Shown: positions 1 through 64,000 of the stretch, piece by piece
How the letters are laid out: each line of letters begins with the position of its first letter
Position numbering within the stretch: position 1 is the stretch's first letter
Assembly: GCF_017357105.1 (NCBI RefSeq)
Contig: NZ_CP071596.1
Location: forward strand, 620,001 to 684,000
From: Natronosalvus caseinilyticus
GTDB taxonomy: Archaea > Halobacteriota > Halobacteria > Halobacteriales > Natrialbaceae
Length of the DNA stretch: 64,000 nt
Direction of reading: 5' to 3'
Notes under the pieces: model-generated
The model's input: only the letters and a program-made list of their open reading frames with translations
What the model was told of the DNA's origin: nothing
The model's database searches: none
Position numbers and translations under genes: made by a program

Positions 1-428
1 GGCTACCGGTGAGACACAAATTACGACTGAACGATCTCAACCGGTGGATCGGTGCTTCGACCGACGACGTCGACAGTGCTCGTTCGTGGCTTCACCCGAA
101 GTCAGTAGCGAGAGACGAAAACGGAAACGACGACCGCCCGACGCAGCCACTTCCCCAGTAACGGGCCGTACGTGTGACAGTAGTGGACTGTTTCGGTGAG
201 TAATAGCCCAAAAAATGCTCTGTAGTCGGTTTCAAATTTCTCAACAACGGTTCTGTCACCGTCTTTCACACACATTCGTTCGCGAAGGTGTCCGAATTGG
301 TGAACGTACGGACCGATGAGTCATTACTCGGTTTTGCTCGCCTCAACGCTCTCTAATGGGGTCGTAGTACTGTTCAGAAACCAAAAATGAGGAGAATACT
401 TATAACCCATCACTTGTTTGGTTGGAAT
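1..428. other. Left-edge non-coding stretch
   Basis: No convincing gene on either strand. The last 40 bases carry the promoter of the next gene, a TATA-like CTTATAA at about 399-405. The rest has no repeat or RNA that I recognise. Confidence 0.6.
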
Positions 429-938
429 ATGCGTCTGACGCCGTCTTGGGTTCGTTCGTCGCGAGACGCGTCTTCGGGCACCCAGTCCGCTCCCGACGAC
501 AGCGCTTCACCCGCACCCGAGGTACCAATCTATTACGCGACCGACGAGTCGACGGGTTCGTCGTCGACTCCGCCGGTATCGGCTGCCTCGTTCGTGCCAG
601 AATCCGATAGGGCGCTCCTCGATGAAATCGCCGAGCTAGAAGCACCTGTCACGGTCGATGAACTCGCGGACAATCTCATCTGGCCGGCTGATCCGCCGAT
701 CGAAACGTGGGCCGACGTCCACGAACTCCTCTACGACGAACGGCTTCCGGAGCTCGAAGCGGGAGGAGCACTGGAATTCGACGCCGAGAAAGGGATGATC
801 GAACACGTCCGAGAAACCGAAGATCACGCCGAAGGCGTCTGGTTTTCTCGACCAGTCCTCGGATTACTCTCGCTCGTCTTGCTCGCGACGACGCTATTTC
901 TCGTCTCGACTGGTGTCGTCACGGCGGCTCCGTTCTAA
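429..938 (+). CDS. Membrane-anchored winged-helix protein (DUF7344-like)
   Basis: A 169-residue protein. Residues about 55-125 form a helical block (LLDEIAELEAPVTVDELAD onward) like the DUF7344 winged-helix domain common in haloarchaea, and a single membrane segment (LGLLSLVLLATTLFLVS) ends the protein. An ATG 42 bases upstream is open in frame, but CTTATAA at about 399-405 lies between the two, roughly 25-30 bases ahead of 429, so I start at 429 as a leaderless gene. It converges on another DUF7344-type membrane protein at 1070-1660. The role is inferred: a membrane-tethered DNA-binding regulator. No ligand or target is visible. The N-terminal 50 residues are Ser/Pro-rich and probably disordered. 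Confidence 0.7.
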   Translation: MRLTPSWVRSSRDASSGTQSAPDDSASPAPEVPIYYATDESTGSSSTPPVSAASFVPESDRALLDEIAELEAPVTVDELADNLIWPADPPIETWADVHELLYDERLPELEAGGALEFDAEKGMIEHVRETEDHAEGVWFSRPVLGLLSLVLLATTLFLVSTGVVTAAPF

Positions 939-1069
939 CGCCCGTAGCATCCGACGAACTTCTCAGCGTACTCGCGACGGTGACGGTGTTCTCGAGAAAA
1001 CGTAGCTGTCACAGAAAGGAGTGCCGTCGTCAGCACGGTGAGACGACCGTCGTCCGATCAACGGGAGAC

Positions 1070-1660
1070 TCAGTTGACGAATCGACCAGCAGTCAGTACC
1101 GTAAACAAGAGCAGTATCAACGCGCTCAGGCCAATGCCAGAGAGCAGCGAGACGAACGGCAGTTCGAAGATCGCGCCCAGGAAGACCAGGTAACACAGCG
1201 CAGTTGCTCCCAGATAGTAATCGTCCCAGCCGCCGCTCGCGCTGGGCTCTGCGGACTCCTCGTCCGTCGGCTCTCCAACCTGGAGGTACTGATCGACGTA
1301 ATCGGCCAGCGGCTCTCGCTCGACGACCCCCCGGTTCTTCTGGTAAGAGATGATGCCGGCCTCGTCCAGTTTCGACAGGTGTGACTGGTAAAGCGGGATG
1401 TACACGCGCTGGCGCTGTGCAGACGTGAGCTGGTCGACGGTCGTCTCGTGTTCCCACGCGGCGACTTGCTCTGCTACGTCGCGCATGCGAACGCTTCCCT
1501 CCGTATCGCGCAGATACTCGAGCACGAGCCGGCGACGTTCGTTTTGCAGTAGATGAAAGAGTTCGTCCTTCGAAAATGGGACGTCCTCTTCCGGAGCATC
1601 GGTGCTCCCATCAGTCGTCTGCTCGTTCTCTTCTTCAGGGCTGATATATTCGGACTTCAT
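1070..1660 (-). CDS. Membrane winged-helix regulator (DUF7344 domain)
   Basis: A 196-residue protein: an acidic N-terminus, then a winged-helix domain at about residues 28-120 (FSKDELFHLLQNERRRLVLEY, with QSHLSKLDEAGII as the likely wing region), a linker, and two close membrane segments near the C-terminus (about 148-168 and 172-192). This is the usual haloarchaeal DUF7344 architecture. Read on the minus strand, a TATA-like CTTTATTA lies about 30-37 bases before the start. A transcriptional regulator held at the membrane is the likely role. Such proteins often sit near surface-glycan or protein-sorting loci, which fits the glycan operon a few kilobases away, but the target is unknown. Confidence 0.78.
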   Translation of the reverse strand: MKSEYISPEEENEQTTDGSTDAPEEDVPFSKDELFHLLQNERRRLVLEYLRDTEGSVRMRDVAEQVAAWEHETTVDQLTSAQRQRVYIPLYQSHLSKLDEAGIISYQKNRGVVEREPLADYVDQYLQVGEPTDEESAEPSASGGWDDYYLGATALCYLVFLGAIFELPFVSLLSGIGLSALILLLFTVLTAGRFVN

Positions 1661-2051
1661 CGCACCAGTCTTCTGGAAACAGTTCCGGGTAATAAAGGAT
1701 AGAAACCGTCCAGCGATGAACGATTTATTTTAGTTGAATTCACGGGCCGTCCCAGACATTTTTTGTCTTTTTAATACACCTATATCAGCAATTACAGACC
1801 CAATACCACCAGAATTGCCTTTATATAAAACATCCAATTAGTAATTGATTTCGCTCAAGATAGGACGGTATTAGCCACTGTTCAAGACCATTTTTCGGTC
1901 ATGTGAGAGGCAAGTTTCGAGAAGGGGCTGAAGATAGCAAAACAGTGTCTGGAACATTACATTCCGGGTCGCATCTACCGTTTTTTCCGCCTGTGACCCT
2001 CGAGAATTACCGTCCAGATAATAAATGACCGCGAAAACCTCTCGAGAAGCA
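1661..2051. other. AT-rich intergenic region with divergent promoters
   Basis: A region much richer in A and T than its surroundings, between the minus-strand DUF7344 gene and the plus-strand DUF1616 gene. It holds the promoters of both, plus a strong palindromic TATA element at 1820-1829 that has no obvious gene behind it. No credible ORF is seen. Confidence 0.6.
1819..1830. promoter_or_regulatory. Strong palindromic TATA element without an obvious gene
   Basis: CTTTATATAAAA contains the perfect palindrome TTTATATAAA, the best TATA box of this gap. The nearest plus-strand start is over 200 bases away, and the minus-strand gene has its own closer TATA. It may drive a short RNA or a second, longer leader. 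Confidence 0.4.
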
Positions 2052-3035
2052 ATGAGCGACAACAACTGGTGGTTTCTCGATCTGGCCGCCGTCATCGCGG
2101 CGACCGGATTCCTCTCGTTCGGCCTCCTACTCGGCGTTCCAGGCGTCGCTCGAGTGGCATTCGCCTTGCCGCTCGTGTTATTCTTGCCGGGATACGCGCT
2201 GATCGCCGTACTGTTCCCGGACGCGCCGAGCGACGACTACCAACCGTTCGATATCGACCGCACTGGGCTTCGAAACCCGCTTTTAGTCTCTGGCGGCCTG
2301 GCGTCCACGGAGCGGATTATCCTATCAATCGTCGCGAGTATTTTCCTCGTTCCCGTGATTGCCCTTCTTGCAAGCGTAGCCCCTAGGGGTATTGCTCCGG
2401 AAACGGTCATCCTCGGTATTGCAGGATTGACAGGATTATTGACGCTTTTCGCGATTATCGCACGGTACCGATGCGCACCCGATCGCCGGTTCGTGTTGAC
2501 GGTCGGTATGTCCGGTCTCCTGTTCAGTCGATCGAGCCGATCCACCGGTGTGTCCCCGCGACCGTTCAACATAGCGATCGTCATCGCACTCCTGGTTCTC
2601 GTCGCGACGACCGGCTTCGCGGTCGCCAACCCACCGACCTCGGAATCGTACACTGAATTCGCGTTCGAGACCGAACCCATCACTGGCGATACCGACACGG
2701 TGTACCAGGCCAACTACGCGGCGGGCGAGGCCTCGGACGTGACCGTGTCGATCACGAACCACGAGGGAACGGAGCAAACGTACACGACCGTGGTTCTTCT
2801 CGAACGGGTGAGCTACGGGGAGTCAGACGCCACGGTTGAGGAACGAGAACAGCTCACGAGCGAATCCATTACACTCGCAGACGGCCAAGAGGAACAACAG
2901 ACGCTCGAGATGACGCCGACGATGCAAGGGGACGACGTCCGGCTAACAGTGCTGTTGTACAAAGGGGAGCCGCCGTCCGACCCCTCGATCGAAAACGCCT
3001 ATCGAGCGGTGCACGCACCGATCGTGGTGGAGTGA
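2052..3035 (+). CDS. DUF1616 domain membrane protein
   Basis: A 327-residue protein with two N-terminal membrane hairpins (WFLDLAAVIAATGFLSFGLL, ALPLVLFLPGYALIAVLF), two further hydrophobic segments at about 95-150, another near 185-205, and an extracellular-type beta domain to the end. The start FLPGYALIAVLFP and the overall plan match the DUF1616 family of archaea. An in-frame ATG at 2025 is possible, but AATAAATGA just ahead of it looks like the TATA and 2052 (MSDNNWW) agrees with family N-termini. It is immediately followed, without a gap, by the next gene, so the two are probably one transcript. DUF1616 proteins often occur in surface-polysaccharide regions; the biochemical role is unknown. 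Confidence 0.8.
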   Translation: MSDNNWWFLDLAAVIAATGFLSFGLLLGVPGVARVAFALPLVLFLPGYALIAVLFPDAPSDDYQPFDIDRTGLRNPLLVSGGLASTERIILSIVASIFLVPVIALLASVAPRGIAPETVILGIAGLTGLLTLFAIIARYRCAPDRRFVLTVGMSGLLFSRSSRSTGVSPRPFNIAIVIALLVLVATTGFAVANPPTSESYTEFAFETEPITGDTDTVYQANYAAGEASDVTVSITNHEGTEQTYTTVVLLERVSYGESDATVEEREQLTSESITLADGQEEQQTLEMTPTMQGDDVRLTVLLYKGEPPSDPSIENAYRAVHAPIVVE

Positions 3036-3614
3036 ATGTGGCCGTGGGAGCATTTGCTGTTCGCGTACCTGCTGTACTCGCTCTACACCAACGTCGTTCG
3101 GAGACGCAGTCCGTCGGGGCCTGAGACGCTCGCGGTCGCCGTTGGCTCACAGCTACCGGATCTCGTCGATAAGCCACTGGCCTGGACGTTCGACGTCACC
3201 CAGACCGGCTACTCGGTTGCTCACTCGATATTTGTGGTTCCGTTCGTCTGTCTGGCTGTGTACGTTCTCCTCCACCGCTGGGAACATGGATCGGTCCGAC
3301 AGGCGACCGCGTTCTCGATCGCGATTCTGTCCCACCTCGCCGGGGACATCGTCTATCCGTGGCTCACGGGAGGCCACCTCAATCCGAGAGCCGTCACGTG
3401 GCCGGTCACTTCGCCGCCAACGGCCGATCAAGGGAGCTTCCTCGATCACGTCGTCATCTACGGCCACCGATCTCTCGAGCTGTTTCTCAGCGGCGAGCTC
3501 CCCCAGGAGTTGACGGTGCTGCTCGGTCTGCTGGCTCTCACCGTCGTCCTGTGGATCTACGACGGAGCGCCGGTCGCCGCCGACTGCTGGCGGTGGGTGT
3601 CCCGACGAACGTAG
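3036..3614 (+). CDS. Membrane-bound metal-dependent hydrolase (YdjM-like)
   Basis: A 192-residue membrane protein with about five hydrophobic segments. The motifs QLPDLVDK, AHSIF and LSHLAGDIVYP place Asp and His residues as in the YdjM/LexA-binding inner-membrane hydrolase family, where they are thought to bind metal. Its ATG directly follows the stop of the DUF1616 gene, which indicates co-transcription. The substrate is not known. No partner enzyme points to one, though the neighbourhood is a surface-glycan locus. Confidence 0.75.
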   Translation: MWPWEHLLFAYLLYSLYTNVVRRRSPSGPETLAVAVGSQLPDLVDKPLAWTFDVTQTGYSVAHSIFVVPFVCLAVYVLLHRWEHGSVRQATAFSIAILSHLAGDIVYPWLTGGHLNPRAVTWPVTSPPTADQGSFLDHVVIYGHRSLELFLSGELPQELTVLLGLLALTVVLWIYDGAPVAADCWRWVSRRT

Positions 3615-4180
3615 TTCGAGTCCGTCCACACACGCCCGGCACGTCTTCGGTCGTCCGCTCACGCTCCTGTAACCCTGCACGCCGTCCGTAACAGCGAGAG
3701 GGACGACGAGTAAGATGCTCGAGAGACGCCCAACCGAAACGAACAGTCCACCTTGCAACGGCGTCCAACCCGTGAGGAGGTCACACTGTTCGCCTGCCAG
3801 AACGAAGATCGACACCTGTACTGGGCGAGGAAGATGGAAGTAATCAACCGCTTCTCACGTCTCGTGTGGCGTTCGTTGAAACCGTCCGAGACACGTCTTG
3901 TGGAATCCGTCCAAAACCGTCCGAGACGTTCGTGGCGCGGTCTGCGGGCGGGTCCAGTCATACCGTCACTCACGAACTCGAGATGGAGGACACGCTGCCT
4001 GAATGACTTCCACTCGAGCAGGGGTTGTGCTTCCCATCCTGGTGTGTGTACACGCACACGTACGCGCTCGCTCGAGTGGAAGCGACTCGAGTCAAGTCAC
4101 TCAGCCGATAGCGTCTCGAGCGCTCGTGACGCCGTGGTCGAGGGAAAAGTCGGCGGCACGCAGACGGTGTAGCCGTTCTG
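3615..4180. other. Non-coding gap with a short direct repeat
   Basis: No believable gene. AACCGTCCGAGAC occurs twice, at about 3880-3892 and 3917-3929. The gap separates the end of the rightward pair from the end of the leftward glycan operon, so it is a convergent 3' region. Confidence 0.5.
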
Positions 4181-6157
4181 TCAGTTCGAAACCGGCGACG
4201 GCGTACAGAAATTGACGTCGCCGTTATCGTACACCGTCGCCTGGGTCGGACGACAGATCTGTGCGCGGTCGACCGACTTGAGTTGCGCCCGTTCGTCTTC
4301 GACGAAGTAGACCACGGACTCCGTCTGACTTGTCCGGTAGACCGTGTAGTCGTGTTCAGCGACGCCGTCTTCGGGTATCGTGACGTACGACGAGGACGGA
4401 TAGGCGCCCGTTCGGCCAAAGACCGTGAAGTATGGATGGTCGGTGTGTAGTTGCTGATCGGGTCGGATTTCGGAGCCAGACGGGGAGCCAGTCATCTCAC
4501 CGATCGACGAAACGGCGGTGAGTTCCGATTCGTCGTAGGCCAGCTGTTCGTGTTGCTGGTCGAATATCGGATTCTCGGTGTTGGTCTCCGCGGCGAATGC
4601 CATCGCTCCGGGGTAGACCAGGACCACCAGGAGCACGGTGACGACTGCGAGCCGGGGATCGAGGTCGCGGATAAATACCCGGATCGCAATCGCTCCGAGG
4701 ATCGCCATTGGTGCGTAGAGGAAGGCGAACCATCGCGTCGGGATGAAGTTCCGAATCCCGAACATCGGCAGCCCCATCACGAAGACGAGCATGAACGCCG
4801 ACGCGAGCAGCAGAGTGAAGACGGACTGCTCCGCCCGTTTCCGATGAACGACGTACAGACAGCCCGCGAACGTCAGTCCGAGCAGGAGCAAGAATCCAAG
4901 TGAATCGACGTACGGAACGACCTGATCGAGGAGCGTCGGTGCTGCGACCTCGCTAGCCGAGTCCTCGCTCCCCGCCCCGCTGGCGATGTTGAGAAAGCCG
5001 GCACTCTCCTCGATCGTCTGCGTGAAGTAGCTCAGGACGGTCCCCAGGAACGAATCCTGGCGATACGGCGTGAGCGACCAGACGAAAATCGTCAGTCCGA
5101 AGTTGAAGACGACCAGGCCGATCAGATTGACCGGCTTCTTCGTCCGGAACGTGTTTGTATCGAGGCGGTCGAGGCCGAACGGGCCGATCATGAAGACGAG
5201 CTGGGCGAGGAACGCGGTCACGAGCACCACGAGCATGATGAACGTCGACACCTGATGGGTGAGGATGACCGCGAGACTCAACACCAGGAGTAACGTGAAG
5301 TCCCGGATCGTGTACTCGATCCGCATGACGCGAATCAGCGCGTAGAGGACGCCGAGGAAGAACACGAGTCCCATGCTGGTCGGGATCAGGTGCATTCCCC
5401 ACATGGAGACGTAACTCGCCATGGCGAACAGGCCGGCTGCGAGCGCCGACCAGCGCGGCGAGATCAGCAGGTTCGCCGTCGCGTAGACGAGCAGGATCGA
5501 GAGCGGCATCACTACGCCAACGGTCAGGTACAGCGCTGCCCGCAACGGAACGTCGAAGACGAGCGCGCTCGACGCCACGAGCAGGTGATACAGCGGTGAA
5601 CCGTAGTGTTTGTCGTGGGAGATGGCGCTCAGCGACCGCTCCTCGAGGATCGCTCCGGCCAGATCCATGTGCGTCCAGATGTCGATGCCGATGTATCCCG
5701 GCGTCGCGTACAGCGCCGTAAACCGGAAGACGAACGCGAAGAGGACGAGCTGGAGCAAAACGAGTCCCGTATTGAACGTCTCGTCCTCCGAGAAGACGAT
5801 CTGGGCGATCAACAGCGTGCCAACGACACCCGACAACACGAAGAAGGCGAGCGTCCGCTCGCCCTGTACGAACGACAGTGCGACGAGCGCGGACAGGCCG
5901 AACAAGACGAGCGTCGGCAGCGCCATCAGGGCCGGTCTCGACAGCGTCGGCATCGCCGGATTGTCGTTTTGGGCATACAGCGACAGCAGGTACAGCCCAC
6001 AGGCTAGCCCGAGGACGATCGGGACGGTTTTGATGTAGATCTGGGACGCGAGCAACCGGAGTGGCAACATCGCCAGCGCCAGGAAGAGTCCGATGATCGC
6101 GGCGACGGTATCGAGACGCAACGGCCGGATTCCCGACAGAAACGACGAGTTACGCAT
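4181..6157 (-). CDS. Polytopic GT-C-like glycan membrane protein
   Basis: 658 residues with a dozen or more membrane segments over about 1-500 and a soluble C-terminal part. After the first membrane bundle comes a loop with GIDIWTHMDLAG and KHYGSPLYHLL, the sort of acidic/His loop seen in GT-C fold glycosyltransferases that use lipid-linked sugars. I do not see the WWDYG motif of oligosaccharyltransferase AglB. It is the last gene of the glycan operon and overlaps the preceding glycosyltransferase by 8 bases. The likely role is glycan transfer, extension or polymerisation at the outer membrane face, but the exact family is unassigned. A flippase is less likely given the loop. Confidence 0.62.
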   Translation of the reverse strand: MRNSSFLSGIRPLRLDTVAAIIGLFLALAMLPLRLLASQIYIKTVPIVLGLACGLYLLSLYAQNDNPAMPTLSRPALMALPTLVLFGLSALVALSFVQGERTLAFFVLSGVVGTLLIAQIVFSEDETFNTGLVLLQLVLFAFVFRFTALYATPGYIGIDIWTHMDLAGAILEERSLSAISHDKHYGSPLYHLLVASSALVFDVPLRAALYLTVGVVMPLSILLVYATANLLISPRWSALAAGLFAMASYVSMWGMHLIPTSMGLVFFLGVLYALIRVMRIEYTIRDFTLLLVLSLAVILTHQVSTFIMLVVLVTAFLAQLVFMIGPFGLDRLDTNTFRTKKPVNLIGLVVFNFGLTIFVWSLTPYRQDSFLGTVLSYFTQTIEESAGFLNIASGAGSEDSASEVAAPTLLDQVVPYVDSLGFLLLLGLTFAGCLYVVHRKRAEQSVFTLLLASAFMLVFVMGLPMFGIRNFIPTRWFAFLYAPMAILGAIAIRVFIRDLDPRLAVVTVLLVVLVYPGAMAFAAETNTENPIFDQQHEQLAYDESELTAVSSIGEMTGSPSGSEIRPDQQLHTDHPYFTVFGRTGAYPSSSYVTIPEDGVAEHDYTVYRTSQTESVVYFVEDERAQLKSVDRAQICRPTQATVYDNGDVNFCTPSPVSN

Positions 6158-7121
6158 TCTCCGTCACCTCGAGACCGCTGCCCTGGCCCCTGGGTCGGGA
6201 CCGCCGTCCGAGAACGTCGCGATAGCACTCGAGCAGACGGTCGCCCATCGCGTCCAGGCTCAGTCCGTCGACGACCTCGCGGCCGTTCGACCGCCGGTCG
6301 CCGTCGAGGACCGTCTCGAGGCCCGCGGCGAGGTCGGCGTCGTCGTCGCTCACGACGCAGTTGTCGACCTCGCCGATCGTGTCGCGGACGAAACCGACGT
6401 CGGTCGAGACGACCGGCACGTTGCAGGCGGCGGCCTCCTTGATGACCATCGGGCCGGCCTCGCGCTTCGAGGTCACGAGGAGGACGTCGCTGGCGTTCAT
6501 GTAGTAGGGCATCTCTTCGTAGGGGACGCCGTCGATCGTTCGCAGTTCGAGGTCGGCGTCGGCGCGCTCGACGATGCGTTCGGCCCGCGGATAGTCCTTC
6601 TCGTCCCTGTTTGGATCGTACGGAAAGAGTGCGATGCGTTCGTCGGAGTCCCAGCCCACGCGCTCGCGGGCCTCTTCGCGCGGAACGGGTCTGAACTGCT
6701 CGGTGTCGACGCCGAACGGGATCTCGACGTGGTCGGTGCCGAGTTCGCGCGACATTGCGGGGCTCGGAACGATCGTGGCGTCCGCAAAGCGGGCGCCATA
6801 GCGGCTAATCGACTCGAGCCAGCGCATGTCGCTCATCAGGTCGGTTCCCCACAGGCTCATCACCACCGGACGCGTCGGCTGGGCGAGCGCGAACGGCGCG
6901 ACGAGACCGTAGTGGCCGTGGATCAGGTCGTACTCGCCCGACCAGACGTGCGAGAGCACCTTCGGATAAAACCGCAGGTAGTCAACGGGCGTCCGCGGCG
7001 AGTCGGCAGCGTATTCGCCGGGAACGCCGATGACGGTGCACTCGACGCCACGTTCCTCGAGGACGGAAATCTGCTGCTCGAAGAACGAACGCGTAGAGGT
7101 GATGAGGTGTAAGACGTGCAT
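6150..7121 (-). CDS. Glycosyltransferase family 4 (GT-B fold)
   Basis: 323 residues with the two Rossmann-like halves of GT-B enzymes. The N-terminal half carries GEYDLIHGHYG, and the C-terminal half has the family signature with E221 and E229 (SKREAGPMVIKEA), the E-x7-E pair that holds the donor nucleotide sugar, followed by NVPVVSTDVG. It would add a sugar to a lipid- or protein-linked glycan on the cytoplasmic side. The gene overlaps the downstream GT-C-like gene by 8 bases and lies 6 bases after the DUF354 gene, so it is within a tight operon. Donor and acceptor are unknown. Confidence 0.88.
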   Translation of the reverse strand: MHVLHLITSTRSFFEQQISVLEERGVECTVIGVPGEYAADSPRTPVDYLRFYPKVLSHVWSGEYDLIHGHYGLVAPFALAQPTRPVVMSLWGTDLMSDMRWLESISRYGARFADATIVPSPAMSRELGTDHVEIPFGVDTEQFRPVPREEARERVGWDSDERIALFPYDPNRDEKDYPRAERIVERADADLELRTIDGVPYEEMPYYMNASDVLLVTSKREAGPMVIKEAAACNVPVVSTDVGFVRDTIGEVDNCVVSDDDADLAAGLETVLDGDRRSNGREVVDGLSLDAMGDRLLECYRDVLGRRSRPRGQGSGLEVTENA

Positions 7122-7127
7122 GTCGTG

Positions 7128-8195
7128 TCAGTCAGCGTTAGCGGCGAGCGTCGGCCGGTCGGGCCTGGTCCCGGAGACGGTTTCGACCTCCCTGACGATG
7201 ACGTCTGTCACGTCGATCCGGTCAGCGAGCAGTCGTTCGCGTCGACGGGCCCACTTCTCGGGGTCGTCTTCCTCGATAACCGAGATCGCCTTCTCGAGCG
7301 AGCGAGCGTGGCGGTCCGACCCGTTGAAGTTGAACACGAGGCCGTACTCCTCCTCGAGTTCGGTCGTGTATCCGAGCGACAGGGAGTTAACGTACACCGC
7401 CGGCGTACCGAGCACTGCGGCCTCGGCGGCCATCGTCGCGCCCTCGCCGACGAAACAGTCGGCGTACGCGAGCAGGTCGTGCATCCGGTCGGGTGACGTC
7501 GTGAGCCGGTTCGATTCGAGTTCCTCGGGGAGGGGGACCTCCGACGTGAGCACGACCTCGGCGCCGGCGTCCTCGAGTCGTTCGACGGCCTCGACCGGAT
7601 CGTCGAAGCCGCCCTGTCCCATATCGTGCGAGGAGTCCCAGCTGCTCAGGCGCATCACGACGAGCGTGTCGTCGGGTTCCAGCCCGGCTTCCTCGAGGAT
7701 TCCGGGATCCGGTTCGAACCGGTCGGGGTGGAGGTACGCGAGTTCGTGATAGCCCGGGTACTCGACCTTCTTCGAACCGATGTCGCCGTCGTAACACTTC
7801 GGCGTGCAGACGACGTCGGCGAACGGGTACGCGAGCGCCTTGATGATCGTCGCGTGTTCGGTGTCGTAGAAGACGACGCTCTTCACACCGACGAGTTTCG
7901 CGACGTGAGCGGCAGCGACGCCGCCGATCGCGGTGATGACGTCGGGCTTGATGCGACGCGCTCGCGCCAGCAGTTTCGCCTCGTAGGTCGCCTGGACCGC
8001 CGCCAACGAGAGCAGCGAGGTCGACTCGCCGGCCAGGATCTCGTGGTCGATGTCGTAGCACTCGAGCAAGTCCGTCACCACCTCGTTCTCGCGCGCGAAG
8101 ACGTGGACGCTGTGACCGTTGGACTCGAGTTCGGCGATCGCGTGCTTGAAGAAGTGGACGTGTCCGGGGTGCTGGATCGTCACGATGACGCGCAT
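7128..8195 (-). CDS. DUF354 family protein, GT-B-like
   Basis: 355 residues. It begins MRVIVTIQHPGHVHFFKHAI and contains GEGATMAAEAAVLGTPAVY, features of the archaeal/bacterial DUF354 family, which resembles UDP-GlcNAc 2-epimerase/MurG-type GT-B folds. Its start is directly after the stop of the GT2 gene and its end is 6 bases before the GT4 gene. Placed among glycosyltransferases, it is probably an enzyme of nucleotide-sugar handling or a glycosyltransferase. The reaction has not been assigned to the family as far as I know. Confidence 0.85.
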   Translation of the reverse strand: MRVIVTIQHPGHVHFFKHAIAELESNGHSVHVFARENEVVTDLLECYDIDHEILAGESTSLLSLAAVQATYEAKLLARARRIKPDVITAIGGVAAAHVAKLVGVKSVVFYDTEHATIIKALAYPFADVVCTPKCYDGDIGSKKVEYPGYHELAYLHPDRFEPDPGILEEAGLEPDDTLVVMRLSSWDSSHDMGQGGFDDPVEAVERLEDAGAEVVLTSEVPLPEELESNRLTTSPDRMHDLLAYADCFVGEGATMAAEAAVLGTPAVYVNSLSLGYTTELEEEYGLVFNFNGSDRHARSLEKAISVIEEDDPEKWARRRERLLADRIDVTDVIVREVETVSGTRPDRPTLAANAD

Positions 8196-9239
8196 CTAGC
8201 GACGCACCCCCTTCTCCGCGTTCTCACCGGCGTCGATCACCATCGCAACCAGGAAGACGACCGCACTCGCGACGAACGCGAGCCCGGTCGTGAACAGTTC
8301 GCGAAGTGACGTCTCTCCCTTGAAGGCGTTCGCGGTAGCGCCGCCGGCGAACGCGACGGCTCCAACCAGCGACGCGACGCCGATCAGGTACCCGAGCGCG
8401 GTCGGATCGCTACGATCGTCGGCGAGGCGCACTCGCATTCGCTGGAGGAAGCCACGTAGCAGCGTCACCGACGTGATCGGGATGAATCGCTTGTAGTCGA
8501 TGGTGCTCTCCTCGTCGGCGTACTTCGCCGGCATCGAGACGTCGGCGACGCGCATCCCCGCGATGTTGAGCCTGACGAGTAAGTCGTTGGTGTACTCGTG
8601 ATCGTCCGGCAGCGACTCGATGCCGACCGCCGACAGTGCCTCGTTGGTGATCGCCGTGTACCCGTTCTGTGGGTCCTGGAGGCTCCAGTACCCGCTGGCG
8701 ACCTTCGTCAACTGCGTCAAGACCCAGTTGCCGAACAGGCGAAACGGCGGCATCTCCCGTCGGCTCTCCCGGTCGGCGAGTCGGTTGCCTTTTGCATAGT
8801 CGGCCTCACCCTCGACGATCGGATCGAGCAGTTTCGGGAGCTGGTCGGGGTCCATCTGGCCGTCCGCGTCCATCGTGACGACGACGTCCATTCCGTCGTC
8901 GCGTGCGCGGACGTATCCGGTCCTGAGTGCCCCACCGGCGCCCTGATTTTCCTCGTGGCGGATCGCGACGATCTCAGTCCCCCCGATCGCCCCGCCGTCG
9001 GAGAGCAGGGCGCGCGGTGCAACCCGCTCGTCGGTAGCCGGATCGACGCGGCGCTCGTCGGTCGACCGCCTCGAGCGAGCCGCGTACTCCTGGATGATCT
9101 GCCAGGTGTCGTCGGTCGACCGGTCGTCGACGGCGTAGATCCGGTCGACGAAATCGGGCATCGTCTCGAGGACGCTGCCGACGTGCGTTTCCTCGTTGTA
9201 CGCCGGTACGATGACGCCGATGGTGTGTCCGCGGTACAT
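8196..9239 (-). CDS. Glycosyltransferase family 2, membrane-anchored
   Basis: 347 residues. GT2 signatures are IVPAYNEE (10-17), AVDDRSTDDTW (36-46) and MDADGQMD (123-130), with D124-D126 as the metal-binding DxD. A linker at about 54-85 is longer than in simple polyprenyl-phosphate transferases. Two C-terminal membrane segments (about 275-295 and 315-337) anchor it. Such enzymes move a sugar from a nucleotide donor onto dolichol phosphate or a lipid-linked glycan. The start codon overlaps the stop of the upstream dehydrogenase, indicating translational coupling. Confidence 0.87.
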   Translation of the reverse strand: MYRGHTIGVIVPAYNEETHVGSVLETMPDFVDRIYAVDDRSTDDTWQIIQEYAARSRRSTDERRVDPATDERVAPRALLSDGGAIGGTEIVAIRHEENQGAGGALRTGYVRARDDGMDVVVTMDADGQMDPDQLPKLLDPIVEGEADYAKGNRLADRESRREMPPFRLFGNWVLTQLTKVASGYWSLQDPQNGYTAITNEALSAVGIESLPDDHEYTNDLLVRLNIAGMRVADVSMPAKYADEESTIDYKRFIPITSVTLLRGFLQRMRVRLADDRSDPTALGYLIGVASLVGAVAFAGGATANAFKGETSLRELFTTGLAFVASAVVFLVAMVIDAGENAEKGVRR

Positions 9240-10645
9240 TATACCCTCCGGTAGACGAAGCCAGCGTCAGCGACGGCGTTCTCGTCGAGTGCCGCAGTTA
9301 CGTCGACCAGCGCCGGTTTCTCGTTGAGTTCGGCGGCGGCGTGCTCGAGGTCCATCTCGACGAACTCCTCGTGCGGTGTACCGAGGAGGATCGCGTCGAA
9401 GTCGGTGAAGTCGAGTTCGGTCTGGACGTCGATCCCGAACTCGTCGTGAATGGCGTCGGCGTCTGCGAACGGATCGTATCCTTCGATGCCGATGTCGTAC
9501 TCCTTGAGTTTCTCGACGACGTTCGCGATCTTCGAACTTCGAATGTCTCCGACGCCGGCCTTGTACGAGAGGCCCAGCACCAGGACGCGGCTCTCACAGA
9601 GGGTCTTCTGACACTCGTTGAGCGCCTTGATCGTCAGGTCGGCGACGTGCTGGGGTACCTGTTCGTTGACCGCACGACCTGTCTGGATGAGTTCCGGCGT
9701 GAATCCCGCCTGCTCGGACTGGTAGGCCAGGAAGTACGGGTCGACCGGAATGCAGTGTCCGCCGACGAGCCCCGGCCGGTAGTCGTGGAAGTTCCACTTC
9801 GTCCCGGCGGCCTCGAGGACCGCTCGGGTGTCGACGTCGAGTCGCTCGAAAGCCATCGACAGCTCGTTGACGAAGGCGATGTTGAGGTCCCGCTGGGTGT
9901 TCTCGACGACCTTGCTCGCCTCGGCGACTTCGATCGAAGGGGCCCGGTGGACGCCGGCGTCGACGACCGACTCGTAGAGGGCGGCGACGTCCTCGAGTAC
10001 CTGGTCTGTCTGTCCGCTGACGACCTTCACGACGTCCGCGAGGCCGTGTTCCTCGTCTCCCGGGGTCGCTCGTTCGGGCGAGTAGCCGACGAAGAAGTCC
10101 TCGCCGGCGGTCATCCCGGAGGTTTCCTCGAGCGCGGGAATCATGACCTCGCGGGTCGCGCCCGGGTAGACGGTCGACTCGAGGATCACCGTCGCCCCCG
10201 CAGTCATCTTCGAGCCGACGGTGCTCGCGGCGGCCTCGACGAAGTCGAAGTCCGGGCGGTTGTCGCAGTCGACCGGCGTCGGAACCGCGATGATGACGTA
10301 GTCGGCGTCGGCGATCTGGCTGGCCTCGGTCGTGTAGGAAACGCCGCTCTCCGCGACGGCCTCGTCGGTGAGGTCGCCAGTCGTGTCGACGCCGTTCTGG
10401 AGGGTTTCGACCTTCGACTCGTCGACGTCGAAGCCGACGACGTCGAAGTTGGCCTCCGCGAATCGGACGGCGAGTGGCAGGCCAACGTAGCCCAGCCCGA
10501 CGACGCAGATCGTCGCCTCACGTGCGCGTTCGATCGCTGGCTCCTCGAGCGTTCCCTCCTGGCCCCGCTGGGAGTAGTCCGTGACGACGGGCACGTTCGA
10601 TCGATTCTCGCTTCGCGATTCAGTATTGCTGAGTGGTGGATTCAT
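9239..10645 (-). CDS. Nucleotide-sugar dehydrogenase, WbpO/TviB type
   Basis: 468 residues and first gene of the glycan operon. A 40-residue extension precedes the NAD-binding motif GLGYVG (50-55). The middle domain has NTQRDLNIAF and EAAGTKWNF, and the catalytic Cys is C298 in GGHCIPVDP. NTQRDLNIA plus AGTKWNF is the pattern of the WbpO/TviB branch, which oxidises UDP-GlcNAc or UDP-GalNAc to the uronic acid, rather than UDP-glucose dehydrogenase; that substrate call is inference. A nearby glmS would feed the UDP-GlcNAc pool. UDP-ManNAc or UDP-glucose dehydrogenase (AglM-like) are alternatives. Confidence 0.85.
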   Translation of the reverse strand: MNPPLSNTESRSENRSNVPVVTDYSQRGQEGTLEEPAIERAREATICVVGLGYVGLPLAVRFAEANFDVVGFDVDESKVETLQNGVDTTGDLTDEAVAESGVSYTTEASQIADADYVIIAVPTPVDCDNRPDFDFVEAAASTVGSKMTAGATVILESTVYPGATREVMIPALEETSGMTAGEDFFVGYSPERATPGDEEHGLADVVKVVSGQTDQVLEDVAALYESVVDAGVHRAPSIEVAEASKVVENTQRDLNIAFVNELSMAFERLDVDTRAVLEAAGTKWNFHDYRPGLVGGHCIPVDPYFLAYQSEQAGFTPELIQTGRAVNEQVPQHVADLTIKALNECQKTLCESRVLVLGLSYKAGVGDIRSSKIANVVEKLKEYDIGIEGYDPFADADAIHDEFGIDVQTELDFTDFDAILLGTPHEEFVEMDLEHAAAELNEKPALVDVTAALDENAVADAGFVYRRV

Positions 10646-10899
10646 AGGTACATCACCGTCTTCTTCGTGTGCCGGCCGACCGGGTCCGACCGATCGGAAG
10701 GTCGTTCATGTGGCGATCCCGGGAGCGGGACGCGCTATTTCCCCTTTCCAGCCTCCCTCCGTTTACTATACCGCTGATAAAACTGTTGCAGCGGCGAAGA
10801 CGGTCGTTCTCAGGGCCGGTACCGGCCAGTCACCGGGGTATTAGCCGAAATTGAGCCAAAAAAGCGCCTCGAGGGCTTAGCCTGCCGTTAAGCGGGCCT
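10646..10899. other. Divergent promoter region of the glycan operon
   Basis: No gene. On the minus strand, TTTTATC at about 10779-10785 and TATAGTAAA nearby are TATA candidates for the dehydrogenase operon, which would imply a leader of about 100 bases. Confidence 0.4.
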
Positions 10900-10921
10900 G
10901 TAGCGCTTTATAATGAAAAGG
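10900..10921 (+). promoter_or_regulatory. Promoter shared with the 14668 locus
   Basis: The element runs GTAGC, four bases, TATAATGAAAAGG. The same element with small gaps, GTAGC then TATAATGAAAGG, occurs at 14668-14686 ahead of the Asp/Gly/Ser-rich protein. TATAAT at 10909-10914 serves as the TATA box. Confidence 0.55.
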
Positions 10922-11047
10922 GAGTCTCGTGTTAGTGGACGTACGGTCGTCCCCGATCGTCGTTTCGATCGGTCGGCTCGGCCGTGCGTGATCATCCGAT
11001 CACCGATACCGAAACCGATCACCAACCAGCTCCGAAGGACCGAAGAT

Positions 11048-11785
11048 ATGACGGCACCCACCTCTCAGATCGATGTTGCCCCGTCCGGGGTCGTGCGTTC
11101 CCGGGCCGACACTGGGGAGTCGACCGATTCGACTCCACAGCCAGCGCCTGCGAACGTGCGGTCGACAGACGACAGCACTACCGACCGTGGTTCAACCGCA
11201 CGCTCCGAGTCGGTGTGTGCGTCTCGTCCCGACGTCGTCAGTCGTCCATCCTCGTCCCGTGAGTGCGACTACCGCACGCACGGAATTGGGTTGTCAGCGG
11301 GGGTGGCGGCGATCGGTAACGGGGCACCCGCGGTCGCGTTCGTGAACTGGTTCACGAACCGGCCCGCATCGGACTGGGATATGGTTCTGGTGACCGTGCT
11401 CTCGCTGCTCGTCGGTGGTCTCGTCGGTATTCGTCTCGCGTACGTCCTGTCCGCTCGAGAGATTAGCGTCACCCTGGGGGGTTCACTCTCGGACCCGGCG
11501 GGCGACGAACCGACGGACGACCAGCACAGCACCGGGCACGAGTTCCACCACGCCGTCTCGGCTTCCACTCCTTCGTTGCTCCTGAGCGACGAGGGAGAAG
11601 TGATCAAACTGCTTATGCAGAACGACGGAACGCTCCGTCAACACCAGATCGCGTCGGAAACGGGATGGTCGAAGTCGAAGGTCAGTCGCATTCTCTCGGA
11701 TATGCACGACGAGGGAGTGATAGAGAAGATTTCGATCGGTCGCGAGAATCACATCACGCTGGTTCCGGAGGCACAACAGGAATAA
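11048..11785 (+). CDS. Membrane winged-helix DNA-binding protein
   Basis: 245 residues from the ATG at 11048. A Ser/Thr-rich N-terminus is followed by one or two membrane segments (about 80-130, including MVLVTVLSLLVGGLVGI), a linker, and a C-terminal winged helix (about 175-240: EGEVIKLLMQNDG, IASETGWSKSKVSRILSDM, EGVIEKI). The recognition helix SKSKVSRILSDM is clear. The frame is open back to 10913, but that ATG lies inside the TATA box. A GTG at 10988 remains possible. It sits divergently from the glycan operon and beside glmS, so control of surface glycan genes is a reasonable guess. Confidence 0.75.
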   Translation: MTAPTSQIDVAPSGVVRSRADTGESTDSTPQPAPANVRSTDDSTTDRGSTARSESVCASRPDVVSRPSSSRECDYRTHGIGLSAGVAAIGNGAPAVAFVNWFTNRPASDWDMVLVTVLSLLVGGLVGIRLAYVLSAREISVTLGGSLSDPAGDEPTDDQHSTGHEFHHAVSASTPSLLLSDEGEVIKLLMQNDGTLRQHQIASETGWSKSKVSRILSDMHDEGVIEKISIGRENHITLVPEAQQE

Positions 11786-12420
11786 CAGACAGCGCGTCTG
11801 TGCGGCGTATCGGTCGCCGTTTTGTCGATCTCAATCGCACCACCAAACCACCACCGCAATCGCACTCACCACCAATACACACCACGACTGAGTGCTCCGG
11901 TCCAGCGTTTTCTCGGTACGCGTCGAACGAATCGTCGGAGCGACCGCCGGTATCGGCTTCCATTCTTTCGATGCTTCGTTCTGGTTGCGTTCCGCTACTG
12001 GCCTGGCTCACAGTATCACCGAAGAGCGCTCCGACACTTCTGAGCCCGTCTGCAGTCGTCGCTCGAGCGACGAAACGGCTCGGAGTACCCTCCGGAAAGG
12101 GCTCTAGGAAACCCGAAGCGGCTCCTCCGGCGTACGTCCGTCGACCCATGTCGAGGACCTCGAGAACGCGCTCGAGACCCGGCCGGGTTCGACGAACGCG
12201 TCCATCTTGTCACGGACGACTAGGCCACGAGACGGAGAGAATTATCCGGCGTGTCGACACGATCTGCGAACTCCTCTCGATACCTCGGTGATGTAATGAT
12301 TGCTCGAAGGAATATCGGCCGTCAGCCACCCGTCTGACGACTCGTCGGGGAGCCGACCCCCGAACGAAATCGGCGGTCTGATCGGGTCTAACCCATTGAT
12401 ACCGGCACCACTGATCGGTA

Positions 12421-12432
12421 GAACGTACGTTC
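12421..12432. promoter_or_regulatory. Perfect palindrome upstream of glmS
   Basis: GAACGTACGTTC is a perfect 12-base palindrome about 15 bases before a TATA-like TTTTAACA (12448-12455). Its position, upstream of TATA, suits an activator site. No regulator is identified. Confidence 0.4.
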
Positions 12433-12491
12433 GTATCCTGTGAAACAGTTTTAACAGGGAGCTATGAGGGGCCAGGATGCGTCTTACCTGA

Positions 12492-12505
12492 GGTATAGTA
12501 ATACC
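12492..12505 (+). promoter_or_regulatory. Candidate TATA inside an inverted repeat
   Basis: GGTAT AGTA ATACC is a perfect 5-base inverted repeat containing a TATA-like core. It lies 35-39 bases before a short frame (12531-12728) coupled to glmS, and may be promoter and operator at once. Confidence 0.35.
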
Positions 12506-12530
12506 GTCATTCCGTCTGGTGAACGAGTAG

Positions 12531-12728
12531 ATGCCCACCCGCCAGCTGGCGGAGGATCACGGGTACCACACATCCATGACACGAACTAGCCGCCATCTAC
12601 GCACCGCTGTCTCGACGAGCACGACCACCGACACCGACGCAGTGGTCCGGTCGACCGCTGGTCGGTCGTCTCGTTCGTCCGTCACGGCACCGCCGACCGG
12701 CGCGTCGGCTCCAGAGGTGAGCGGCTAA
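12531..12728 (+). CDS. Possible 65-residue leader ORF coupled to glmS
   Basis: A Ser/Thr-rich 65-residue frame with no recognisable domain. Two facts favour reality: a TATA-like element lies about 35 bases upstream, and its TAA overlaps the glmS ATG (TAATG), the usual sign of coupling. Composition is ordinary for an untranslated GC-rich leader, so it may just be the glmS 5' region. Confidence 0.25.
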   Translation: MPTRQLAEDHGYHTSMTRTSRHLRTAVSTSTTTDTDAVVRSTAGRSSRSSVTAPPTGASAPEVSG

Positions 12729-14536
12729 TGTGTGGGATCATTGCGCGAGTCGGTCGCGACGACGCGACCGAGACGCTCCTCTCGTCGCTCGAGAACCTCG
12801 AGTACCGCGGTTACGACTCCGCCGGGATCGCCGTCCAGAACGGCTCCGGCGTGAAAGTCCACAAGTGCTCGGGAGAGGTCGCCGACCTCAAGTCCCGTCT
12901 CCAGACGAAACCGAGCGGGAACATCGGAATCGGCCACACCCGCTGGAGCACCCACGGGCCGCCAACGGACGCGAACGCCCACCCCCACACAGACACCGCG
13001 GGTGACGTCGCCGTCGTTCACAACGGCGTCATCGAGAACTACGACGAACTCAGGGACGAACTCCAGGCGAAGGGCCACGTCTTCAGGAGCGACACCGACA
13101 CCGAGGTCATCCCGCACCTGATCGACGAGTACCGGGCCGAGACCCCCGACACGGAGACGGCCGTTCGCCGCGCCGTCTCGACGCTCGAGGGAAGCTACGC
13201 GATCGCCGCCATCGTCGACGGGGAAGAAGCCGTGTACGCCGCCCGAAAGGGATCCCCGCTCGTCCTCGGGCTCGACGCCGACGAGTGGTACCTCGCGAGC
13301 GACGTCCCAGCGTTCCTCGATCACACTGACGAGGTGATCTACCTCGAGGACGGCGACGTCGTCGTACTCGAGCCCGACAGCTACCGAATCACCGACCTCG
13401 AGGGGGCGTCGGTCGAGCGATCCGTCGACACCGTCGAGTGGGACCCCGAAGACGCCGGCAAGGGCGAGTACGACCACTACATGCTCAAGGAGATCTACAA
13501 CCAACCGATCTCGCTCGCCAACACCATCGAGGGGCGAGTCGACGACGGCGAGGTCGTCCTGGAGGACCTCCCCGCGGGGACGTTCGCCGAAGTCGAGTAC
13601 GTCCAGTTCGTCGCCTGTGGAACCTCCTACCACGCGGCGATGTACGGCACCCAGCAACTCCGCGAGGCCGGGATCCGGACGGAAGTCGTCCGCGCGAGCG
13701 AGTACGACTCGACCGCGGGACCGGTCTGTGAGCGAACCCTGACGGTCGCCGTCACCCAGAGCGGCGAGACGGCCGACACGCTCGAGGCGCTCCGCAGCGC
13801 CGCCGAACAGGGGGCGCGAACGCTCGCCGTCACCAACGTCGTCGGCTCGACGGCGGCGCGAACCGCAGACGACGCGCTGTACATTCGGGCGGGGCCGGAA
13901 GTCGGCGTCGCCGCGACGAAGACGTTCTCCTCGCAGGCAGTCACGCTGACCCTGCTCGGCCAGCGGCTCGCCGCCGACGTATCCGCTGCTACGCCCCGGA
14001 ATGACCAGGCCGAACTCCTCGAGGACCTCGAGCAGCTTCCGGGCCAGGTCGAGACGCTTCTCGAGTCGACCGACGCGAAACGACTGGCGGCGACGTACGT
14101 CGACAGCCCGTCGTACTTCTTCATCGGGAACGACCTGGGTCACCCGGTGGCGCTCGAGGGGGCCCTGAAGTTCAAGGAGATTACCTACGAGCACGCGGAA
14201 GGGTTCGCCTCGGGCGAACTCAAGCACGGACCGCTCGCGCTCGTGACCGACGAGACGCCGATCTTCGCCACCTGTACGGGGGCAAACGACGAGAAGACCA
14301 AGACGAACGCGATCGAAGCCCAGAGCCGGGGGGCACCGATTATCGCCGTCGGCCCCGAGCGGAATCCGCTGACCGACGTCGCCGACGCCCAGCTCGAGAT
14401 TCCGGAGACTCACCCCGTCTGGGCGGGGCTGCTGGCGACGGTACAGCTCCAGCTGGTGTCGTACCACGCGGCGAACCAACTCGGTCGACCGATCGACAAG
14501 CCACGGAACCTCGCGAAGAGCGTCACGGTCGAGTAG
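12728..14536 (+). CDS. glmS: Glutamine-fructose-6-phosphate aminotransferase
   Basis: 602 residues, full family length. The N-terminal glutaminase domain begins MCGI, with Cys2 the nucleophile after Met removal, and has LEYRGYDSAGI and HTRWSTHGPP. Two sugar-isomerase domains follow (CGTSYHA, TQSGETADTL, TNVVGSTAAR), and the C-terminus LAKSVTVE carries the Lys near the active site. It makes glucosamine-6-phosphate from fructose-6-phosphate and glutamine in the cytoplasm, the first step to UDP-GlcNAc. It lies next to a glycan operon whose dehydrogenase may use a UDP-HexNAc. Confidence 0.97.
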   Translation: MCGIIARVGRDDATETLLSSLENLEYRGYDSAGIAVQNGSGVKVHKCSGEVADLKSRLQTKPSGNIGIGHTRWSTHGPPTDANAHPHTDTAGDVAVVHNGVIENYDELRDELQAKGHVFRSDTDTEVIPHLIDEYRAETPDTETAVRRAVSTLEGSYAIAAIVDGEEAVYAARKGSPLVLGLDADEWYLASDVPAFLDHTDEVIYLEDGDVVVLEPDSYRITDLEGASVERSVDTVEWDPEDAGKGEYDHYMLKEIYNQPISLANTIEGRVDDGEVVLEDLPAGTFAEVEYVQFVACGTSYHAAMYGTQQLREAGIRTEVVRASEYDSTAGPVCERTLTVAVTQSGETADTLEALRSAAEQGARTLAVTNVVGSTAARTADDALYIRAGPEVGVAATKTFSSQAVTLTLLGQRLAADVSAATPRNDQAELLEDLEQLPGQVETLLESTDAKRLAATYVDSPSYFFIGNDLGHPVALEGALKFKEITYEHAEGFASGELKHGPLALVTDETPIFATCTGANDEKTKTNAIEAQSRGAPIIAVGPERNPLTDVADAQLEIPETHPVWAGLLATVQLQLVSYHAANQLGRPIDKPRNLAKSVTVE

Positions 14537-14538
14537 TC

Positions 14539-14551
14539 TCTCTTTTTCTCT
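14539..14551 (+). terminator. U-rich terminator after glmS
   Basis: CTCTCTTTTTCTC directly follows the glmS stop codon. Archaeal RNA polymerase often stops at such U-rich tracts without a hairpin. Confidence 0.4.
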
Positions 14552-14667
14552 CCACCCGCGTGACGTTGCACTCAGCACCACAGCTACTCTGTCATCGAAC
14601 CCACAGCAAGGAACCGTCGACGAGTACCGCTCACAGCGATTGTACGGCTCGAGTCGCGAGCGGCTTA

Positions 14668-14686
14668 GTAGCCGTATAATGAAAGG
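14668..14686 (+). promoter_or_regulatory. Promoter shared with the 10900 locus
   Basis: GTAGC, two bases, TATAATGAAAGG, with TATAAT at 14675-14680. It matches the element at 10900-10921 except for small gaps. An ATG at 14708 lies at leaderless distance. Confidence 0.55.
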
Positions 14687-14707
14687 CTGACGGTCGGTAC
14701 GAGAAGT

Positions 14708-14767
14708 ATGGATACAGCCGTCTCGAGTTCGCACTCGAGCCACGATCGACCGACACACCAGAGGTAA
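14708..14767 (+). CDS. Possible 19-residue upstream ORF
   Basis: The frame MDTAVSSSHSSHDRPTHQR starts 33 bases after the start of the TATAAT and ends 5 bases before the ATG of the next gene. By position it would be the first codon of a leaderless mRNA, so it may gate translation of the downstream gene. No peptide function is suggested. Confidence 0.3.
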   Translation: MDTAVSSSHSSHDRPTHQR

Positions 14768-14772
14768 GAACC

Positions 14773-15699
14773 ATGGGAAATTACGACCAACAGACGAACG
14801 AGACGCGATCGATCCACACCGGCGTACAGCTGTTACTCGTCTTCATCGGCGTCGCCTTCCTCGTCGCCGGGCTGGTACTCGCCGCAGGCGGGTCGAGCCT
14901 CATCGGATCGGATGGGCCAGTTGGCGGGCTCGCACCGTGGGATTCGGGCTCTTCGGGTGACGATGACGAATTCCAGCAGCCTGCCGAGGATGGGGATTCC
15001 GACGGGGGTGACGACTCGAGCGGCGATGGTGATAGCGATGGCGGCGAGCAGACCGAAGACGGATCGGACGGTGATGGGACGAATACTGACGGTGACAGCG
15101 GCGACGGCGACGGCGGAGACGGCGGAGACGGCAGTGACGGCGACAGCGGAGACGGCAGTGACGGCGATGGCAGTGATGACGACGGTGGCGACGGCAGCGA
15201 CGAGGATAGTAGTGACGGTAGTGATGACGACGGTGGCGACGGTGACGGCAGCGATGGTAGTGACGGTAGTGATGATGATGGCAGCGACGGTGACAGCGGC
15301 GACGGCGACGGCGACAGCGGCGACGATAACGACAGCGACGGTGGCGACAACAACGACACTGACGACGGCAGCGACGGTGGCGATGGAGACACGTCGACCC
15401 TCAGCCTCATCGTCGAAGACGAGGACGGCAACCCGATCGAAGGCGCCACCGTCAACGTCGAGGACGACGGGATGATCTTCGGATACAGTGAAGAGAAATC
15501 GACCGACGGAAACGGGTTCGCGGAGTTCGAACTCGAGGACGGCGAGTACGAGGTCACCGTGACCGCGGACGGCTACGAGGGTGCCCAGACCACCATCGAG
15601 ATGTCCGGCGACGACGAGATGCTCATCGCCACGCTCCAGGAGTCAGGCGATAGTGACGGAGACAATGAGACGACCGATGACAACGAAACCGACAGCTAA
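14773..15699 (+). CDS. Membrane-anchored Asp/Gly/Ser-rich protein
   Basis: 308 residues. After a short cytoplasmic start there is one membrane segment (about 16-41, VQLLLVFIGVAFLVAGLVLAA). Residues about 55-208 are a low-complexity tract of Asp, Gly and Ser. The end (about 210-295: STLSLIVEDEDGNPIEGATV, EYEVTVTADGYEGA) is a carboxypeptidase-regulatory-like beta sandwich. The likely topology is a signal anchor with an outside stalk that carries the small domain away from the cell surface. The stalk is extremely acidic, as expected of a surface protein in saturated salt. It follows glmS, and its promoter matches that of the 11048 gene. Confidence 0.75.
   Translation: MGNYDQQTNETRSIHTGVQLLLVFIGVAFLVAGLVLAAGGSSLIGSDGPVGGLAPWDSGSSGDDDEFQQPAEDGDSDGGDDSSGDGDSDGGEQTEDGSDGDGTNTDGDSGDGDGGDGGDGSDGDSGDGSDGDGSDDDGGDGSDEDSSDGSDDDGGDGDGSDGSDGSDDDGSDGDSGDGDGDSGDDNDSDGGDNNDTDDGSDGGDGDTSTLSLIVEDEDGNPIEGATVNVEDDGMIFGYSEEKSTDGNGFAEFELEDGEYEVTVTADGYEGAQTTIEMSGDDEMLIATLQESGDSDGDNETTDDNETDS
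14985..15395 (+). repeat. Low-complexity Asp/Gly/Ser-coding repeat
   Basis: A degenerate tandem of GACGGC/AGCGGC/GATGGT codon pairs inside the preceding gene. Unit order varies, so it is expected to change in length between strains. Confidence 0.8.
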
Positions 15700-15871
15700 C
15701 ACCAGATAATTTCGGATCTGGTAACCGATCGCACTCGAGCGTCTATTCTCGCAGTAATTCGATCGCTTTCGAAACGAGTTACGGAATCGACTCGAGAGAC
15801 GTCGCTCGAGGGGTCTACATCGAGAAATATCAGGGATCTCCACCGATCATCAGCCGCCGACGGCCCTGAAA

Positions 15872-16876
15872 TCAGGCGTCCCGCCCCAGTTCCGCGAGCA
15901 GGTGGCCGACGTGAATGCGATCGCTCGCGCCTTCGGTCATCTCGAACTCGACGTCCGCCGCGAGGCGATGCATCCGCGCGAGCGCCTCGCCCTGGTAGCG
16001 CTTCCTGGCGACGGTCAGGATTTCCTCGAGGACCTCCCCACCGTCGAGTCCCTCGTCGACGAGCAACTCGTCGAGCGTCGACCGGGCGTCGGTGAACGCG
16101 CCCGCCTCGGCGTCGTCGAGCATGGACTCGACCTCGTCGCCGTAGCCGACGGTCCCGATCGTCTCGTAGGCCGTCGACATGGTGAGTTCGCCCTCGGTTT
16201 CGACGGTCGTCTGGGCCGCCAGGATCGCCCGCCGGAGGTTACCGTCGGCGTAGCCTGCGACGAACTCGAGGCCGTCTCGGTCGTAGTCGACGTCTTCGGC
16301 CTCGACGATCCGCTCCAGGACGGTGACCGTCTCCTCGCTCGAGGGCGCGCGCATCGAGACGGGGAAACACCGCGACCGGATCGGCGGGATGAGTTTCGTG
16401 GGCTGGCGCGTCGCGAGGACGAACTGGGTCGTCCGGTGGTGCTGTTCCATGATTCGGCGTAGCGCCTGCTGGAAGTCCTCGCGAACGGCCTCGGCGTTGT
16501 CGAGGAGGACGGTCTTGTACGACCCCGAGACGGGGGCGTAGCTCGCCGATTCCTTGAGGACGTGGTTGATCATGTCGCGTTTCGACATCGACGACCGGCC
16601 GGTCAGGAAGTGCGCGAACCGGGGGTCGTTCTTGATCTCGGTCTTCGTCCGCCCGAAGAAGTCCGCGACGTTGATGATGATCAGGTCGTTGTCCGGGTCG
16701 TCGTGTGCTGCCGCTGCGAGTGCCTTCGCCGCCGCCGTCTTCCCGCTTCCAGGCGGGCCCTGCAGGATGAGGTTGATCGGCTCCTCGACGGCGCGCTCGA
16801 GGTACGCACGAGCGTCGTCCTGGGGCAACTCCTCGAGAGTCGGCGCGTACGTTTCCGTCCACAGCGGCGCGTCCAT
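15872..16876 (-). CDS. rfcC: RFC small-subunit-like AAA+ ATPase
   Basis: 334 residues aligned throughout with the replication factor C small subunit. Walker A is GPPGSGKT (40-47), and sensor 1 and the arginine-finger region are at FVLATRQPT and SRC (168-170). The C-terminal collar helices are present. The Walker B reads LLDNAEAV: D126 is kept, but the catalytic Glu of the DEAD box is replaced by Asn127. It may therefore bind ATP with poor hydrolysis and be a specialised clamp-loader subunit. Haloarchaea encode a second small subunit named RfcC, hence the symbol, which is a family-level guess. Confidence 0.75.
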   Translation of the reverse strand: MDAPLWTETYAPTLEELPQDDARAYLERAVEEPINLILQGPPGSGKTAAAKALAAAAHDDPDNDLIIINVADFFGRTKTEIKNDPRFAHFLTGRSSMSKRDMINHVLKESASYAPVSGSYKTVLLDNAEAVREDFQQALRRIMEQHHRTTQFVLATRQPTKLIPPIRSRCFPVSMRAPSSEETVTVLERIVEAEDVDYDRDGLEFVAGYADGNLRRAILAAQTTVETEGELTMSTAYETIGTVGYGDEVESMLDDAEAGAFTDARSTLDELLVDEGLDGGEVLEEILTVARKRYQGEALARMHRLAADVEFEMTEGASDRIHVGHLLAELGRDA

Positions 16877-16971
16877 CGCCTGCCCGTAAGGAGGGACGAG
16901 GTAAGAATCGGTCGGTTAGCGGGTAGCGGGTAACAGTTAGTAATTAGCTGTCGCGATCAGCGCCTCGGACG

Positions 16972-18075
16972 CTACCTCTCCTGGATCTGGTCCTCGTCCG
17001 ACGGGAGCGCCGCTTGAATGCGATCGCCGTCGATCACGATCGGATCGGCGTTCGGGAATCCCTCTTCCTCGTCGTACTCGTCCGGTTCGCCCGAGTAGAG
17101 CACGACGAACAGGGTTTCCTCGCCCTCGGCGTCGAACTCGAGGGTGACGTTCTCGTGGGTCCCCGCCGAGAGGTTCTCGCTCATCCCACGAACGGCCTGG
17201 GACTCGTTTTCGACCGTCAGGAACCCGTCTTCGGGGAGCGTGACGTTGACGGTTACCGTCGACTCGTTCGCCTCGAGTACCTCGAGTTCGGGGGGCGTGT
17301 CGTACTGGATGGTGAGTGTGTCGAGCTGGCCGTGGTCGGTCGTATAGATGCCAATCGTCCGGTCACCGGGCTCGAGCGACGCCGTCTCGAGTTCGAAGCT
17401 GACGGTGGTGGTCTCCCCGGCCTCGAGGGAGACGATCTTTCGCTCGAGCACCTCGCCGTTGACGCGAATCTCGACGTGCTGGCGATTCTCGACGTCCCGT
17501 GGGTTGCGGATCTCGCCCTCCACGGTGACGGTTTCGTTAGTCGTCGCCGTCGTGGGAAGTGAGAGCGATTCCACCTGGAACGAGCCGGTCGGGGCGTCGC
17601 CCTCGCTCTCGTTCAGGGTGACGCTCGCGGTGTCGCTGACCGGGTAGCCGTCCCCGATGTACGGTCGGTCCTCCTCGCGGTCGCTCTCTTCGAACATGTA
17701 GGTCCCCTCGTTCGCCGTGTCCTGGTGGACCGTCGCTGTGAGCTGCCCGACGAGGTCGCCGCTGTCCTCGTCGTCCTGCGCGATCGTGACATTCTCGTGT
17801 GTGCCGGAGTCGAGGCGGTCGGAGACCGCGACCGTCTCGCCGGCGCTGTTCGTGATGACGATGAACCCCCCGTCGGAGAGCGTGACCGACTCGACTTCGA
17901 CGCTCGAGCCGTTGGTCGTCTGATCGGAGAACGTGATCGACGCCTCGGGTTCTTCTTCGACGCCGAACAATGCCGGCGCCTGGCCAACGGCGAGTCCGGC
18001 GGCGAGAACGACGGCGATAGCGACAAGTAGCGCGAGCAGCAGTTTGGCCGTTCCGAGGGAGAGGTTCGAACTCAT
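16972..18075 (-). CDS. Exported protein with two DUF7282-like domains and a CARDB-like domain
   Basis: 367 residues. The N-terminal membrane segment LLLALLVAIAVVLAAGLAVG (about 11-31) acts as a signal anchor. Two related domains (about 42-155 and 270-350), each with ESVTLSDGGF- or TVNVTLPEDGF-like strands and SAGTHENVTLEFD/DSGTHENVTIAQD motifs, enclose a CARDB-like sandwich (about 170-262, EIRNPRDVENRQHVEIRVNG). DUF7282 domains occur in haloarchaeal surface proteins. The frame stays open far upstream, but that part is antisense to rnz and lacks support, so I start at 18075. No C-terminal sorting signal is seen. Function unknown. Confidence 0.75.
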   Translation of the reverse strand: MSSNLSLGTAKLLLALLVAIAVVLAAGLAVGQAPALFGVEEEPEASITFSDQTTNGSSVEVESVTLSDGGFIVITNSAGETVAVSDRLDSGTHENVTIAQDDEDSGDLVGQLTATVHQDTANEGTYMFEESDREEDRPYIGDGYPVSDTASVTLNESEGDAPTGSFQVESLSLPTTATTNETVTVEGEIRNPRDVENRQHVEIRVNGEVLERKIVSLEAGETTTVSFELETASLEPGDRTIGIYTTDHGQLDTLTIQYDTPPELEVLEANESTVTVNVTLPEDGFLTVENESQAVRGMSENLSAGTHENVTLEFDAEGEETLFVVLYSGEPDEYDEEEGFPNADPIVIDGDRIQAALPSDEDQIQER

Positions 18076-18273
18076 CGAAGCTTCGGGTACACTGTCATAC
18101 GAGACACACACGGTAAAATGACCGGTTCGTTCCCATCGAATTGTCGGTGTAGTCGTCGGATACCGGGTCGATCGGTTACGTCGACTCCATCGCCCCGCTC
18201 TCGAGGTCGGATGCGCCGACGGCCGGATTCGGATCCGAAGCGGGTTTAGCCCCAGCGGACTGATCACGGACCA

Positions 18274-19209
18274 ATGACACTGTGCGTGACGTTCCTCGGG
18301 ACGAGCGGGGCGATTCCGACGACCGGTCGGAACCCGACCAGCCTCTTCGTCGCCCGCGAAGGTGAGCAATTCCTGTTCGACGCCGGCGAGGGGACCCAGC
18401 GCCAGATGATGCGCTTCGGAACCGGGTTCTCGGTCTCGCACCTGTTCGTCACGCACACCCACGGCGACCACGTCCTCGGGATTCCGGGCCTCCTCCAGAC
18501 GATGGCGTTCAACGACCGCGAGGATCCGCTGGCGATTCACTGCCCGCGCGGGACGCGCCGTCACCTTCGGTCGCTCGTCTCGCTGCTCGGCAACCGACCC
18601 TCGTTTCCGGTCCGCATTGACGAGGTCGACGACGGGAGCGTTGCCTACCGCGGTGACGACTACAAGGTGCGGGCGTTCGACACCGACCACGACACCCGAT
18701 CGGTCGGCTACGCGCTGGTCGAGGACGACCGGAAGGGCCGCTTCGACCGCGAGCGAGCCGAGGAACTCGGCGTCCCCGTCGGCCCCGCCTTTTCCAGACT
18801 CCACGAAGGCGAGCCGGTCGAACTCGAGGACGGCACCGTCGTCCGGCCCGAACAGGTCGTCGGCGAGCCACGTCCCGGCCGGTCGCTCGTCTACACCGGC
18901 GACACGCGCCCGACCGAGGCGACTCTCGAGGTTGTCGACGAACCCGACCTGCTGATCCACGACGCGACGTTCGCCGACGACTGGGCCGAGCGCGCCGACC
19001 ACACCGCTCACTCGACGGCGCGACAGGCCGGCCGGGTCGCCAGCCAGGCCGGGGCGAAACAGCTCGCGCTGGTCCACCTCTCCTCGCGGTACGCCGGCCA
19101 ACCGACGCCCCACCTCGCGGAAGCCAGGGAAGCCTTCGACGGTGATCCGGAGGCCGTCTCAATCCCCGACGACGGGGACTCCCTGAAGATTCCGTATCCG
19201 GACGAGTGA
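18274..19209 (+). CDS. rnz: Ribonuclease Z
   Basis: 311 residues of the metallo-beta-lactamase fold. It starts LCVTFLGTSGAIPTTGRNPTS, and the zinc motif THTHGDH is at about 48-54. The later ligands are in SLVYTGDTRP and TAHSTARQAG. It cuts the 3' trailer of tRNA precursors endonucleolytically. Length and motif order fit archaeal RNase Z. The gene stands between unrelated genes. Confidence 0.95.
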   Translation: MTLCVTFLGTSGAIPTTGRNPTSLFVAREGEQFLFDAGEGTQRQMMRFGTGFSVSHLFVTHTHGDHVLGIPGLLQTMAFNDREDPLAIHCPRGTRRHLRSLVSLLGNRPSFPVRIDEVDDGSVAYRGDDYKVRAFDTDHDTRSVGYALVEDDRKGRFDRERAEELGVPVGPAFSRLHEGEPVELEDGTVVRPEQVVGEPRPGRSLVYTGDTRPTEATLEVVDEPDLLIHDATFADDWAERADHTAHSTARQAGRVASQAGAKQLALVHLSSRYAGQPTPHLAEAREAFDGDPEAVSIPDDGDSLKIPYPDE

Positions 19210-19394
19210 GGCGGTGCTCGAGAAGCGACGAGTCGACCACTCGAGGCGACGAGCGAGGGCGATTCATTGAGCCGATGGCGGGAAGCGTTCGGCTACTAAC
19301 AAGCGCATAAACCAAACACGTCGAAAAATTGATAGGATCTTAACAAGACGGTAGGCGAATTTAGATTCAGTTCATCGACTTTACCTTCGTAATT

Positions 19395-19404
19395 GCTATA
19401 TAAC
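19395..19404 (+). promoter_or_regulatory. TATA box of the HTTM operon
   Basis: GCTATATAAC lies about 35-40 bases ahead of a GTG at 19438. It lies upstream of that GTG, which argues against the TTG at 19393 as start. Confidence 0.5.
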
Positions 19405-19437
19405 TCATCGTCGACCGGCCGATATGGTGAGTACGCA

Positions 19438-20103
19438 GTGTTAGAGTACATCAAACCCTTCACCGACATCGCCTTTCCGGCGGTGTACATTCTGTTCTTC
19501 GTCGGGACGATCGCCACCCTGGCGCTCGCTAACCGTCGCCTCGTCAGGAAGGCCTGGCTGGCGTGTTTTTTCGCCTTGCTGCTGGCAGTGACGGTCGTCG
19601 GGATGACAGTCATGCCTGCCGTCGAGATGCACAAGTTCTCCCAGCCCAACAGCGAGGAGATGACGTACTACGAGATTCGCATCGTCGACTCGGCCGGGAA
19701 CGAACTCGAGCTCGACGACCGCGCCACCCCGCCGATGACCGGGTCGCGAACGTCGTCGGTCGCCGGGTCGATGGCCTACGACTACACCGACGAGGAACGA
19801 ATGGAGATGGGCAGATTCTACATGCAGAGCGTCAACGACTATCGACAGACGATCGAATCGGGCGGGCCGCCAGCCTACGAGGCGCTGAAGCCGCCGCGCT
19901 ACGTCGACGACCAGCAGTGGACCGCCGAGCAACTCGAGACCTACGAGGAGTTCGAGTCGATCCGAATCTACGAACGGACCATAGTCGTCAACGAGGAGAG
20001 CGACGCGGTCGAGCGCAACGAGGAAACGCACCTCGTGACGATCAACGTCGCGAACGAGACAATTACCGAGAACGAGACCGCAATCGAGGGTGAGTCTGCA
20101 TGA
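19438..20103 (+). CDS. Membrane partner of the HTTM-DCC protein
   Basis: 221 residues from a GTG start. Two membrane segments (about 8-28 and 38-58) are followed by a soluble domain of about 160 residues (EEMTYYEIRIVDSAGNELEL, ALKPPRYVDDQQW, IRIYERTIVVNEESD) of no family I know. The C-terminus overlaps the next gene by 4 bases, so the pair is coupled. The predicted topology, two membrane spans and a large domain, and its fixed place before an HTTM gene suggest a subunit or substrate-presenting partner. That role is inferred only. Confidence 0.68.
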   Translation: MLEYIKPFTDIAFPAVYILFFVGTIATLALANRRLVRKAWLACFFALLLAVTVVGMTVMPAVEMHKFSQPNSEEMTYYEIRIVDSAGNELELDDRATPPMTGSRTSSVAGSMAYDYTDEERMEMGRFYMQSVNDYRQTIESGGPPAYEALKPPRYVDDQQWTAEQLETYEEFESIRIYERTIVVNEESDAVERNEETHLVTINVANETITENETAIEGESA

Positions 20104-21356
20104 GCGCGTTCGTCAACTACTTCGACGACGATACCCGATCCACGCCGATCAACCTCGCCGTCGTTCGCGTCCTTCTCGGATCGTGGGTGCTCTGGCGGAT
20201 GGTCTCGCTCGACTGGAACTTTTACGGAGAGTGGCCCCGCCACTTCAACCCGCCGATCGCCTACCTCCACCAGGACATCTTCTTCACCCTGCTGCCGTAC
20301 CTGCGGTGGGTTCTCGCGGGGTTGTTGATCCTGTTCATCGTCGGCTACAAGACCCGGTGGTCCGGTGGGTTCGCCAGTCTCCTGATGATGCACATGCTGG
20401 CAGTCAAGTCGACGATTTACCTGTCGGGGACCATCGAGTCGCTGTTCGCCTGTGCGTACATGATCCTCCTGTTCGCACTGTTCTGCGAGGACGACGTGCT
20501 GTCGGCGGACACCGTGATCGAAACGAAGGAGAAGTCGATCGACCAGCTGAACACGTTCCTGAAAGAGGGGAGCGACGCAACCCACCGGGCACGTGCCCTG
20601 AAGTGGGGCCTGCTCGTCATCGGTGTGCTCTACTTCGGATCCGCCTGGGGCAAGTTCATGAACGGGCCGATCGACATCTGGTTCTCCGGCACCGACCTCC
20701 AGCGCGACATCCTTCGCGGTCAGGAGATGACCGGCATGGTACGGCCGCTCGCCCAGCCCATCCTCGAGTACGACGTGCTGGCCTGGCTCGGGTTCCTCGG
20801 CACCGGCCTGGTCCAGGTGTCGCTCATCGTCGTCGTCCTGCTGGGCCTGCCGATCACGCTGTCCGCGCTCGGCCTGATCGGCTTCCACCTCGCCGTGGTC
20901 GCGACGCTGGGGCTGTACTTCATCGACATGATCCTCGTCCTCTCGCTGTTCGCCGCCTGGGACGTCGCTTACCGGTGGCTCGCCGCGGACGCGGACGACC
21001 GTGTCACGCTGGTGTACGACGAGCGCTGTTACTTCTGCGCCCGGAGCCTCTATCTCTTCAAGTACCTCGACGTCAACGACTCCGTTCGATTCCGCTCGCA
21101 GTCGGACGCGCCGCGGGAACTCGTCGACCGCGACGGCGTCGACCTCGACGAGGAGATGTACCTGTTCCGTGACGACGAGGCCTACGGCGGCTACGAGGCG
21201 TTCCGCCAGCTGTTCAAACAGTTCCGAATCTTCGCCCCGGTCACCCTCCTGATGGCACTCCCGCCAGTCAGGATGGTCGGCAACCGCGTCTACGCCTACA
21301 TCGCGCGCAACCGGAGTCGCCACTTCGTCTGCAGTATCGACGCCGAGCAGTCCTGA
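20100..21356 (+). CDS. HTTM domain protein fused to DCC1-like (DUF393) thioredoxin fold
   Basis: 418 residues. Residues about 1-295 are a polytopic region of the HTTM family (horizontally transferred transmembrane domain, related to vitamin K-dependent gamma-carboxylase); it has about eight membrane segments and YFGSAWGKFMNG. Residues about 300-415 are a DUF393/DCC domain with YDERCYFCARSL, whose C310-x-x-C313 is the redox motif. Fusion of the two puts a thiol-disulfide pair on a carboxylase-like membrane body. It overlaps the upstream gene by 4 bases. Activity is unproven: a quinone- or thiol-linked redox enzyme is the simplest idea. Confidence 0.85.
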   Translation: MSAFVNYFDDDTRSTPINLAVVRVLLGSWVLWRMVSLDWNFYGEWPRHFNPPIAYLHQDIFFTLLPYLRWVLAGLLILFIVGYKTRWSGGFASLLMMHMLAVKSTIYLSGTIESLFACAYMILLFALFCEDDVLSADTVIETKEKSIDQLNTFLKEGSDATHRARALKWGLLVIGVLYFGSAWGKFMNGPIDIWFSGTDLQRDILRGQEMTGMVRPLAQPILEYDVLAWLGFLGTGLVQVSLIVVVLLGLPITLSALGLIGFHLAVVATLGLYFIDMILVLSLFAAWDVAYRWLAADADDRVTLVYDERCYFCARSLYLFKYLDVNDSVRFRSQSDAPRELVDRDGVDLDEEMYLFRDDEAYGGYEAFRQLFKQFRIFAPVTLLMALPPVRMVGNRVYAYIARNRSRHFVCSIDAEQS

Positions 21357-21360
21357 GCCG

Positions 21361-21366
21361 TTTTTT
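21361..21366 (+). terminator. T-run terminator after the HTTM operon
   Basis: Six Ts start 4 bases after the stop codon of the HTTM gene, consistent with archaeal intrinsic termination. Confidence 0.45.
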
Positions 21367-21411
21367 CGTCCTCGCGTCGGATTTATACGTCGTTCCGCCC
21401 TATACTGCGCC

Positions 21412-23373
21412 GTGAGTACGCGAACGAACGCACTCGACGCGGTCGTCTTCGGCGTCGACGTTCAGAGCGGTGACGTTCGCGGCGACGCGCCCTCCTACGC
21501 ACTCGTCGTCCACGACGGCGACGAGGACGGCCTCAAGCGAGACGTCGTCTCCCACCGGAAACTGCGCCGCCTGATCGCCGACGTCGAGCCGGCCATCGTC
21601 GCGACCGACAACATGTACGAACTGGCCGCGGACAAGGACCAGTTGATCCACTTTCTCGGGTCGCTTCCCGCCGGGACCAAACTCGTCCAGGTGACCGGCG
21701 ACGAACGACCCGAGTCGCTCTCGCGGGTCGCGAAGCGTCACGGGGTCCCCTACGGCAAGGAGCCCATGAAAGAAGCCGAGGCCGCGGCCCGCCTGGCGGC
21801 ACACAGCGTCGGCCACGAGGTGTCGGCCTTCACCGACACCACCGAGGTCAAGGTCTCGAGGGGCCGCTCGACCGGGAAGGGCGGCTGGAGCGCCGATCGT
21901 TACACCCGCCGAATCCACGGCTCCGTCAAGCGCCGCGCCCGCGAGGTCGAGAGCGCCCTCGAGGACGCCGGCCTCGCGTTCGAGCGCGAAGTCCGGGAGG
22001 CCTACGGCGGGTTCGCCAACGCGGTGTTCACCGTCGACGCCCGCCCCCAGGACATTCCGGTGTCGAACGAGCGCTCGGGCGATGTGCGCGTCGAGATCGA
22101 ACGGGAACGACGCGACGGGATCGAGTTTCGCCCGCTCGCGAAGCGCCGCGATCACGTGGTCGTCGGCGTCGACCCCGGGACGACCACCGCGGTCGCCATC
22201 GTCGGCCTCCAGGGCGAGGTGCTCGACGTCTGGAGTTCGCGAACGAATACCATGGCCGACGTGATCGAATGGATCGTCGAGCGCGGCCGTCCGGTGATCG
22301 TCGCCGCGGACGTGACGCCCATGCCCGAAACCGTCGAGAAGATCCGCCGGAGCTTCGATGCGGCGGGCTGGACGCCCCAGCGAGACCTGCCCGTCGACGA
22401 GAAACAGCACCGCACCGCGGACGAACCGTACGACGACGACCACCAGCGCGACGCGATGGCCGCCGCCCTCTACGCCGTCGACGCCCACGAGGATCAGTTC
22501 GAGCGCATCGCGCGCAAACTCCCCGCCGGAATCGACCGCGGCGAGGTGACCGCCCGGGTCGTCGCCGGCGGCGAGACCGTCGAGACCGTCCTCGAGGACC
22601 TGATCGAGGACGAAGAGGGCGACGAAGAGGAGAACGAACACCAGCCTCGAGAGCTGACGGCCGAGGAACGGCGCATCCGCGACCTCGAGCGCCAGGTCGA
22701 ACGTCTTGAGGGCCACGTCGAGACCCTCGAGGGCCGAATCGAGGACCGGGACGACCAGATCGAGGACCTCGAGGCGGAACTCGCCGTCACCCGCCGAGAG
22801 GAACGCCGCCAGATCCGTAAAGAGCGCGAGGTGAGCCGCCTCGAGCGCAAGGCCGACCGCCTCGAGAGCGAGCGCGACGAGGCCCTCGAGGAGAAAGTCG
22901 AGCGGATGAAGACGCTCTGGAAGCTCGATCACTCGAACTTCGCGGACGTCTCCGAGAAGAAGGCCGGCCTCGTGCCCGTGAAGGTGATCGAAAAGTTCAC
23001 GAAGGGGGCGATCCGGGCGGCAGAGGAGGCCTACGGTATCGCGGCCGGCGACGTGGTCTACGTGCGCGACGCCAGCGGCGCGGGACGCTCGACCGCGGAG
23101 CTCCTGGCGAGTTTCGAACCGCGAGTCGTCCTGAAGAACGGCAACCTCTCGGAGATCGCCGACGCGATCCTCTTCGACCGCGAGATTCCCGTGGGTCCCG
23201 CCGACGCCGTGGCAATGCAGGAGGTGGACGAACTCGCGGTCGCCCGCGAATCGGACGTCGAGGCAGTCATCGAGGACTGGCACGACCGGGCGCTCGAGCG
23301 CGAGCGCGATCAGAAAGCGGAGATGGTCGATCGGCTCATCAGCGAGCACCGAGCGGGCGATAACGAGGCCTGA
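21412..23373 (+). CDS. DUF460 protein, RNase H-like with coiled coil
   Basis: 653 residues from a GTG, with TTTATACG about 27 bases upstream (leaderless). Domains: an N-terminal region with FGVDVQSGD and VEPAIVATDNMYEL; an RNase H/RuvC-like core at about 235-355 (VVVGVDPGTTTAVAIVGLQG, VIVAADVTPMPE, DDDHQRDAMAAAL), whose Asp residues could form a metal site; a coiled coil at about 410-505; and a C-terminal domain containing AVGPADA-like GPADAVAM. This is the full DUF460 architecture of archaea. A nuclease or nucleic-acid-binding role is inferred from the fold; no activity is established that I can name. Confidence 0.88.
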   Translation: MSTRTNALDAVVFGVDVQSGDVRGDAPSYALVVHDGDEDGLKRDVVSHRKLRRLIADVEPAIVATDNMYELAADKDQLIHFLGSLPAGTKLVQVTGDERPESLSRVAKRHGVPYGKEPMKEAEAAARLAAHSVGHEVSAFTDTTEVKVSRGRSTGKGGWSADRYTRRIHGSVKRRAREVESALEDAGLAFEREVREAYGGFANAVFTVDARPQDIPVSNERSGDVRVEIERERRDGIEFRPLAKRRDHVVVGVDPGTTTAVAIVGLQGEVLDVWSSRTNTMADVIEWIVERGRPVIVAADVTPMPETVEKIRRSFDAAGWTPQRDLPVDEKQHRTADEPYDDDHQRDAMAAALYAVDAHEDQFERIARKLPAGIDRGEVTARVVAGGETVETVLEDLIEDEEGDEEENEHQPRELTAEERRIRDLERQVERLEGHVETLEGRIEDRDDQIEDLEAELAVTRREERRQIRKEREVSRLERKADRLESERDEALEEKVERMKTLWKLDHSNFADVSEKKAGLVPVKVIEKFTKGAIRAAEEAYGIAAGDVVYVRDASGAGRSTAELLASFEPRVVLKNGNLSEIADAILFDREIPVGPADAVAMQEVDELAVARESDVEAVIEDWHDRALERERDQKAEMVDRLISEHRAGDNEA

Positions 23374-23400
23374 CCGGGCTCGGCGTGTCAGTCTCGAGCT

Positions 23401-23580
23401 CTAGACCATCCCGAACGACTGGAGCACGCCCGTCACCAGCGACTTGACGACGAGGGCGACCCCGATGAGCATGAGGGCGAGGCCGCCAGCGATCAGGTAA
23501 TTCTGGGTGGCGATCAGGGCGATTCCGGCGATCGCGAGGATCACGCCGAGGATCCCGAGCGGACCGAGATTTTTGCGCAT
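23401..23580 (-). CDS. Small two-span membrane protein (DUF7470-like)
   Basis: 59 residues. It starts MRKNLGPLGILGVILAIAG and has two membrane segments (about 5-23 and 29-47) separated by a short polar turn. A TATA-like element, TTAAGA on the minus strand, sits about 25 bases before the ATG. Such tiny haloarchaeal membrane proteins are widespread and functionally uncharacterised; the DUF7470 label is from memory. Confidence 0.75.
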   Translation of the reverse strand: MRKNLGPLGILGVILAIAGIALIATQNYLIAGGLALMLIGVALVVKSLVTGVLQSFGMV

Positions 23581-23748
23581 ACCCGCTGTGGACAGTCGAT
23601 ACTCTTAATCACGGTGGTTTGTGAGCGTGCTCGAGTCGAAACGAGGGGCGGTTTTCGGAACCCGATTCCGACCGCCGAATGTCGAATCTCGAGCGTCGAA
23701 CCTCGAGCACCGAGCGTCAGCCCCCGAACGCGAATGCGCGTAAGCGAG

Positions 23749-23758
23749 ACACTTAACC
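23749..23758 (+). promoter_or_regulatory. Promoter of RNase P RNA
   Basis: ACACTTAACC gives a TATA-like core about 27 bases before the first base of helix P1 (23780), so the predicted transcription start equals the RNA 5' end. Confidence 0.5.
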
Positions 23759-23779
23759 GACGACCGACCCTAGAACCGA

Positions 23780-24208
23780 TGGGAGAGAGAGCCTGGCTGC
23801 CGCGATGGCCGGTCCGGAAACGGGTCGGCCACCCAACGCGAGCCCTCGTTTTCGGGCGCTCGCGCCCGCGAGGAAAGTCCCCCCACCCGTCGGGCGGGTG
23901 ACCGGACGCAAGTCCGGAGCGGGAGACCGCTGGCTCTGGAACAGCAACGACACGTCTCGGCCCGATCGATGATGCGCGCGAACCCAACCGCGAGGACGGG
24001 GAGCTAACCCGCAGAGAGCGCGTGGCCGCCTTGCGGCCACGGTGGGGCGGACAGCCGCCCTACGGACGGCCGAGGATCGATGGAACGGCGAATCCTCACC
24101 GGTGCAAGTCCGCGTCGAGGTAGCCCGACAGGACCGCCGCAGGCGGGCGGCGCGGACGCTCAGCCGAATGCCGGGTCGAACAGAAGGGGGCTTACTCCTC
24201 TCACCCAG
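23780..24208 (+). ncRNA. rnpB: RNase P RNA
   Basis: About 429 nt. The conserved GAGGAAAGTCC is at 23870-23880 and ACAGAAGGGGGCTTA at 24180-24194, forming the universal P4 helix region. Both ends pair: TGGGAGAGAG (from 23780) with CTCTCACCCA (24198-24207) makes a ten-pair P1 with one A-A mismatch. CGCAAGTCCGG and GTGCAAGTCC loops also match the family. It is the catalytic RNA that removes tRNA 5' leaders. AGTTTT after the 3' end may help termination. Confidence 0.95.
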
Positions 24209-24210
24209 TT

Positions 24211-25014
24211 TTACACCCTCGAGAGCAACCAGTGTCGAACCACCGTCTCGGTTATGGCACCCGGGTCACACCGCAAATAGGGAAAGTAGAACGTGTGCGT
24301 TTCGCCCGGCTCGAGTTCGGCACCGGCCGAATCGTTGAACACGACGGTCCCATCCTCGAGCAGCGCCTCGACGACGACTCCGGCATCGCCGGTTTTCGCC
24401 TCCGTCGCGTTCCGGAGCGTGACCGCAGCCCCGTAGACGGGGTCGCCGTCGGCCGTCCCCAGCTGACCCCACCCCTTCTCGACGAGCGTCGACCCGTCTT
24501 CGACTGTCGGGCCCGGACCCGACGTTCCGCCGTCCGGTTCCGCGAGCGTGTATCGGTCGACGGCGTCCGCGTTCCCCTCCGTCGTGACGATCTCGAAGAG
24601 GTACGTCTCCCGACTCCGCCTGAAGAGCGACCGACTCTCGATGACACGCTCGCCGTCGCTGCGTTCGAACGTCGCCCGTACCGTTTCCATGTGACTACCG
24701 GGACCGTCGAACTCGATGCGTCCGCGAACCCCGTATCGATCGGTCGCGCTGTCGTCGAAGAAGTGGTGATCCGCGATCGTGCCATCCGGATTACTCTCGA
24801 TGCGCCCGTTGCGATCCTCGCCGTCGACGCAGATCGGCGTCGCCGACCGGTCGAACGATTCCTCGGCGACCACCTCGTCGGACCAATTTTCCGGCGGCGC
24901 GAGTGCCGAACTGGTCACGTTGGTCGCGTCGTCGTCACCGAGGTCGGGGACGCTCGAGAGACACCCTCCGACGAGACCAGACCCGAGCGTCGCGAGGTAC
25001 GGTCGACGTTTCAC
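24211..25014 (-). CDS. Secreted lipoprotein
   Basis: 267 residues. The N-terminus MKRRPYLATLGSGLVGGCLS holds the Tat-like Arg pair and a lipobox LVGGC (Cys18), after which it would be lipid-anchored outside. The C-terminal 110 residues (VEKGWGQLGTADGDPVYGAA, VVVEALLEDGTVVFND, LEPGETHTFYFP) look like an FxLYD-type beta sandwich. On the minus strand CTATAGTTT precedes the start by about 15-25 bases. The stop is only 2 bases from the 3' end of the convergent RNase P RNA. Function unknown. Confidence 0.78.
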   Translation of the reverse strand: MKRRPYLATLGSGLVGGCLSSVPDLGDDDATNVTSSALAPPENWSDEVVAEESFDRSATPICVDGEDRNGRIESNPDGTIADHHFFDDSATDRYGVRGRIEFDGPGSHMETVRATFERSDGERVIESRSLFRRSRETYLFEIVTTEGNADAVDRYTLAEPDGGTSGPGPTVEDGSTLVEKGWGQLGTADGDPVYGAAVTLRNATEAKTGDAGVVVEALLEDGTVVFNDSAGAELEPGETHTFYFPYLRCDPGAITETVVRHWLLSRV

Positions 25015-25157
25015 GACGTAAACTATAGCACGATGGTAGAAAAGGGCACCTCAATCTCAAACTTCGGTTGCACCTACAGTAGCCCCGGAAGTCGTAGCCT
25101 GCTACCCGCCCCGACGCGAGACGGGAGCTTTAACGCCTCGCGCCGGAAAGCGAGGGT

Positions 25158-26315
25158 ATGTCGAATCCGTTCGGAATCGTCCCCGACGAGGCCATCCTCG
25201 AGGGACGAGCCACCGACGCCTACTTCGAGCGCACGCGGGCGACCCTCGAGCACGCGAATCGAAATCCCCGCGTCGTCGCGGAAGTGACGGCCGACCAGTT
25301 TCCAACAGGGGAGTTCGAGGTCTTCGCGGGCGTCCACGACGTCGCGACGCTCTTCGAGGGCCGCGACGTGGACGTCGACGCCCTCCCCGAGGGCACGCTG
25401 TTCGACGGCGGTCCGGTCATGCGCATCGAGGGACCGTACCTCGAGTTCGCGGAACTCGAGACCTCCCTGCTGGGCTTTCTCTCCCAGCCCAGCGGGTTCG
25501 CGACGGCGGCGCTCGAGGCCCGATTCGCCGCGCCCGACTCCCAGGTCCTCTCGTTCGGCGCGCGCCACGTCCACCCCGCTATCGCCGGGAGCGTCGAACG
25601 CTCGGCCCTGCTCGCCGGACTCGACGGCTTCTCCCACGTCGCCGCGGGCGACATCCTCGAGCGCGAGGCCGGGGGGACGATGCCCCACGCGCTGCTGTTG
25701 ATCTTCGGTGAGGGGAACCAGGACGACGCCTGGACAGCCTTCGACGAGGCCGTCCCCGAGGACGTCCCTCGAGTCGCCCTAGTCGACACCTTCTGGGACG
25801 AGAGCACCGAGACCCTGCTCGCCGCCGAGACCCTCGGGGACCGCCTCGACGGGGTTCGCCTGGATACCACGGGCTCACGACGTGGCGACTTCCGGCACAT
25901 CGCCCGCGAGGTCCGCTGGGAACTCGACGCCCGCGGTCGCGAGGACGTCGACATCTTCTGTAGCGGCGGGCTGACCCCGGAGACGATTCGGGAACTCCGG
26001 GACGTCGCCGACGGCTTCGGCATTGGGAGCTACGTGACGGGCGCCGACAGCGTCGACTTCGCGCTCGACATCGTCGAAATCGAGGGCGAGATGACCTCGA
26101 AACGCGGGAAGCTCTCGGGGGACAAGCAGGTCTACCGCACCGCCGAGGGCGGCCACGAGGTCCGGCTGGCTGACCAGCCCGTTCCCGAGAACGGCGATGC
26201 GCTGCTCGAGCCGTTGGTTCGCGACGGCGAGATTGTCCGCGAGGCGGACCTCGAGGCGGCGACCGAGCGGTGTCTCGCCGATGCGGAAGCGGTCGGGTTC
26301 AGGAACGACGGCTGA
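25158..26315 (+). CDS. pncB: Nicotinate phosphoribosyltransferase
   Basis: 385 residues of the archaeal short type. FPTGEFEVFAG and FSQ-like FLSQPSG in the N-terminal half precede the barrel with SFGARHVHP, VDTFWDES, GVRLDTTGSRRGD, CSGGLTPETI and FGIGSYVTG, the phosphoribosyl-pyrophosphate and nicotinate pocket. It converts nicotinate to nicotinate mononucleotide in NAD salvage. TTTAAC about 28 bases upstream marks a leaderless start. About 1.2 kb downstream is an isochorismatase-family hydrolase that may supply nicotinate. Confidence 0.92.
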   Translation: MSNPFGIVPDEAILEGRATDAYFERTRATLEHANRNPRVVAEVTADQFPTGEFEVFAGVHDVATLFEGRDVDVDALPEGTLFDGGPVMRIEGPYLEFAELETSLLGFLSQPSGFATAALEARFAAPDSQVLSFGARHVHPAIAGSVERSALLAGLDGFSHVAAGDILEREAGGTMPHALLLIFGEGNQDDAWTAFDEAVPEDVPRVALVDTFWDESTETLLAAETLGDRLDGVRLDTTGSRRGDFRHIAREVRWELDARGREDVDIFCSGGLTPETIRELRDVADGFGIGSYVTGADSVDFALDIVEIEGEMTSKRGKLSGDKQVYRTAEGGHEVRLADQPVPENGDALLEPLVRDGEIVREADLEAATERCLADAEAVGFRNDG

Positions 26316-26382
26316 GCGGCTACTCCCAGTCTCGAACTCGCGTCGATCGCTCGTCTATGTTACTGGCCGCCTCGAGGCCCGC

Positions 26383-27402
26383 TCACTCGTCGACCTGGAC
26401 GTCCACCCGGGGGACGAAGGGGCCGAAGTCCGCGGTCTTGCTGGCGATCGTCGCAATTCTGAAGGTGTAGACCAGCAGGACGACGAACGGCAGGAACGCG
26501 AGCGTGACCGCGACGCTCACGACGACGACGAGCGCGAGCGTGCTCTCGAGGGCCGCGATTATCGCCGGGTACGTCATCATGAACAGGCCGCCGCCGAGCA
26601 GCGTCGGGAACCCCACGTACAACAGGAGCTTCGAGAGGTGGGCGAGTTCGTGTTGCATGTACAGCGTCTTGAACGACTGACGAGCGACGGCGAGGTAGCC
26701 GAGCAACTCGATCAGCGAGTCGAGGGTCTCGAGGGCCTCCATCGAAAGTTCGTCCGCGTACCGGGCTCGAATCGTCCGGGCGGCATGGAGGTGCGCCCCG
26801 TTGAAGTGACCCAGGACCGCCGAGAGCGCATCGAACGTCCCGAATTCCGCAGTCTCGAGCGTTTTCGCAACGGTCTCGCCTTCCTCCGTGACGGCTCCCG
26901 CGAACGTCTCGAGGCTCGCGGCGACGGCACCGTCGGCGTCCGTCGCAGCCGACTCGAGGTCGCCCACCTCTGCCACGACGGCGTCAACGATGAGCCGGAG
27001 GAACTCGGCAGGCGCGGCCGGACTGACCGGCGTCTCGGTCGCGTCTTCGACCGTTCGTCGGAAGTCGGTCATCGCCTCGTAGCGTTCCTGCAGGTCGCCG
27101 GTCCACCCCAGTTCCTGGGAGAGGACGAGCTGGTTGATCGCGAGGACGATGGTGATGAACGGCAGCGTGCCGCCCACGATGGCACCGACGAGCGTCGTCG
27201 CCGTGTCAGGGTTCGTGACCGGGATCCAGCCGGCGGCGCCGATCGCCAGACAGACGGTGAACACCAGTCCGGCACAGAGGGCCGTCAGCACGTAGCGATT
27301 CCCGTCGAGTAAGATCCAGCGCTGGGCTGGCGACTCGCGCAGTCGTTCGTGGACGAGGTCGCTCTGGGTCTTCGTCTCGTCGATCGCTCGCTCAGCGCCC
27401 AT
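26383..27402 (-). CDS. Conserved haloarchaeal membrane protein
   Basis: 339 residues. Two membrane segments (about 37-57 and 70-92), a long helical soluble stretch, and two more near the C-terminus (about 255-275 and 285-312). No catalytic motif is seen. The central helices (about 100-245) suggest a coiled cytoplasmic bundle. It lies alone between the NAD-salvage gene and the hydrolase and I cannot assign a function. Confidence 0.75.
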   Translation of the reverse strand: MGAERAIDETKTQSDLVHERLRESPAQRWILLDGNRYVLTALCAGLVFTVCLAIGAAGWIPVTNPDTATTLVGAIVGGTLPFITIVLAINQLVLSQELGWTGDLQERYEAMTDFRRTVEDATETPVSPAAPAEFLRLIVDAVVAEVGDLESAATDADGAVAASLETFAGAVTEEGETVAKTLETAEFGTFDALSAVLGHFNGAHLHAARTIRARYADELSMEALETLDSLIELLGYLAVARQSFKTLYMQHELAHLSKLLLYVGFPTLLGGGLFMMTYPAIIAALESTLALVVVVSVAVTLAFLPFVVLLVYTFRIATIASKTADFGPFVPRVDVQVDE

Positions 27403-27535
27403 GGGTCGGGGTCAACGACCGTCGAAAAAAGCGTGTGTCTTCGTTGCAGTCGATGGCTCGAGTTTCGAGCGTGATCTCCGCCTGGATCGACCCTCTGTGC
27501 GTGGATTTATGGCTCGAGGGCGGCTAGTTTTATCT

Positions 27536-28108
27536 ATGCACCTCGAGCCAGACACCACGGCGGTGGTCGTCGTCGACATGCAAAACGGCTTCTGTCACCC
27601 CGACGGGTCGCTGTACGCGCCAGGCAGCGAGTCCGTAATCGAGCCGATCACGATCCTGGTCGAGCGAGCGCGGGAGACGGGGAGTCGAATCGTCTACACA
27701 CGAGACGTCCATCCCCCCGAGCAGTTCGAGGGCAATCACTACTACGACGAGTTCGACCGGTGGGGCGAACACGTCCTCGAGGGATCGTGGGAGGCCGAAC
27801 TGGTCGACGAACTCGACGTTCACGACGAGGACCTCGTCGTCGAGAAACACACCTACGACGCCTTCCATCAGACCCAGCTCGACGGCTGGCTCTCCGCGCG
27901 CGGAATCTCGGACCTCGTCATCTGCGGCACCCTCGCGAACGTCTGCGTCCTCCACACGGGCGGGAGCGCGGGGCTCCGCGACTACCGCCCGCTCATGGTT
28001 TCGGACTGCATCGGGGCGCTCGAGGACGACCACCACGAGTACGCCCTCGAGCACGCGGACTGGCTGTTCGGTGAGGTCCTCGAGAGCGACGAGCTCTCGT
28101 TCGAGTGA
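27536..28108 (+). CDS. Isochorismatase-family cysteine hydrolase, nicotinamidase-like
   Basis: 190 residues. The catalytic triad is visible: D14 in VVDMQNGFC, K104 in VEKHTYDAF and C137 in GTLANVCVLH. LANVCV followed by HTGG, and the adjacent pncB, favour nicotinamidase, but isochorismatase-like amidases share the fold. The frame extends upstream to 27401, but TTTATG about 30 bases ahead of 27536 and the family N-terminus support this start. If it is a nicotinamidase, it supplies nicotinate to PncB. Confidence 0.85.
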   Translation: MHLEPDTTAVVVVDMQNGFCHPDGSLYAPGSESVIEPITILVERARETGSRIVYTRDVHPPEQFEGNHYYDEFDRWGEHVLEGSWEAELVDELDVHDEDLVVEKHTYDAFHQTQLDGWLSARGISDLVICGTLANVCVLHTGGSAGLRDYRPLMVSDCIGALEDDHHEYALEHADWLFGEVLESDELSFE

Positions 28109-28270
28109 TCGGCGTAGCGACGACTCTCCGGTAGGCGGGAACAGCGCGACCGTCGTCTCCCCATACTACACTAGTTATAGTTAAGGGGAGACGCCAGCCG
28201 CGTCGCTTCTCGCCGGCAACGATTCCCACCGAGCGACAGCTAAATACGGCCGGACCGGTACCCCTCGAGC

Positions 28271-29806
<1,536 letters not shown>

Positions 29807-29887
29807 CCGCGATCGACGGCCAGCATCGGCAATCGGCCGTCGGCAGTCGATGCGTTCATTTCGCCCACGGCACCATCACGACGTGTG

Positions 29888-30406
29888 ATGCCTGCAGCGT
29901 CCATCCGCCCGGCGACGCTCGCCGACGCCCCGACGCTGGCGCGACTCTACCGGGACGCCTACGCGATCAACGTTGACCTCGGATTTCCCTCGCGAGCGGC
30001 GCGTGCCGACCGTGGGGCTCTCGAGGCCTGGATTCGGGAGAGTCGCGTGTTCGTCGCGGTCGCCGCTGGCGCGGACTCCGACGGCAGGGCTGACGACCGG
30101 CCCGCCGCCGGCAAACTCGTCGGCGCCATCCGCTACCGCGACGAAGGGAAGTACGACCCCGACGCCCCCGAATTCGGTCGCCTCGCGGTCCCCCCGCGCG
30201 CTCGAGGCCGGGGAATCGGCAGGGTGCTGATCGAGCGCGTCGAGACGCTCGCCCGGCGGGAAGACCACGACCGCATGCGATTGCGGACGTTCGCCGGCCA
30301 CCCGTTTCTCCCCGAGCTCTACCGCCGACGCGGCTACCGCGACGTACGAGTTCGGGAACTCGAGGGGGCGCCGTTCGACGTGTTGCACATGCAAAAGGAG
30401 CTGTAG
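29888..30406 (+). CDS. GNAT family N-acetyltransferase
   Basis: 172 residues. The start IRPATLADAPTLARLYRDAY and the acetyl-CoA loop FGRLAVPPRARGRGIGRVLIERV (R-x-x-G-x-G type at RGRGIG) define the family. A GTG at 29885 immediately before the ATG is an alternative. The C-terminal part FLPELYRRRGYRDVR is typical. Substrate unknown. No operon partner is apparent. Confidence 0.85.
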   Translation: MPAASIRPATLADAPTLARLYRDAYAINVDLGFPSRAARADRGALEAWIRESRVFVAVAAGADSDGRADDRPAAGKLVGAIRYRDEGKYDPDAPEFGRLAVPPRARGRGIGRVLIERVETLARREDHDRMRLRTFAGHPFLPELYRRRGYRDVRVRELEGAPFDVLHMQKEL

Positions 30407-30541
30407 CCCGGCGCGCACGTTCGGCCTCGCGAACGAACTCCGTCGCTCGAGTTCTGTTGCTTGGGCTCCGTCACTGGTGATTGGATCGGGTTCGGATGAG
30501 CCGGATCTGTCGGCAGAAACGGAGTTGCTATCCGAGCGCCC

Positions 30542-32335
30542 TCACTCGAGCAGGTCGTCCAGTTCCTCTAAGCGGTCGCGGTAGGTCGACAGCGCCCGGT
30601 CGATCGGTTCCGGCGAGCGCATGTCGACGCCCGCGATCTCGAGCAACTCGAGGGGGTATTCCCGGGAACCCCGGCGGAGGAACGCGAGGTAGTCTGCGGC
30701 CGCATCGGCACCGTTCTCGACGATGTCGTCGGCGATTGCGAGTGCCGCGGAGATGCCCGTCGAATACTGATAGACGTAGAACGCGCGGTAGAAGTGCGGG
30801 ATCCGCATCCACTCGCGGGGAATCCGGTCGTCCATCTCGGCGGGTTCGTAGTATCGGGCCTTGAGGTCGCCATACAGTTCGTCGAGGCGGTCGGCCGTCA
30901 GCGGTTCGCCCGCCTCCTCGAGTTCGTGTGCCTCGTGTTCGAACTCGGCGAAGAGCGTCTGGCGGTACAGCGTCGAACGCACCCGTTCGAGGAACTCATT
31001 GAGGATGGCCTTGCGGAACTCGGGGTCCTCGACGGTCTCGAGCAGGTGGTGGGTCAACAGGGCCTCGTTGACCGTGCTCGCGACCTCGGCGGTGAAAATC
31101 TCGTAGCTCGAGTAGATGTACGGCTGTTCGTCCTTCGTCAGTTCCGAGTGCATGGAGTGGCCGAGTTCGTGCGCCAGCGTGTACATCGAGGCGACGTCGT
31201 CCTGGTAGTTCATCAGGATGAACGGCTGGGTGTCGTAGGTACCCCCAGAGTAGGCGCCCGTGCGCTTGCCCTCGTTCTCGTAGACGTCGACCCACCGGGA
31301 CTTCAGCCCTTCGGCGACGCGAGACTGGTACTCCTCGCCAAGGGGCGCAACGGCGTCGACGACGTACTGGGTCGCGTCGTCGTACTCGACGTCCGGCCCT
31401 TCTTCACCCGTGAGCGGCATGTAGACGTCCCACATTCGGAGTTCGTCGACGTCGAGCGCCTCGCGCTTGAGTTCGGCGTGACGGTGGAGGTGCTCGAGGT
31501 TGTCGTGGACGCTGTCGACGAGTGTGTCGTACACCTCGACGGGGACGTTCGGGCCGTCGAGGGCGGCCTCGCGGGCGGTGTCGTAGTTTCGGGCCCACGC
31601 GAGTTTTACGTCTGCCTTCACGCTGTTCTTGTAGGAGGCGGCGACCGTGTTTCGGACCAACTCCCACTCGTCGAAGTAGGCCTCGTAGACCCGCTGTCGG
31701 AAGTCCCGATCGGGTCGCTTGAGCAGGTTGACGAAGTTGCTCTGGGTGATCTCGACGGGTTCGCCGTCCGGGTCCTCGACCGTTGGAAAGCCCATGTCCG
31801 CGTTCGAGAGCATGCTGTAGACCTCCCCGGGTGCACCGGTGACTTCGCTCAGATCGGCCAGCAGCGCCTCCACCTCGGCCGAGCGCGTGTGCGGTTTCAT
31901 CCGCAACACGTCATCGACGTAGTGAGCGTAGGTCTCGAGGTCGGGTTCGTCCGCGACCATCTCATCGAACTCCTCTCGGGTCAGTTCCTGCAGTTCCGGT
32001 TCGACGAACGAAGCCGCAGACTGGGCGTCGGCGGCCAGCGACTGCGCCCGTGCGCTCAGGGCCTGGTACTCCTGATCGGTCGTATCCTCGTCGCTTCGCA
32101 TCCGGGCGTAGGCGGCGATCGTCGAGATCTGGCGCATGAGCCGGTCGCGCAGTTCGAGAATCTCGAGCAACGTTTCGGCGTTCTCGGTCGTCTGTCCCTC
32201 GTAGGCTGCCAGCTCCTCGACCTGGTCCGTGGCCGCTTCGTAGGCGTCCTCCCAGTCGTCGTCGGTGGCGTAGATGCTCTCGAGATCCCAGGTGTACTCC
32301 TCCTCGATCTCCGAGCGCGTGGGAACGGAACTCAT
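30542..32335 (-). CDS. pepF: Oligoendopeptidase F
   Basis: 597 residues of the M3B zinc peptidase family. The active site HELGHSMH (HExxH) is present, followed by an acidic YEIFTAEVASTVNEAL containing the third ligand Glu. N-terminal helical domain from about 15-200. It degrades short cytoplasmic peptides of about 6-18 residues. Length agrees with the family. Its last codons meet the rightward gene end closely. Confidence 0.94.
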   Translation of the reverse strand: MSSVPTRSEIEEEYTWDLESIYATDDDWEDAYEAATDQVEELAAYEGQTTENAETLLEILELRDRLMRQISTIAAYARMRSDEDTTDQEYQALSARAQSLAADAQSAASFVEPELQELTREEFDEMVADEPDLETYAHYVDDVLRMKPHTRSAEVEALLADLSEVTGAPGEVYSMLSNADMGFPTVEDPDGEPVEITQSNFVNLLKRPDRDFRQRVYEAYFDEWELVRNTVAASYKNSVKADVKLAWARNYDTAREAALDGPNVPVEVYDTLVDSVHDNLEHLHRHAELKREALDVDELRMWDVYMPLTGEEGPDVEYDDATQYVVDAVAPLGEEYQSRVAEGLKSRWVDVYENEGKRTGAYSGGTYDTQPFILMNYQDDVASMYTLAHELGHSMHSELTKDEQPYIYSSYEIFTAEVASTVNEALLTHHLLETVEDPEFRKAILNEFLERVRSTLYRQTLFAEFEHEAHELEEAGEPLTADRLDELYGDLKARYYEPAEMDDRIPREWMRIPHFYRAFYVYQYSTGISAALAIADDIVENGADAAADYLAFLRRGSREYPLELLEIAGVDMRSPEPIDRALSTYRDRLEELDDLLE

Positions 32336-32409
32336 GGGACAACGTTTCGGAACGAAGGTGGTAAAGGGTATCGAAGCGACCCCAGATGCTCGCCGTCAGT
32401 CGTCAGGTG

Positions 32410-32742
32410 TCAGTCGCTGTCGCCGTCGTCTGCCGGCTCGCTCGCGGGCCGCGACGCGAGCGCCCCGAGCACGACCAGCACCGCGGCCGGGAGCGCCGCA
32501 AGCTGGATCACGTCATCCCAGATCGAGAAGATCACCAGGCCGAGTGCGCCCAGGTACGCTGGCCCGGTCCGCCCGGTGTGGACACCGTAGCCGCCGACCC
32601 ACCCCGAGAGGACGAGCGCCGCGAGGAGGGCGAATCGACCGTGCGTGTAGCCGAACTCGAGGAGCAACGCGGGCACGAGCAAGGTCACCCCGGCAATCGC
32701 GACGAACGCGCTCCACCTGAGCAACTCGCGCCAGAGTACCAT
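32410..32742 (-). CDS. Small haloarchaeal membrane protein
   Basis: 110 residues with three to four membrane segments (about 9-27, 37-55, 63-79, 81-97) and an acidic tail. No family recognised. It is upstream of pepF on the same strand, 74 bases away, and might share its transcript. Confidence 0.65.
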   Translation of the reverse strand: MVLWRELLRWSAFVAIAGVTLLVPALLLEFGYTHGRFALLAALVLSGWVGGYGVHTGRTGPAYLGALGLVIFSIWDDVIQLAALPAAVLVVLGALASRPASEPADDGDSD

Positions 32743-32885
32743 CGTTCACGACCAGGGGCGGGCGGGTCATAACCGTTGAGACTCTCGCGTCAGGGGACTC
32801 GAGCGGGCCCGCCGTCGAGCTCGACTTCAGGGATAGGGCACCCGCAGGTTTATCCCGGAAGCCGACCCAACCACCAACCGATACG

Positions 32886-34382
32886 ATGGCAGGCCCGATC
32901 CCCGCCCTCGAGGAACGCGCCACCGCCTGCGCCGAGCACCTGCTTGAGTGCGACCGCGTGCTCCTCGCCTCCCACATCGACGCCGACGGACTGACGAGCG
33001 CTGCGGTCGCCGCGAGCGCCCTCGAACGAGCGGGGCTACCCTTCGAGACCGTCTTCGAGAAGCAACTCGACGCCGAGGCGATCGAGGCAATCGCCGACAC
33101 CGACCACGACACCGTCCTGTTCACCGACTTCGGGAGCGGCCAGCTCGACGTCATCGCCAACCACGAGGACGGCGGCGACTTCACGCCAGTCATCGCCGAC
33201 CATCACCAGCCCGCGGAGGCCGACACGGCCTACCACCTCAACCCCCTTCTGTTCGGGATCAACGGCGCCTCCGAACTCTCGGGTGCTGGCGCGAGTTACG
33301 TCCTCGCCCGGGCGCTCGCGGAAGCAGGTGGGGGGCCAGGAACGGCTGGGGCGGCCGAAACGACAGGAGAGCCGACGGCAACGGACGGCGGCAGCGCCAC
33401 CGCACGAGCGGACAACCGAGACCTCGCCGCGCTGGCCGTCGTCGGCGCCGTCGGCGACATGCAGGCCTCCGGCGGCGAACTCCACGGTGCCAATGCGAAG
33501 ATCGTCGAAGAGGGCGTCGAGGCCGGCGTCCTCGAGACCGCGACCGACCTCGCCCTCTACGGGAAACAGACCCGTCCCCTCCCGAAACTGCTCGAGTACG
33601 CGAGCGACGTCGACATTCCGGGAATCTCGAACGACGGCAACGGCGCGCTCCGCTTCCTGGACAGCCTCGACCTCGAGTTGAAACGCGACGGCGAGTGGCG
33701 CTGCTGGGCAAATCTCACGAGCGAGGAGAAACAGATCGTCGCGAGTGCGCTCGTCAAAAAGGCCGTCACCAGCGGCGTCCCGGCACACAAGATCGACGAC
33801 CTCGTGGGCACGAGCTACGTTCTTTCAACTGAACCCGTCGGCACCGAACTCCGCGACGCCAGCGAATTCTCGACCCTGCTCAACGCCACCGCGCGCTACG
33901 AGCGCGCCGACGTGGGTCTCGGCGTCTGTCTCGGTGACCGAGGCGAAGCCCTCGAGCGCGCTCGCCAACTGCTCAGGGAACACCGCCGAAACCTCTCGAA
34001 CGGCATCGACCTCGTGACGCGGGAGGGCGTCACGAAAGCGGACCACGTCCAGTGGTTCGACGCGGGTGACCGCATCCGTGAGACCATCGTCGGCATCGTC
34101 GCCGGGATGGCCGTTGGCAACGCTGGCATCAGCCGGTCCATGCCCATCCTCGCGTTCGCGAACAAGAACGACGAGGAGGTCAAAGTATCCGCCCGCGGGA
34201 CCCACAGCCTCGTCAGAAAGGGGCTCGACCTCTCGGTCGTGATGGGCGAGGCGTCCCGAGCAGTCGGCGGGGACGGCGGTGGACACGACGTCGCGGCCGG
34301 GGCGACGGTACCCGCAGGGAAGCAAGCGGAGTTCGTCGAGCGCGCCGACGAAATCGTGGGCGAGCAACTCGGCGGTAGCTGA
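32886..34382 (+). CDS. DHH phosphoesterase/RecJ-like nuclease
   Basis: 498 residues. The DHH signatures are SHIDADGLTS (motif I), FTDFGSG, and ADHHQP (the DHH), with the DHHA1-type ending at SVVMGEASRAVGGDGGGHDVAAGA. A Gly/Ala/Thr-rich insert of about 30 residues at about 145-180 is likely disordered. Archaeal RecJ homologues include GAN, which joins the replicative helicase, and single-strand exonucleases; which one this is cannot be told from sequence alone. Confidence 0.88.
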   Translation: MAGPIPALEERATACAEHLLECDRVLLASHIDADGLTSAAVAASALERAGLPFETVFEKQLDAEAIEAIADTDHDTVLFTDFGSGQLDVIANHEDGGDFTPVIADHHQPAEADTAYHLNPLLFGINGASELSGAGASYVLARALAEAGGGPGTAGAAETTGEPTATDGGSATARADNRDLAALAVVGAVGDMQASGGELHGANAKIVEEGVEAGVLETATDLALYGKQTRPLPKLLEYASDVDIPGISNDGNGALRFLDSLDLELKRDGEWRCWANLTSEEKQIVASALVKKAVTSGVPAHKIDDLVGTSYVLSTEPVGTELRDASEFSTLLNATARYERADVGLGVCLGDRGEALERARQLLREHRRNLSNGIDLVTREGVTKADHVQWFDAGDRIRETIVGIVAGMAVGNAGISRSMPILAFANKNDEEVKVSARGTHSLVRKGLDLSVVMGEASRAVGGDGGGHDVAAGATVPAGKQAEFVERADEIVGEQLGGS

Positions 34383-34437
34383 TGGCTGACCGCTGGTAAC
34401 TGACGGCTGAGAACTGACGCGAGTTCCACCCCGACAG

Positions 34438-35193
34438 CTACTGTGTGCGATCCATCGACGCCGGCACCGTCGGCACCAGCGGCGTTCGCTTCGTGATCAC
34501 GTACGACGATTTCCGCACCGCACCCTTCGCGTACTGGACGGTGCTCTTTCGGATCGGCGTCCGTTTCCCCTGGATGCGCGTTCGACCCTCGAGGATGGCG
34601 TCGACGAGGTGGTCGCCGTCGATGGTCGCCCTGGTGACGTCCTCGTCGGTACTCGTCACGATCACCTCGGTGTACGCGCGACCGACGTTCGGGAGGTAGT
34701 GGGCGTCGCTACCGCCGACCTTCGGGTACTCGCGTCGCTGCGCGAACCGGCGTGCTCGGCGGTTCTGGTAGCCCGTAAAGAGCATCGAGTTGTACACCTC
34801 GATGGCGTCCACGTCGAGGATGTGGCGCCGCCGAACCCCGTGGCGACTTCGCTGGAACGGGTGGGGAACGATGGCGAGGCCGCCGAGTTCGCGAACCCGT
34901 TCGACGGTCGTCTGGAACGGCCGGCCCGGTTCGGGTCGCTCCTCGACACCGATCGCGAGGAGGTGGCCCTGTGCCGTCGACACCTCGACGCCGGGGATTC
35001 CGACGAGCCCGTAGCGTGAGGCGAGTTCGGCCGCTTCGAGGGACGCATCGATTTCGTCGTGGTCGGTGATGACGACGCCGTCGAGACCGATGTCTGCCGC
35101 GTGCTCGAGGATGAGCTCGACGGGCTCGTGTCCGTCGTAGGAGGACTCCGAGTGGACGTGAAAGTCGATGGCGAAGGGGATGTGAGCGGACAT
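34438..35193 (-). CDS. PHP domain metal-dependent phosphoesterase
   Basis: 251 residues. It starts MSAHIPFAIDFHVHSESSYDG with the metal ligands in FHVHS, then DHDEID, GVEVST, PHPFQ, and the later GGSDAH, the PHP order. The C-terminus ends with a basic tail. An open frame runs 40 residues further upstream, but the TATA TTTATAA (minus strand, about 35235-35241) lies within it, so the start is 35193. Substrate unknown. Confidence 0.87.
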   Translation of the reverse strand: MSAHIPFAIDFHVHSESSYDGHEPVELILEHAADIGLDGVVITDHDEIDASLEAAELASRYGLVGIPGVEVSTAQGHLLAIGVEERPEPGRPFQTTVERVRELGGLAIVPHPFQRSRHGVRRRHILDVDAIEVYNSMLFTGYQNRRARRFAQRREYPKVGGSDAHYLPNVGRAYTEVIVTSTDEDVTRATIDGDHLVDAILEGRTRIQGKRTPIRKSTVQYAKGAVRKSSYVITKRTPLVPTVPASMDRTQ

Positions 35194-36286
35194 ACGAGGA
35201 GAGTAGCTCTCGGTGTGAGATAGCCGGTTGCGCGTTATAAACTTTCTACTCCAGCGAAGAGAGAACATTGACGACCGGCGGTTCGGTGTCGCTCCAGTGA
35301 ACCGACTACCCACGTTCGACTAATTCCATATATCGTCATGTAGTATATGTCATTAATCGGCGCTCGAGACAGATCCTCTGTAAGAGCCCTCAGGCGGCCG
35401 TCAGTCGGGTTTCGTTGGGAGCTGACGGCTCAAATTCGAATTCCACCGTCAGCGGGACTCGCTCGACGATGAATAGGAGGATCTACGGCGATGAGCGCCT
35501 CGAGGACGCACCCGACGCCGCCGCGCGATCGACGAGAGGGGCGAGACACCGAACCATGCTGATCCTACGTCACCGAGCGAGGGCCGATCGACGAGCGAGA
35601 AGCCAGGGACTCCAGAGGAACAGCGACACACCCCGAGTCGCATACTAGCCTCTCGGAGTGGACCGGACTCGTGGGCCTAACTCTAGCGCGAGGAGACGGT
35701 GTCCAGGGCGGACTGCTCCGTTTCGATCCCTCGTCGTGGTGGTCGATAAACTGGTGGACACGCGAACGAACCACCCCGTTCGAATCGACGACTCGGTGGG
35801 CCACCATTCGTTGGCGATGGCGAGCGGAGTTCGGAGCGGTGAGATCGGGTGCGGAGGTGCCGTCGCGAACGTGACGCAGGTGGACCGGTCAATTTCGCGT
35901 CGTCCTCGAGCGAGTCCGAGAAAAGTGCGGGCTCCGGACGGAAGAGGGAGTGACGGCGGATTCGGGGAACGGTTAGAGACGACCGACGAGGGGACAACGA
36001 ACAGAGTCAGCCGCCGATCCAGTCGTTGGTGGTTGTATTCAGCTCTCACGCCTCTCCCGAGCAGCCATATATCAAATAATGGTATACAGAAATTGCAGTA
36101 TTAGACAGATGGCGATCCGTCGCTCGCTACGAACTCGCCAGTCACGAAATCAGACGCCTCGACGCCTCGATGGCGATTCCAGCGAGACGAGCGGTCGTGG
36201 CCGGTTCTCTAAGAACTCGAGACGCAGCTCCCGCTGACGCCGTTCGTTCGATTGGACGGGAGAAGAACGAAAAGGATCGCCTACAC
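35194..36286. other. Long intergenic region without a supported gene
   Basis: About 1.1 kb. Several frames stay open because of composition, but none has a matching promoter, start and protein-like composition together. AT-rich clusters occur near 35321-35360 (TATATCGTCATGTAGTATAT) and 36066-36105. No RNA family recognised. Confidence 0.5.
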
Positions 36287-36664
36287 TCACTTCGGGCCCG
36301 GCACAGTGTCCCCGAGATCGATCTCGTCGAGCGCCGCCTGGACCGCAATCGGATCGTCGGGCGTCTCGACGGTGTCGTGGATTCGGTGCAAGCACTCGAG
36401 CAAGCCGTCTAGCGCTGCGCGTTTCGTCGAGACGTGACCGATCGACTCGGTGACCTCGAGTTCACCGATCTGGTGGCGAAGCTGGAGTTTCCAGCACCGA
36501 CCGAGGCCGAGCCGTGGATTCGCCTGATCGCCGTCGGTCTGCTCGGCGGAAACCTCGAGGAACGGCTCGTGACGGCGGTAGACGAACCGGCCGTCGCTGA
36601 CGGTGGCCGGCCCCCATCCTGGCGGCAACGCTTCGTGCGGGATGGGGTGGTGGTCCAGTGACAT
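36287..36664 (-). CDS. Conserved hypothetical protein
   Basis: 125 residues from MSLDHHPIPHEALPPGWG. The WG/PATVSDGRFVYRR start looks like a short WW-type beta entry and the rest is mixed alpha/beta with LHRIHDTVETPDD near the end. No family recognised. A longer open frame runs upstream past the promoter region. It is divergent from the DUF5783-like gene. Confidence 0.55.
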   Translation of the reverse strand: MSLDHHPIPHEALPPGWGPATVSDGRFVYRRHEPFLEVSAEQTDGDQANPRLGLGRCWKLQLRHQIGELEVTESIGHVSTKRAALDGLLECLHRIHDTVETPDDPIAVQAALDEIDLGDTVPGPK

Positions 36665-36954
36665 ACAGCCGATGGGAGGCCGCTGCCTTACGAGTGGATT
36701 GGGCTTGCGTAAGTAAACTCCCTTAATAGTGACTCCGCGCCGCCTCGTGTTTTTTGAGAGTCGGTTCGGGTGAAAACTCGTCGGGGACGTTTCGTCGCCG
36801 TCTCGGCAGTTCGTATCCGGGAAATACCGGTCCGGAACGACGGACGAAACGGTCGGCGTCGGCCCCCGATTTCGAACGCGGATACGAATGCGGACACAAA
36901 CACAGACGAATCGATGCAACGACTACTATACCCTCGAGTTCCAACTGCCCGGGT

Positions 36955-37269
36955 ATGACCGAGTTCGATCCGGCAAAGTTCGAGGACAAGTACGTCCACT
37001 ACTTCCCCGAACTCCAGCAGGCCTACAAGAACGCGTTCAGCCGCATCAACGAGCGCTACGACTCTTCGCTCGTCCACGCGATCGACCAGCAGGTGCTCAA
37101 CGAGAGCGAGCCCTTTTACGACGAGGAGGACGGCTTCTGGATCGAACTCCCCGACGATCCCTACGACCGGATCACCGGCGTCGTCGTCGACCGAGAGCGG
37201 TTCGAGACGGTGCTCGAGGCCCACGTCGAGGCAATCGAGTCGGAGCTCGAGCGCGTCTTCGACGTCTAA
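36955..37269 (+). CDS. Conserved small protein (DUF5783-like)
   Basis: 104 residues, acidic, starting MTEFDPAKFEDKYVHYFPEL, with WIELPDDPYDRITGV in the middle and a C-terminal helix. TACTATACC at about 36922-36930 is at leaderless distance. Known only as a conserved haloarchaeal family; the DUF5783 label is from memory. Confidence 0.75.
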   Translation: MTEFDPAKFEDKYVHYFPELQQAYKNAFSRINERYDSSLVHAIDQQVLNESEPFYDEEDGFWIELPDDPYDRITGVVVDRERFETVLEAHVEAIESELERVFDV

Positions 37270-37345
37270 AACGGGACCGGAATCCGAACGCTGGCCGAAC
37301 ACTGTCGACGGAAGGTTTAGGGAGGCCGACGCCCAACGAGTGCAT

Positions 37346-37696
37346 ATGAGTACGGAGACCCAGGAAGGCGACGACCTCGAAGAGCGCGTGGCGAACTTCC
37401 TGCGACGGAACTTCCCACAGATACAGATGCACGGCGGGAGCGCGGCCATCCAGGAGATCGACCGCGAGACCGGCGAGGTGTACATCCAGCTCGGCGGTGC
37501 CTGCAGCGGTTGTGGCATCTCCCCGATGACGATCCAGGCGATCAAGAGTCGGATGGTCAAGGAGATCCCTGAAGTCACGAAGGTCCACGCGGGTACGGGT
37601 ATGGACGGCGCCGGTGGCGCCGGCATGAGCCCCTCGTTCCCCGGCGAGACCGTCGACGATGGCGAGGACGACGAAGGCCCCCAGGCCCCGTTCTGA
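37346..37696 (+). CDS. NifU C-terminal domain iron-sulfur protein
   Basis: 116 residues. The NifU C-terminal fold (RNFPQIQMHGGSAAIQEI, VYIQLGGACSGCGISPMT, ESRM-like IKSRMVKEIPEV) has the C-x-x-C ligand pair in ACSGCG. It would assemble or carry an iron-sulfur cluster in the cytoplasm. The Gly-rich tail is variable. GTG at 37340 (two codons earlier) is possible, but the ATG is preferred. Confidence 0.88.
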   Translation: MSTETQEGDDLEERVANFLRRNFPQIQMHGGSAAIQEIDRETGEVYIQLGGACSGCGISPMTIQAIKSRMVKEIPEVTKVHAGTGMDGAGGAGMSPSFPGETVDDGEDDEGPQAPF

Positions 37697-37712
37697 TTCC
37701 GTCGCGTCGTAA

Positions 37713-38615
37713 CTACCTCCCGTCGACGTTTTCTCGCTCCCACGCCCGCACAAGCGCCGCGAGCGTCTGATTTGTCGGAACGGCGAGACCGCAGGCGGCG
37801 GCCCGGTCACAGACGTAGCCGTTTATCGCGTCGATCTCCGTCCGTCTCCCGGCGCGAACGTCCTGGCGCATCGACGACGTGTTCGTCGCCGTCGTCGTCG
37901 CGACCGACTCGAGCGCGGCGAGCGCCTGCCGGTTGGCGAGCGAGACTCCGTTCACGCGGGCGATTCGAGCCGTTTCGCGCGCCGCGGCCCGCGACAGGTC
38001 ACGAAGGGGGGTCTCGAGGACGGCCCCGTTCGGTGTGTCAGCGAGGGCCGTCACGGGGTTGATCGCGGCGTTGACGGCCAGTTTCTCCCACAATCGGTGT
38101 GGCATCGACGACGAGACGGCCGTCTCGAGTCCCGCGCGCGAGAAGGCCTCGCCAACGCGGTCGGCGACCGACGACGGGCCGCCGTCTCGAGCGCCGAGGA
38201 CGATCTCCCCGAGGCCGGTGCAGGTGACGACGCCGGGTTTCTCGAGAATCGCTCCGTAGGTCGCCGTCCCCGCGAGGACCGGACACGACAGGTGCTCGGC
38301 GAGCGTCTCCTCGTTGCTCATGCCGTTTTGCAGCGAGAGGGCGGCCCCGAACGCACCCGTCGCGAGGGTTTTGGCGGCCTCCTCGGTGGCGGAGGATTTG
38401 ACCGTGACGACGACGAGGTCGGCCTCGAGGTCGATGCCGTCGGTCCTCGCAGCCGGATGGGTAGTCTCCTCGAGGGCGCCCGCAATCTGGAGGCCATCCT
38501 CGGCGACGACGCTCGCGTGTGGCTCTCGAGCGACGAGCGTGACGTCGTGGGCGCGCGCGAGCAGGCCGCCGACGAGGCTGCCCAGACTGCCGGCCCCGAA
38601 GACGACGATGTCCAT
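37713..38615 (-). CDS. panE: 2-dehydropantoate 2-reductase
   Basis: 300 residues. The N-terminal NADPH site is FGAGSLGSLVGG, followed by VVTVKSSATEEAAK and LSLQNGMSNEE. The C-terminal helical domain starts at about residue 165 (LWEKLAVNAAINPVTAL), with the substrate-binding KLxxN pattern in KLAVN. It reduces ketopantoate to pantoate for coenzyme A. Convergent with the NifU-type gene, 16 bases apart. Confidence 0.9.
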   Translation of the reverse strand: MDIVVFGAGSLGSLVGGLLARAHDVTLVAREPHASVVAEDGLQIAGALEETTHPAARTDGIDLEADLVVVTVKSSATEEAAKTLATGAFGAALSLQNGMSNEETLAEHLSCPVLAGTATYGAILEKPGVVTCTGLGEIVLGARDGGPSSVADRVGEAFSRAGLETAVSSSMPHRLWEKLAVNAAINPVTALADTPNGAVLETPLRDLSRAAARETARIARVNGVSLANRQALAALESVATTTATNTSSMRQDVRAGRRTEIDAINGYVCDRAAACGLAVPTNQTLAALVRAWERENVDGR

Positions 38616-38966
38616 AGCGGAGATGGCTCGAGGAAGGAGTAAAACGGTTCCCTTCCGACCTCACGACGGTACTCCGCAGGAGGCGAGAGCGGGCCGGCTC
38701 GCTGGGCAGCAACTCAGTCCACGCCAGCGTGCGACCGCCGTCGACAGGATGGATCGAGATGTGGTGTGCTACCGTTCCTGTGTTGACTCTCGAACTGAGA
38801 CGGCGGAGATAGTCGAATTTCTCATTGGGCTCGAATCGTACTTAAGGAACGTGCGTTCAAATTAGAGAGTTCTAACCCATCCCCCTAAAATGGGAGATAT
38901 CTACGTGAAATTGAGAATAGGGCCAAAAATCAGAAATAATTTTGGAGAGGAGAGGAGATATCGAGT
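38616..38966. other. AT-rich promoter region of the Lrp regulator
   Basis: Upstream half is coding-like only in shadow frames. Bases 38820-38960 are A/T rich with CTTAAGG and several TATA-like stretches. A 38-codon frame at 38749-38865 has no promoter and is left out. Confidence 0.45.
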
Positions 38967-39446
38967 ATGACGTGGTGCCCGCTCGACGAAACGGACAGAC
39001 AGTTGCTCGACCTGTTACAGGAAAACGCGCGATACAAGGCGACCACTCTGGCCGAGGAGATTGGGGTCTCCGACAACACTATCCACAACCGGATGGCTCG
39101 ATTAGAGGAAGAGGGGATCATCACCGGCTACACGACGGCTATCGGTTACCAGTCGACCGGGCTTCGACTCTACTTCCACTTCACCTGTACGACCCGGATC
39201 AGCGAGCGGTCCGCCGTGGCCGGAGAGGCACTGGCGCTCCCACAGGTCGTCGAAGTGACGGAACTGATGACCGGTCAGGAGAACCTCCACATCAAAGCGG
39301 TCGGCGCCGAGGACGCGGACATCACCCACGTCGCCGAACAACTCGACGACCTCGCGCTGGAGATCGACGACGAGAACCTCATCCGGGCCGAGTACACGCG
39401 TCCCTTCGAGTACGTGCGCGGGCTGGAGTTGGCAGACGATCACTAA
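38967..39446 (+). CDS. Lrp/AsnC family transcriptional regulator
   Basis: 159 residues. The helix-turn-helix is at about 5-55 (LDETDRQLLDLLQENARYKA, IGVSDNTIHNRMARLEEEG), and the ligand-binding RAM-like domain occupies about 65-150. Family members sense amino acids or related ligands as octamers. It precedes a small zinc-ribbon gene and lies about 0.5 kb before the thioesterase, a possible target. Confidence 0.9.
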   Translation: MTWCPLDETDRQLLDLLQENARYKATTLAEEIGVSDNTIHNRMARLEEEGIITGYTTAIGYQSTGLRLYFHFTCTTRISERSAVAGEALALPQVVEVTELMTGQENLHIKAVGAEDADITHVAEQLDDLALEIDDENLIRAEYTRPFEYVRGLELADDH

Positions 39447-39603
39447 TCGAACCAGAGACGCCGTCCGTCGAGACGAGCGGAACCTGAACGCTTTTCGGAT
39501 AGTCGTTTCGAAAGGAGGGTACGTCGGCCGGATTAGAAATTTCCCAACACCTACTTATACCCGAAGGAGAAAAGCACACATAGATTCGGCAACAGGTGAA
39601 AAC

Positions 39604-39783
39604 GTGAGCGATACCCCCACCGGAAAGTCAGTATCGTGCCCGGAGTGCAACGAAACGACGTTCGCGATCGTACCGAAGAATAGCGAGATCGTGGGCGACG
39701 AGGCAAACGCGGGGGGAAAAGTCTGGGTCAATTGCCGTAGTTGTGGGGTCCAGTTTCTCGCCTACTATCGGCAGCGTGACTGA
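39604..39783 (+). CDS. Small zinc-ribbon protein
   Basis: 59 residues starting with GTG. Two Cys pairs, CPEC (12-15) and CRSC (44-47), are spaced for a zinc ribbon. ACTTATACC at about 39552-39560 is a TATA about 45-50 bases ahead of the start. Such tiny zinc-ribbon proteins are common in haloarchaea and often needed for fitness, but no function is known for this one. Confidence 0.7.
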   Translation: MSDTPTGKSVSCPECNETTFAIVPKNSEIVGDEANAGGKVWVNCRSCGVQFLAYYRQRD

Positions 39784-39902
39784 GATTCGGCGTGAACGCC
39801 GGATTTGTCGTCTCGAGGGATCGCGTACCGATAGTCGAGGAACAGTCGAGTGCGGACGATCATCGGCAGCGTCGCGGCACCACCCCCGGTGGTAAAGTTC
39901 AC

Positions 39903-39921
39903 TTGTAGTAGTGAAAATTAG
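39903..39921 (+). promoter_or_regulatory. Promoter-proximal element, arm 1 of an inverted repeat
   Basis: TTGTAGTAGTGAAAATTAG. Its first 17 bases recur exactly, inverted, at 40495-40511. It also overlaps the local palindrome TTCACT-N6-AGTGAA (39899-39916). It sits at the TATA position of the thioesterase gene, so it may be an operator. Confidence 0.55.
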
Positions 39922-39956
39922 ATAGGCATTAGTGAATCGGGACTCCAGAACGCTAC

Positions 39957-40487
39957 ATGAACCGCGAGTGGTCCGTAAGCAGGGCGAGATCCCTTCAAAC
40001 GTCGTATACCGAAGTAAGCGAGATTCTGATGCCCAACGAGACGAACAACCTCGAGCGGGCACTCGGCGGCGCCGTGCTCCACTGGATGGACATCTGTGGG
40101 GCAATCGCCGGCAGACGGTTCGCTCGACGGCAGGTTGTCACGGCCGCGATGGACCACGTCGACTTCATCGCGCCGATCGAACTCGGCGACATCGTGACCG
40201 TGACCGGCTACGTATTCGACACGGGGGCAACCAGCATGGACGTCCGAGTCGACGTCCGTGCCGAGCGCCCCCAACACGGCGAAGCGAACGAGACGGCGAC
40301 CTCGTTTTTCACCTTCATCGCACTCGACGAGTCGGAAACGCCGACGGCCGTGCCGGCGCTTCGCTGTCCAACGACGGCCGAGGCCGACCTTCGCGACCGG
40401 GCACTCGAGGCGCGTCGCTCCCGGCGGCGCGAACTCGCGCGCGAACTCGAGGAACCCGCCGACGGTGAGGGCCGAGCGAGCGAATAA
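39957..40487 (+). CDS. Hotdog-fold acyl-CoA thioesterase
   Basis: 176 residues. The pattern MPNETNNLERALGGAVLHWMD (here split as MPNETNNL and ALGGAVLHWMD) is the acyl-CoA thioesterase signature, with Asn and Asp of the active site; the usual aromatic before GG is Leu. VDFIAPIELGDIVTVTG and an SFFTFIAL strand complete the hotdog. It hydrolyses acyl-CoA thioesters; chain preference is unknown. It is flanked by a 17-base inverted repeat and precedes the ribonucleotide reductase genes. Confidence 0.87.
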   Translation: MNREWSVSRARSLQTSYTEVSEILMPNETNNLERALGGAVLHWMDICGAIAGRRFARRQVVTAAMDHVDFIAPIELGDIVTVTGYVFDTGATSMDVRVDVRAERPQHGEANETATSFFTFIALDESETPTAVPALRCPTTAEADLRDRALEARRSRRRELARELEEPADGEGRASE

Positions 40488-40491
40488 ACAA

Positions 40492-40511
40492 CTAAATTTT
40501 CACTACTACAA
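40492..40511. promoter_or_regulatory. Arm 2 of the inverted repeat, upstream of nrdA
   Basis: Read on the minus strand it is TTGTAGTAGTGAAAATTTAG, identical over 17 bases to the element at 39903. It lies immediately before TTTTATTG (40512-40519), a TATA candidate for nrdA. Together with arm 1 it suggests one regulator for both genes. Confidence 0.55.
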
Positions 40512-40658
40512 TTTTATTGGGAAGCGTTTATGTGAGTCCGGTCGGATACCGGTACTGCGGAGGCGACGCGGGCTCGAAGGAACCACGCACTACCGTCGAC
40601 AGTGGCGACGCTGCCGATTTCGGGTGCCGTCGTCCCGCAACGAACGACGAATTCACCT

Positions 40659-43091
40659 ATGAGCTACCACACGCCGACATCGATTCCAGACGTCCGGTCG
40701 ATCCTCGAACGCGCACAGCCTACCGACGGGCCGTCACTGCTCGCGGACGAATCGCTTCTCGATGCGATCGATCGCTCCCTCTACGAGGGAGCGACGGTCG
40801 ACGAACAATACGAGGCCGTCATCCAGGCGTTTACGGCCCGAATCGAGCGCGATCCCGCGTTCGAACATATCGCCGGAACGGTCGCCCGACACCGATACTA
40901 CCGAACCGTCCTCGGCACGGACGTCTCCGGGGACGAACTCGACCGGGCCTATCGGGCAACGTTCGTGACCAACCTCGAGCGGGCGGTCGACGCGGGCCGT
41001 CTCGACGGTCGACTGCTCGAGCGATTCGACCTCGAGGAACTCGCCGAGGCGCTCGACCCCGGCCGGGACGAGTACCTCGAGTACATGGCGATGGAGACGC
41101 TCGTCCAGCGGTACGTCCTTCGAATCGAACAGGGTGGCGAACCACTGGAGTTACCGCAGGCGTTCTGGATGCGGGTGGCGATGGGCCTCGCTCTCGAGGA
41201 GGACGACCCGCAGAAGCGGGCCATAGAGTTCTACGAGGTGCTCTCGAAACTCGAGTTCACGCCGTCGACGCCGACGCTCTTTCACAGCGGCACAGCCCAT
41301 CCACAGCTCTCTTCGTGTTACCTGACGACCGTTCCGGACGATCTCGAGGGGATCTTCGACGCCTACAAGCACCACGCGCAACTCTCGAAGTGGAGCGGCG
41401 GACTCGGAAACGACTGGACGAACGTTCGAGCCGAGGGCGCGTTGATCGAGTCGACCGGCGTCGAGTCGACCGGCGTCGTCCCCTTCCTCCGGATCAGCAA
41501 CGACGTGACGGCGGCGATCAACCGCTCCGGGAAACGTCGGGGGGCGGCCTGTGCCTACCTGGCGTGCTGGCACCTCGACTTCCCCGCGTTCATCGACCTC
41601 AAGCGCAACACCGGCGACGAGCGACGCCGAACCCCTGACATGAACACGGCCGCGTGGATCCCGGACCTCTTCGTCAAGCGCGTCCAGGACGGTGGCAAGT
41701 GGACGCTGTTCAGTCCCGACGACGTACCCGACCTCCACGAACTCACCGGCGCGGCGTTCGAGGAGCGATATCGAGAGTACGAGCGCCTGGCCGACGCGGA
41801 CGAACTCCGCCAGTACGAGCGCGTCGACGCCGAGTCGCTCTGGCGGCAGTTGCTCACCCGCGTGTTCGAAACCGGCCATCCGTGGCTGACGTTCAAGGAT
41901 CCGTGCAACGTCCGCTCGCCGCAGGACCACGTCGGTACCGTCCACTCCTCGAACCTCTGTACGGAGATTACGCTAAACACGAACGCCGACGAACACGCCG
42001 TGTGCAACCTCGGGAGCGTCAACCTCGCGACCCACGTCGCGGACGGCGAACTCGACCGCGAGCACCTCGCCTCGACGATCGAAACCGCGATGCGGATGCT
42101 CGACAACGTCGTCGACCTGTGTTTCTATCCGACCGACGCAGCCGAGCGCTCGAACATGCGCCATCGCCCGGTCGGTCTGGGTACGATGGGGTTTCACGAC
42201 GCGCTGATGGACCTGGGGGTCCCGATGGGCAGCGAGGACGCCGTCGAGAAAGCGAACCGCTGGCAGGAGTTTGTATCGTATCACGCTATACAGAACTCCT
42301 CGAAACTCGCCGCCGAACGAGGGACGTATCCGTCCTACGAGGAGTCGAAGTGGGACCGCGGCCTCCTGCCGCAGGACACAGTCGACCGGCTCGAGGACGA
42401 ACGCGGCCGCGCGATTCCGACCGAACGTGAGGAGACCCTCGAGTGGGAGACCGTCCGCGAGCACGTCGCCGAACACGGCATGCGAAACTCGAATACGATG
42501 GCGATCGCGCCGACGGCGACCATCTCGACGATCAACGGGACGACGCCGTCGATCGAACCGCTGTACTCGAACCTCTACGTGAAGTCGAACATGTCGGGTG
42601 ATTTTACGATCATCAACGAGCACCTGGTCGAGGACCTGCGAGAGCGAGGGTGCTGGGACGACGACCTGGTCGATCGGCTCAAGTATCACGACGGCTCAGT
42701 CCAGGAGCTCGACGCGGTTCCTGACGACCTCAAAGCGCTGTACCGGGGCGCGTTCGAGATCGATCCGCGCCACCAGCTTCGACTCACGGCCCACCGCCAG
42801 ACGTGGATCGACCAGTCAGTTTCTCACAACGTCTTTTTCCCGTCGACCGACGGTACGTTGCTCGACGACGTGTACAAAACGGCCTGGGAACTGGGGCTGA
42901 AAACGACGTACTACCTGCGCACCCTCGGCGCCTCTCAGATCGAGAAGTCGACCCTCGACATGGCCGAATACGGGAAGACCCAGCACCGGTACGAGCGGGG
43001 GGACGGAGGGAGCGAATCGGGTCCCAGAGACGACGGATCGAGCGACGACCTCCCCTCCCTCGACGATCCGAGCTGTGAGGCCTGCCAGTAA
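40659..43091 (+). CDS. nrdA: Ribonucleoside-diphosphate reductase alpha subunit
   Basis: 810 residues. The catalytic cysteines are at C220 (SSCYLTT), C434 (SSNLCTEI) and C449 (AVCNLGSVNL); Glu at C434+2 completes the site. APTATISTINGTTPSIEP is the family core loop. The C-terminus ends in the swinging pair CEACQ. It reduces ribonucleotides to deoxyribonucleotides with the beta subunit next door. The frame extends to 40602, but MSYHTPTS is the more natural start. A complete N-terminal ATP-cone is not evident. The start of nrdB lies 17 bases downstream. Confidence 0.92.
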   Translation: MSYHTPTSIPDVRSILERAQPTDGPSLLADESLLDAIDRSLYEGATVDEQYEAVIQAFTARIERDPAFEHIAGTVARHRYYRTVLGTDVSGDELDRAYRATFVTNLERAVDAGRLDGRLLERFDLEELAEALDPGRDEYLEYMAMETLVQRYVLRIEQGGEPLELPQAFWMRVAMGLALEEDDPQKRAIEFYEVLSKLEFTPSTPTLFHSGTAHPQLSSCYLTTVPDDLEGIFDAYKHHAQLSKWSGGLGNDWTNVRAEGALIESTGVESTGVVPFLRISNDVTAAINRSGKRRGAACAYLACWHLDFPAFIDLKRNTGDERRRTPDMNTAAWIPDLFVKRVQDGGKWTLFSPDDVPDLHELTGAAFEERYREYERLADADELRQYERVDAESLWRQLLTRVFETGHPWLTFKDPCNVRSPQDHVGTVHSSNLCTEITLNTNADEHAVCNLGSVNLATHVADGELDREHLASTIETAMRMLDNVVDLCFYPTDAAERSNMRHRPVGLGTMGFHDALMDLGVPMGSEDAVEKANRWQEFVSYHAIQNSSKLAAERGTYPSYEESKWDRGLLPQDTVDRLEDERGRAIPTEREETLEWETVREHVAEHGMRNSNTMAIAPTATISTINGTTPSIEPLYSNLYVKSNMSGDFTIINEHLVEDLRERGCWDDDLVDRLKYHDGSVQELDAVPDDLKALYRGAFEIDPRHQLRLTAHRQTWIDQSVSHNVFFPSTDGTLLDDVYKTAWELGLKTTYYLRTLGASQIEKSTLDMAEYGKTQHRYERGDGGSESGPRDDGSSDDLPSLDDPSCEACQ

Positions 43092-43107
43092 CCCGTATTC
43101 ACCGCCA

Positions 43108-44103
43108 ATGACACTCATCAACACCGACAGCGAACACGACCCGAACAAGATCCTCCCCATCGAGTACGACTGGGCGCGAGAGTACTACGAAGCCGGCGTC
43201 GACAACAACTGGGTTCCCGCCGAGATTCCGATGCAGGACGACGTCACCCAGTGGAACGGTGACGCCCTTTCCGCGGCCGAACGACAACTCGTCGAGTGGA
43301 ACCTCGGCTTCTTCTCGACGGCGGAGTCGCTCACGGCGAACAACATCGTCCTCGCGCTGTACGAGTACGTGACCGCCCCCGAGTGCCGACAGTACCTCCT
43401 GCGCCAGGCCTACGAGGAGGCGATTCACACGGACACCTTCATCTACTGTTGTGACTCGCTGGGGTTCGATCCCGAGTACCTCTACGGGATGTACGACCGA
43501 ATTCCGGCGATCGAGGAGAAAGACGCCTTCGTCGTCGACCTGACGCGAGCCATCGATCGGCCGACGTTCACCATCGACACCGACGACGACCTTCGGGAAT
43601 TTCTCCGGGACCTCGTCGGCTTCTACGTCATCATGGAGGGCATCTTCTTCTACGCCGGCTTCGCCATGATGCTCGGGCTCAAACGCCAGCAGAAACTGGT
43701 CGGCGTCGGCCAGCAGTTCGAGTACATCATGCGGGACGAATCGCTCCACGTCGGCTTCGGCGTCGACCTGATCACTCAGCTCCGCCGGGAACACCCGGGC
43801 GCCTGGACCGACGATTTCGGCGAGGAGGTGATCGACCTGATCACCCGAGCCGTCGAGTTAGAGCGCGTCTACGCACACGAGGCCTGTCCCGACGAGATAC
43901 TCGGTATGGGGCCCGACCAGTTCGCAACGTACGTCGAACACGTCGCCGACCGCCGCCTCGAGCAACTCGGCTTGCCGACCCAGTACGGGGTCGAGAACCC
44001 GTTCCCGTGGCTCTCCGAACAGGTCGATCTGAACAAGGAGAAGAACTTCTTCGAGACGCAGGTGACCGAGTACCGCAGCGGCGCTAGCCTCGAGTGGGAT
44101 TAG
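43108..44103 (+). CDS. nrdB: Ribonucleotide reductase beta subunit, class Ic-like
   Basis: 331 residues. The metal ligands read E73 (FFSTAES), E104 and H107 (EEAIH), E177 (IMEGIF), E211 and H214 (DESLHVG). The residue four after H107, normally the radical Tyr, is F111, and the first ligand is Glu rather than Asp. This is the class Ic pattern of Chlamydia, where a Mn/Fe centre replaces the tyrosyl radical. The C-terminal VTEYRSGASLEWD holds the Tyr of the radical path. It pairs with NrdA. The Mn/Fe cofactor is inference from family knowledge. Confidence 0.92.
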   Translation: MTLINTDSEHDPNKILPIEYDWAREYYEAGVDNNWVPAEIPMQDDVTQWNGDALSAAERQLVEWNLGFFSTAESLTANNIVLALYEYVTAPECRQYLLRQAYEEAIHTDTFIYCCDSLGFDPEYLYGMYDRIPAIEEKDAFVVDLTRAIDRPTFTIDTDDDLREFLRDLVGFYVIMEGIFFYAGFAMMLGLKRQQKLVGVGQQFEYIMRDESLHVGFGVDLITQLRREHPGAWTDDFGEEVIDLITRAVELERVYAHEACPDEILGMGPDQFATYVEHVADRRLEQLGLPTQYGVENPFPWLSEQVDLNKEKNFFETQVTEYRSGASLEWD

Positions 44104-44312
44104 GCCGCCCACCACCCGGTCGGAAGGCCTCTGGTCGCCTGCTGGAGGCCGGCCTCGAGTACGGAGTGGTGGCTCGAGTCTGGAGTGGTGACTCGAGTCG
44201 GAGTTGGGATTTGGCCCGAAGGGGTGGATTGAACCCGAGGGATGGTTCGAGCGACAGATCGGACTCAATTTTCCGTCCGGCCGTCAGTCCGCTGTCCTCC
44301 GGCCTCTGGCCG

Positions 44313-44642
44313 TCAGTCCTCCGTCCAGTACATCAGGTTCTCCTTCTCGGTGCCGCAGTTCGGGCAGGTGTCGGGAAGGCCCTCGTCGATCGCCCCCATC
44401 TCGCCGCACTCGGTACAGCGCCACATCAACTCGGCTTCGCCGAACTCGTGGCCCGAGCGGGCGTGTTCGACGCTCATCGCCTCGACGCCCTCCCGGGTCG
44501 TGACGAAGAAGCCGCCGAGGTCGAATCCGCGGACGGTTCCGAGTTTCTCCCCGTCTTCGCCGTAGACGGCCTGGCCGAACTGAACCTCGTGGACGTCCTC
44601 GACGGCTTCTTCGTCGCCCTCTCTGGCCGGTGTTTCTCCCAT
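44313..44642 (-). CDS. Zinc-ribbon protein (DUF7130-like)
   Basis: 109 residues. An N-terminal beta domain ([21 protein letters not shown], a PRC-barrel-like start) is followed by a C-terminal rubredoxin-type zinc ribbon with two Cys pairs (RCTECGEMG and TCPNCGTE). The start is the ATG at 44642, as the upstream frame overlaps the S6e promoter. Function unknown; DUF7130 is a from-memory label. Confidence 0.72.
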
Positions 44643-44769
44643 GAGCGAGGCTCCCACGAGGACGGGCATAAAACTACAACGCCCACCATCGTGGCTCGCC
44701 AACGATACGCCCGGCCCCGAGAAACGGTCGATCGACGTATTTTTCACCGCAGACCGTTTTTGCCCGCTC

Positions 44770-45180
44770 ATGGCAAGTTTCACTGTCGTCGTCGGCGACC
44801 CCGAATCGGGGCTCGCCCACCAGCTCGAGGCGGAGGGTCAGGACGCGAACCGATTCATCGGCAAGGAGATCGGCCAGGAAGTCGACGGGAGCGCCGTCGG
44901 CCTCGACGGCTACACGCTCGAGATCACCGGTGGCTCGGACAATGCGGGCCGCCCGCACAACGAGACGGTCGCGGGCTCCCGGCTTCAGGAAGTCCTGATG
45001 AACGAACGCCAGACGGGCTACAATCCCGGCCGCGACGGCGAGCGCCGCCGGATCACCGCTCGCGGACGCGAGATCTCCGACGAAACCGCCCAGATCAACG
45101 CGACGATCACCGAGCGCGGCTCCGAGAGCGTCGAGAGCCTGCTGGGCCTCGAGGCCGACGAGGACGGAGACGACGAGTAA
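44770..45180 (+). CDS. rps6e: 30S ribosomal protein S6e
   Basis: 136 residues. [14 protein letters not shown], then [27 protein letters not shown] (a conserved Gly-rich turn) and a basic [16 protein letters not shown] segment. It is an archaeal/eukaryotic small-subunit protein. ATTTTTC about 30 bases upstream is a TATA candidate for a leaderless start. The acidic tail is typical of haloarchaea. Confidence 0.95.
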
Positions 45181-45194
45181 TCCCCCTCGCTTCT

Positions 45195-45638
45195 ATGCCC
45201 GACCGAATTTCGAGTGACAACCCGAGCGTCGAGACGGTTCGAGCGACGCTGGCGGAGACCGCTACCGGCGTTCGCATCGAAATCCCCGGTGACGAGACGG
45301 GGCACTTTCCCGATCAGGCCGGCGAAGTCGCCCGGTTCGTCCTCGAGGGAACCGAGCACTTCGGCCGAGTCGATCGCGGTCTGACCGGCGACGAACTGGT
45401 CGTCCCCGGCCTCTACGAGACGCCGGATCAGGCGCGGGATCCGCGCGACGGCGTCGACGCATTACCCGAGTGGATCGACGAGCACGGCGCTCGCCGCGAC
45501 GGGTCGGTCCTGCTCGACGTCGTCGAACCCGACTTCCTCTACGGCGTTCGCGCACCCGGCGAAACTGCCGTCTACGAGGCCCACGAACCGCCGTCTACGA
45601 GCCTGCAGGACATTGCGAAGGGGCTCGAGGATCAGTAG
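45195..45638 (+). CDS. Conserved haloarchaeal protein
   Basis: 147 residues, acidic. VRIEIPGDETGHFPDQAGEV and an LLDVVEPDFLYGVRAPG strand suggest a compact beta fold, with a helical tail STSLQDIAKGLEDQ. It follows S6e by 14 bases and likely shares its transcript. No function assigned; I recall the family as DUF7112, uncertain. Confidence 0.7.
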   Translation: MPDRISSDNPSVETVRATLAETATGVRIEIPGDETGHFPDQAGEVARFVLEGTEHFGRVDRGLTGDELVVPGLYETPDQARDPRDGVDALPEWIDEHGARRDGSVLLDVVEPDFLYGVRAPGETAVYEAHEPPSTSLQDIAKGLEDQ

Positions 45639-45739
45639 TACGCGACGAGTCGAGCGCAGCATCGGGGCGAGCGTGGCGGTAAATTGAGAGTTCGACGATT
45701 CTATATCGTTTCGAACCGAAACCCCCTTGTAGCTCGCTG

Positions 45740-45753
45740 ACTAACCGGTTAGT
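45740..45753. promoter_or_regulatory. 14-base palindromic operator for TetR
   Basis: ACTAACCGGTTAGT is a perfect palindrome between a TATA-like CTATATC (about 45701-45707) and the GTG start of the TetR gene (45756). It covers the predicted transcription start, the place for autorepression of the TetR-MATE operon. Confidence 0.65.
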
Positions 45754-45755
45754 TA

Positions 45756-46412
45756 GTGACCGACGAGAGCGCCCGCGACGAAATTATGACGGCGACCTAC
45801 GAGGCCCTGTGCGAACACGGCTACACCGAGCTCACCACACAGGCTATCGCCGACCAGACGGACAAGAGCAAGTCCCTGCTGTTCTATCACTACGACTCCA
45901 AAGACGACATCATCTCGGCATTTTTCGACTTCCTGCTCGAGCACTTCGACGAGCGACTGGCGGCCAGCCAGGAGCTATCGCCGGTCGAACGCCTCGCGGC
46001 GCTCGTCGACTGGTTCCTCTACGATCCCGACGACGACGAACGCGCCTCCTTTCACACAGCGATGCTCGAATTGCGTGCCCAGGCCCCCTACGACGAGCGG
46101 TTCCAGGCGCACCTCCGACGCAGCGACGACGCGCTCCGGGCGGCGTTCGAGGGAATCCTCCAGGACGGCCTCGAGACCGGCGTCTTTCGCGACCACGATC
46201 CCGCGGAGACGGCGACGGTGCTGATCGCCGCCCTCGACGGCGCGCGCATCCGGCAGTTGACGATGGACCGGGACGCCTACCTCGAGGAGGTGCGGTCGGG
46301 CATCGCCAACGTCGTCGTCGCGGACCTGCTCGTCGAGGGCGAATCCTTCCCCGAACGAGGGACCGTCTCGCTCGAGGCCGCGGACGCGGCGGCCGGTGAT
46401 GCCCCCGAATGA
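45756..46412 (+). CDS. TetR/AcrR family regulator
   Basis: 218 residues from a GTG. The TetR helix-turn-helix is at about 8-55 (ALCEHGYTELTTQAIADQTD, KSKSLLFYHYDSKDDIISAF). The C-terminal ligand domain is helical with LVDWFLYDPDDDER. It overlaps the MATE transporter start by 4 bases (ATGA) and has a perfect palindrome just before its start, so it most likely represses its own operon and responds to a substrate of the transporter. Confidence 0.9.
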   Translation: MTDESARDEIMTATYEALCEHGYTELTTQAIADQTDKSKSLLFYHYDSKDDIISAFFDFLLEHFDERLAASQELSPVERLAALVDWFLYDPDDDERASFHTAMLELRAQAPYDERFQAHLRRSDDALRAAFEGILQDGLETGVFRDHDPAETATVLIAALDGARIRQLTMDRDAYLEEVRSGIANVVVADLLVEGESFPERGTVSLEAADAAAGDAPE

Positions 46413-47881
46413 GTCGAAAACGCGATCGATCGGTCAACGTCACGGACGGCGACCTGTTCAAGCCCCTCCTCGTGCTGTCGGCCCCCATCGTCTTCTCACA
46501 ACTCCTGCAGGTGGGTTACAACCTCGCGGACACCTTCTGGGTCGGTCGCCTCGGGAGCGACGCCGTCGCCGCGCTCTCGTATTCCTGGGCCATCGTCTTC
46601 CTGATGGTGAGTATCGGGGGCGGCCTCACCGCCGCGGGGACTGTCCTCGTCTCCCAGTACAAGGGCGCGAAGGACTTTCGGAAATCCCACCACGTCGCCG
46701 GACAGACGCTCTCGTTCGTGACCGTCGTCGGCTTCGTCTTCGGCGCGCTCGGTTTCGCGCTCTCGCCCTGGCTGATCCAGCTGGTGGGCGCCGAACCGGG
46801 CACCGCCGCTTACACCTACGCGGTCAACTACACCCGGATCATCTTCGTCAGCGTCGGCTTCATGTTCTGGTTCTTCATCTTCGACGCCCTCTCGCGGGGC
46901 TGGGGCGACACCCGGACGCCGATGTACCTGATGGCGCTCAGCGTGACGATGAACGTCGTTCTCGATCCGATCCTCATCCTGGGATTCGCCGACAACCCAC
47001 TCTTCGCCTGGGTCGGCGCGACCGGCCTCGAGTCGACGCTCTACGCGATGACCGGCTTCACCGGCTTCGGCGTCGAGGGCGCCGCGGTGGCGACGGTCTT
47101 CTCCCGCGGCGTCGCCGCCCTCGTCGGCCTCTACCTGCTCTTTTCGGGCCGGGTCGGGCTCGAACCAACCCTCGCGAACCTGCGCCTCGAACTGCCGACG
47201 GTGAAGAAGATCCTCGAGATCGGCGGGCCCATCGCGACCGAACAGGGCTTTCGCTCCTCGGGGATCGCCCTGCTGACGGCGCTGGTTGCCATCGCCGGAA
47301 CCGACGCAGTCGCGGCCTACGGGATCGCCAACCGGCTCTCCTCGCTGCTCTTTTTGCCGGCGCTCGGGCTGGCCCGTGGCACGGAAGCCGTCGTCGGGCA
47401 GAACCTCGGTGCCGAGCAGGTGAGCCGTGCCTGGAAGGCCGTCAAGCTGAGTTCCGTCGTCGTCGTCGGGATCTTCGTCGCCGTCGTCGCGGTCGCGTAC
47501 CCGCTGGCCGAACCGATCACGGCGGTCTTCATCCAGGGCGAGGGGAGCGAGCAGGTCGTCACCTACGGCGCCGCGTTCATCCTGATCGCCGGGCCCTCCT
47601 ACATCTTCATGGGCGTCTTCCAGGTGCTGCTGGGCGGCCTCCGGGGTAGCGGCAGCACCCGCGCGGCGATGTTCCTCTCGATCCAGGAGCTCTGGATGTA
47701 TCGCATCCCCATCTCGGCGATCGCCATCCTCCACTTCGGGCTGGGCATCTACGGCGTCTGGTACGCCATCGCCCTCTCGTACGTCCTCTCGGCCATCGTC
47801 ACCGCCGGCTGGTTCCTGCGGGGGACCTGGACCGACAACGTCGTGACCGAGGACGTCGCGTCGGCGCCCGCCGGTGATTGA
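46409..47881 (+). CDS. MATE family efflux transporter
   Basis: 490 residues with twelve membrane segments in two related halves (LLVLSAPIVFSQLLQVGYNL, and KILEIGGPIATEQGFRS starting the second). VGRLGSDAVAALSYSW and GTEAVVGQNLGAEQVSRA are conserved MATE loops. It exports organic cations or drugs by sodium or proton antiport. Coupled to a TetR gene upstream and overlapped downstream by a gene of unknown function. Confidence 0.92.
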   Translation: MSRKRDRSVNVTDGDLFKPLLVLSAPIVFSQLLQVGYNLADTFWVGRLGSDAVAALSYSWAIVFLMVSIGGGLTAAGTVLVSQYKGAKDFRKSHHVAGQTLSFVTVVGFVFGALGFALSPWLIQLVGAEPGTAAYTYAVNYTRIIFVSVGFMFWFFIFDALSRGWGDTRTPMYLMALSVTMNVVLDPILILGFADNPLFAWVGATGLESTLYAMTGFTGFGVEGAAVATVFSRGVAALVGLYLLFSGRVGLEPTLANLRLELPTVKKILEIGGPIATEQGFRSSGIALLTALVAIAGTDAVAAYGIANRLSSLLFLPALGLARGTEAVVGQNLGAEQVSRAWKAVKLSSVVVVGIFVAVVAVAYPLAEPITAVFIQGEGSEQVVTYGAAFILIAGPSYIFMGVFQVLLGGLRGSGSTRAAMFLSIQELWMYRIPISAIAILHFGLGIYGVWYAIALSYVLSAIVTAGWFLRGTWTDNVVTEDVASAPAGD

Positions 47882-47882
47882 G

Positions 47883-48848
47883 ATGACCAGGTCGAATCCC
47901 TTCGTCGATGACGGTGACGGCGACGGTAACGGTGCCGAACCCGTTCGAGGGACGGGGCTCACCCCGTCCGTCCGGGCGCTCTCACTGCGCGCCTGTCCGC
48001 CTCCGGACGACTCGATTCCGGTCGTCCTCTGTCGAACCGTCGCGACGACCGTCGACGCCGACTCGAGCGTCGCGGCCGAGGTGCCAGCGCTCGAGCCCCT
48101 GGCCACCGCGCTGGTCGCCCTCGAGGGGTACGTCCGGTTGCGACGCGCGACGCTGATGGACGGAGTCGACGACCGCGAGACGGCGCTGCTGGCGAGCGAT
48201 TACCTGTTCGCCCGCGCCCACGGGACGGTCGGGGCGGCCCCGCTCGAGTCCGAACGAGCGGTCGCGAGCGTTCGTGCGTTCACCCATGCCTCGAGCGAGT
48301 TGCCTGCGGCGATCGGTGGTGGCGGGAGCGCGGGCGACGGGGAGGTGGAATCGGCGTCGAAACTGGAATCGGAATCGAAACCGGGATCGGAACTAGCACC
48401 CGAATCGACCGTCGAAACAGGCCCACTGGCCGTCCTCGCCGGCTGTGGCTGCGTCCTGGGCGCCATCGTCGGCGACCGACTCGACGCGGCCGACCCGCTT
48501 CGAGCGTACGGGCGCCACCTCGGGACCCTCCTCGACGCCGTCCCGGACGGGTCGCTCGACGACACGGCGAGCCCGTCCGACCACCTCGCTCGAGACCACC
48601 AGAGAACGGTCCGACAGGCGATGGTTCGCGGCCTTCGAGGCGAGGCGATCACTGGTTCGCTCCCCGACGACCCCCGTCTTCGAACAGTGCTCGACCCACG
48701 GCTCGAGGAAGCGGCGGCCACCCACGAACGCCTCGCTGATCATCTCGACGAGACCGCGCTAGGTCGACTCGAGCGTCCGCTTCGCTGGCTCGGGGACGAA
48801 CTGGACCGTGGAGATGGGTTCGGAGCGACCGGTAATCGGCGTTACTGA
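47883..48848 (+). CDS. Unknown protein, third gene of the TetR-MATE operon
   Basis: 321 residues, mostly helical, with an acidic Gly/Asp-rich N-terminus and a 60-residue low-complexity insert (about 138-178: a run of SKLESESKPGSELAPE). Conserved helices include LALEGYVRLRRATLMDGV-like ALVALEGYVRLRRAT and DYLFARAH, which vaguely recalls isoprenoid synthase-like helical folds; this is not safe enough for a name. An alternative start is 47874. It begins 1 base after the MATE stop. Confidence 0.65.
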   Translation: MTRSNPFVDDGDGDGNGAEPVRGTGLTPSVRALSLRACPPPDDSIPVVLCRTVATTVDADSSVAAEVPALEPLATALVALEGYVRLRRATLMDGVDDRETALLASDYLFARAHGTVGAAPLESERAVASVRAFTHASSELPAAIGGGGSAGDGEVESASKLESESKPGSELAPESTVETGPLAVLAGCGCVLGAIVGDRLDAADPLRAYGRHLGTLLDAVPDGSLDDTASPSDHLARDHQRTVRQAMVRGLRGEAITGSLPDDPRLRTVLDPRLEEAAATHERLADHLDETALGRLERPLRWLGDELDRGDGFGATGNRRY

Positions 48849-49146
48849 TCGCGGTCGCCGGCCCCTGAAAAGAGCCTCAGCGGGTCAAAAGTACAGAAAA
48901 GCCGTCGATCGAGTAGATTACGAGGTGTATCAGGCGTTAAAGTTCAGTTGCGTAATGGATATTTGTTATCGTAACTCAAACCACAAGTCAGATATCAGAA
49001 ATATCTCATTATACCGACGAGGGTACGAAACTGACGAAGCTCTGGCTAACAGGCAGTCACGAAAAGTCGGATTGCGCCGGAAACGGTGAGTACCCTTATG
49101 CTATCCCCCATTGCACGTGAACCGCCCCATCAACGGGGGAGAACTC
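48849..49146. other. Low-GC intergenic region
   Basis: Noticeably A/T-rich. No gene or RNA family seen; GGGGGAG at about 49136-49142 is a Shine-Dalgarno-like site for the next gene. Confidence 0.5.
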
Positions 49147-49620
49147 ATGAATCGACGACACGTACTACAGACAGCAGGCGGGATCGCGGGAGCGAGCATC
49201 TTGGGGACGACAGGCGTCCTCGCACGGCAAGACCAGGGGGGCCAGGGGCGCGACAATCGCCGTCGACGCGACGCCGAACTCTTAGAGGGCGTGATGGTCG
49301 AAACCAAAACGTCCGACCCTGAAGCGGCGAACTTCGAGGAGGAGTTTACCTACTACGTCGTTCGATTCCCGGGAGAGTACACCTTCGAAGAGTACCGTGA
49401 GCCCGCTCGCACTGGGCCCGACGTCTATGGACTGTCGGGGAGTGGAAACGCGTTCTGGTTCGGCGTCAGTGCCCCGGACGAAGACGGTATTCAACACGAA
49501 ATCCAACACCGCGGACAGGCAGTGCTCTACCTTACCGACGACGAGGGGAACTGGTACGAGGTGCGGGCCCGGTTCGATGGCCAGGGCAATCTCGTCAACG
49601 TGAACGGGGTATCTCCGTAA
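49147..49620 (+). CDS. Tat-exported small protein
   Basis: 157 residues. The N-terminus MNRRHVLQTAGGIAGASILG is a twin-arginine signal, cleaved likely after about residue 27. The mature part starts with a basic, Gln/Arg-rich linker (QDQGGQGRDNRRRRD), then a compact beta domain (FTYYVVRFPGEYTFEEY, FWFGVSAPDEDGIQHEI, VLYLTDDEGNWYEVRARFDG). GGGGGAG 5 bases before the ATG is an unusually good ribosome site here. No family recognised. Confidence 0.7.
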   Translation: MNRRHVLQTAGGIAGASILGTTGVLARQDQGGQGRDNRRRRDAELLEGVMVETKTSDPEAANFEEEFTYYVVRFPGEYTFEEYREPARTGPDVYGLSGSGNAFWFGVSAPDEDGIQHEIQHRGQAVLYLTDDEGNWYEVRARFDGQGNLVNVNGVSP

Positions 49621-49823
49621 TTCCAGCTCACTGGTCCTCGTTTATGAGAATAGCCGAATGAGGGTTCGGAGGCTACGCTGATTGTCAGTTTGCACTCATA
49701 ACTACTGGTTGATTGTACGAATTGCTCTTTCTGAGAGAGGTGATTTCAACCGACCAAACAATCGGAATTGACGCCTCGGTTCATAATCCAAGTCATTATT
49801 TTAAGCCACATCTATGCTATTGT

Positions 49824-50249
49824 ATGGATCGGCGATCGTTTCTCGCGACGGTGCTCGTGTCTTCGTCTACACTTGGCGGATGTCTCGAAGAGGACTCCCA
49901 CGAAGTCGGACTGGGGAAAATCAACGTGACGAACTATAGCGAGAACCGTATCTCGACCGTTGTCACTGTCGAGAAGGAAGGGAGGACAGTGTACACCGAA
50001 GAACACGCGCTCGAGGGAACGGCGAACGGATCGCTGGGACGGATAGCGATCGTCGAAGAGTGGATGGACGAGAAAACGCCGTACAACGTCGAAATCACGG
50101 TTGACGGAGATCATCAGAATAGCTTCTCGACACGCGACGCGAACGAGTTTTTCTCGGACTGGGGAGCAAACGAGTGCTATTTTCTGGACGCGGTTTTCGA
50201 AGCAAAGAGCATTAACTTCGCCGTGGGTGGCCTCGAGTCGTGCCCGTGA
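49824..50249 (+). CDS. Small Tat lipoprotein
   Basis: 141 residues. MDRRSFLATVLVSSSTLGGC is a twin-arginine lipoprotein signal with lipobox LGGC (Cys20). The mature part is a beta sandwich (VGLGKINVTNYSENRISTVVTVEKEGRTVY) with two further Cys residues. ATTTTAAG 20-27 bases ahead supports this start and not the upstream one at 49713. Lower GC content than neighbours. Function unknown. Confidence 0.7.
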   Translation: MDRRSFLATVLVSSSTLGGCLEEDSHEVGLGKINVTNYSENRISTVVTVEKEGRTVYTEEHALEGTANGSLGRIAIVEEWMDEKTPYNVEITVDGDHQNSFSTRDANEFFSDWGANECYFLDAVFEAKSINFAVGGLESCP

Positions 50250-50318
50250 GTACCATGTCGGGACGCACTCAATCGGATCGCCGGAGCCAAATCGCTCGAG
50301 TCCCCAGACAGGGTAGAG

Positions 50319-51566
50319 ATGCACCTCGAGTTTCTCGGCGGGGCCCGCGAGATCGGGCGGAGTGCCCTCCTAGTGGACGATTCTCTACTACTCGATTTCG
50401 GGATGGACTCGGGGAACCCGCCCTCGTTCCCGCTCCGGGAACCCAACCTCGACCCCGACGCAGTCGTCGTCTCCCACGGCCACCTCGACCACGTTGGGAC
50501 CCTGCCCGCGCTGCTGTCGGGCGACGCTCGCCCGCCGATCCACTGGACCCAGCCGACCTCCGACCTCGCGATGGTGCTGGCTCGAGATACGCTGAAACTC
50601 CACGGCGGGAGCTACGACTGTCCGTTTACCGAAGCCGAACTCGCCCGCCTGACGCAGGTGTCGGAGACCCACGGCTACGGCGAGCCCTTCGAGGCCGCTG
50701 GCTACGAGGTCACCTTCTTCGACGCCGGTCACGTCCCTGGGAGCGCTCACGTCCTGGTCGACGATGGTAACACCCGCCTGCTCTACACCGGCGACTTCCA
50801 CACCGAGGACCAGCACCTCCTGGCGGGGACGACGGCCCGTCCCGACGCCGACGTCGTCGTCTGTGAGAGCACGTACGCCGACACGACCCGTCCCCCGAGG
50901 GCGGAGATCGAGCGCGCGTTCGTCGACAGCCTGAAAGCGACGATCTGGGAAGGTGGCACGGTCGTCGTCCCCGCCTTCGCGATCGGCCGTACCCAGGAAG
51001 TGATGTGCATCTGCGCCGAACACGACCTCGAGTGTTACGTCGACGGGATGGGAACCCGCGTCGCCGATCTGTTCTTGCGCCCGCGAAATCGTGACTTCCT
51101 TCGAGACCCCGACGAACTGCGCCGGGCGAAGGGCAACGCTCGATTCGTCGACGGAAGGGACGGCCAGCGAAGACGCATCGCCGACCAGAACACCGTCATC
51201 GTGACGACCAGCGGGATGCTCCACGGCGGCCCCGCGATGACGTACGTCCCCGCGATCCGAAGCCACCCGGCGAACAAGATCGCCATGACGGGCTACCAGG
51301 TCGAGGGGACCCCCGGACGGGACCTCCTCGAGACCGGCAGCGCCGAGATCGACGGCAGAGTGATGCCGATCAGCGCCCAGGTCGAGCAGTACGACTTCTC
51401 GGCGCACGCCGACCGGGCGGGCCTCGAGTCGTTCCTCGAGTCCTACCGCGATTCGCGGGTACTCGTGAACCACGGTGATCGCTGTGAGTGGTTCGCCGAG
51501 GAACTCCGGGCCAACGGCTTCGACGCGTCCGCCCCCGAATTGGGCGAGCGCGTGGTCCTGGAGTAG
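50319..51566 (+). CDS. Metallo-beta-lactamase/beta-CASP nuclease
   Basis: 415 residues. Begins MHLEFLGGAREIGRSALLV; zinc motif SHGHLDHVG (about 53-61), then GHVPGSAH, YTGDFH and ESTYAD. The beta-CASP part has VVVPAFAIGRTQEV, VTTSGMLHGGPAM and SAHADRAG. This is the architecture of archaeal CPSF/RNase J-like RNA nucleases that process or degrade RNA. No KH domains are present, so it is the short type rather than aCPSF1. Confidence 0.9.
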   Translation: MHLEFLGGAREIGRSALLVDDSLLLDFGMDSGNPPSFPLREPNLDPDAVVVSHGHLDHVGTLPALLSGDARPPIHWTQPTSDLAMVLARDTLKLHGGSYDCPFTEAELARLTQVSETHGYGEPFEAAGYEVTFFDAGHVPGSAHVLVDDGNTRLLYTGDFHTEDQHLLAGTTARPDADVVVCESTYADTTRPPRAEIERAFVDSLKATIWEGGTVVVPAFAIGRTQEVMCICAEHDLECYVDGMGTRVADLFLRPRNRDFLRDPDELRRAKGNARFVDGRDGQRRRIADQNTVIVTTSGMLHGGPAMTYVPAIRSHPANKIAMTGYQVEGTPGRDLLETGSAEIDGRVMPISAQVEQYDFSAHADRAGLESFLESYRDSRVLVNHGDRCEWFAEELRANGFDASAPELGERVVLE

Positions 51567-51605
51567 CAGTTGTGCGCAGGCTGCTCGTCAGCCGTCGTCA
51601 CGCGG

Positions 51606-52697
51606 TCACTCCTCGGACTCGTAGGGTTCGCCGACGGACGAGGGAACCTGCGTCTTTCCCCAGCCCGTGAGGACCACGATGACGACCACGTACGGAAGCA
51701 GCCCCAGCAGCTTCGAAGAAGCCTCGATGTTGAGCGTCTGGAACTGGCCTTGCAGCATGTCGACGCCGCCGAAGAGGAGGGCGGCGGCCGCCGCTCCGAG
51801 CGGGTTGTAGTTGCCGAACAGGTAGGCGACGATGCCGAGCCAGCCGCGACCGTCGACCATCGTCTGGCCGGTCCCGACGAACGACGAACTGTGCGCGAGA
51901 AGCACCGCGCCGCCGAGGCCGGCCAGTCCACCGGAGAAGATTACCGTCGCGTAACGCACGCGGTTGACGTCGATACCGGCGGTGTCGAGCGCCTCCGGAT
52001 TCTCGCCGGCTGCCTGGATCCAGTACCCGTACTGCGTGCGGTAGAGGAAGATCCACGCCCCGACCACGATGAGGACGGTGAGCCAGACCAGCGGCGACTG
52101 GTCGAAGACGACTCGACCGAGGAAGGGAATCTCGCTGAGTACCGGAACCGTCAACCGCCCGACGCCGGGGAGACGCGGACTGTTTCTGCTCCCCCAGATG
52201 ACGGCCGCCGTGAACGGGACGAGACCGAGGCCGATGAACCAGACCCCCAGTCCGGCCACGATCTGGTCCGCCTTGTATCGGATCAACAACACGGCGAAGA
52301 GGACGGCCAGTCCCATCGTGAGCAGGACCGAAATGCCGATCCCGACCCAGGCGTGGACGGCCCCGCCGGCGCCAACGAAGTACGTCGCGGCGGCGGCGAA
52401 GAAGGCGCCGAAGATCATGAACCCCTCGAGCCCGATGTTGAACACGCCGCTCTTCTCGGCGTACAGCCCGCCGATCGCGGCGAGCGTGATGGGGGCGGCC
52501 ATCTCCATCGATCGGGCGACGTAGCCGGGCGTCACGACGCTGGCGAGGGTCTCGAGGCCGTCGGACAGCACCTCGGCGAGCGGAACGTCGAAGACGACGG
52601 CCCCGACGACCCCGAGGGCTGCCAGCACGGCGAGCACGAGGCCGACGAGTCGGACGCCAGGGTGACGAGCGTACTCGAGGCTGTCGAGGCCGCTCAT
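51606..52697 (-). CDS. BMP-type ABC transporter permease 2
   Basis: 363 residues with about nine or ten membrane segments. YAEKSGVFNIGLEGFMIFGAF is the signature loop of the nucleoside/sugar type permease family (BPD_transp_2). It overlaps the first permease gene by 4 bases. With its partner it forms the channel of the importer. Confidence 0.9.
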   Translation of the reverse strand: MSGLDSLEYARHPGVRLVGLVLAVLAALGVVGAVVFDVPLAEVLSDGLETLASVVTPGYVARSMEMAAPITLAAIGGLYAEKSGVFNIGLEGFMIFGAFFAAAATYFVGAGGAVHAWVGIGISVLLTMGLAVLFAVLLIRYKADQIVAGLGVWFIGLGLVPFTAAVIWGSRNSPRLPGVGRLTVPVLSEIPFLGRVVFDQSPLVWLTVLIVVGAWIFLYRTQYGYWIQAAGENPEALDTAGIDVNRVRYATVIFSGGLAGLGGAVLLAHSSSFVGTGQTMVDGRGWLGIVAYLFGNYNPLGAAAAALLFGGVDMLQGQFQTLNIEASSKLLGLLPYVVVIVVLTGWGKTQVPSSVGEPYESEE

Positions 52698-53827
52698 CGG
52701 TCCTCACCACCGAGACCGGCTCGTTTGGCCGCCATTCGGAACAGCTCCGGCGCGGCCACGAAGACGATGACGATGCCGACGATGCCGTCGATCAACTGGA
52801 CGGGCACGTCGCTGTAGGTCTGAATGTACGAACTCGAGGAGTTGAGGCCGCCGAACAACAGCCCGGCCGGCACGACCCCGAGCGGATTGTTCGCGGCGAG
52901 CAGGCTGACGGCGATCGCGTCGTAGCCGTAGGTGTGGATGCTGGCCGGTTCGATGAACCGCCCCTGGAACATGATGACGTAGACCGCGCTCGCGAGACCG
53001 GCGACGGCCCCGGAGAACGTCATCGTCGCGACGATCGTCCGTTTCGCATCGACGCCGGAGTACACCGCCGCCCCGGCCTGGTAGCCGCTGGTCACCATGT
53101 CGTACCCGATCCCCGTCCGCGTCATCGCGATGGCGACGACCGCGACGAGCGCGAGCGTCAACAGGAGGCCGATTATCGAGAACGACGAATCGCCGAAGAC
53201 GATCGGTGGGAGGCCGACGTAATCCGGGAGCCGCTCGGTTTGCACGTTCGTCGAGCCCTCCGCCCGGAGCGGGTTCGTGAGCAGCCAGCTAACGACGCCG
53301 ATCGCGATGAAGTTTAGCATGATCGTCGTGATGATCTCGTTCGCGTCGGCGTACGCCTTCAACACGCCGGGAAGCGCCCCGTAGAGGCCACCGCCGACGG
53401 CGGCGGCGACCGTCCCAATGAGCATCAGGCCGATTCCACCGACGGTCCCGGTCGGCAAGAACGGGGCCGTCCAGAGGATCGACACGGTGCAGAACAGGCC
53501 GCCGACGACGAACTGTCCCTGTACGCCGATGTTGAACACGCCGGCTCTGAACGCGATCGCCACGGCGACGCCCGTCAGGATGAAGAACGTCGAGAGCCGC
53601 AACGTTCGCGCCAGGATGCGCTCGCTGCCGAGCGCGCCGACGATCAGGTTGTTCAGGAAGAGTATCGGATTGTACCCGGCGGCGGCCACCAGCACCAGAC
53701 CGATGAGAATCGCCGTCGTGACCGACGCGAGCGCGATTCCAAGGCGTTCCAGGACCGTCGCCTCGAGGAGTCGACCGGCGACGCGATCCGCCATCGAACG
53801 GGGGCCGCTTTGGTCGGCCGAGCTCAT
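52694..53827 (-). CDS. BMP-type ABC transporter permease 1
   Basis: 377 residues, about ten membrane segments, with FRAGVFNIGVQGQFVVGGLF as signature and NEIITTIMLNFIAIG, the cytoplasmic coupling region that contacts the ATPase. It overlaps the ATPase gene and the second permease gene by 4 bases each. Same importer family as the purine nucleoside uptake systems. Confidence 0.9.
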   Translation of the reverse strand: MSSADQSGPRSMADRVAGRLLEATVLERLGIALASVTTAILIGLVLVAAAGYNPILFLNNLIVGALGSERILARTLRLSTFFILTGVAVAIAFRAGVFNIGVQGQFVVGGLFCTVSILWTAPFLPTGTVGGIGLMLIGTVAAAVGGGLYGALPGVLKAYADANEIITTIMLNFIAIGVVSWLLTNPLRAEGSTNVQTERLPDYVGLPPIVFGDSSFSIIGLLLTLALVAVVAIAMTRTGIGYDMVTSGYQAGAAVYSGVDAKRTIVATMTFSGAVAGLASAVYVIMFQGRFIEPASIHTYGYDAIAVSLLAANNPLGVVPAGLLFGGLNSSSSYIQTYSDVPVQLIDGIVGIVIVFVAAPELFRMAAKRAGLGGEDR

Positions 53828-55404
53828 GGCTGAACCTCGCTATCGGGCTCTGACAGCTCGTCTTGCTCGGCGAGGCGATGGCCCGCCATCAGGAGACCGA
53901 GGTCCTCCTCGGTGACTGCGGCCGGATCGACGGTGTCGATGAACGACCCCTCGTACATGACCGCGGTCCGATCAGAGAGCTTCTGGATCTCCTCGAGTTT
54001 CGACGAGACGAGGACGATCGCCAGCCCCTCGTCTCTGAGTTCGATCAGCCGGTTGTGGATGAACTCGATCGAGCCGATGTCGACGCCCCGGGTCGGATGC
54101 GAGGCGATCAACAGCGACGGGTCGTGACCGACCTCTCGACCGACGATGAACTTCTGCTGGTTTCCGCCGGACAGCGACGCCGCTCTGGCGTCGGCGTCGG
54201 GCGGTTGGACGTCGAACTCCGAGATGATCTCCTCGGTGTGGTCACGGACGTGCGCCCAGTCGATGAACCCGCTTTTCGCGAACGGCTCGATGGTCTGATT
54301 CCCGAGCAGCCCGTTGCGGACCAGGTCGTAGTCCATCACCAGCCCCTCGGCGTGGCGGTCCTCGGGAATGTAGGCGATGCCCGCCTCGATGCGGTCGCGT
54401 CGCGACAGCGTGGTGATGTCGTCGCCATCAAAGCGGACCGCCCCCGAATCGGGCGTCCGGAGTCCGGTGAGGGCCTCGACTAACTCGGTCTGGCCGTTTC
54501 CCTGCACGCCAGCGATGCCGAGGATCTCGCCCTCTCGGACCTTGAGGTCGACCCCGGAGACCTTCTCGAGCCCGCGGTCGCCCGTGACTCGCACCTCCTC
54601 GACCTCGAGGAGCGGCGAGCCTGGTTCGGTCTCGCGAGGCTGACGATCGAACAGTACCTCGCGGCCGACCATCATCTGGGCCAGCTCCTGTTCGGAGGTT
54701 TCCGACGCGGGAACGGTGCCGACCGCCTTCCCGTCGCGGAGAACGGTGATCTCGTCGGCGATTTCCATGACCTCGTCGAGTTTGTGCGAGATGAAGATGA
54801 GCGAGCGACCGTCCGCTCTGAGGTCTTCCATGACGGCCATCAGCCCGTCGACCTCCTGTGGCGTGAGGACGGCCGTCGGTTCGTCCAGGATGAGGACGTC
54901 CGCGCCCCGGTAGAGGCTCTTGACGATTTCGACGCGCTGTCTCGTTCCGAGGTCGAGGTCCTGGATCGGGGTGTCGAGGTGGTCGGCGACCTCGAATCCG
55001 TACCGGTCGCTGATGTCCTCGATCGACTCTCGTGCGGCCTCCTCGTCGACGAAGCCGTTCTCGACGGGTTCGTGGCCGAGGATGACGTTCTGGAGGACGG
55101 TCATCGGTTCGACCAGCTGGAAGTGCTGGTGGATCATGCCGATCCCCGCGTCCATAGCGTCACGAGGCGTGTCGATCGTCCGTTCCTCGCTGTCAACGAA
55201 GATTGCCCCCTCGTCCTGATCGTAGAGCCCGTAGAGGACGCTCATCAGCGTCGTCTTCCCGGAGCCGTTTTCGCCGAGAAGGGCGTGAATCGAGCCGGCC
55301 TCTAGCGTGAAGTCGACGCTATCGTTGGCGACGACGTCGCCGAACCGTTTCGTGATCCCCTCCAGGCGGACGGCCGGTAGTGGGTTGTGCGTGTGCGAAG
55401 TCAT
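53824..55404 (-). CDS. BMP-type ABC transporter ATP-binding protein
   Basis: 526 residues with two ATPase domains. The first has Walker A GENGSGKTT and LDLGTRQRVEIVKSLY, then LILDEPTAVLT. The second has the degenerate Walker A GVQGNGQTE, signature SLSGGNQQKF and LLIASHPTRGVDIG. Such double-domain ATPases drive sugar and nucleoside importers. It lies 54 bases after the binding-protein gene. Confidence 0.93.
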   Translation of the reverse strand: MTSHTHNPLPAVRLEGITKRFGDVVANDSVDFTLEAGSIHALLGENGSGKTTLMSVLYGLYDQDEGAIFVDSEERTIDTPRDAMDAGIGMIHQHFQLVEPMTVLQNVILGHEPVENGFVDEEAARESIEDISDRYGFEVADHLDTPIQDLDLGTRQRVEIVKSLYRGADVLILDEPTAVLTPQEVDGLMAVMEDLRADGRSLIFISHKLDEVMEIADEITVLRDGKAVGTVPASETSEQELAQMMVGREVLFDRQPRETEPGSPLLEVEEVRVTGDRGLEKVSGVDLKVREGEILGIAGVQGNGQTELVEALTGLRTPDSGAVRFDGDDITTLSRRDRIEAGIAYIPEDRHAEGLVMDYDLVRNGLLGNQTIEPFAKSGFIDWAHVRDHTEEIISEFDVQPPDADARAASLSGGNQQKFIVGREVGHDPSLLIASHPTRGVDIGSIEFIHNRLIELRDEGLAIVLVSSKLEEIQKLSDRTAVMYEGSFIDTVDPAAVTEEDLGLLMAGHRLAEQDELSEPDSEVQP

Positions 55405-55458
55405 GAAGTGGTCAAAGACGTGAGAACGGAAAACCTGACTGCACGGTCCTCTCGTCGA

Positions 55459-56568
55459 CTAGCATCCAGTCGGCCCGCACTCGAAGTCGATCTCGCCGTC
55501 GATGATGGCCTGCTTTGCGTCCTCGATGTTCTGGTCGAGGGAGTCGGGCATGCTGTCTTCGAACGCCTGTCCGGTCACCCAGTCGATCTGTCCACCTTCG
55601 GTCGAGAGGTTTTGTTCGCCCTGCACGCTCTCCCAGTCGTCGTTGACGACGGCTTCTGCGACCGTGTAGGTGGCCTCGTTGAGCGCCTTGATGGCCGATC
55701 CGAGGATCACGTCCTGGTAGCTGTCGAACGAAACCGACTGGTCGCTGTCGACGCCGAGGGCGAATCGGCCGTTGTCTTCGGCGGCCTGGAACGCCCCTTC
55801 ACCGGCGGCCGAGGCCGCGTGCCAGACGATGTCGGCCCCGCTCTCGATCTGTGAGGTGGCCTGATCGTTGACCCCCGACGGGTCGTTGAAGCTGCCGCCG
55901 TAGCCGGTGAGCACCTCGATACTGTCGTCGACCCAGTGGATGCCCTGTTCGTACGAGACCTCGAACGCCTCAATCAGCGGGATTTCTTCGCCACCGACGA
56001 AGCCGACGACGCTCTCGTCCGGATTGGTCGAACTCCCCTCGTGTTCGATCTCCTCCTGGGTCAGCGTCCCGGCACCGACACCGGCGAGGAACGACATTTC
56101 GTTGTTCATCTCGATCCACCCCGAGACGTTCTCTGCCTCGACGACGTTGTTGATGAGCATCCAGTTCACGTCCGGGTACTCCTGGGCGTTCTCCTGGAGC
56201 GGTTCGGTGTGCTGGTCGGCGACCAGGACGATCAGATCTGGCTCGGATTCGGCGGCGTCAGCCTGGCGCTGGCCGTACTCGCCCTGGTTGGTCTCTTCGA
56301 TCGTATTGACGCTAATGTCCCACTCGTCGGCTGCCTCCTCCAGCCCCTCGAGCGCATTGTCGTTGAACGCCTGGTCGTCGAAGCCCGCCGGGCTCGAGAT
56401 GATGGTCATCTGGTACTCGGCGTCGCTTCCGCCGTTTCCGCCGATACACCCGGCGAGGGCCATCCCACCGACGACTGCACCCGATCGAAGGACGGAACGC
56501 CGATCGACCGGTACGGTTCTATTGCGCGACTCTCCAGACCCATCACGTCCACCAGTTCTGGAAAACAT
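55459..56568 (-). CDS. BMP family substrate-binding lipoprotein
   Basis: 369 residues. The signal carries an Arg pair and a lipobox LAGC (about residues 38-41) followed by IGGNGGSD. The binding domain has AGFDDQAFNDNALEGLEEAA, VLVADQHTEPLQE and GVDSDQSVSFDSYQD. Family members bind nucleosides, guanosine or adenosine in bacteria. Here the ligand is inferred to be a nucleoside. TTTTATAG about 25-33 bases before the start is a TATA. Confidence 0.9.
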   Translation of the reverse strand: MFSRTGGRDGSGESRNRTVPVDRRSVLRSGAVVGGMALAGCIGGNGGSDAEYQMTIISSPAGFDDQAFNDNALEGLEEAADEWDISVNTIEETNQGEYGQRQADAAESEPDLIVLVADQHTEPLQENAQEYPDVNWMLINNVVEAENVSGWIEMNNEMSFLAGVGAGTLTQEEIEHEGSSTNPDESVVGFVGGEEIPLIEAFEVSYEQGIHWVDDSIEVLTGYGGSFNDPSGVNDQATSQIESGADIVWHAASAAGEGAFQAAEDNGRFALGVDSDQSVSFDSYQDVILGSAIKALNEATYTVAEAVVNDDWESVQGEQNLSTEGGQIDWVTGQAFEDSMPDSLDQNIEDAKQAIIDGEIDFECGPTGC

Positions 56569-57013
56569 GTCACTACCAGATATGGGACTCCTACTATAAA
56601 ATCATTTAGACCCAACAGGTCACTCTTGCCGTTAAAAGAGCTGTATAGGCCGGAATTCAGGTTGTATTTTATATTCTGTATCCTTATTTATCTAATTACT
56701 ATAATATACGTTAGAGTGACTGGTCGGCACGTACAGTTGTGGTCGGGTCGGCAAATACAGACTGGAGAGTAGTACCTTCAGCGGACCGAACGATCGTCAG
56801 GTGAGTTCCGCTAGTCCCTCCAGGCGTCGACTGACGCGTGAAACCGGACGAACGCTATCGATTTCGCCCACCGATTCAGGCGTGGAACACCACTGGTGGC
56901 TTGATAGGGATCGATGTGGTGGCTTTCCTGATGACTACGCGTACACGACCCCACCGTTCGCCGAGACACGCACTCCCGCTCCCGACTCTCGACGAGCAAC
57001 ACGGTGATTGCTG
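56569..57013. other. AT-rich divergent promoter region
   Basis: Contains the TATA of the BMP gene near 56593-56600 and a very A/T-rich block at 56660-56720. No ORF is supported. Confidence 0.5.
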
Positions 57014-57574
57014 ATGGGACGCATCCTCGTCGCCTACGGCTCGAGCGAGGGACAGACGGCGGCCATCGCCGATCGGATTGGTGACGTGCTCGCCGACGCC
57101 GGTCACGATCCGCTCGTGATCAGCACGAAACACCCGCCACCAGAGATCGATATCGGGCGCTACGACGGGGTCGTCGTCGCCGCATCCGTCCACATGGGCG
57201 ACCACCAGCCAGACGCCGTGTCGTTCGTTCGCGAGAACCTGGACGCACTCGAGCGCGTCCCCTCGGCGTTCGTCTCGGTGAGCCTGACGGCGGCGACCGG
57301 GGATACAGATGCCGACCGGACGACCGAGGCGTACGTCGAGGGATTTCTCGAGGAAACGGGCTGGTCGCCGACGCGAACCCACGTCGTCGCCGGCGCGCTG
57401 AAGTACCGCGATTACGGACTGCTTACGCGCTTCATCGTGCGTCGCATCGCCGGCAAGGAGGGGCTGGCGACCGACACCAGCCGAGACCACGAGTACACCG
57501 ACTGGGACGACCTCGAGGCGTTTGTGCGGGAGTTCGCGACGGTGGTGGACGATCATAGCTCGAGCGCCCAGTAA
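57014..57574 (+). CDS. Flavodoxin-domain protein
   Basis: 186 residues. The FMN loop is AYGSSEGQTAAIA (7-19), followed by YDGVVVAASVHMGDHQP and FVSVSLTAATGD, as in flavodoxin/HemG-like proteins. HemG in bacteria oxidises protoporphyrinogen to protoporphyrin in heme synthesis; that function is possible but not shown. A TTG at 57008 is an alternative start. Confidence 0.83.
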   Translation: MGRILVAYGSSEGQTAAIADRIGDVLADAGHDPLVISTKHPPPEIDIGRYDGVVVAASVHMGDHQPDAVSFVRENLDALERVPSAFVSVSLTAATGDTDADRTTEAYVEGFLEETGWSPTRTHVVAGALKYRDYGLLTRFIVRRIAGKEGLATDTSRDHEYTDWDDLEAFVREFATVVDDHSSSAQ

Positions 57575-58475
57575 CCCTTCATAGTCAGACACAGTATCCG
57601 GAAGAACGTAGGAACGTGAGTTGGGGGGTCGGAACTAGGAAGATGTGGTTGAGTAGTCGGGAGGATGCTCGAGATAGCGGTTAGCCACTGTAAGGCGTCA
57701 TAAGAGAGGAGAAAAGGAATGGAGAGAGATCCGAAAAAGCGGTGGCAAATCGTATGCTCGAATGTTCATAATCGGTTTCCGTATTGCGGTTTCTATGTTG
57801 GTAGCCCCTCATAAGGAAAGGGAGACGAAGATAGCCTCGGGTTGGAATCTCGAAGTCGAATTTGGAGGTTTAGAGCCTTCTCTGCGGGGATCGCGTTCGT
57901 CCACACGAGACGAACGAATGGGGCCTCAGCGGACTGTCTGAAAGTTCATAATCGGTTCTCTGCTATCGGTTTTGAGAGGGGAGACAACACCGAAATAGCC
58001 GAAAAAGGCGCGACGCCCTGTAAGAGAGAAAAAGCGCCCTAGAGAGGCTCTCGTGCCGGTTAGGCCTGTCTGGCTGCTCGAGATTAGTTCGACGTAGCGA
58101 GTGCCGACCACGAGACCGACTACGCTCACTGTCCACTCTAAGCACCCACTTCGAGACAGGCAGATACGCCCAAGCAGTCTCGAAAGGCCCATATTTGGAG
58201 ATTGGAGCGTGAGCCACGTCCTCAAAGGAGAACCTTCTCATGCACACTCCCCTCGACGATTTTCATAATTGGCCTCCCGAATCAGGATTGTACTACTCTT
58301 CCGGATGCCTCCCCCGATTATGAAGATATAAAACGCACTTTGAAGGGCACCGAGACTTTCGATTGGCTCTGAGCGGCGATACTGTGGTACAACGTCTGAG
58401 TCGAGAAAGGGAATCTCTGAGCATGACGATCTGGCACCCAAAAACATTTTTTCGGCCATCCGGTGTCGAGCACGT
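57575..58475. other. Large low-GC gap with short repeats
   Basis: About 900 bases with composition clearly different from the neighbouring genes and no gene I can defend. GTTCATAATCGGTT occurs at 57764-57777 and 57944-57957, 180 bases apart, and the similar TTTCATAATTGG at 58261-58272. Each of the first two is followed by a related CGGTTT about 10-13 bases later. It may be a decayed element, a ncRNA or old repeats. Confidence 0.45.
57764..57957. repeat. Direct repeat GTTCATAATCGGTT (two copies)
   Basis: Perfect 14-base direct repeat at 57764 and 57944, with looser similarity for about 20 bases downstream. A related third site is at 58261. No gene between. Confidence 0.6.
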
Positions 58476-58907
58476 ATGGATCCAGACGCCGAGAACACGG
58501 ATGACTCGACGACGGCCGGTCTCCAGTTGAGCGACGCCGAAAAAGACGCCCTCCACGACCTCCAGCTTGCCGTCGAGCATCTCCACCGGGGCTACGGCGC
58601 CCTGCTCGAGTGTCACCACGAGGTTGGCCACGCGATGGATCAGGTGGCCGACGCCGAGGACCGTCTCCGGGAGGCAGACCACGAGACCTGGGCGAACGAC
58701 CTCAGGGACGAGTACCTCCCCGCCGGCTCGATCGGCGACCGGTGGACCTACGAGCTGATCGAGGAGTTCTCCGACGGGTTCCTGCGAGAGCTGACCGACT
58801 TCGAGGCGACCGTCCGGGACGAACTCGCCGACGGCCAGGGACACGTCACCGAGCGCGAGCAACAGCGACGGTGGCGCGAGCGAGCCGAAGGGTGGAAAGA
58901 CGAGTAG
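58476..58907 (+). CDS. Haloarchaeal helical protein
   Basis: 143 residues, helical and acidic, with LSDAEKDALHDLQLAVEHLH, YGALLECHHEVGHAMDQVAD and ETWANDLRDEYL. The His/Cys-containing helix could suggest metal binding, but that is thin. A TATA-like AACATTTTTT is about 30 bases before the start. Its family is found only in haloarchaea as far as I can tell; function unknown. Confidence 0.68.
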   Translation: MDPDAENTDDSTTAGLQLSDAEKDALHDLQLAVEHLHRGYGALLECHHEVGHAMDQVADAEDRLREADHETWANDLRDEYLPAGSIGDRWTYELIEEFSDGFLRELTDFEATVRDELADGQGHVTEREQQRRWRERAEGWKDE

Positions 58908-59017
58908 CTCGAGAAGCGAGTCGAGACCGCGAAGGTCGAGCGACCTCGATCGAGCCGAGGCTGTTCGAGCGATGAAAGAGAGAAGATGTCGGCGACAGCG
59001 ACGGCAGTCGCGGTTCC

Positions 59018-60991
59018 TCAGTCGTCAGCCGGCGCCGCCCCGGAGCCGTCCTCGGCCTGGGCCTTCGTCCAGGCGAGTTTGCCGCCGGCAGCGAGGATGT
59101 CGCGCTCGCGCTCGGAGGCGTCCAGCGTGGCGGTGAACTCCTCCTCACCGTTAACGCGAACGGTGAACTCCTCGGCGCCGCTCGAGACGGCCTCGGATAC
59201 GTCCTCGACGATCTCGATGTCGTCGCCCTGCTCGATGGCGTCGTAGGTCTCCTCGTCGATGGTCAGCGGGAGCAGGCCGAAGTTGAAGAGGTTCGCGCGG
59301 TGGATCCGGGCGAAGCTCTGGGCCAGGACGCCCTCCACGCCCAGATACATCGGACACAGGGCCGCGTGCTCGCGGGAGGAACCCTGCCCGTAGTTCTCGC
59401 CGGCGACGAGGAAGCCGCCGTCGGACTCGAGCGCGCGCTGGGCGAAGGTGTCGTCAACGCGGCTGAGCGTGAATTCGGAGAGTTTGGGGACGTTCGACCG
59501 GTACATCAGGATGTCCTGGGTTGCGGGGATGATGTGGTCGGTCGTGATGTTGTCCTCCATCTTCAGCAGCGCCGGACCCTCGAGTTCGGCCTCGAGGGGG
59601 TCCTTGAGCGGGACGTCGCCGATGTTGGGCCCTTTGACGAGTTCGTCGTCGACGGCTTCGTCCGGGCTGATGAGGTCGGCTTTCGAGGCGTTGTACTCCT
59701 CGGCGAGTTCGAAGCCAGGATCCTCGAGGTCCCCGAGTTCCTCTGCCAGGTCGCGCGGGTCGACGATTTCGCCTTTGAGCGCCGCGGCGGCGGCGACCTC
59801 CGGGGAGCAGAGGTAGACGTTGTCGTCTTCGATGCCCGAGCGACCCTCGAAGTTGCGGTTGAACGTCCGCAGGCTCACCGAGTCAGAGGCGGGCACGTGA
59901 CCGATGCCGATACACGCGCCACACGTGGCTTCGGAGAAGTTGACGCCGGCGGCCATCATCTCGGCGACCCATCCCTGGCGGGCCAGCAGTTCGGAAGCCT
60001 GCTTCGAGCCGGGGGCGACGATCATCTCGGTCGTCTTGTTGACCTCGCGGCCCTCGAGCATCTTCGCTGCGGGGAGGATGTCCTCGAAGGCGCCGTTGGT
60101 ACAGGAGCCGACGATGACCTGATCGACGTCGGTGCCCGCGACCTCACTGACGGGCACGACCTTGTCGGGCATCGACGGTTTGGCGATCAGGGGTTCGAGA
60201 TCCGAGAGGTCGACGACGATTTCGTCGTCGTACTCGGCGTCGTCGTCGGGCTGGAGCTCGACGTACTCGTCGCCGCGACCGACGCGCTCGAGGTAGTCCT
60301 CGGTCTGCTCGTCGGTCGGGAAGATCGAGCTCGTTGCGCCGAGTTCCGTCCCCATGTTGGTGATGGTCATGCGCTCGGGAGCACTGAGGCTCTCGGCGCC
60401 AGGACCGGTGTACTCGAGGATCTTGCCGACGCCGCCTTTGACGGTGAGGCGACGGAGCATCTCGAGGATGACGTCTTTCGCGGTGGCCCACTCGGGGAGT
60501 TCGCCCTCGAGGCGGACGTTGACGACCTCGGGCATCTCGATGTAGTAGGGGGCGCCGCCCATCGCGACGGTGATGTCGATCCCGCCAGCGCCGATGGCGA
60601 GTTCGCCCAGTCCACCCGGCGTCGGGGTGTGGCTGTCCGAGCCGAGCAGGGTCTTGCCGGGCGCGGCGAAGTTCTCGCGGTGGACGTTGTGGCAGATGCC
60701 GTTGCCGGGGCGAGAGAAGTGGGCCCCGTAGGTGCCGGCTGCAGATCGCAGGAAGCGGTGGTCGTCAGTGTTCTTGAAGTCGAACTGGTAAGTCTGGTGG
60801 TCACAGTACTGGGCGGCCAGTTCGGTCTGCACTTCGTCGAGGCCCATCGCCTCGAACTGGAGCCAGACCATCGTGCCGGTCGTGTCCTGTGTCAGCACCT
60901 GGTCGATCTCGATCCCGATCTCCTCGCCGGTCTCGAGATTGCCCTCGACGAGGTGGTCGTCGAGAATTTTCTCGGTAAGCGTCTGTCCCAT
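59018..60991 (-). CDS. acnA: Aconitate hydratase
   Basis: 657 residues. The 4Fe-4S ligand Cys sit in GSCTNG and in CGAC (SEATCGACIGIGH). GNGICHNVHRENF, GSDSHTPTPGG and SRNFEGR-like FNRNFEGRSG are substrate-site motifs. The C-terminal swivel domain has FLVAGENYGQGSSREHAALCP. It interconverts citrate and isocitrate in the TCA cycle. Length fits the short archaeal/mitochondrial-type enzyme. Confidence 0.96.
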   Translation of the reverse strand: MGQTLTEKILDDHLVEGNLETGEEIGIEIDQVLTQDTTGTMVWLQFEAMGLDEVQTELAAQYCDHQTYQFDFKNTDDHRFLRSAAGTYGAHFSRPGNGICHNVHRENFAAPGKTLLGSDSHTPTPGGLGELAIGAGGIDITVAMGGAPYYIEMPEVVNVRLEGELPEWATAKDVILEMLRRLTVKGGVGKILEYTGPGAESLSAPERMTITNMGTELGATSSIFPTDEQTEDYLERVGRGDEYVELQPDDDAEYDDEIVVDLSDLEPLIAKPSMPDKVVPVSEVAGTDVDQVIVGSCTNGAFEDILPAAKMLEGREVNKTTEMIVAPGSKQASELLARQGWVAEMMAAGVNFSEATCGACIGIGHVPASDSVSLRTFNRNFEGRSGIEDDNVYLCSPEVAAAAALKGEIVDPRDLAEELGDLEDPGFELAEEYNASKADLISPDEAVDDELVKGPNIGDVPLKDPLEAELEGPALLKMEDNITTDHIIPATQDILMYRSNVPKLSEFTLSRVDDTFAQRALESDGGFLVAGENYGQGSSREHAALCPMYLGVEGVLAQSFARIHRANLFNFGLLPLTIDEETYDAIEQGDDIEIVEDVSEAVSSGAEEFTVRVNGEEEFTATLDASERERDILAAGGKLAWTKAQAEDGSGAAPADD

Positions 60992-61227
60992 AGCATCCCA
61001 AACTGGGCTATCCTGCCTGATAAATCCAGCGTGTTTCCGAGTGGGTGAGCGTCCAAAATGTGGTTGTAAAACGGTTCATTCTGCAATAATTGCGTCCACA
61101 GGTATGCGTTCGAGACAGTGACGAGAAACCGGTACTCGAGTTCGTGTACATATTCCTTCCAAATGTGTATCCGACGGCGTCGAGCGGGGGACAGCAATAA
61201 TTGCCGCGATCTACGACAGGAACCAGT

Positions 61228-61237
61228 AGCTATACAA
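61228..61237 (+). promoter_or_regulatory. TATA of the YeiH-like operon
   Basis: GCTATACAAC about 28 bases before the ATG at 61261, supporting that ATG as the real, leaderless start of the operon. Confidence 0.5.
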
Positions 61238-61260
61238 CCTCGGGTAAATCAGCCACTGGC

Positions 61261-61401
61261 ATGAACGGCGAGCGAGTCGGGAGACTGCTCGAGGGGACGG
61301 TCGATCGCTGGACCGCACTCGATACCGACTGGCAAGGTGTTGTCGTCGGCCTGGCGATCGTCGCCCTCGTCGGCGGTTTCGGCGTGGACGTCGCATGGTA
61401 G
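61261..61401 (+). CDS. 46-residue membrane protein coupled to the YeiH-like gene
   Basis: A single membrane segment (GVVVGLAIVALVGGFGV, about 25-42) after an amphipathic N-terminus. It has a good TATA and its stop overlaps the start of the YeiH-like gene (ATGGTAG, 7 bases shared). The sequence TDWQGVVVGLAIV resembles the extra N-terminal segment of long YeiH proteins, so it might be a split domain, a coupled accessory peptide, or a frameshifted N-terminus. Confidence 0.6.
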   Translation: MNGERVGRLLEGTVDRWTALDTDWQGVVVGLAIVALVGGFGVDVAW

Positions 61402-62384
61402 CGGCCGCCGCCAGAACGCTTCCCGGTTTGCTCGCCCTCTGTCTCGGAGCGGTGCTCGCCCGCGGTCTCTCGACGCTCGCGGGCCCGAACGAGTTGCTCC
61501 TCGCCATCGCCCTCGGGGCCGTGCTGGCAAACGGTGTCGGCGTTCCCGAACAACTTCGTCCAGGACTGGCAACGCACAAGATCTGGCTCGCCGCGGGAAT
61601 CGTGTTACTCGGCGCGTCGGTGACCCTTGAGTCGATCCTCGAGACGGGGGTGACGGTTCTCTTGTTGCTGGTCGCGACGGTGACGCTCACTCTCCTCACC
61701 GTCGAGGCGATTGCTCGAACCGTTGGCGGCCTTTCCGAGCGCTTCGGATCGTTGCTCGCGGCGGGTGCCGGAATCTGTGGCGTCTCAGCCGTCGTCGCCG
61801 TCGGCGGCGGGATCCGTGCTCGAGAGACCCAGATCGCCTACGCGGCGGGCACCGTGTTGCTGGTCGACGCGATCACGCTCGTCGTCTACCCGGTCGTCGG
61901 TTCCGTGCTCGATCTCTCCGGACAGGTCTTCGGCGTCTGGGCTGGCGTCAGCATGCTCTCGACCGGCCCGGTAGTCGCCGTCGGGTTCGCTCACTCGGAG
62001 ACCGCCGGGCAGTGGGCGACGATGACGAAACTCGCCCGCAATGCCCTCATCGGCGTCGTCGCGGTCGGCTACGCGAGCTACTACGCTCGTCGAGACGCCG
62101 GCGAATCGACGTCCCTGCGGCTGCTGTGGTCGAACGTCCCGAAGTTCGTGCTGGGCTTTCTCGCGCTGGTCGCGCTCTCGAGCGCGGGCGTCTTCTCGCC
62201 GGCCCAGCAGGAATCGCTCGCGAACGCGGTCGACTGGCTGTTCTTGCTCGCGTTCGTCGGCCTCGGGACGGAGATCCGGGTGGCGGACCTCAGGCGAGCT
62301 GGCATCGCTCCCGCACTCGTCGTAATCGCCGCAGTGGTGGTCGCGAGCGTGGTGTCGCTCGCGGTCGCCCTTGCGGTGCTGTGA
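61395..62384 (+). CDS. YeiH/UPF0324 family putative transporter
   Basis: 329 residues with about ten membrane segments. GLLALCLGAVLARGLSTL, EQLRPGLATHKIWLAAGIVLLG and ICGVSAVVAVGGGIRARETQ (the conserved Gly-Cys-Gly region) identify the family; VALSSAGVFSPAQQESLANAVDW is also typical. Bacterial homologues are predicted sulfate exporters, without solid substrate proof. Translationally coupled to the 46-residue gene upstream. Confidence 0.87.
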   Translation: MVAAAARTLPGLLALCLGAVLARGLSTLAGPNELLLAIALGAVLANGVGVPEQLRPGLATHKIWLAAGIVLLGASVTLESILETGVTVLLLLVATVTLTLLTVEAIARTVGGLSERFGSLLAAGAGICGVSAVVAVGGGIRARETQIAYAAGTVLLVDAITLVVYPVVGSVLDLSGQVFGVWAGVSMLSTGPVVAVGFAHSETAGQWATMTKLARNALIGVVAVGYASYYARRDAGESTSLRLLWSNVPKFVLGFLALVALSSAGVFSPAQQESLANAVDWLFLLAFVGLGTEIRVADLRRAGIAPALVVIAAVVVASVVSLAVALAVL

Positions 62385-62406
62385 CGCGTGACGGCGAGCA
62401 CTCGAG

Positions 62407-62790
62407 CTAGAGGTTCAGGACCACGAGGACGAGCTGGCACGCGACGATCACGCCGAGGGTCGCCAGCGCGCAGGCGTCGTAGACGAGCCGGAACTCGTCG
62501 AACTCGTCGATCGCTCCCCGGTGCACCAGCCAGGATCGGAGCCACCGAGCGCCGGCGTACAGCCCGATCAGCCCCACGGGAAATGCGACCAGGACTGCCA
62601 GCGTCGGCGCGTGTTCGGGTCCGTAGTAGGTGCCGATCGTCCACCGAATTCGGACGGTGCCCGCGAGGCGTCCGTACGAGACGGCGCTCAACGCGACGCT
62701 CGCGAGGACGATCACGAGACCACCGAGCGAGAGCGGTCGCGAGCGTTCGAGGTTCGAGCCATCCGGTCGGCCAGGGGTAGTCGTGACCAT
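62407..62790 (-). CDS. Small membrane protein (DUF1648/SdpI-like)
   Basis: 127 residues with three membrane segments (about 24-40, 66-82, 106-124). YGRLAGTVRIRWTIGTYYGP resembles the DUF1648/SdpI N-terminal loop. Convergent with the YeiH-like gene and divergent from the following regulator. Function unknown. Confidence 0.65.
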   Translation of the reverse strand: MVTTTPGRPDGSNLERSRPLSLGGLVIVLASVALSAVSYGRLAGTVRIRWTIGTYYGPEHAPTLAVLVAFPVGLIGLYAGARWLRSWLVHRGAIDEFDEFRLVYDACALATLGVIVACQLVLVVLNL

Positions 62791-62895
62791 GGCGCCTCTC
62801 GAGACGGCCGGGACCAGTAAAACGACTCGAGCACGGCTTCAAACCCTGCAGTCGTGGGAAATGCTATACGGGTGTGGGGTCGAAATGAGACCATC

Positions 62896-63258
62896 GTGAG
62901 TGAGGATGCGGACGTCGCGGCTGACGCCGACATCGAGCGGCTGGCGACCGTGCTCGAAGACCCGACAGCACGGACCATCCTCACCGAGACGAGCCAGGAA
63001 CCACTGTCGGCGAGAACCCTGAGCGAACGGTGTGGAGTCTCTGAACCCACGATCTACCGTCGCCTCGAGGACCTTCGCGAGTGCGACCTGCTCGTCGAGC
63101 GGACGAAACCGGACCCCGAACGCGGCCACCACCGAACCATGTACGCGACGAACTTCGAACGACTCACGGTCGAACTGTGCGACGGACACCTCGAGTTACG
63201 GGTCGACCGCCGCGAGGACCCCGCGGACCGATTCACGCGGCTGATCGAGGGGATGTGA
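62896..63258 (+). CDS. Winged-helix transcriptional regulator
   Basis: 120 residues from a GTG at leaderless distance from TATACGG (about 62864-62870). The helix-turn-helix (about 15-60: DPTARTILTETSQEPLSARTL, CGVSEPTIYRRLEDLRECDL) and a strand-rich wing make an ArsR-like fold. Start at 62854 is also open, but lies before the TATA. It is followed 1 base later by a small membrane protein, a pairing seen often in haloarchaea. Confidence 0.82.
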   Translation: MSEDADVAADADIERLATVLEDPTARTILTETSQEPLSARTLSERCGVSEPTIYRRLEDLRECDLLVERTKPDPERGHHRTMYATNFERLTVELCDGHLELRVDRREDPADRFTRLIEGM

Positions 63259-63259
63259 G

Positions 63260-63583
63260 ATGGCGTTCCAGCCACTCCAGCTGTGGGATCCGGCGATGCC
63301 ACCGGACTGGGTGATCGCGTTCCAGCAGGTGACGCAGGTCGTGAGCGTGCTCATCGGCGTGTTCATCGCCTACCAGGCCTACCGTGGCTACCGACGCAAC
63401 GACAGTCGACCGATGCTGTTTCTCGCGCTCGGATTCGTCCTCGTGCTCGCCGTGCCGTTCTGTCTCTTCGTCCTGTACGCCGCGATTCCGGGAATCCCCC
63501 AATCCGCCGTCGTCGTCGCCTCACAGTCGAGCCAGGTAGCGGGCCTGCTGGCGATCCTCTACGCGCTGTGGATGCCGACCTGA
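63260..63583 (+). CDS. Small membrane protein (DUF7521-like)
   Basis: 107 residues with three membrane segments (about 20-42, 52-74, 83-103). It follows the winged-helix gene by 1 base, so they are one operon. The pairing suggests that this protein senses a membrane or envelope state and passes it to the regulator. Function is not known. Confidence 0.72.
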   Translation: MAFQPLQLWDPAMPPDWVIAFQQVTQVVSVLIGVFIAYQAYRGYRRNDSRPMLFLALGFVLVLAVPFCLFVLYAAIPGIPQSAVVVASQSSQVAGLLAILYALWMPT

Positions 63584-63614
63584 GAGTGAGGATGAAGGTG
63601 AACTCGAGGCCGCC

Positions 63615-64000
63615 CTACCGAGAGCGCCGTCCGAGAACGAGCGCCAGAGCGACGGCGACGATCGCCGCACTAACGCCGAATCCTGGAACTGACTCTGCCC
63701 CCTCCGAAACCCGCGACTCGATCCCGGACTCGACGGTTACCGTCACCCGCTGGTCGCCGGCCCCGATCTCGTGGCGCCCGCGGTCCTCGAACGACAGCGT
63801 CGTCTCGACGGTCGTCGACTCGCCCGGACCGAGGGTGACGGTCTCCTCGGCGACGACGCCGTCGACGGTGCGGATTTCGACGGTCGTTCGCCCGACTCGA
63901 GACTGCTCGTTCTCGACCGTCGCCGTCACCGTAATCGACTCCCCGCGTTCGACCCGGTCGGGGTTGGCCTCGAGGGCCGTCACCGTGAGTTCGGCGGGGT
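63615..64000 (-). CDS. PGF-CTERM anchored surface protein, 5' part missing
   Basis: The frame is open to the window edge, so only the C-terminal 127 residues or so are seen. A CARDB-like sandwich (LEANPDRVERGESITVTATV, GPGESTTVETTLSF) is followed by SVPGFGVSAAIVAVALALVL and a basic RRSR end: the PGF-CTERM sorting signal processed by archaeosortase ArtA and exchanged for a lipid anchor. The rest of the gene lies beyond base 64000. Confidence 0.85.
   Translation of the reverse strand, partial: PAELTVTALEANPDRVERGESITVTATVENEQSRVGRTTVEIRTVDGVVAEETVTLGPGESTTVETTLSFEDRGRHEIGAGDQRVTVTVESGIESRVSEGAESVPGFGVSAAIVAVALALVLGRRSR

Follow-up and report, generated by a model that had tools for sequence, protein, structure and literature searches.

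A two-box promoter element of a thioesterase gene and nrdA in Natronosalvus caseinilyticus as a probable operator of a haloarchaeal cobalamin/cobalt regulon

Introduction

Two neighbouring promoters of Natronosalvus caseinilyticus share a run of identical bases, which raises the question of what this shared sequence is and which regulator, if any, reads it. In the window analysed here, a stretch of 64,000 nucleotides of contig NZ_CP071596.1, the sequence TTGTAGTAGTGAAAATT occurs in two exact copies, at 39903-39919 on the plus strand and inverted at 40495-40511 on the minus strand (17 nt, 100% identity, 575 nt apart). An initial annotation had reported this inverted pair, and both copies were found where it had placed them. 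It proposed a single, dimeric regulator for a thioesterase and a ribonucleotide reductase, with the product of the nearby Lrp gene as a candidate, or else the boundary of a small mobile element.

Results

The first copy lies at the promoter of a gene for a YciA-like 4HBT acyl-CoA thioesterase (39957-40487, plus strand; PF03061, 62 bits, over the cut-off), which also matches acyl-CoA hydrolases of the PDB. The second lies at the promoter of nrdA, encoding the alpha subunit of a class I ribonucleotide reductase (40659-43091, plus strand; NF005544, 1097 bits, over the cut-off), and nrdB for the beta subunit follows (43108-44103, plus strand; NF005550, 516 bits, over the cut-off). Read directly from the sequence, NrdB has a phenylalanine at the position of the radical tyrosine (EAIHTDTF) and is therefore class Ic-like. 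Upstream of the thioesterase gene are a Lrp/AsnC regulator gene (38967-39446) and a 59-aa zinc-ribbon-like ORF (39604-39783), the latter being found beside the thioesterase only in the nearest relatives. Close orthologues of the thioesterase occur in 18 genomes of the family; many adjoin nrdAB, often with nrdR in between, and the gene order around the thioesterase is conserved across genera.

In the whole genome (G000, 4.24 Mb, 99.96% complete) no third copy of TTGTAGTAGTGAAAATT was found at up to two mismatches, and at three mismatches there was one place. Shuffled sequence gave 0.01 matches with up to three mismatches allowed, which excludes a chance origin of the pair and agrees with the earlier judgement that chance was very unlikely. 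A search of public genome contigs for the exact 17-mer returned 46 matches, none titled as a haloarchaeon, and was uninformative. The matching bases said to continue past the 17-mer were not seen, as neither end of it extends directly; the actual unit measures 34 bp. Moreover, a palindrome suggested as a regulator site, TTCACT-N6-AGTGAA, is indeed present at 39898-39915, overlapping the first copy. It is absent from the copy in the closest relative (G002), which reads CACACTTGTAGTAGTCCAA, and therefore is not the functional unit.

The 34-bp unit was derived by Gibbs-style alignment of 39 promoter stretches chosen by eye, with the nrdR promoter L093 as a non-member. Its consensus is aaCAAgt.aAcTTgtacTA.t.CAAtTtagtTgG, and the 17-mer is its core. 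The element consists of two CAA-N6-TTG-like boxes 20 bp apart centre to centre, i.e. two helical turns; it shows dyad symmetry (correlation 0.84) and can also be read as a 20-bp direct repeat (correlation 0.81). This geometry fits a dimeric or a tetrameric regulator, in line with the dimeric regulator first envisaged. Both window copies are in the sense of their own gene and thus in the same orientation. Since the element is itself a dyad, such same-facing sites can share an exact inverted 17-mer.

An operator-like sequence common to both promoters was confirmed, in the form of the 34-bp element, each copy of which lies immediately before the BRE/TATA region of the promoter concerned. At the thioesterase promoter it reads GTAAAGTTCACTTGTAGTAGTGAAAATTAGATAG (39892-39925, plus strand; placed by PWM alignment, profile E=0.011) and holds the 17-mer at 39903-39919; a probable, weak TATA region follows at 39926-39935 on the plus strand, as judged from the position of TATTTTGT/GTTTTTGT in relatives. 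At the nrdA promoter it reads AACAACTAAATTTTCACTACTACAATTTTATTGG (40487-40520, plus strand), has 0 mismatches to the IUPAC pattern and is the best site of the genome (profile E=4e-4), holding the second 17-mer at 40495-40511 on the minus strand. The probable nrdA TATA box, GTTTATGT (40526-40533, plus strand), has the spacing that nrdR/nrdA promoters show in relatives, with the TATA box beginning 5-6 bp past the element.

A profile of 49 elements (R1), from which this genome and the two relatives closest to it were left out, retrieved only the thioesterase and nrdA sites of this genome at E<=10. In the IUPAC search nrdJ, the gene of the B12-dependent ribonucleotide reductase, came second, with 1 mismatch and the element directly upstream of ATTTATAG. 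Both nrdJ and btuF/btuC of this genome carry the 34-bp element, at scores under the profile threshold. The pattern gave 21 matches in all versus 19 for the reversed pattern, and those beyond nrdA, nrdJ, the thioesterase and btuF/btuC look like background. The best match of the NrdJ protein was NrdJ_Z, with 377 bits on a fragment, which does not reach the whole-protein cut-off of 400.

Recurrence in front of nrd and thioesterase genes of relatives had been named as the way to recognise an operator, and the element does recur there. It was found directly upstream of the TATA box at 21 nrdA/nrdR promoters and 17 thioesterase promoters of relatives, and at all nrdJ promoters analysed (30/30; minimum score 7.8 versus a control maximum of -1.6). 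Across 40 loci, 711 kb in total, matches above 17 bits were nearly all at nrd or thioesterase promoters. One extra match above 17 bits is seen in G122 (L194), where a second copy of the nrdJ promoter region, element included, lies about 820 bp farther upstream. At another nrdJ locus (L120:1575-1649) the nrdJ TATA box and nrdJ are separated by a 24-aa ORF, MERNTQFSGKLASGDSCVLEVARA, which overlaps the nrdJ start by ATGA, so that translational coupling to nrdJ is possible. The element is present in f1; beyond the family the distribution is patchy: the element was found in the samples of f7, f8 and f17 and was not found in those of f4, f5, f6 and f12.

These findings bear on two of the earlier proposals. 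A mobile-element boundary would account for a thioesterase gene flanked by inverted 17-bp arms. However, there is a single such locus in this genome, the element stands singly at many other, unlinked promoters, and gene order and promoter positions are conserved in relatives. Because the element recurs at promoters, this proposal is refuted, and we give it next to no credence. Likewise, the adjoining Lrp/AsnC regulator could bind both sites, as its gene is adjacent in this genome, in G002 and in G004. The other relatives keep the element, yet no such gene was found in the flanking DNA fetched for their thioesterase genes (up to 10 kb per side); the Lrp gene stands beside these genes in the closest relatives only, and a role of this Lrp protein is extremely doubtful. 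In G004 the thioesterase lacks its first residues and the upstream element, and it directly follows the small zinc-ribbon ORF (L056).

The position of the element in front of nrdR in several relatives, where nrdR lies between the thioesterase gene and nrdA, could point to an operator of the ribonucleotide reductase repressor NrdR. NrdR boxes are likewise paired palindromic boxes at ribonucleotide reductase promoters, yet they differ from the element in sequence, spacing and regulon: the boxes of the element are 20 bp apart, whereas NrdR requires about three or four turns (PMC12051234), and B12 genes are not NrdR targets. Besides, this genome has no match to NrdR (TIGR00244) or to the ATP-cone (PF03477) and nevertheless keeps the element, and NrdR is absent from most genomes of the family. 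The upstream element persists with or without nrdR and is therefore not the NrdR site. Downstream of the TATA box, the majority of NrdR-bearing relatives carry a distinct pair of candidate boxes, and the NrdR operator was dropped as an explanation on account of this second pair in their leaders and of the genome lacking NrdR; we hold it to be most improbable. The candidate NrdR boxes, CACCAGATATTGCGG and CCCCAnATATGGGG, lie 29-30 bp apart between the nrd TATA box and the nrdR start (L084-L092), and the pair is weak or missing where nrdR was lost. Two relatives (L096 in G061, L097 in G071) have a decaying nrdR, with partial or below-cut-off matches and broken zinc-ribbon residues, and an intact 34-bp element.

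The element is not restricted to the genes above. A family-wide profile scan gave matches in 118 of 125 genomes. When 40 other matched places were fetched, 12 lay before cobB and 12 before Ni/Co-type ABC transporter genes, five before the cbtA/mnhE region, two before cobN/chlID, two before an isocitrate lyase-malate synthase operon and one before another nrdA, while six of the 40 had no clear link to B12. Moreover, the divergent btuF/btuC promoters of the B12 transporter had the element at 30/30 loci, this genome included (minimum 14.0 versus a control maximum of 0.8). Thus, it recurs upstream of genes for making cobalamin and for transporting B12 and cobalt, as an operator of a B12/cobalt regulon should. 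In many cob clusters the element occurs two or three times; at cobB of this genus no element site was found. The identities of CobB (NF010471, 811 bits), CbtA (PF09490, 166 bits), BtuC (NF007081, 585 bits) and the permease (NF045470, 386 bits) were over the cut-offs of curated models, whereas those of AceB_Halo (338 bits) and CobN (399 bits) come from truncated fragments and are below cut-off. At the glyoxylate-bypass loci of G105 and G051 (L240/L241) the element is followed by a small ORF and then by the genes of an isocitrate lyase-like protein and of malate synthase, and in G105 there are overlapping extra element sites (L299).

The recurrence at B12 genes also speaks against a DNA-damage (UV) response element like TTTCACTTTCA, which has been described before the UV-induced radA1 in Halobacterium. 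In Halobacterium NRC-1 nrdJ is UV-induced (PMC2556686, PMC1224876), and TTTTCACTA lies within the nrdA copy of the element. The 11-mer TTTCACTTTCA itself is in neither copy, and where it does occur upstream of nrdJ it belongs to different families, so that we consider a UV response very unlikely. In family f4 (L175, L178) the region upstream of nrdJ lacks the element and shows TTTCACTTTCA instead.

A weightier alternative is that the element is the operator of a NikR-type cobalt/nickel metalloregulator, an RHH tetramer with half-sites two turns apart, and not of a B12 sensor. NikR operators are likewise long dyads with half-sites about two helical turns apart and have some Ni/Co transporter targets. 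This matches the two-turn dyad geometry of the element and the presence of cbtA and Ni/Co-type transporters among its targets. In G049/G055 a NikR gene stands beside one Ni/Co-type transporter, and the cob cluster of G060/G062 contains a NikR-like gene (PF08753, 68 bits, over the cut-off). On the other hand, most of the fetched cob or btu loci yielded no NikR-like gene, NikR was not found beside most sites, and the B12 transporter, nrdJ and nrdA among the targets favour B12 over metal alone. The NikR site of E. coli, GTATGA-N16-TCATAC, has another sequence, and B12 genes dominate the targets here. We therefore rate the NikR reading as unlikely, and yet as one to be kept in mind. NikR or NikR-like genes, one of them a fragment, were noted close to Ni/Co, cob and thioesterase loci that bear the element (L298:6914-7339, L209:1222-1614, L107 from 9194); as candidate regulators they are a lead only. 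CdrS was also considered, and the literature searched gave no helpful lead on it.

Discussion

The 17-mer pair is, with high probability in our view, the visible part of two operators of a haloarchaeal cobalamin (B12)/cobalt regulon with a putative B12/cobalt-sensing regulator. The element itself, its symmetry, its position directly before the promoter and its recurrence at B12, cobalt and ribonucleotide reductase genes are direct observations, and from these we infer the sign and the ligand of the regulator. The single regulator once suggested for the thioesterase and the ribonucleotide reductase thus stands as far as the shared operator-like element is concerned, and the two genes do not form a private pair, as the regulon is that of cobalamin and cobalt. 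Points against this regulon are the thioesterase of G004, which has no element before it, the nrdJ and btuF/btuC sites of this genome, which score under the profile threshold, the lack of a site at cobB of this genus and the six fetched places with no evident B12 connection.

In the mechanism that we propose, the two-box dyad would suit two dimers or one tetramer, bound to a single face of the helix. The regulator would sense B12 (adenosylcobalamin) or cobalt and, with ample cofactor, probably act as a repressor, repression being the most likely sign because the site abuts BRE/TATA and covers genes of synthesis as well as uptake. Under B12 shortage the site would be freed, leading to more B12 synthesis and uptake, cobalt import and NrdJ. 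Shortage would also raise the B12-independent replacements, namely the class I ribonucleotide reductase (nrdAB) and the glyoxylate bypass, the latter in some relatives. Speculatively, the thioesterase might release CoA trapped in acyl-CoAs such as methylmalonyl-CoA when the B12-dependent mutase stalls. NrdJ needs B12, and its place in a B12-repressed set would therefore be a non-textbook arrangement. Glutamate mutase, which is used in the methylaspartate cycle, is a B12 enzyme, and an element in front of the glyoxylate-bypass genes of G051 and G105 therefore fits the proposed regulon. The glyoxylate and methylaspartate cycles are the two routes of acetate assimilation in haloarchaea (PMC5592240).

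Similar wiring has been proposed for bacteria, where the B12-independent ribonucleotide reductase is under B12 riboswitch control beside NrdJ (PMC545781). The bacterial B12 riboswitch (Rfam cobalamin family) likewise places B12 synthesis, transport and the B12-independent ribonucleotide reductase under one B12 signal (PMC545781). In contrast to this RNA, the element described here is double-stranded promoter DNA upstream of the TATA box. No Rfam family reached the gathering threshold in ten element-bearing loci, so no riboswitch was seen there. For archaea, Rodionov et al. reportedly described in 2003 a CBL-box, the predicted site of a hypothetical B12 regulator. In being a DNA signal for archaeal B12 genes with a hypothetical regulator, our element resembles that reported box. 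Some or all of the B12 part of the regulon may already have been predicted with the CBL-box; in the literature searched we found no paper using that term.

To our knowledge, the control of gene expression by B12 is understood mainly through bacterial riboswitches, and the literature searched yielded no paper naming an archaeal counterpart. An operator defined this precisely, and seen at dozens of sites, is a direct handle for finding the archaeal B12 regulator. In a single testable regulon it brings together ribonucleotide reductases of classes I and II, the import of cobalt, the synthesis and uptake of B12, the thioesterase and the glyoxylate bypass. Whether a single haloarchaeal factor reads the B12/cobalt status in this way is, in our judgement, evenly poised; it would balance NrdJ, and possibly the methylaspartate cycle, against the class Ic-like ribonucleotide reductase and the glyoxylate bypass, together with an acyl-CoA thioesterase relieving the trapping of CoA.
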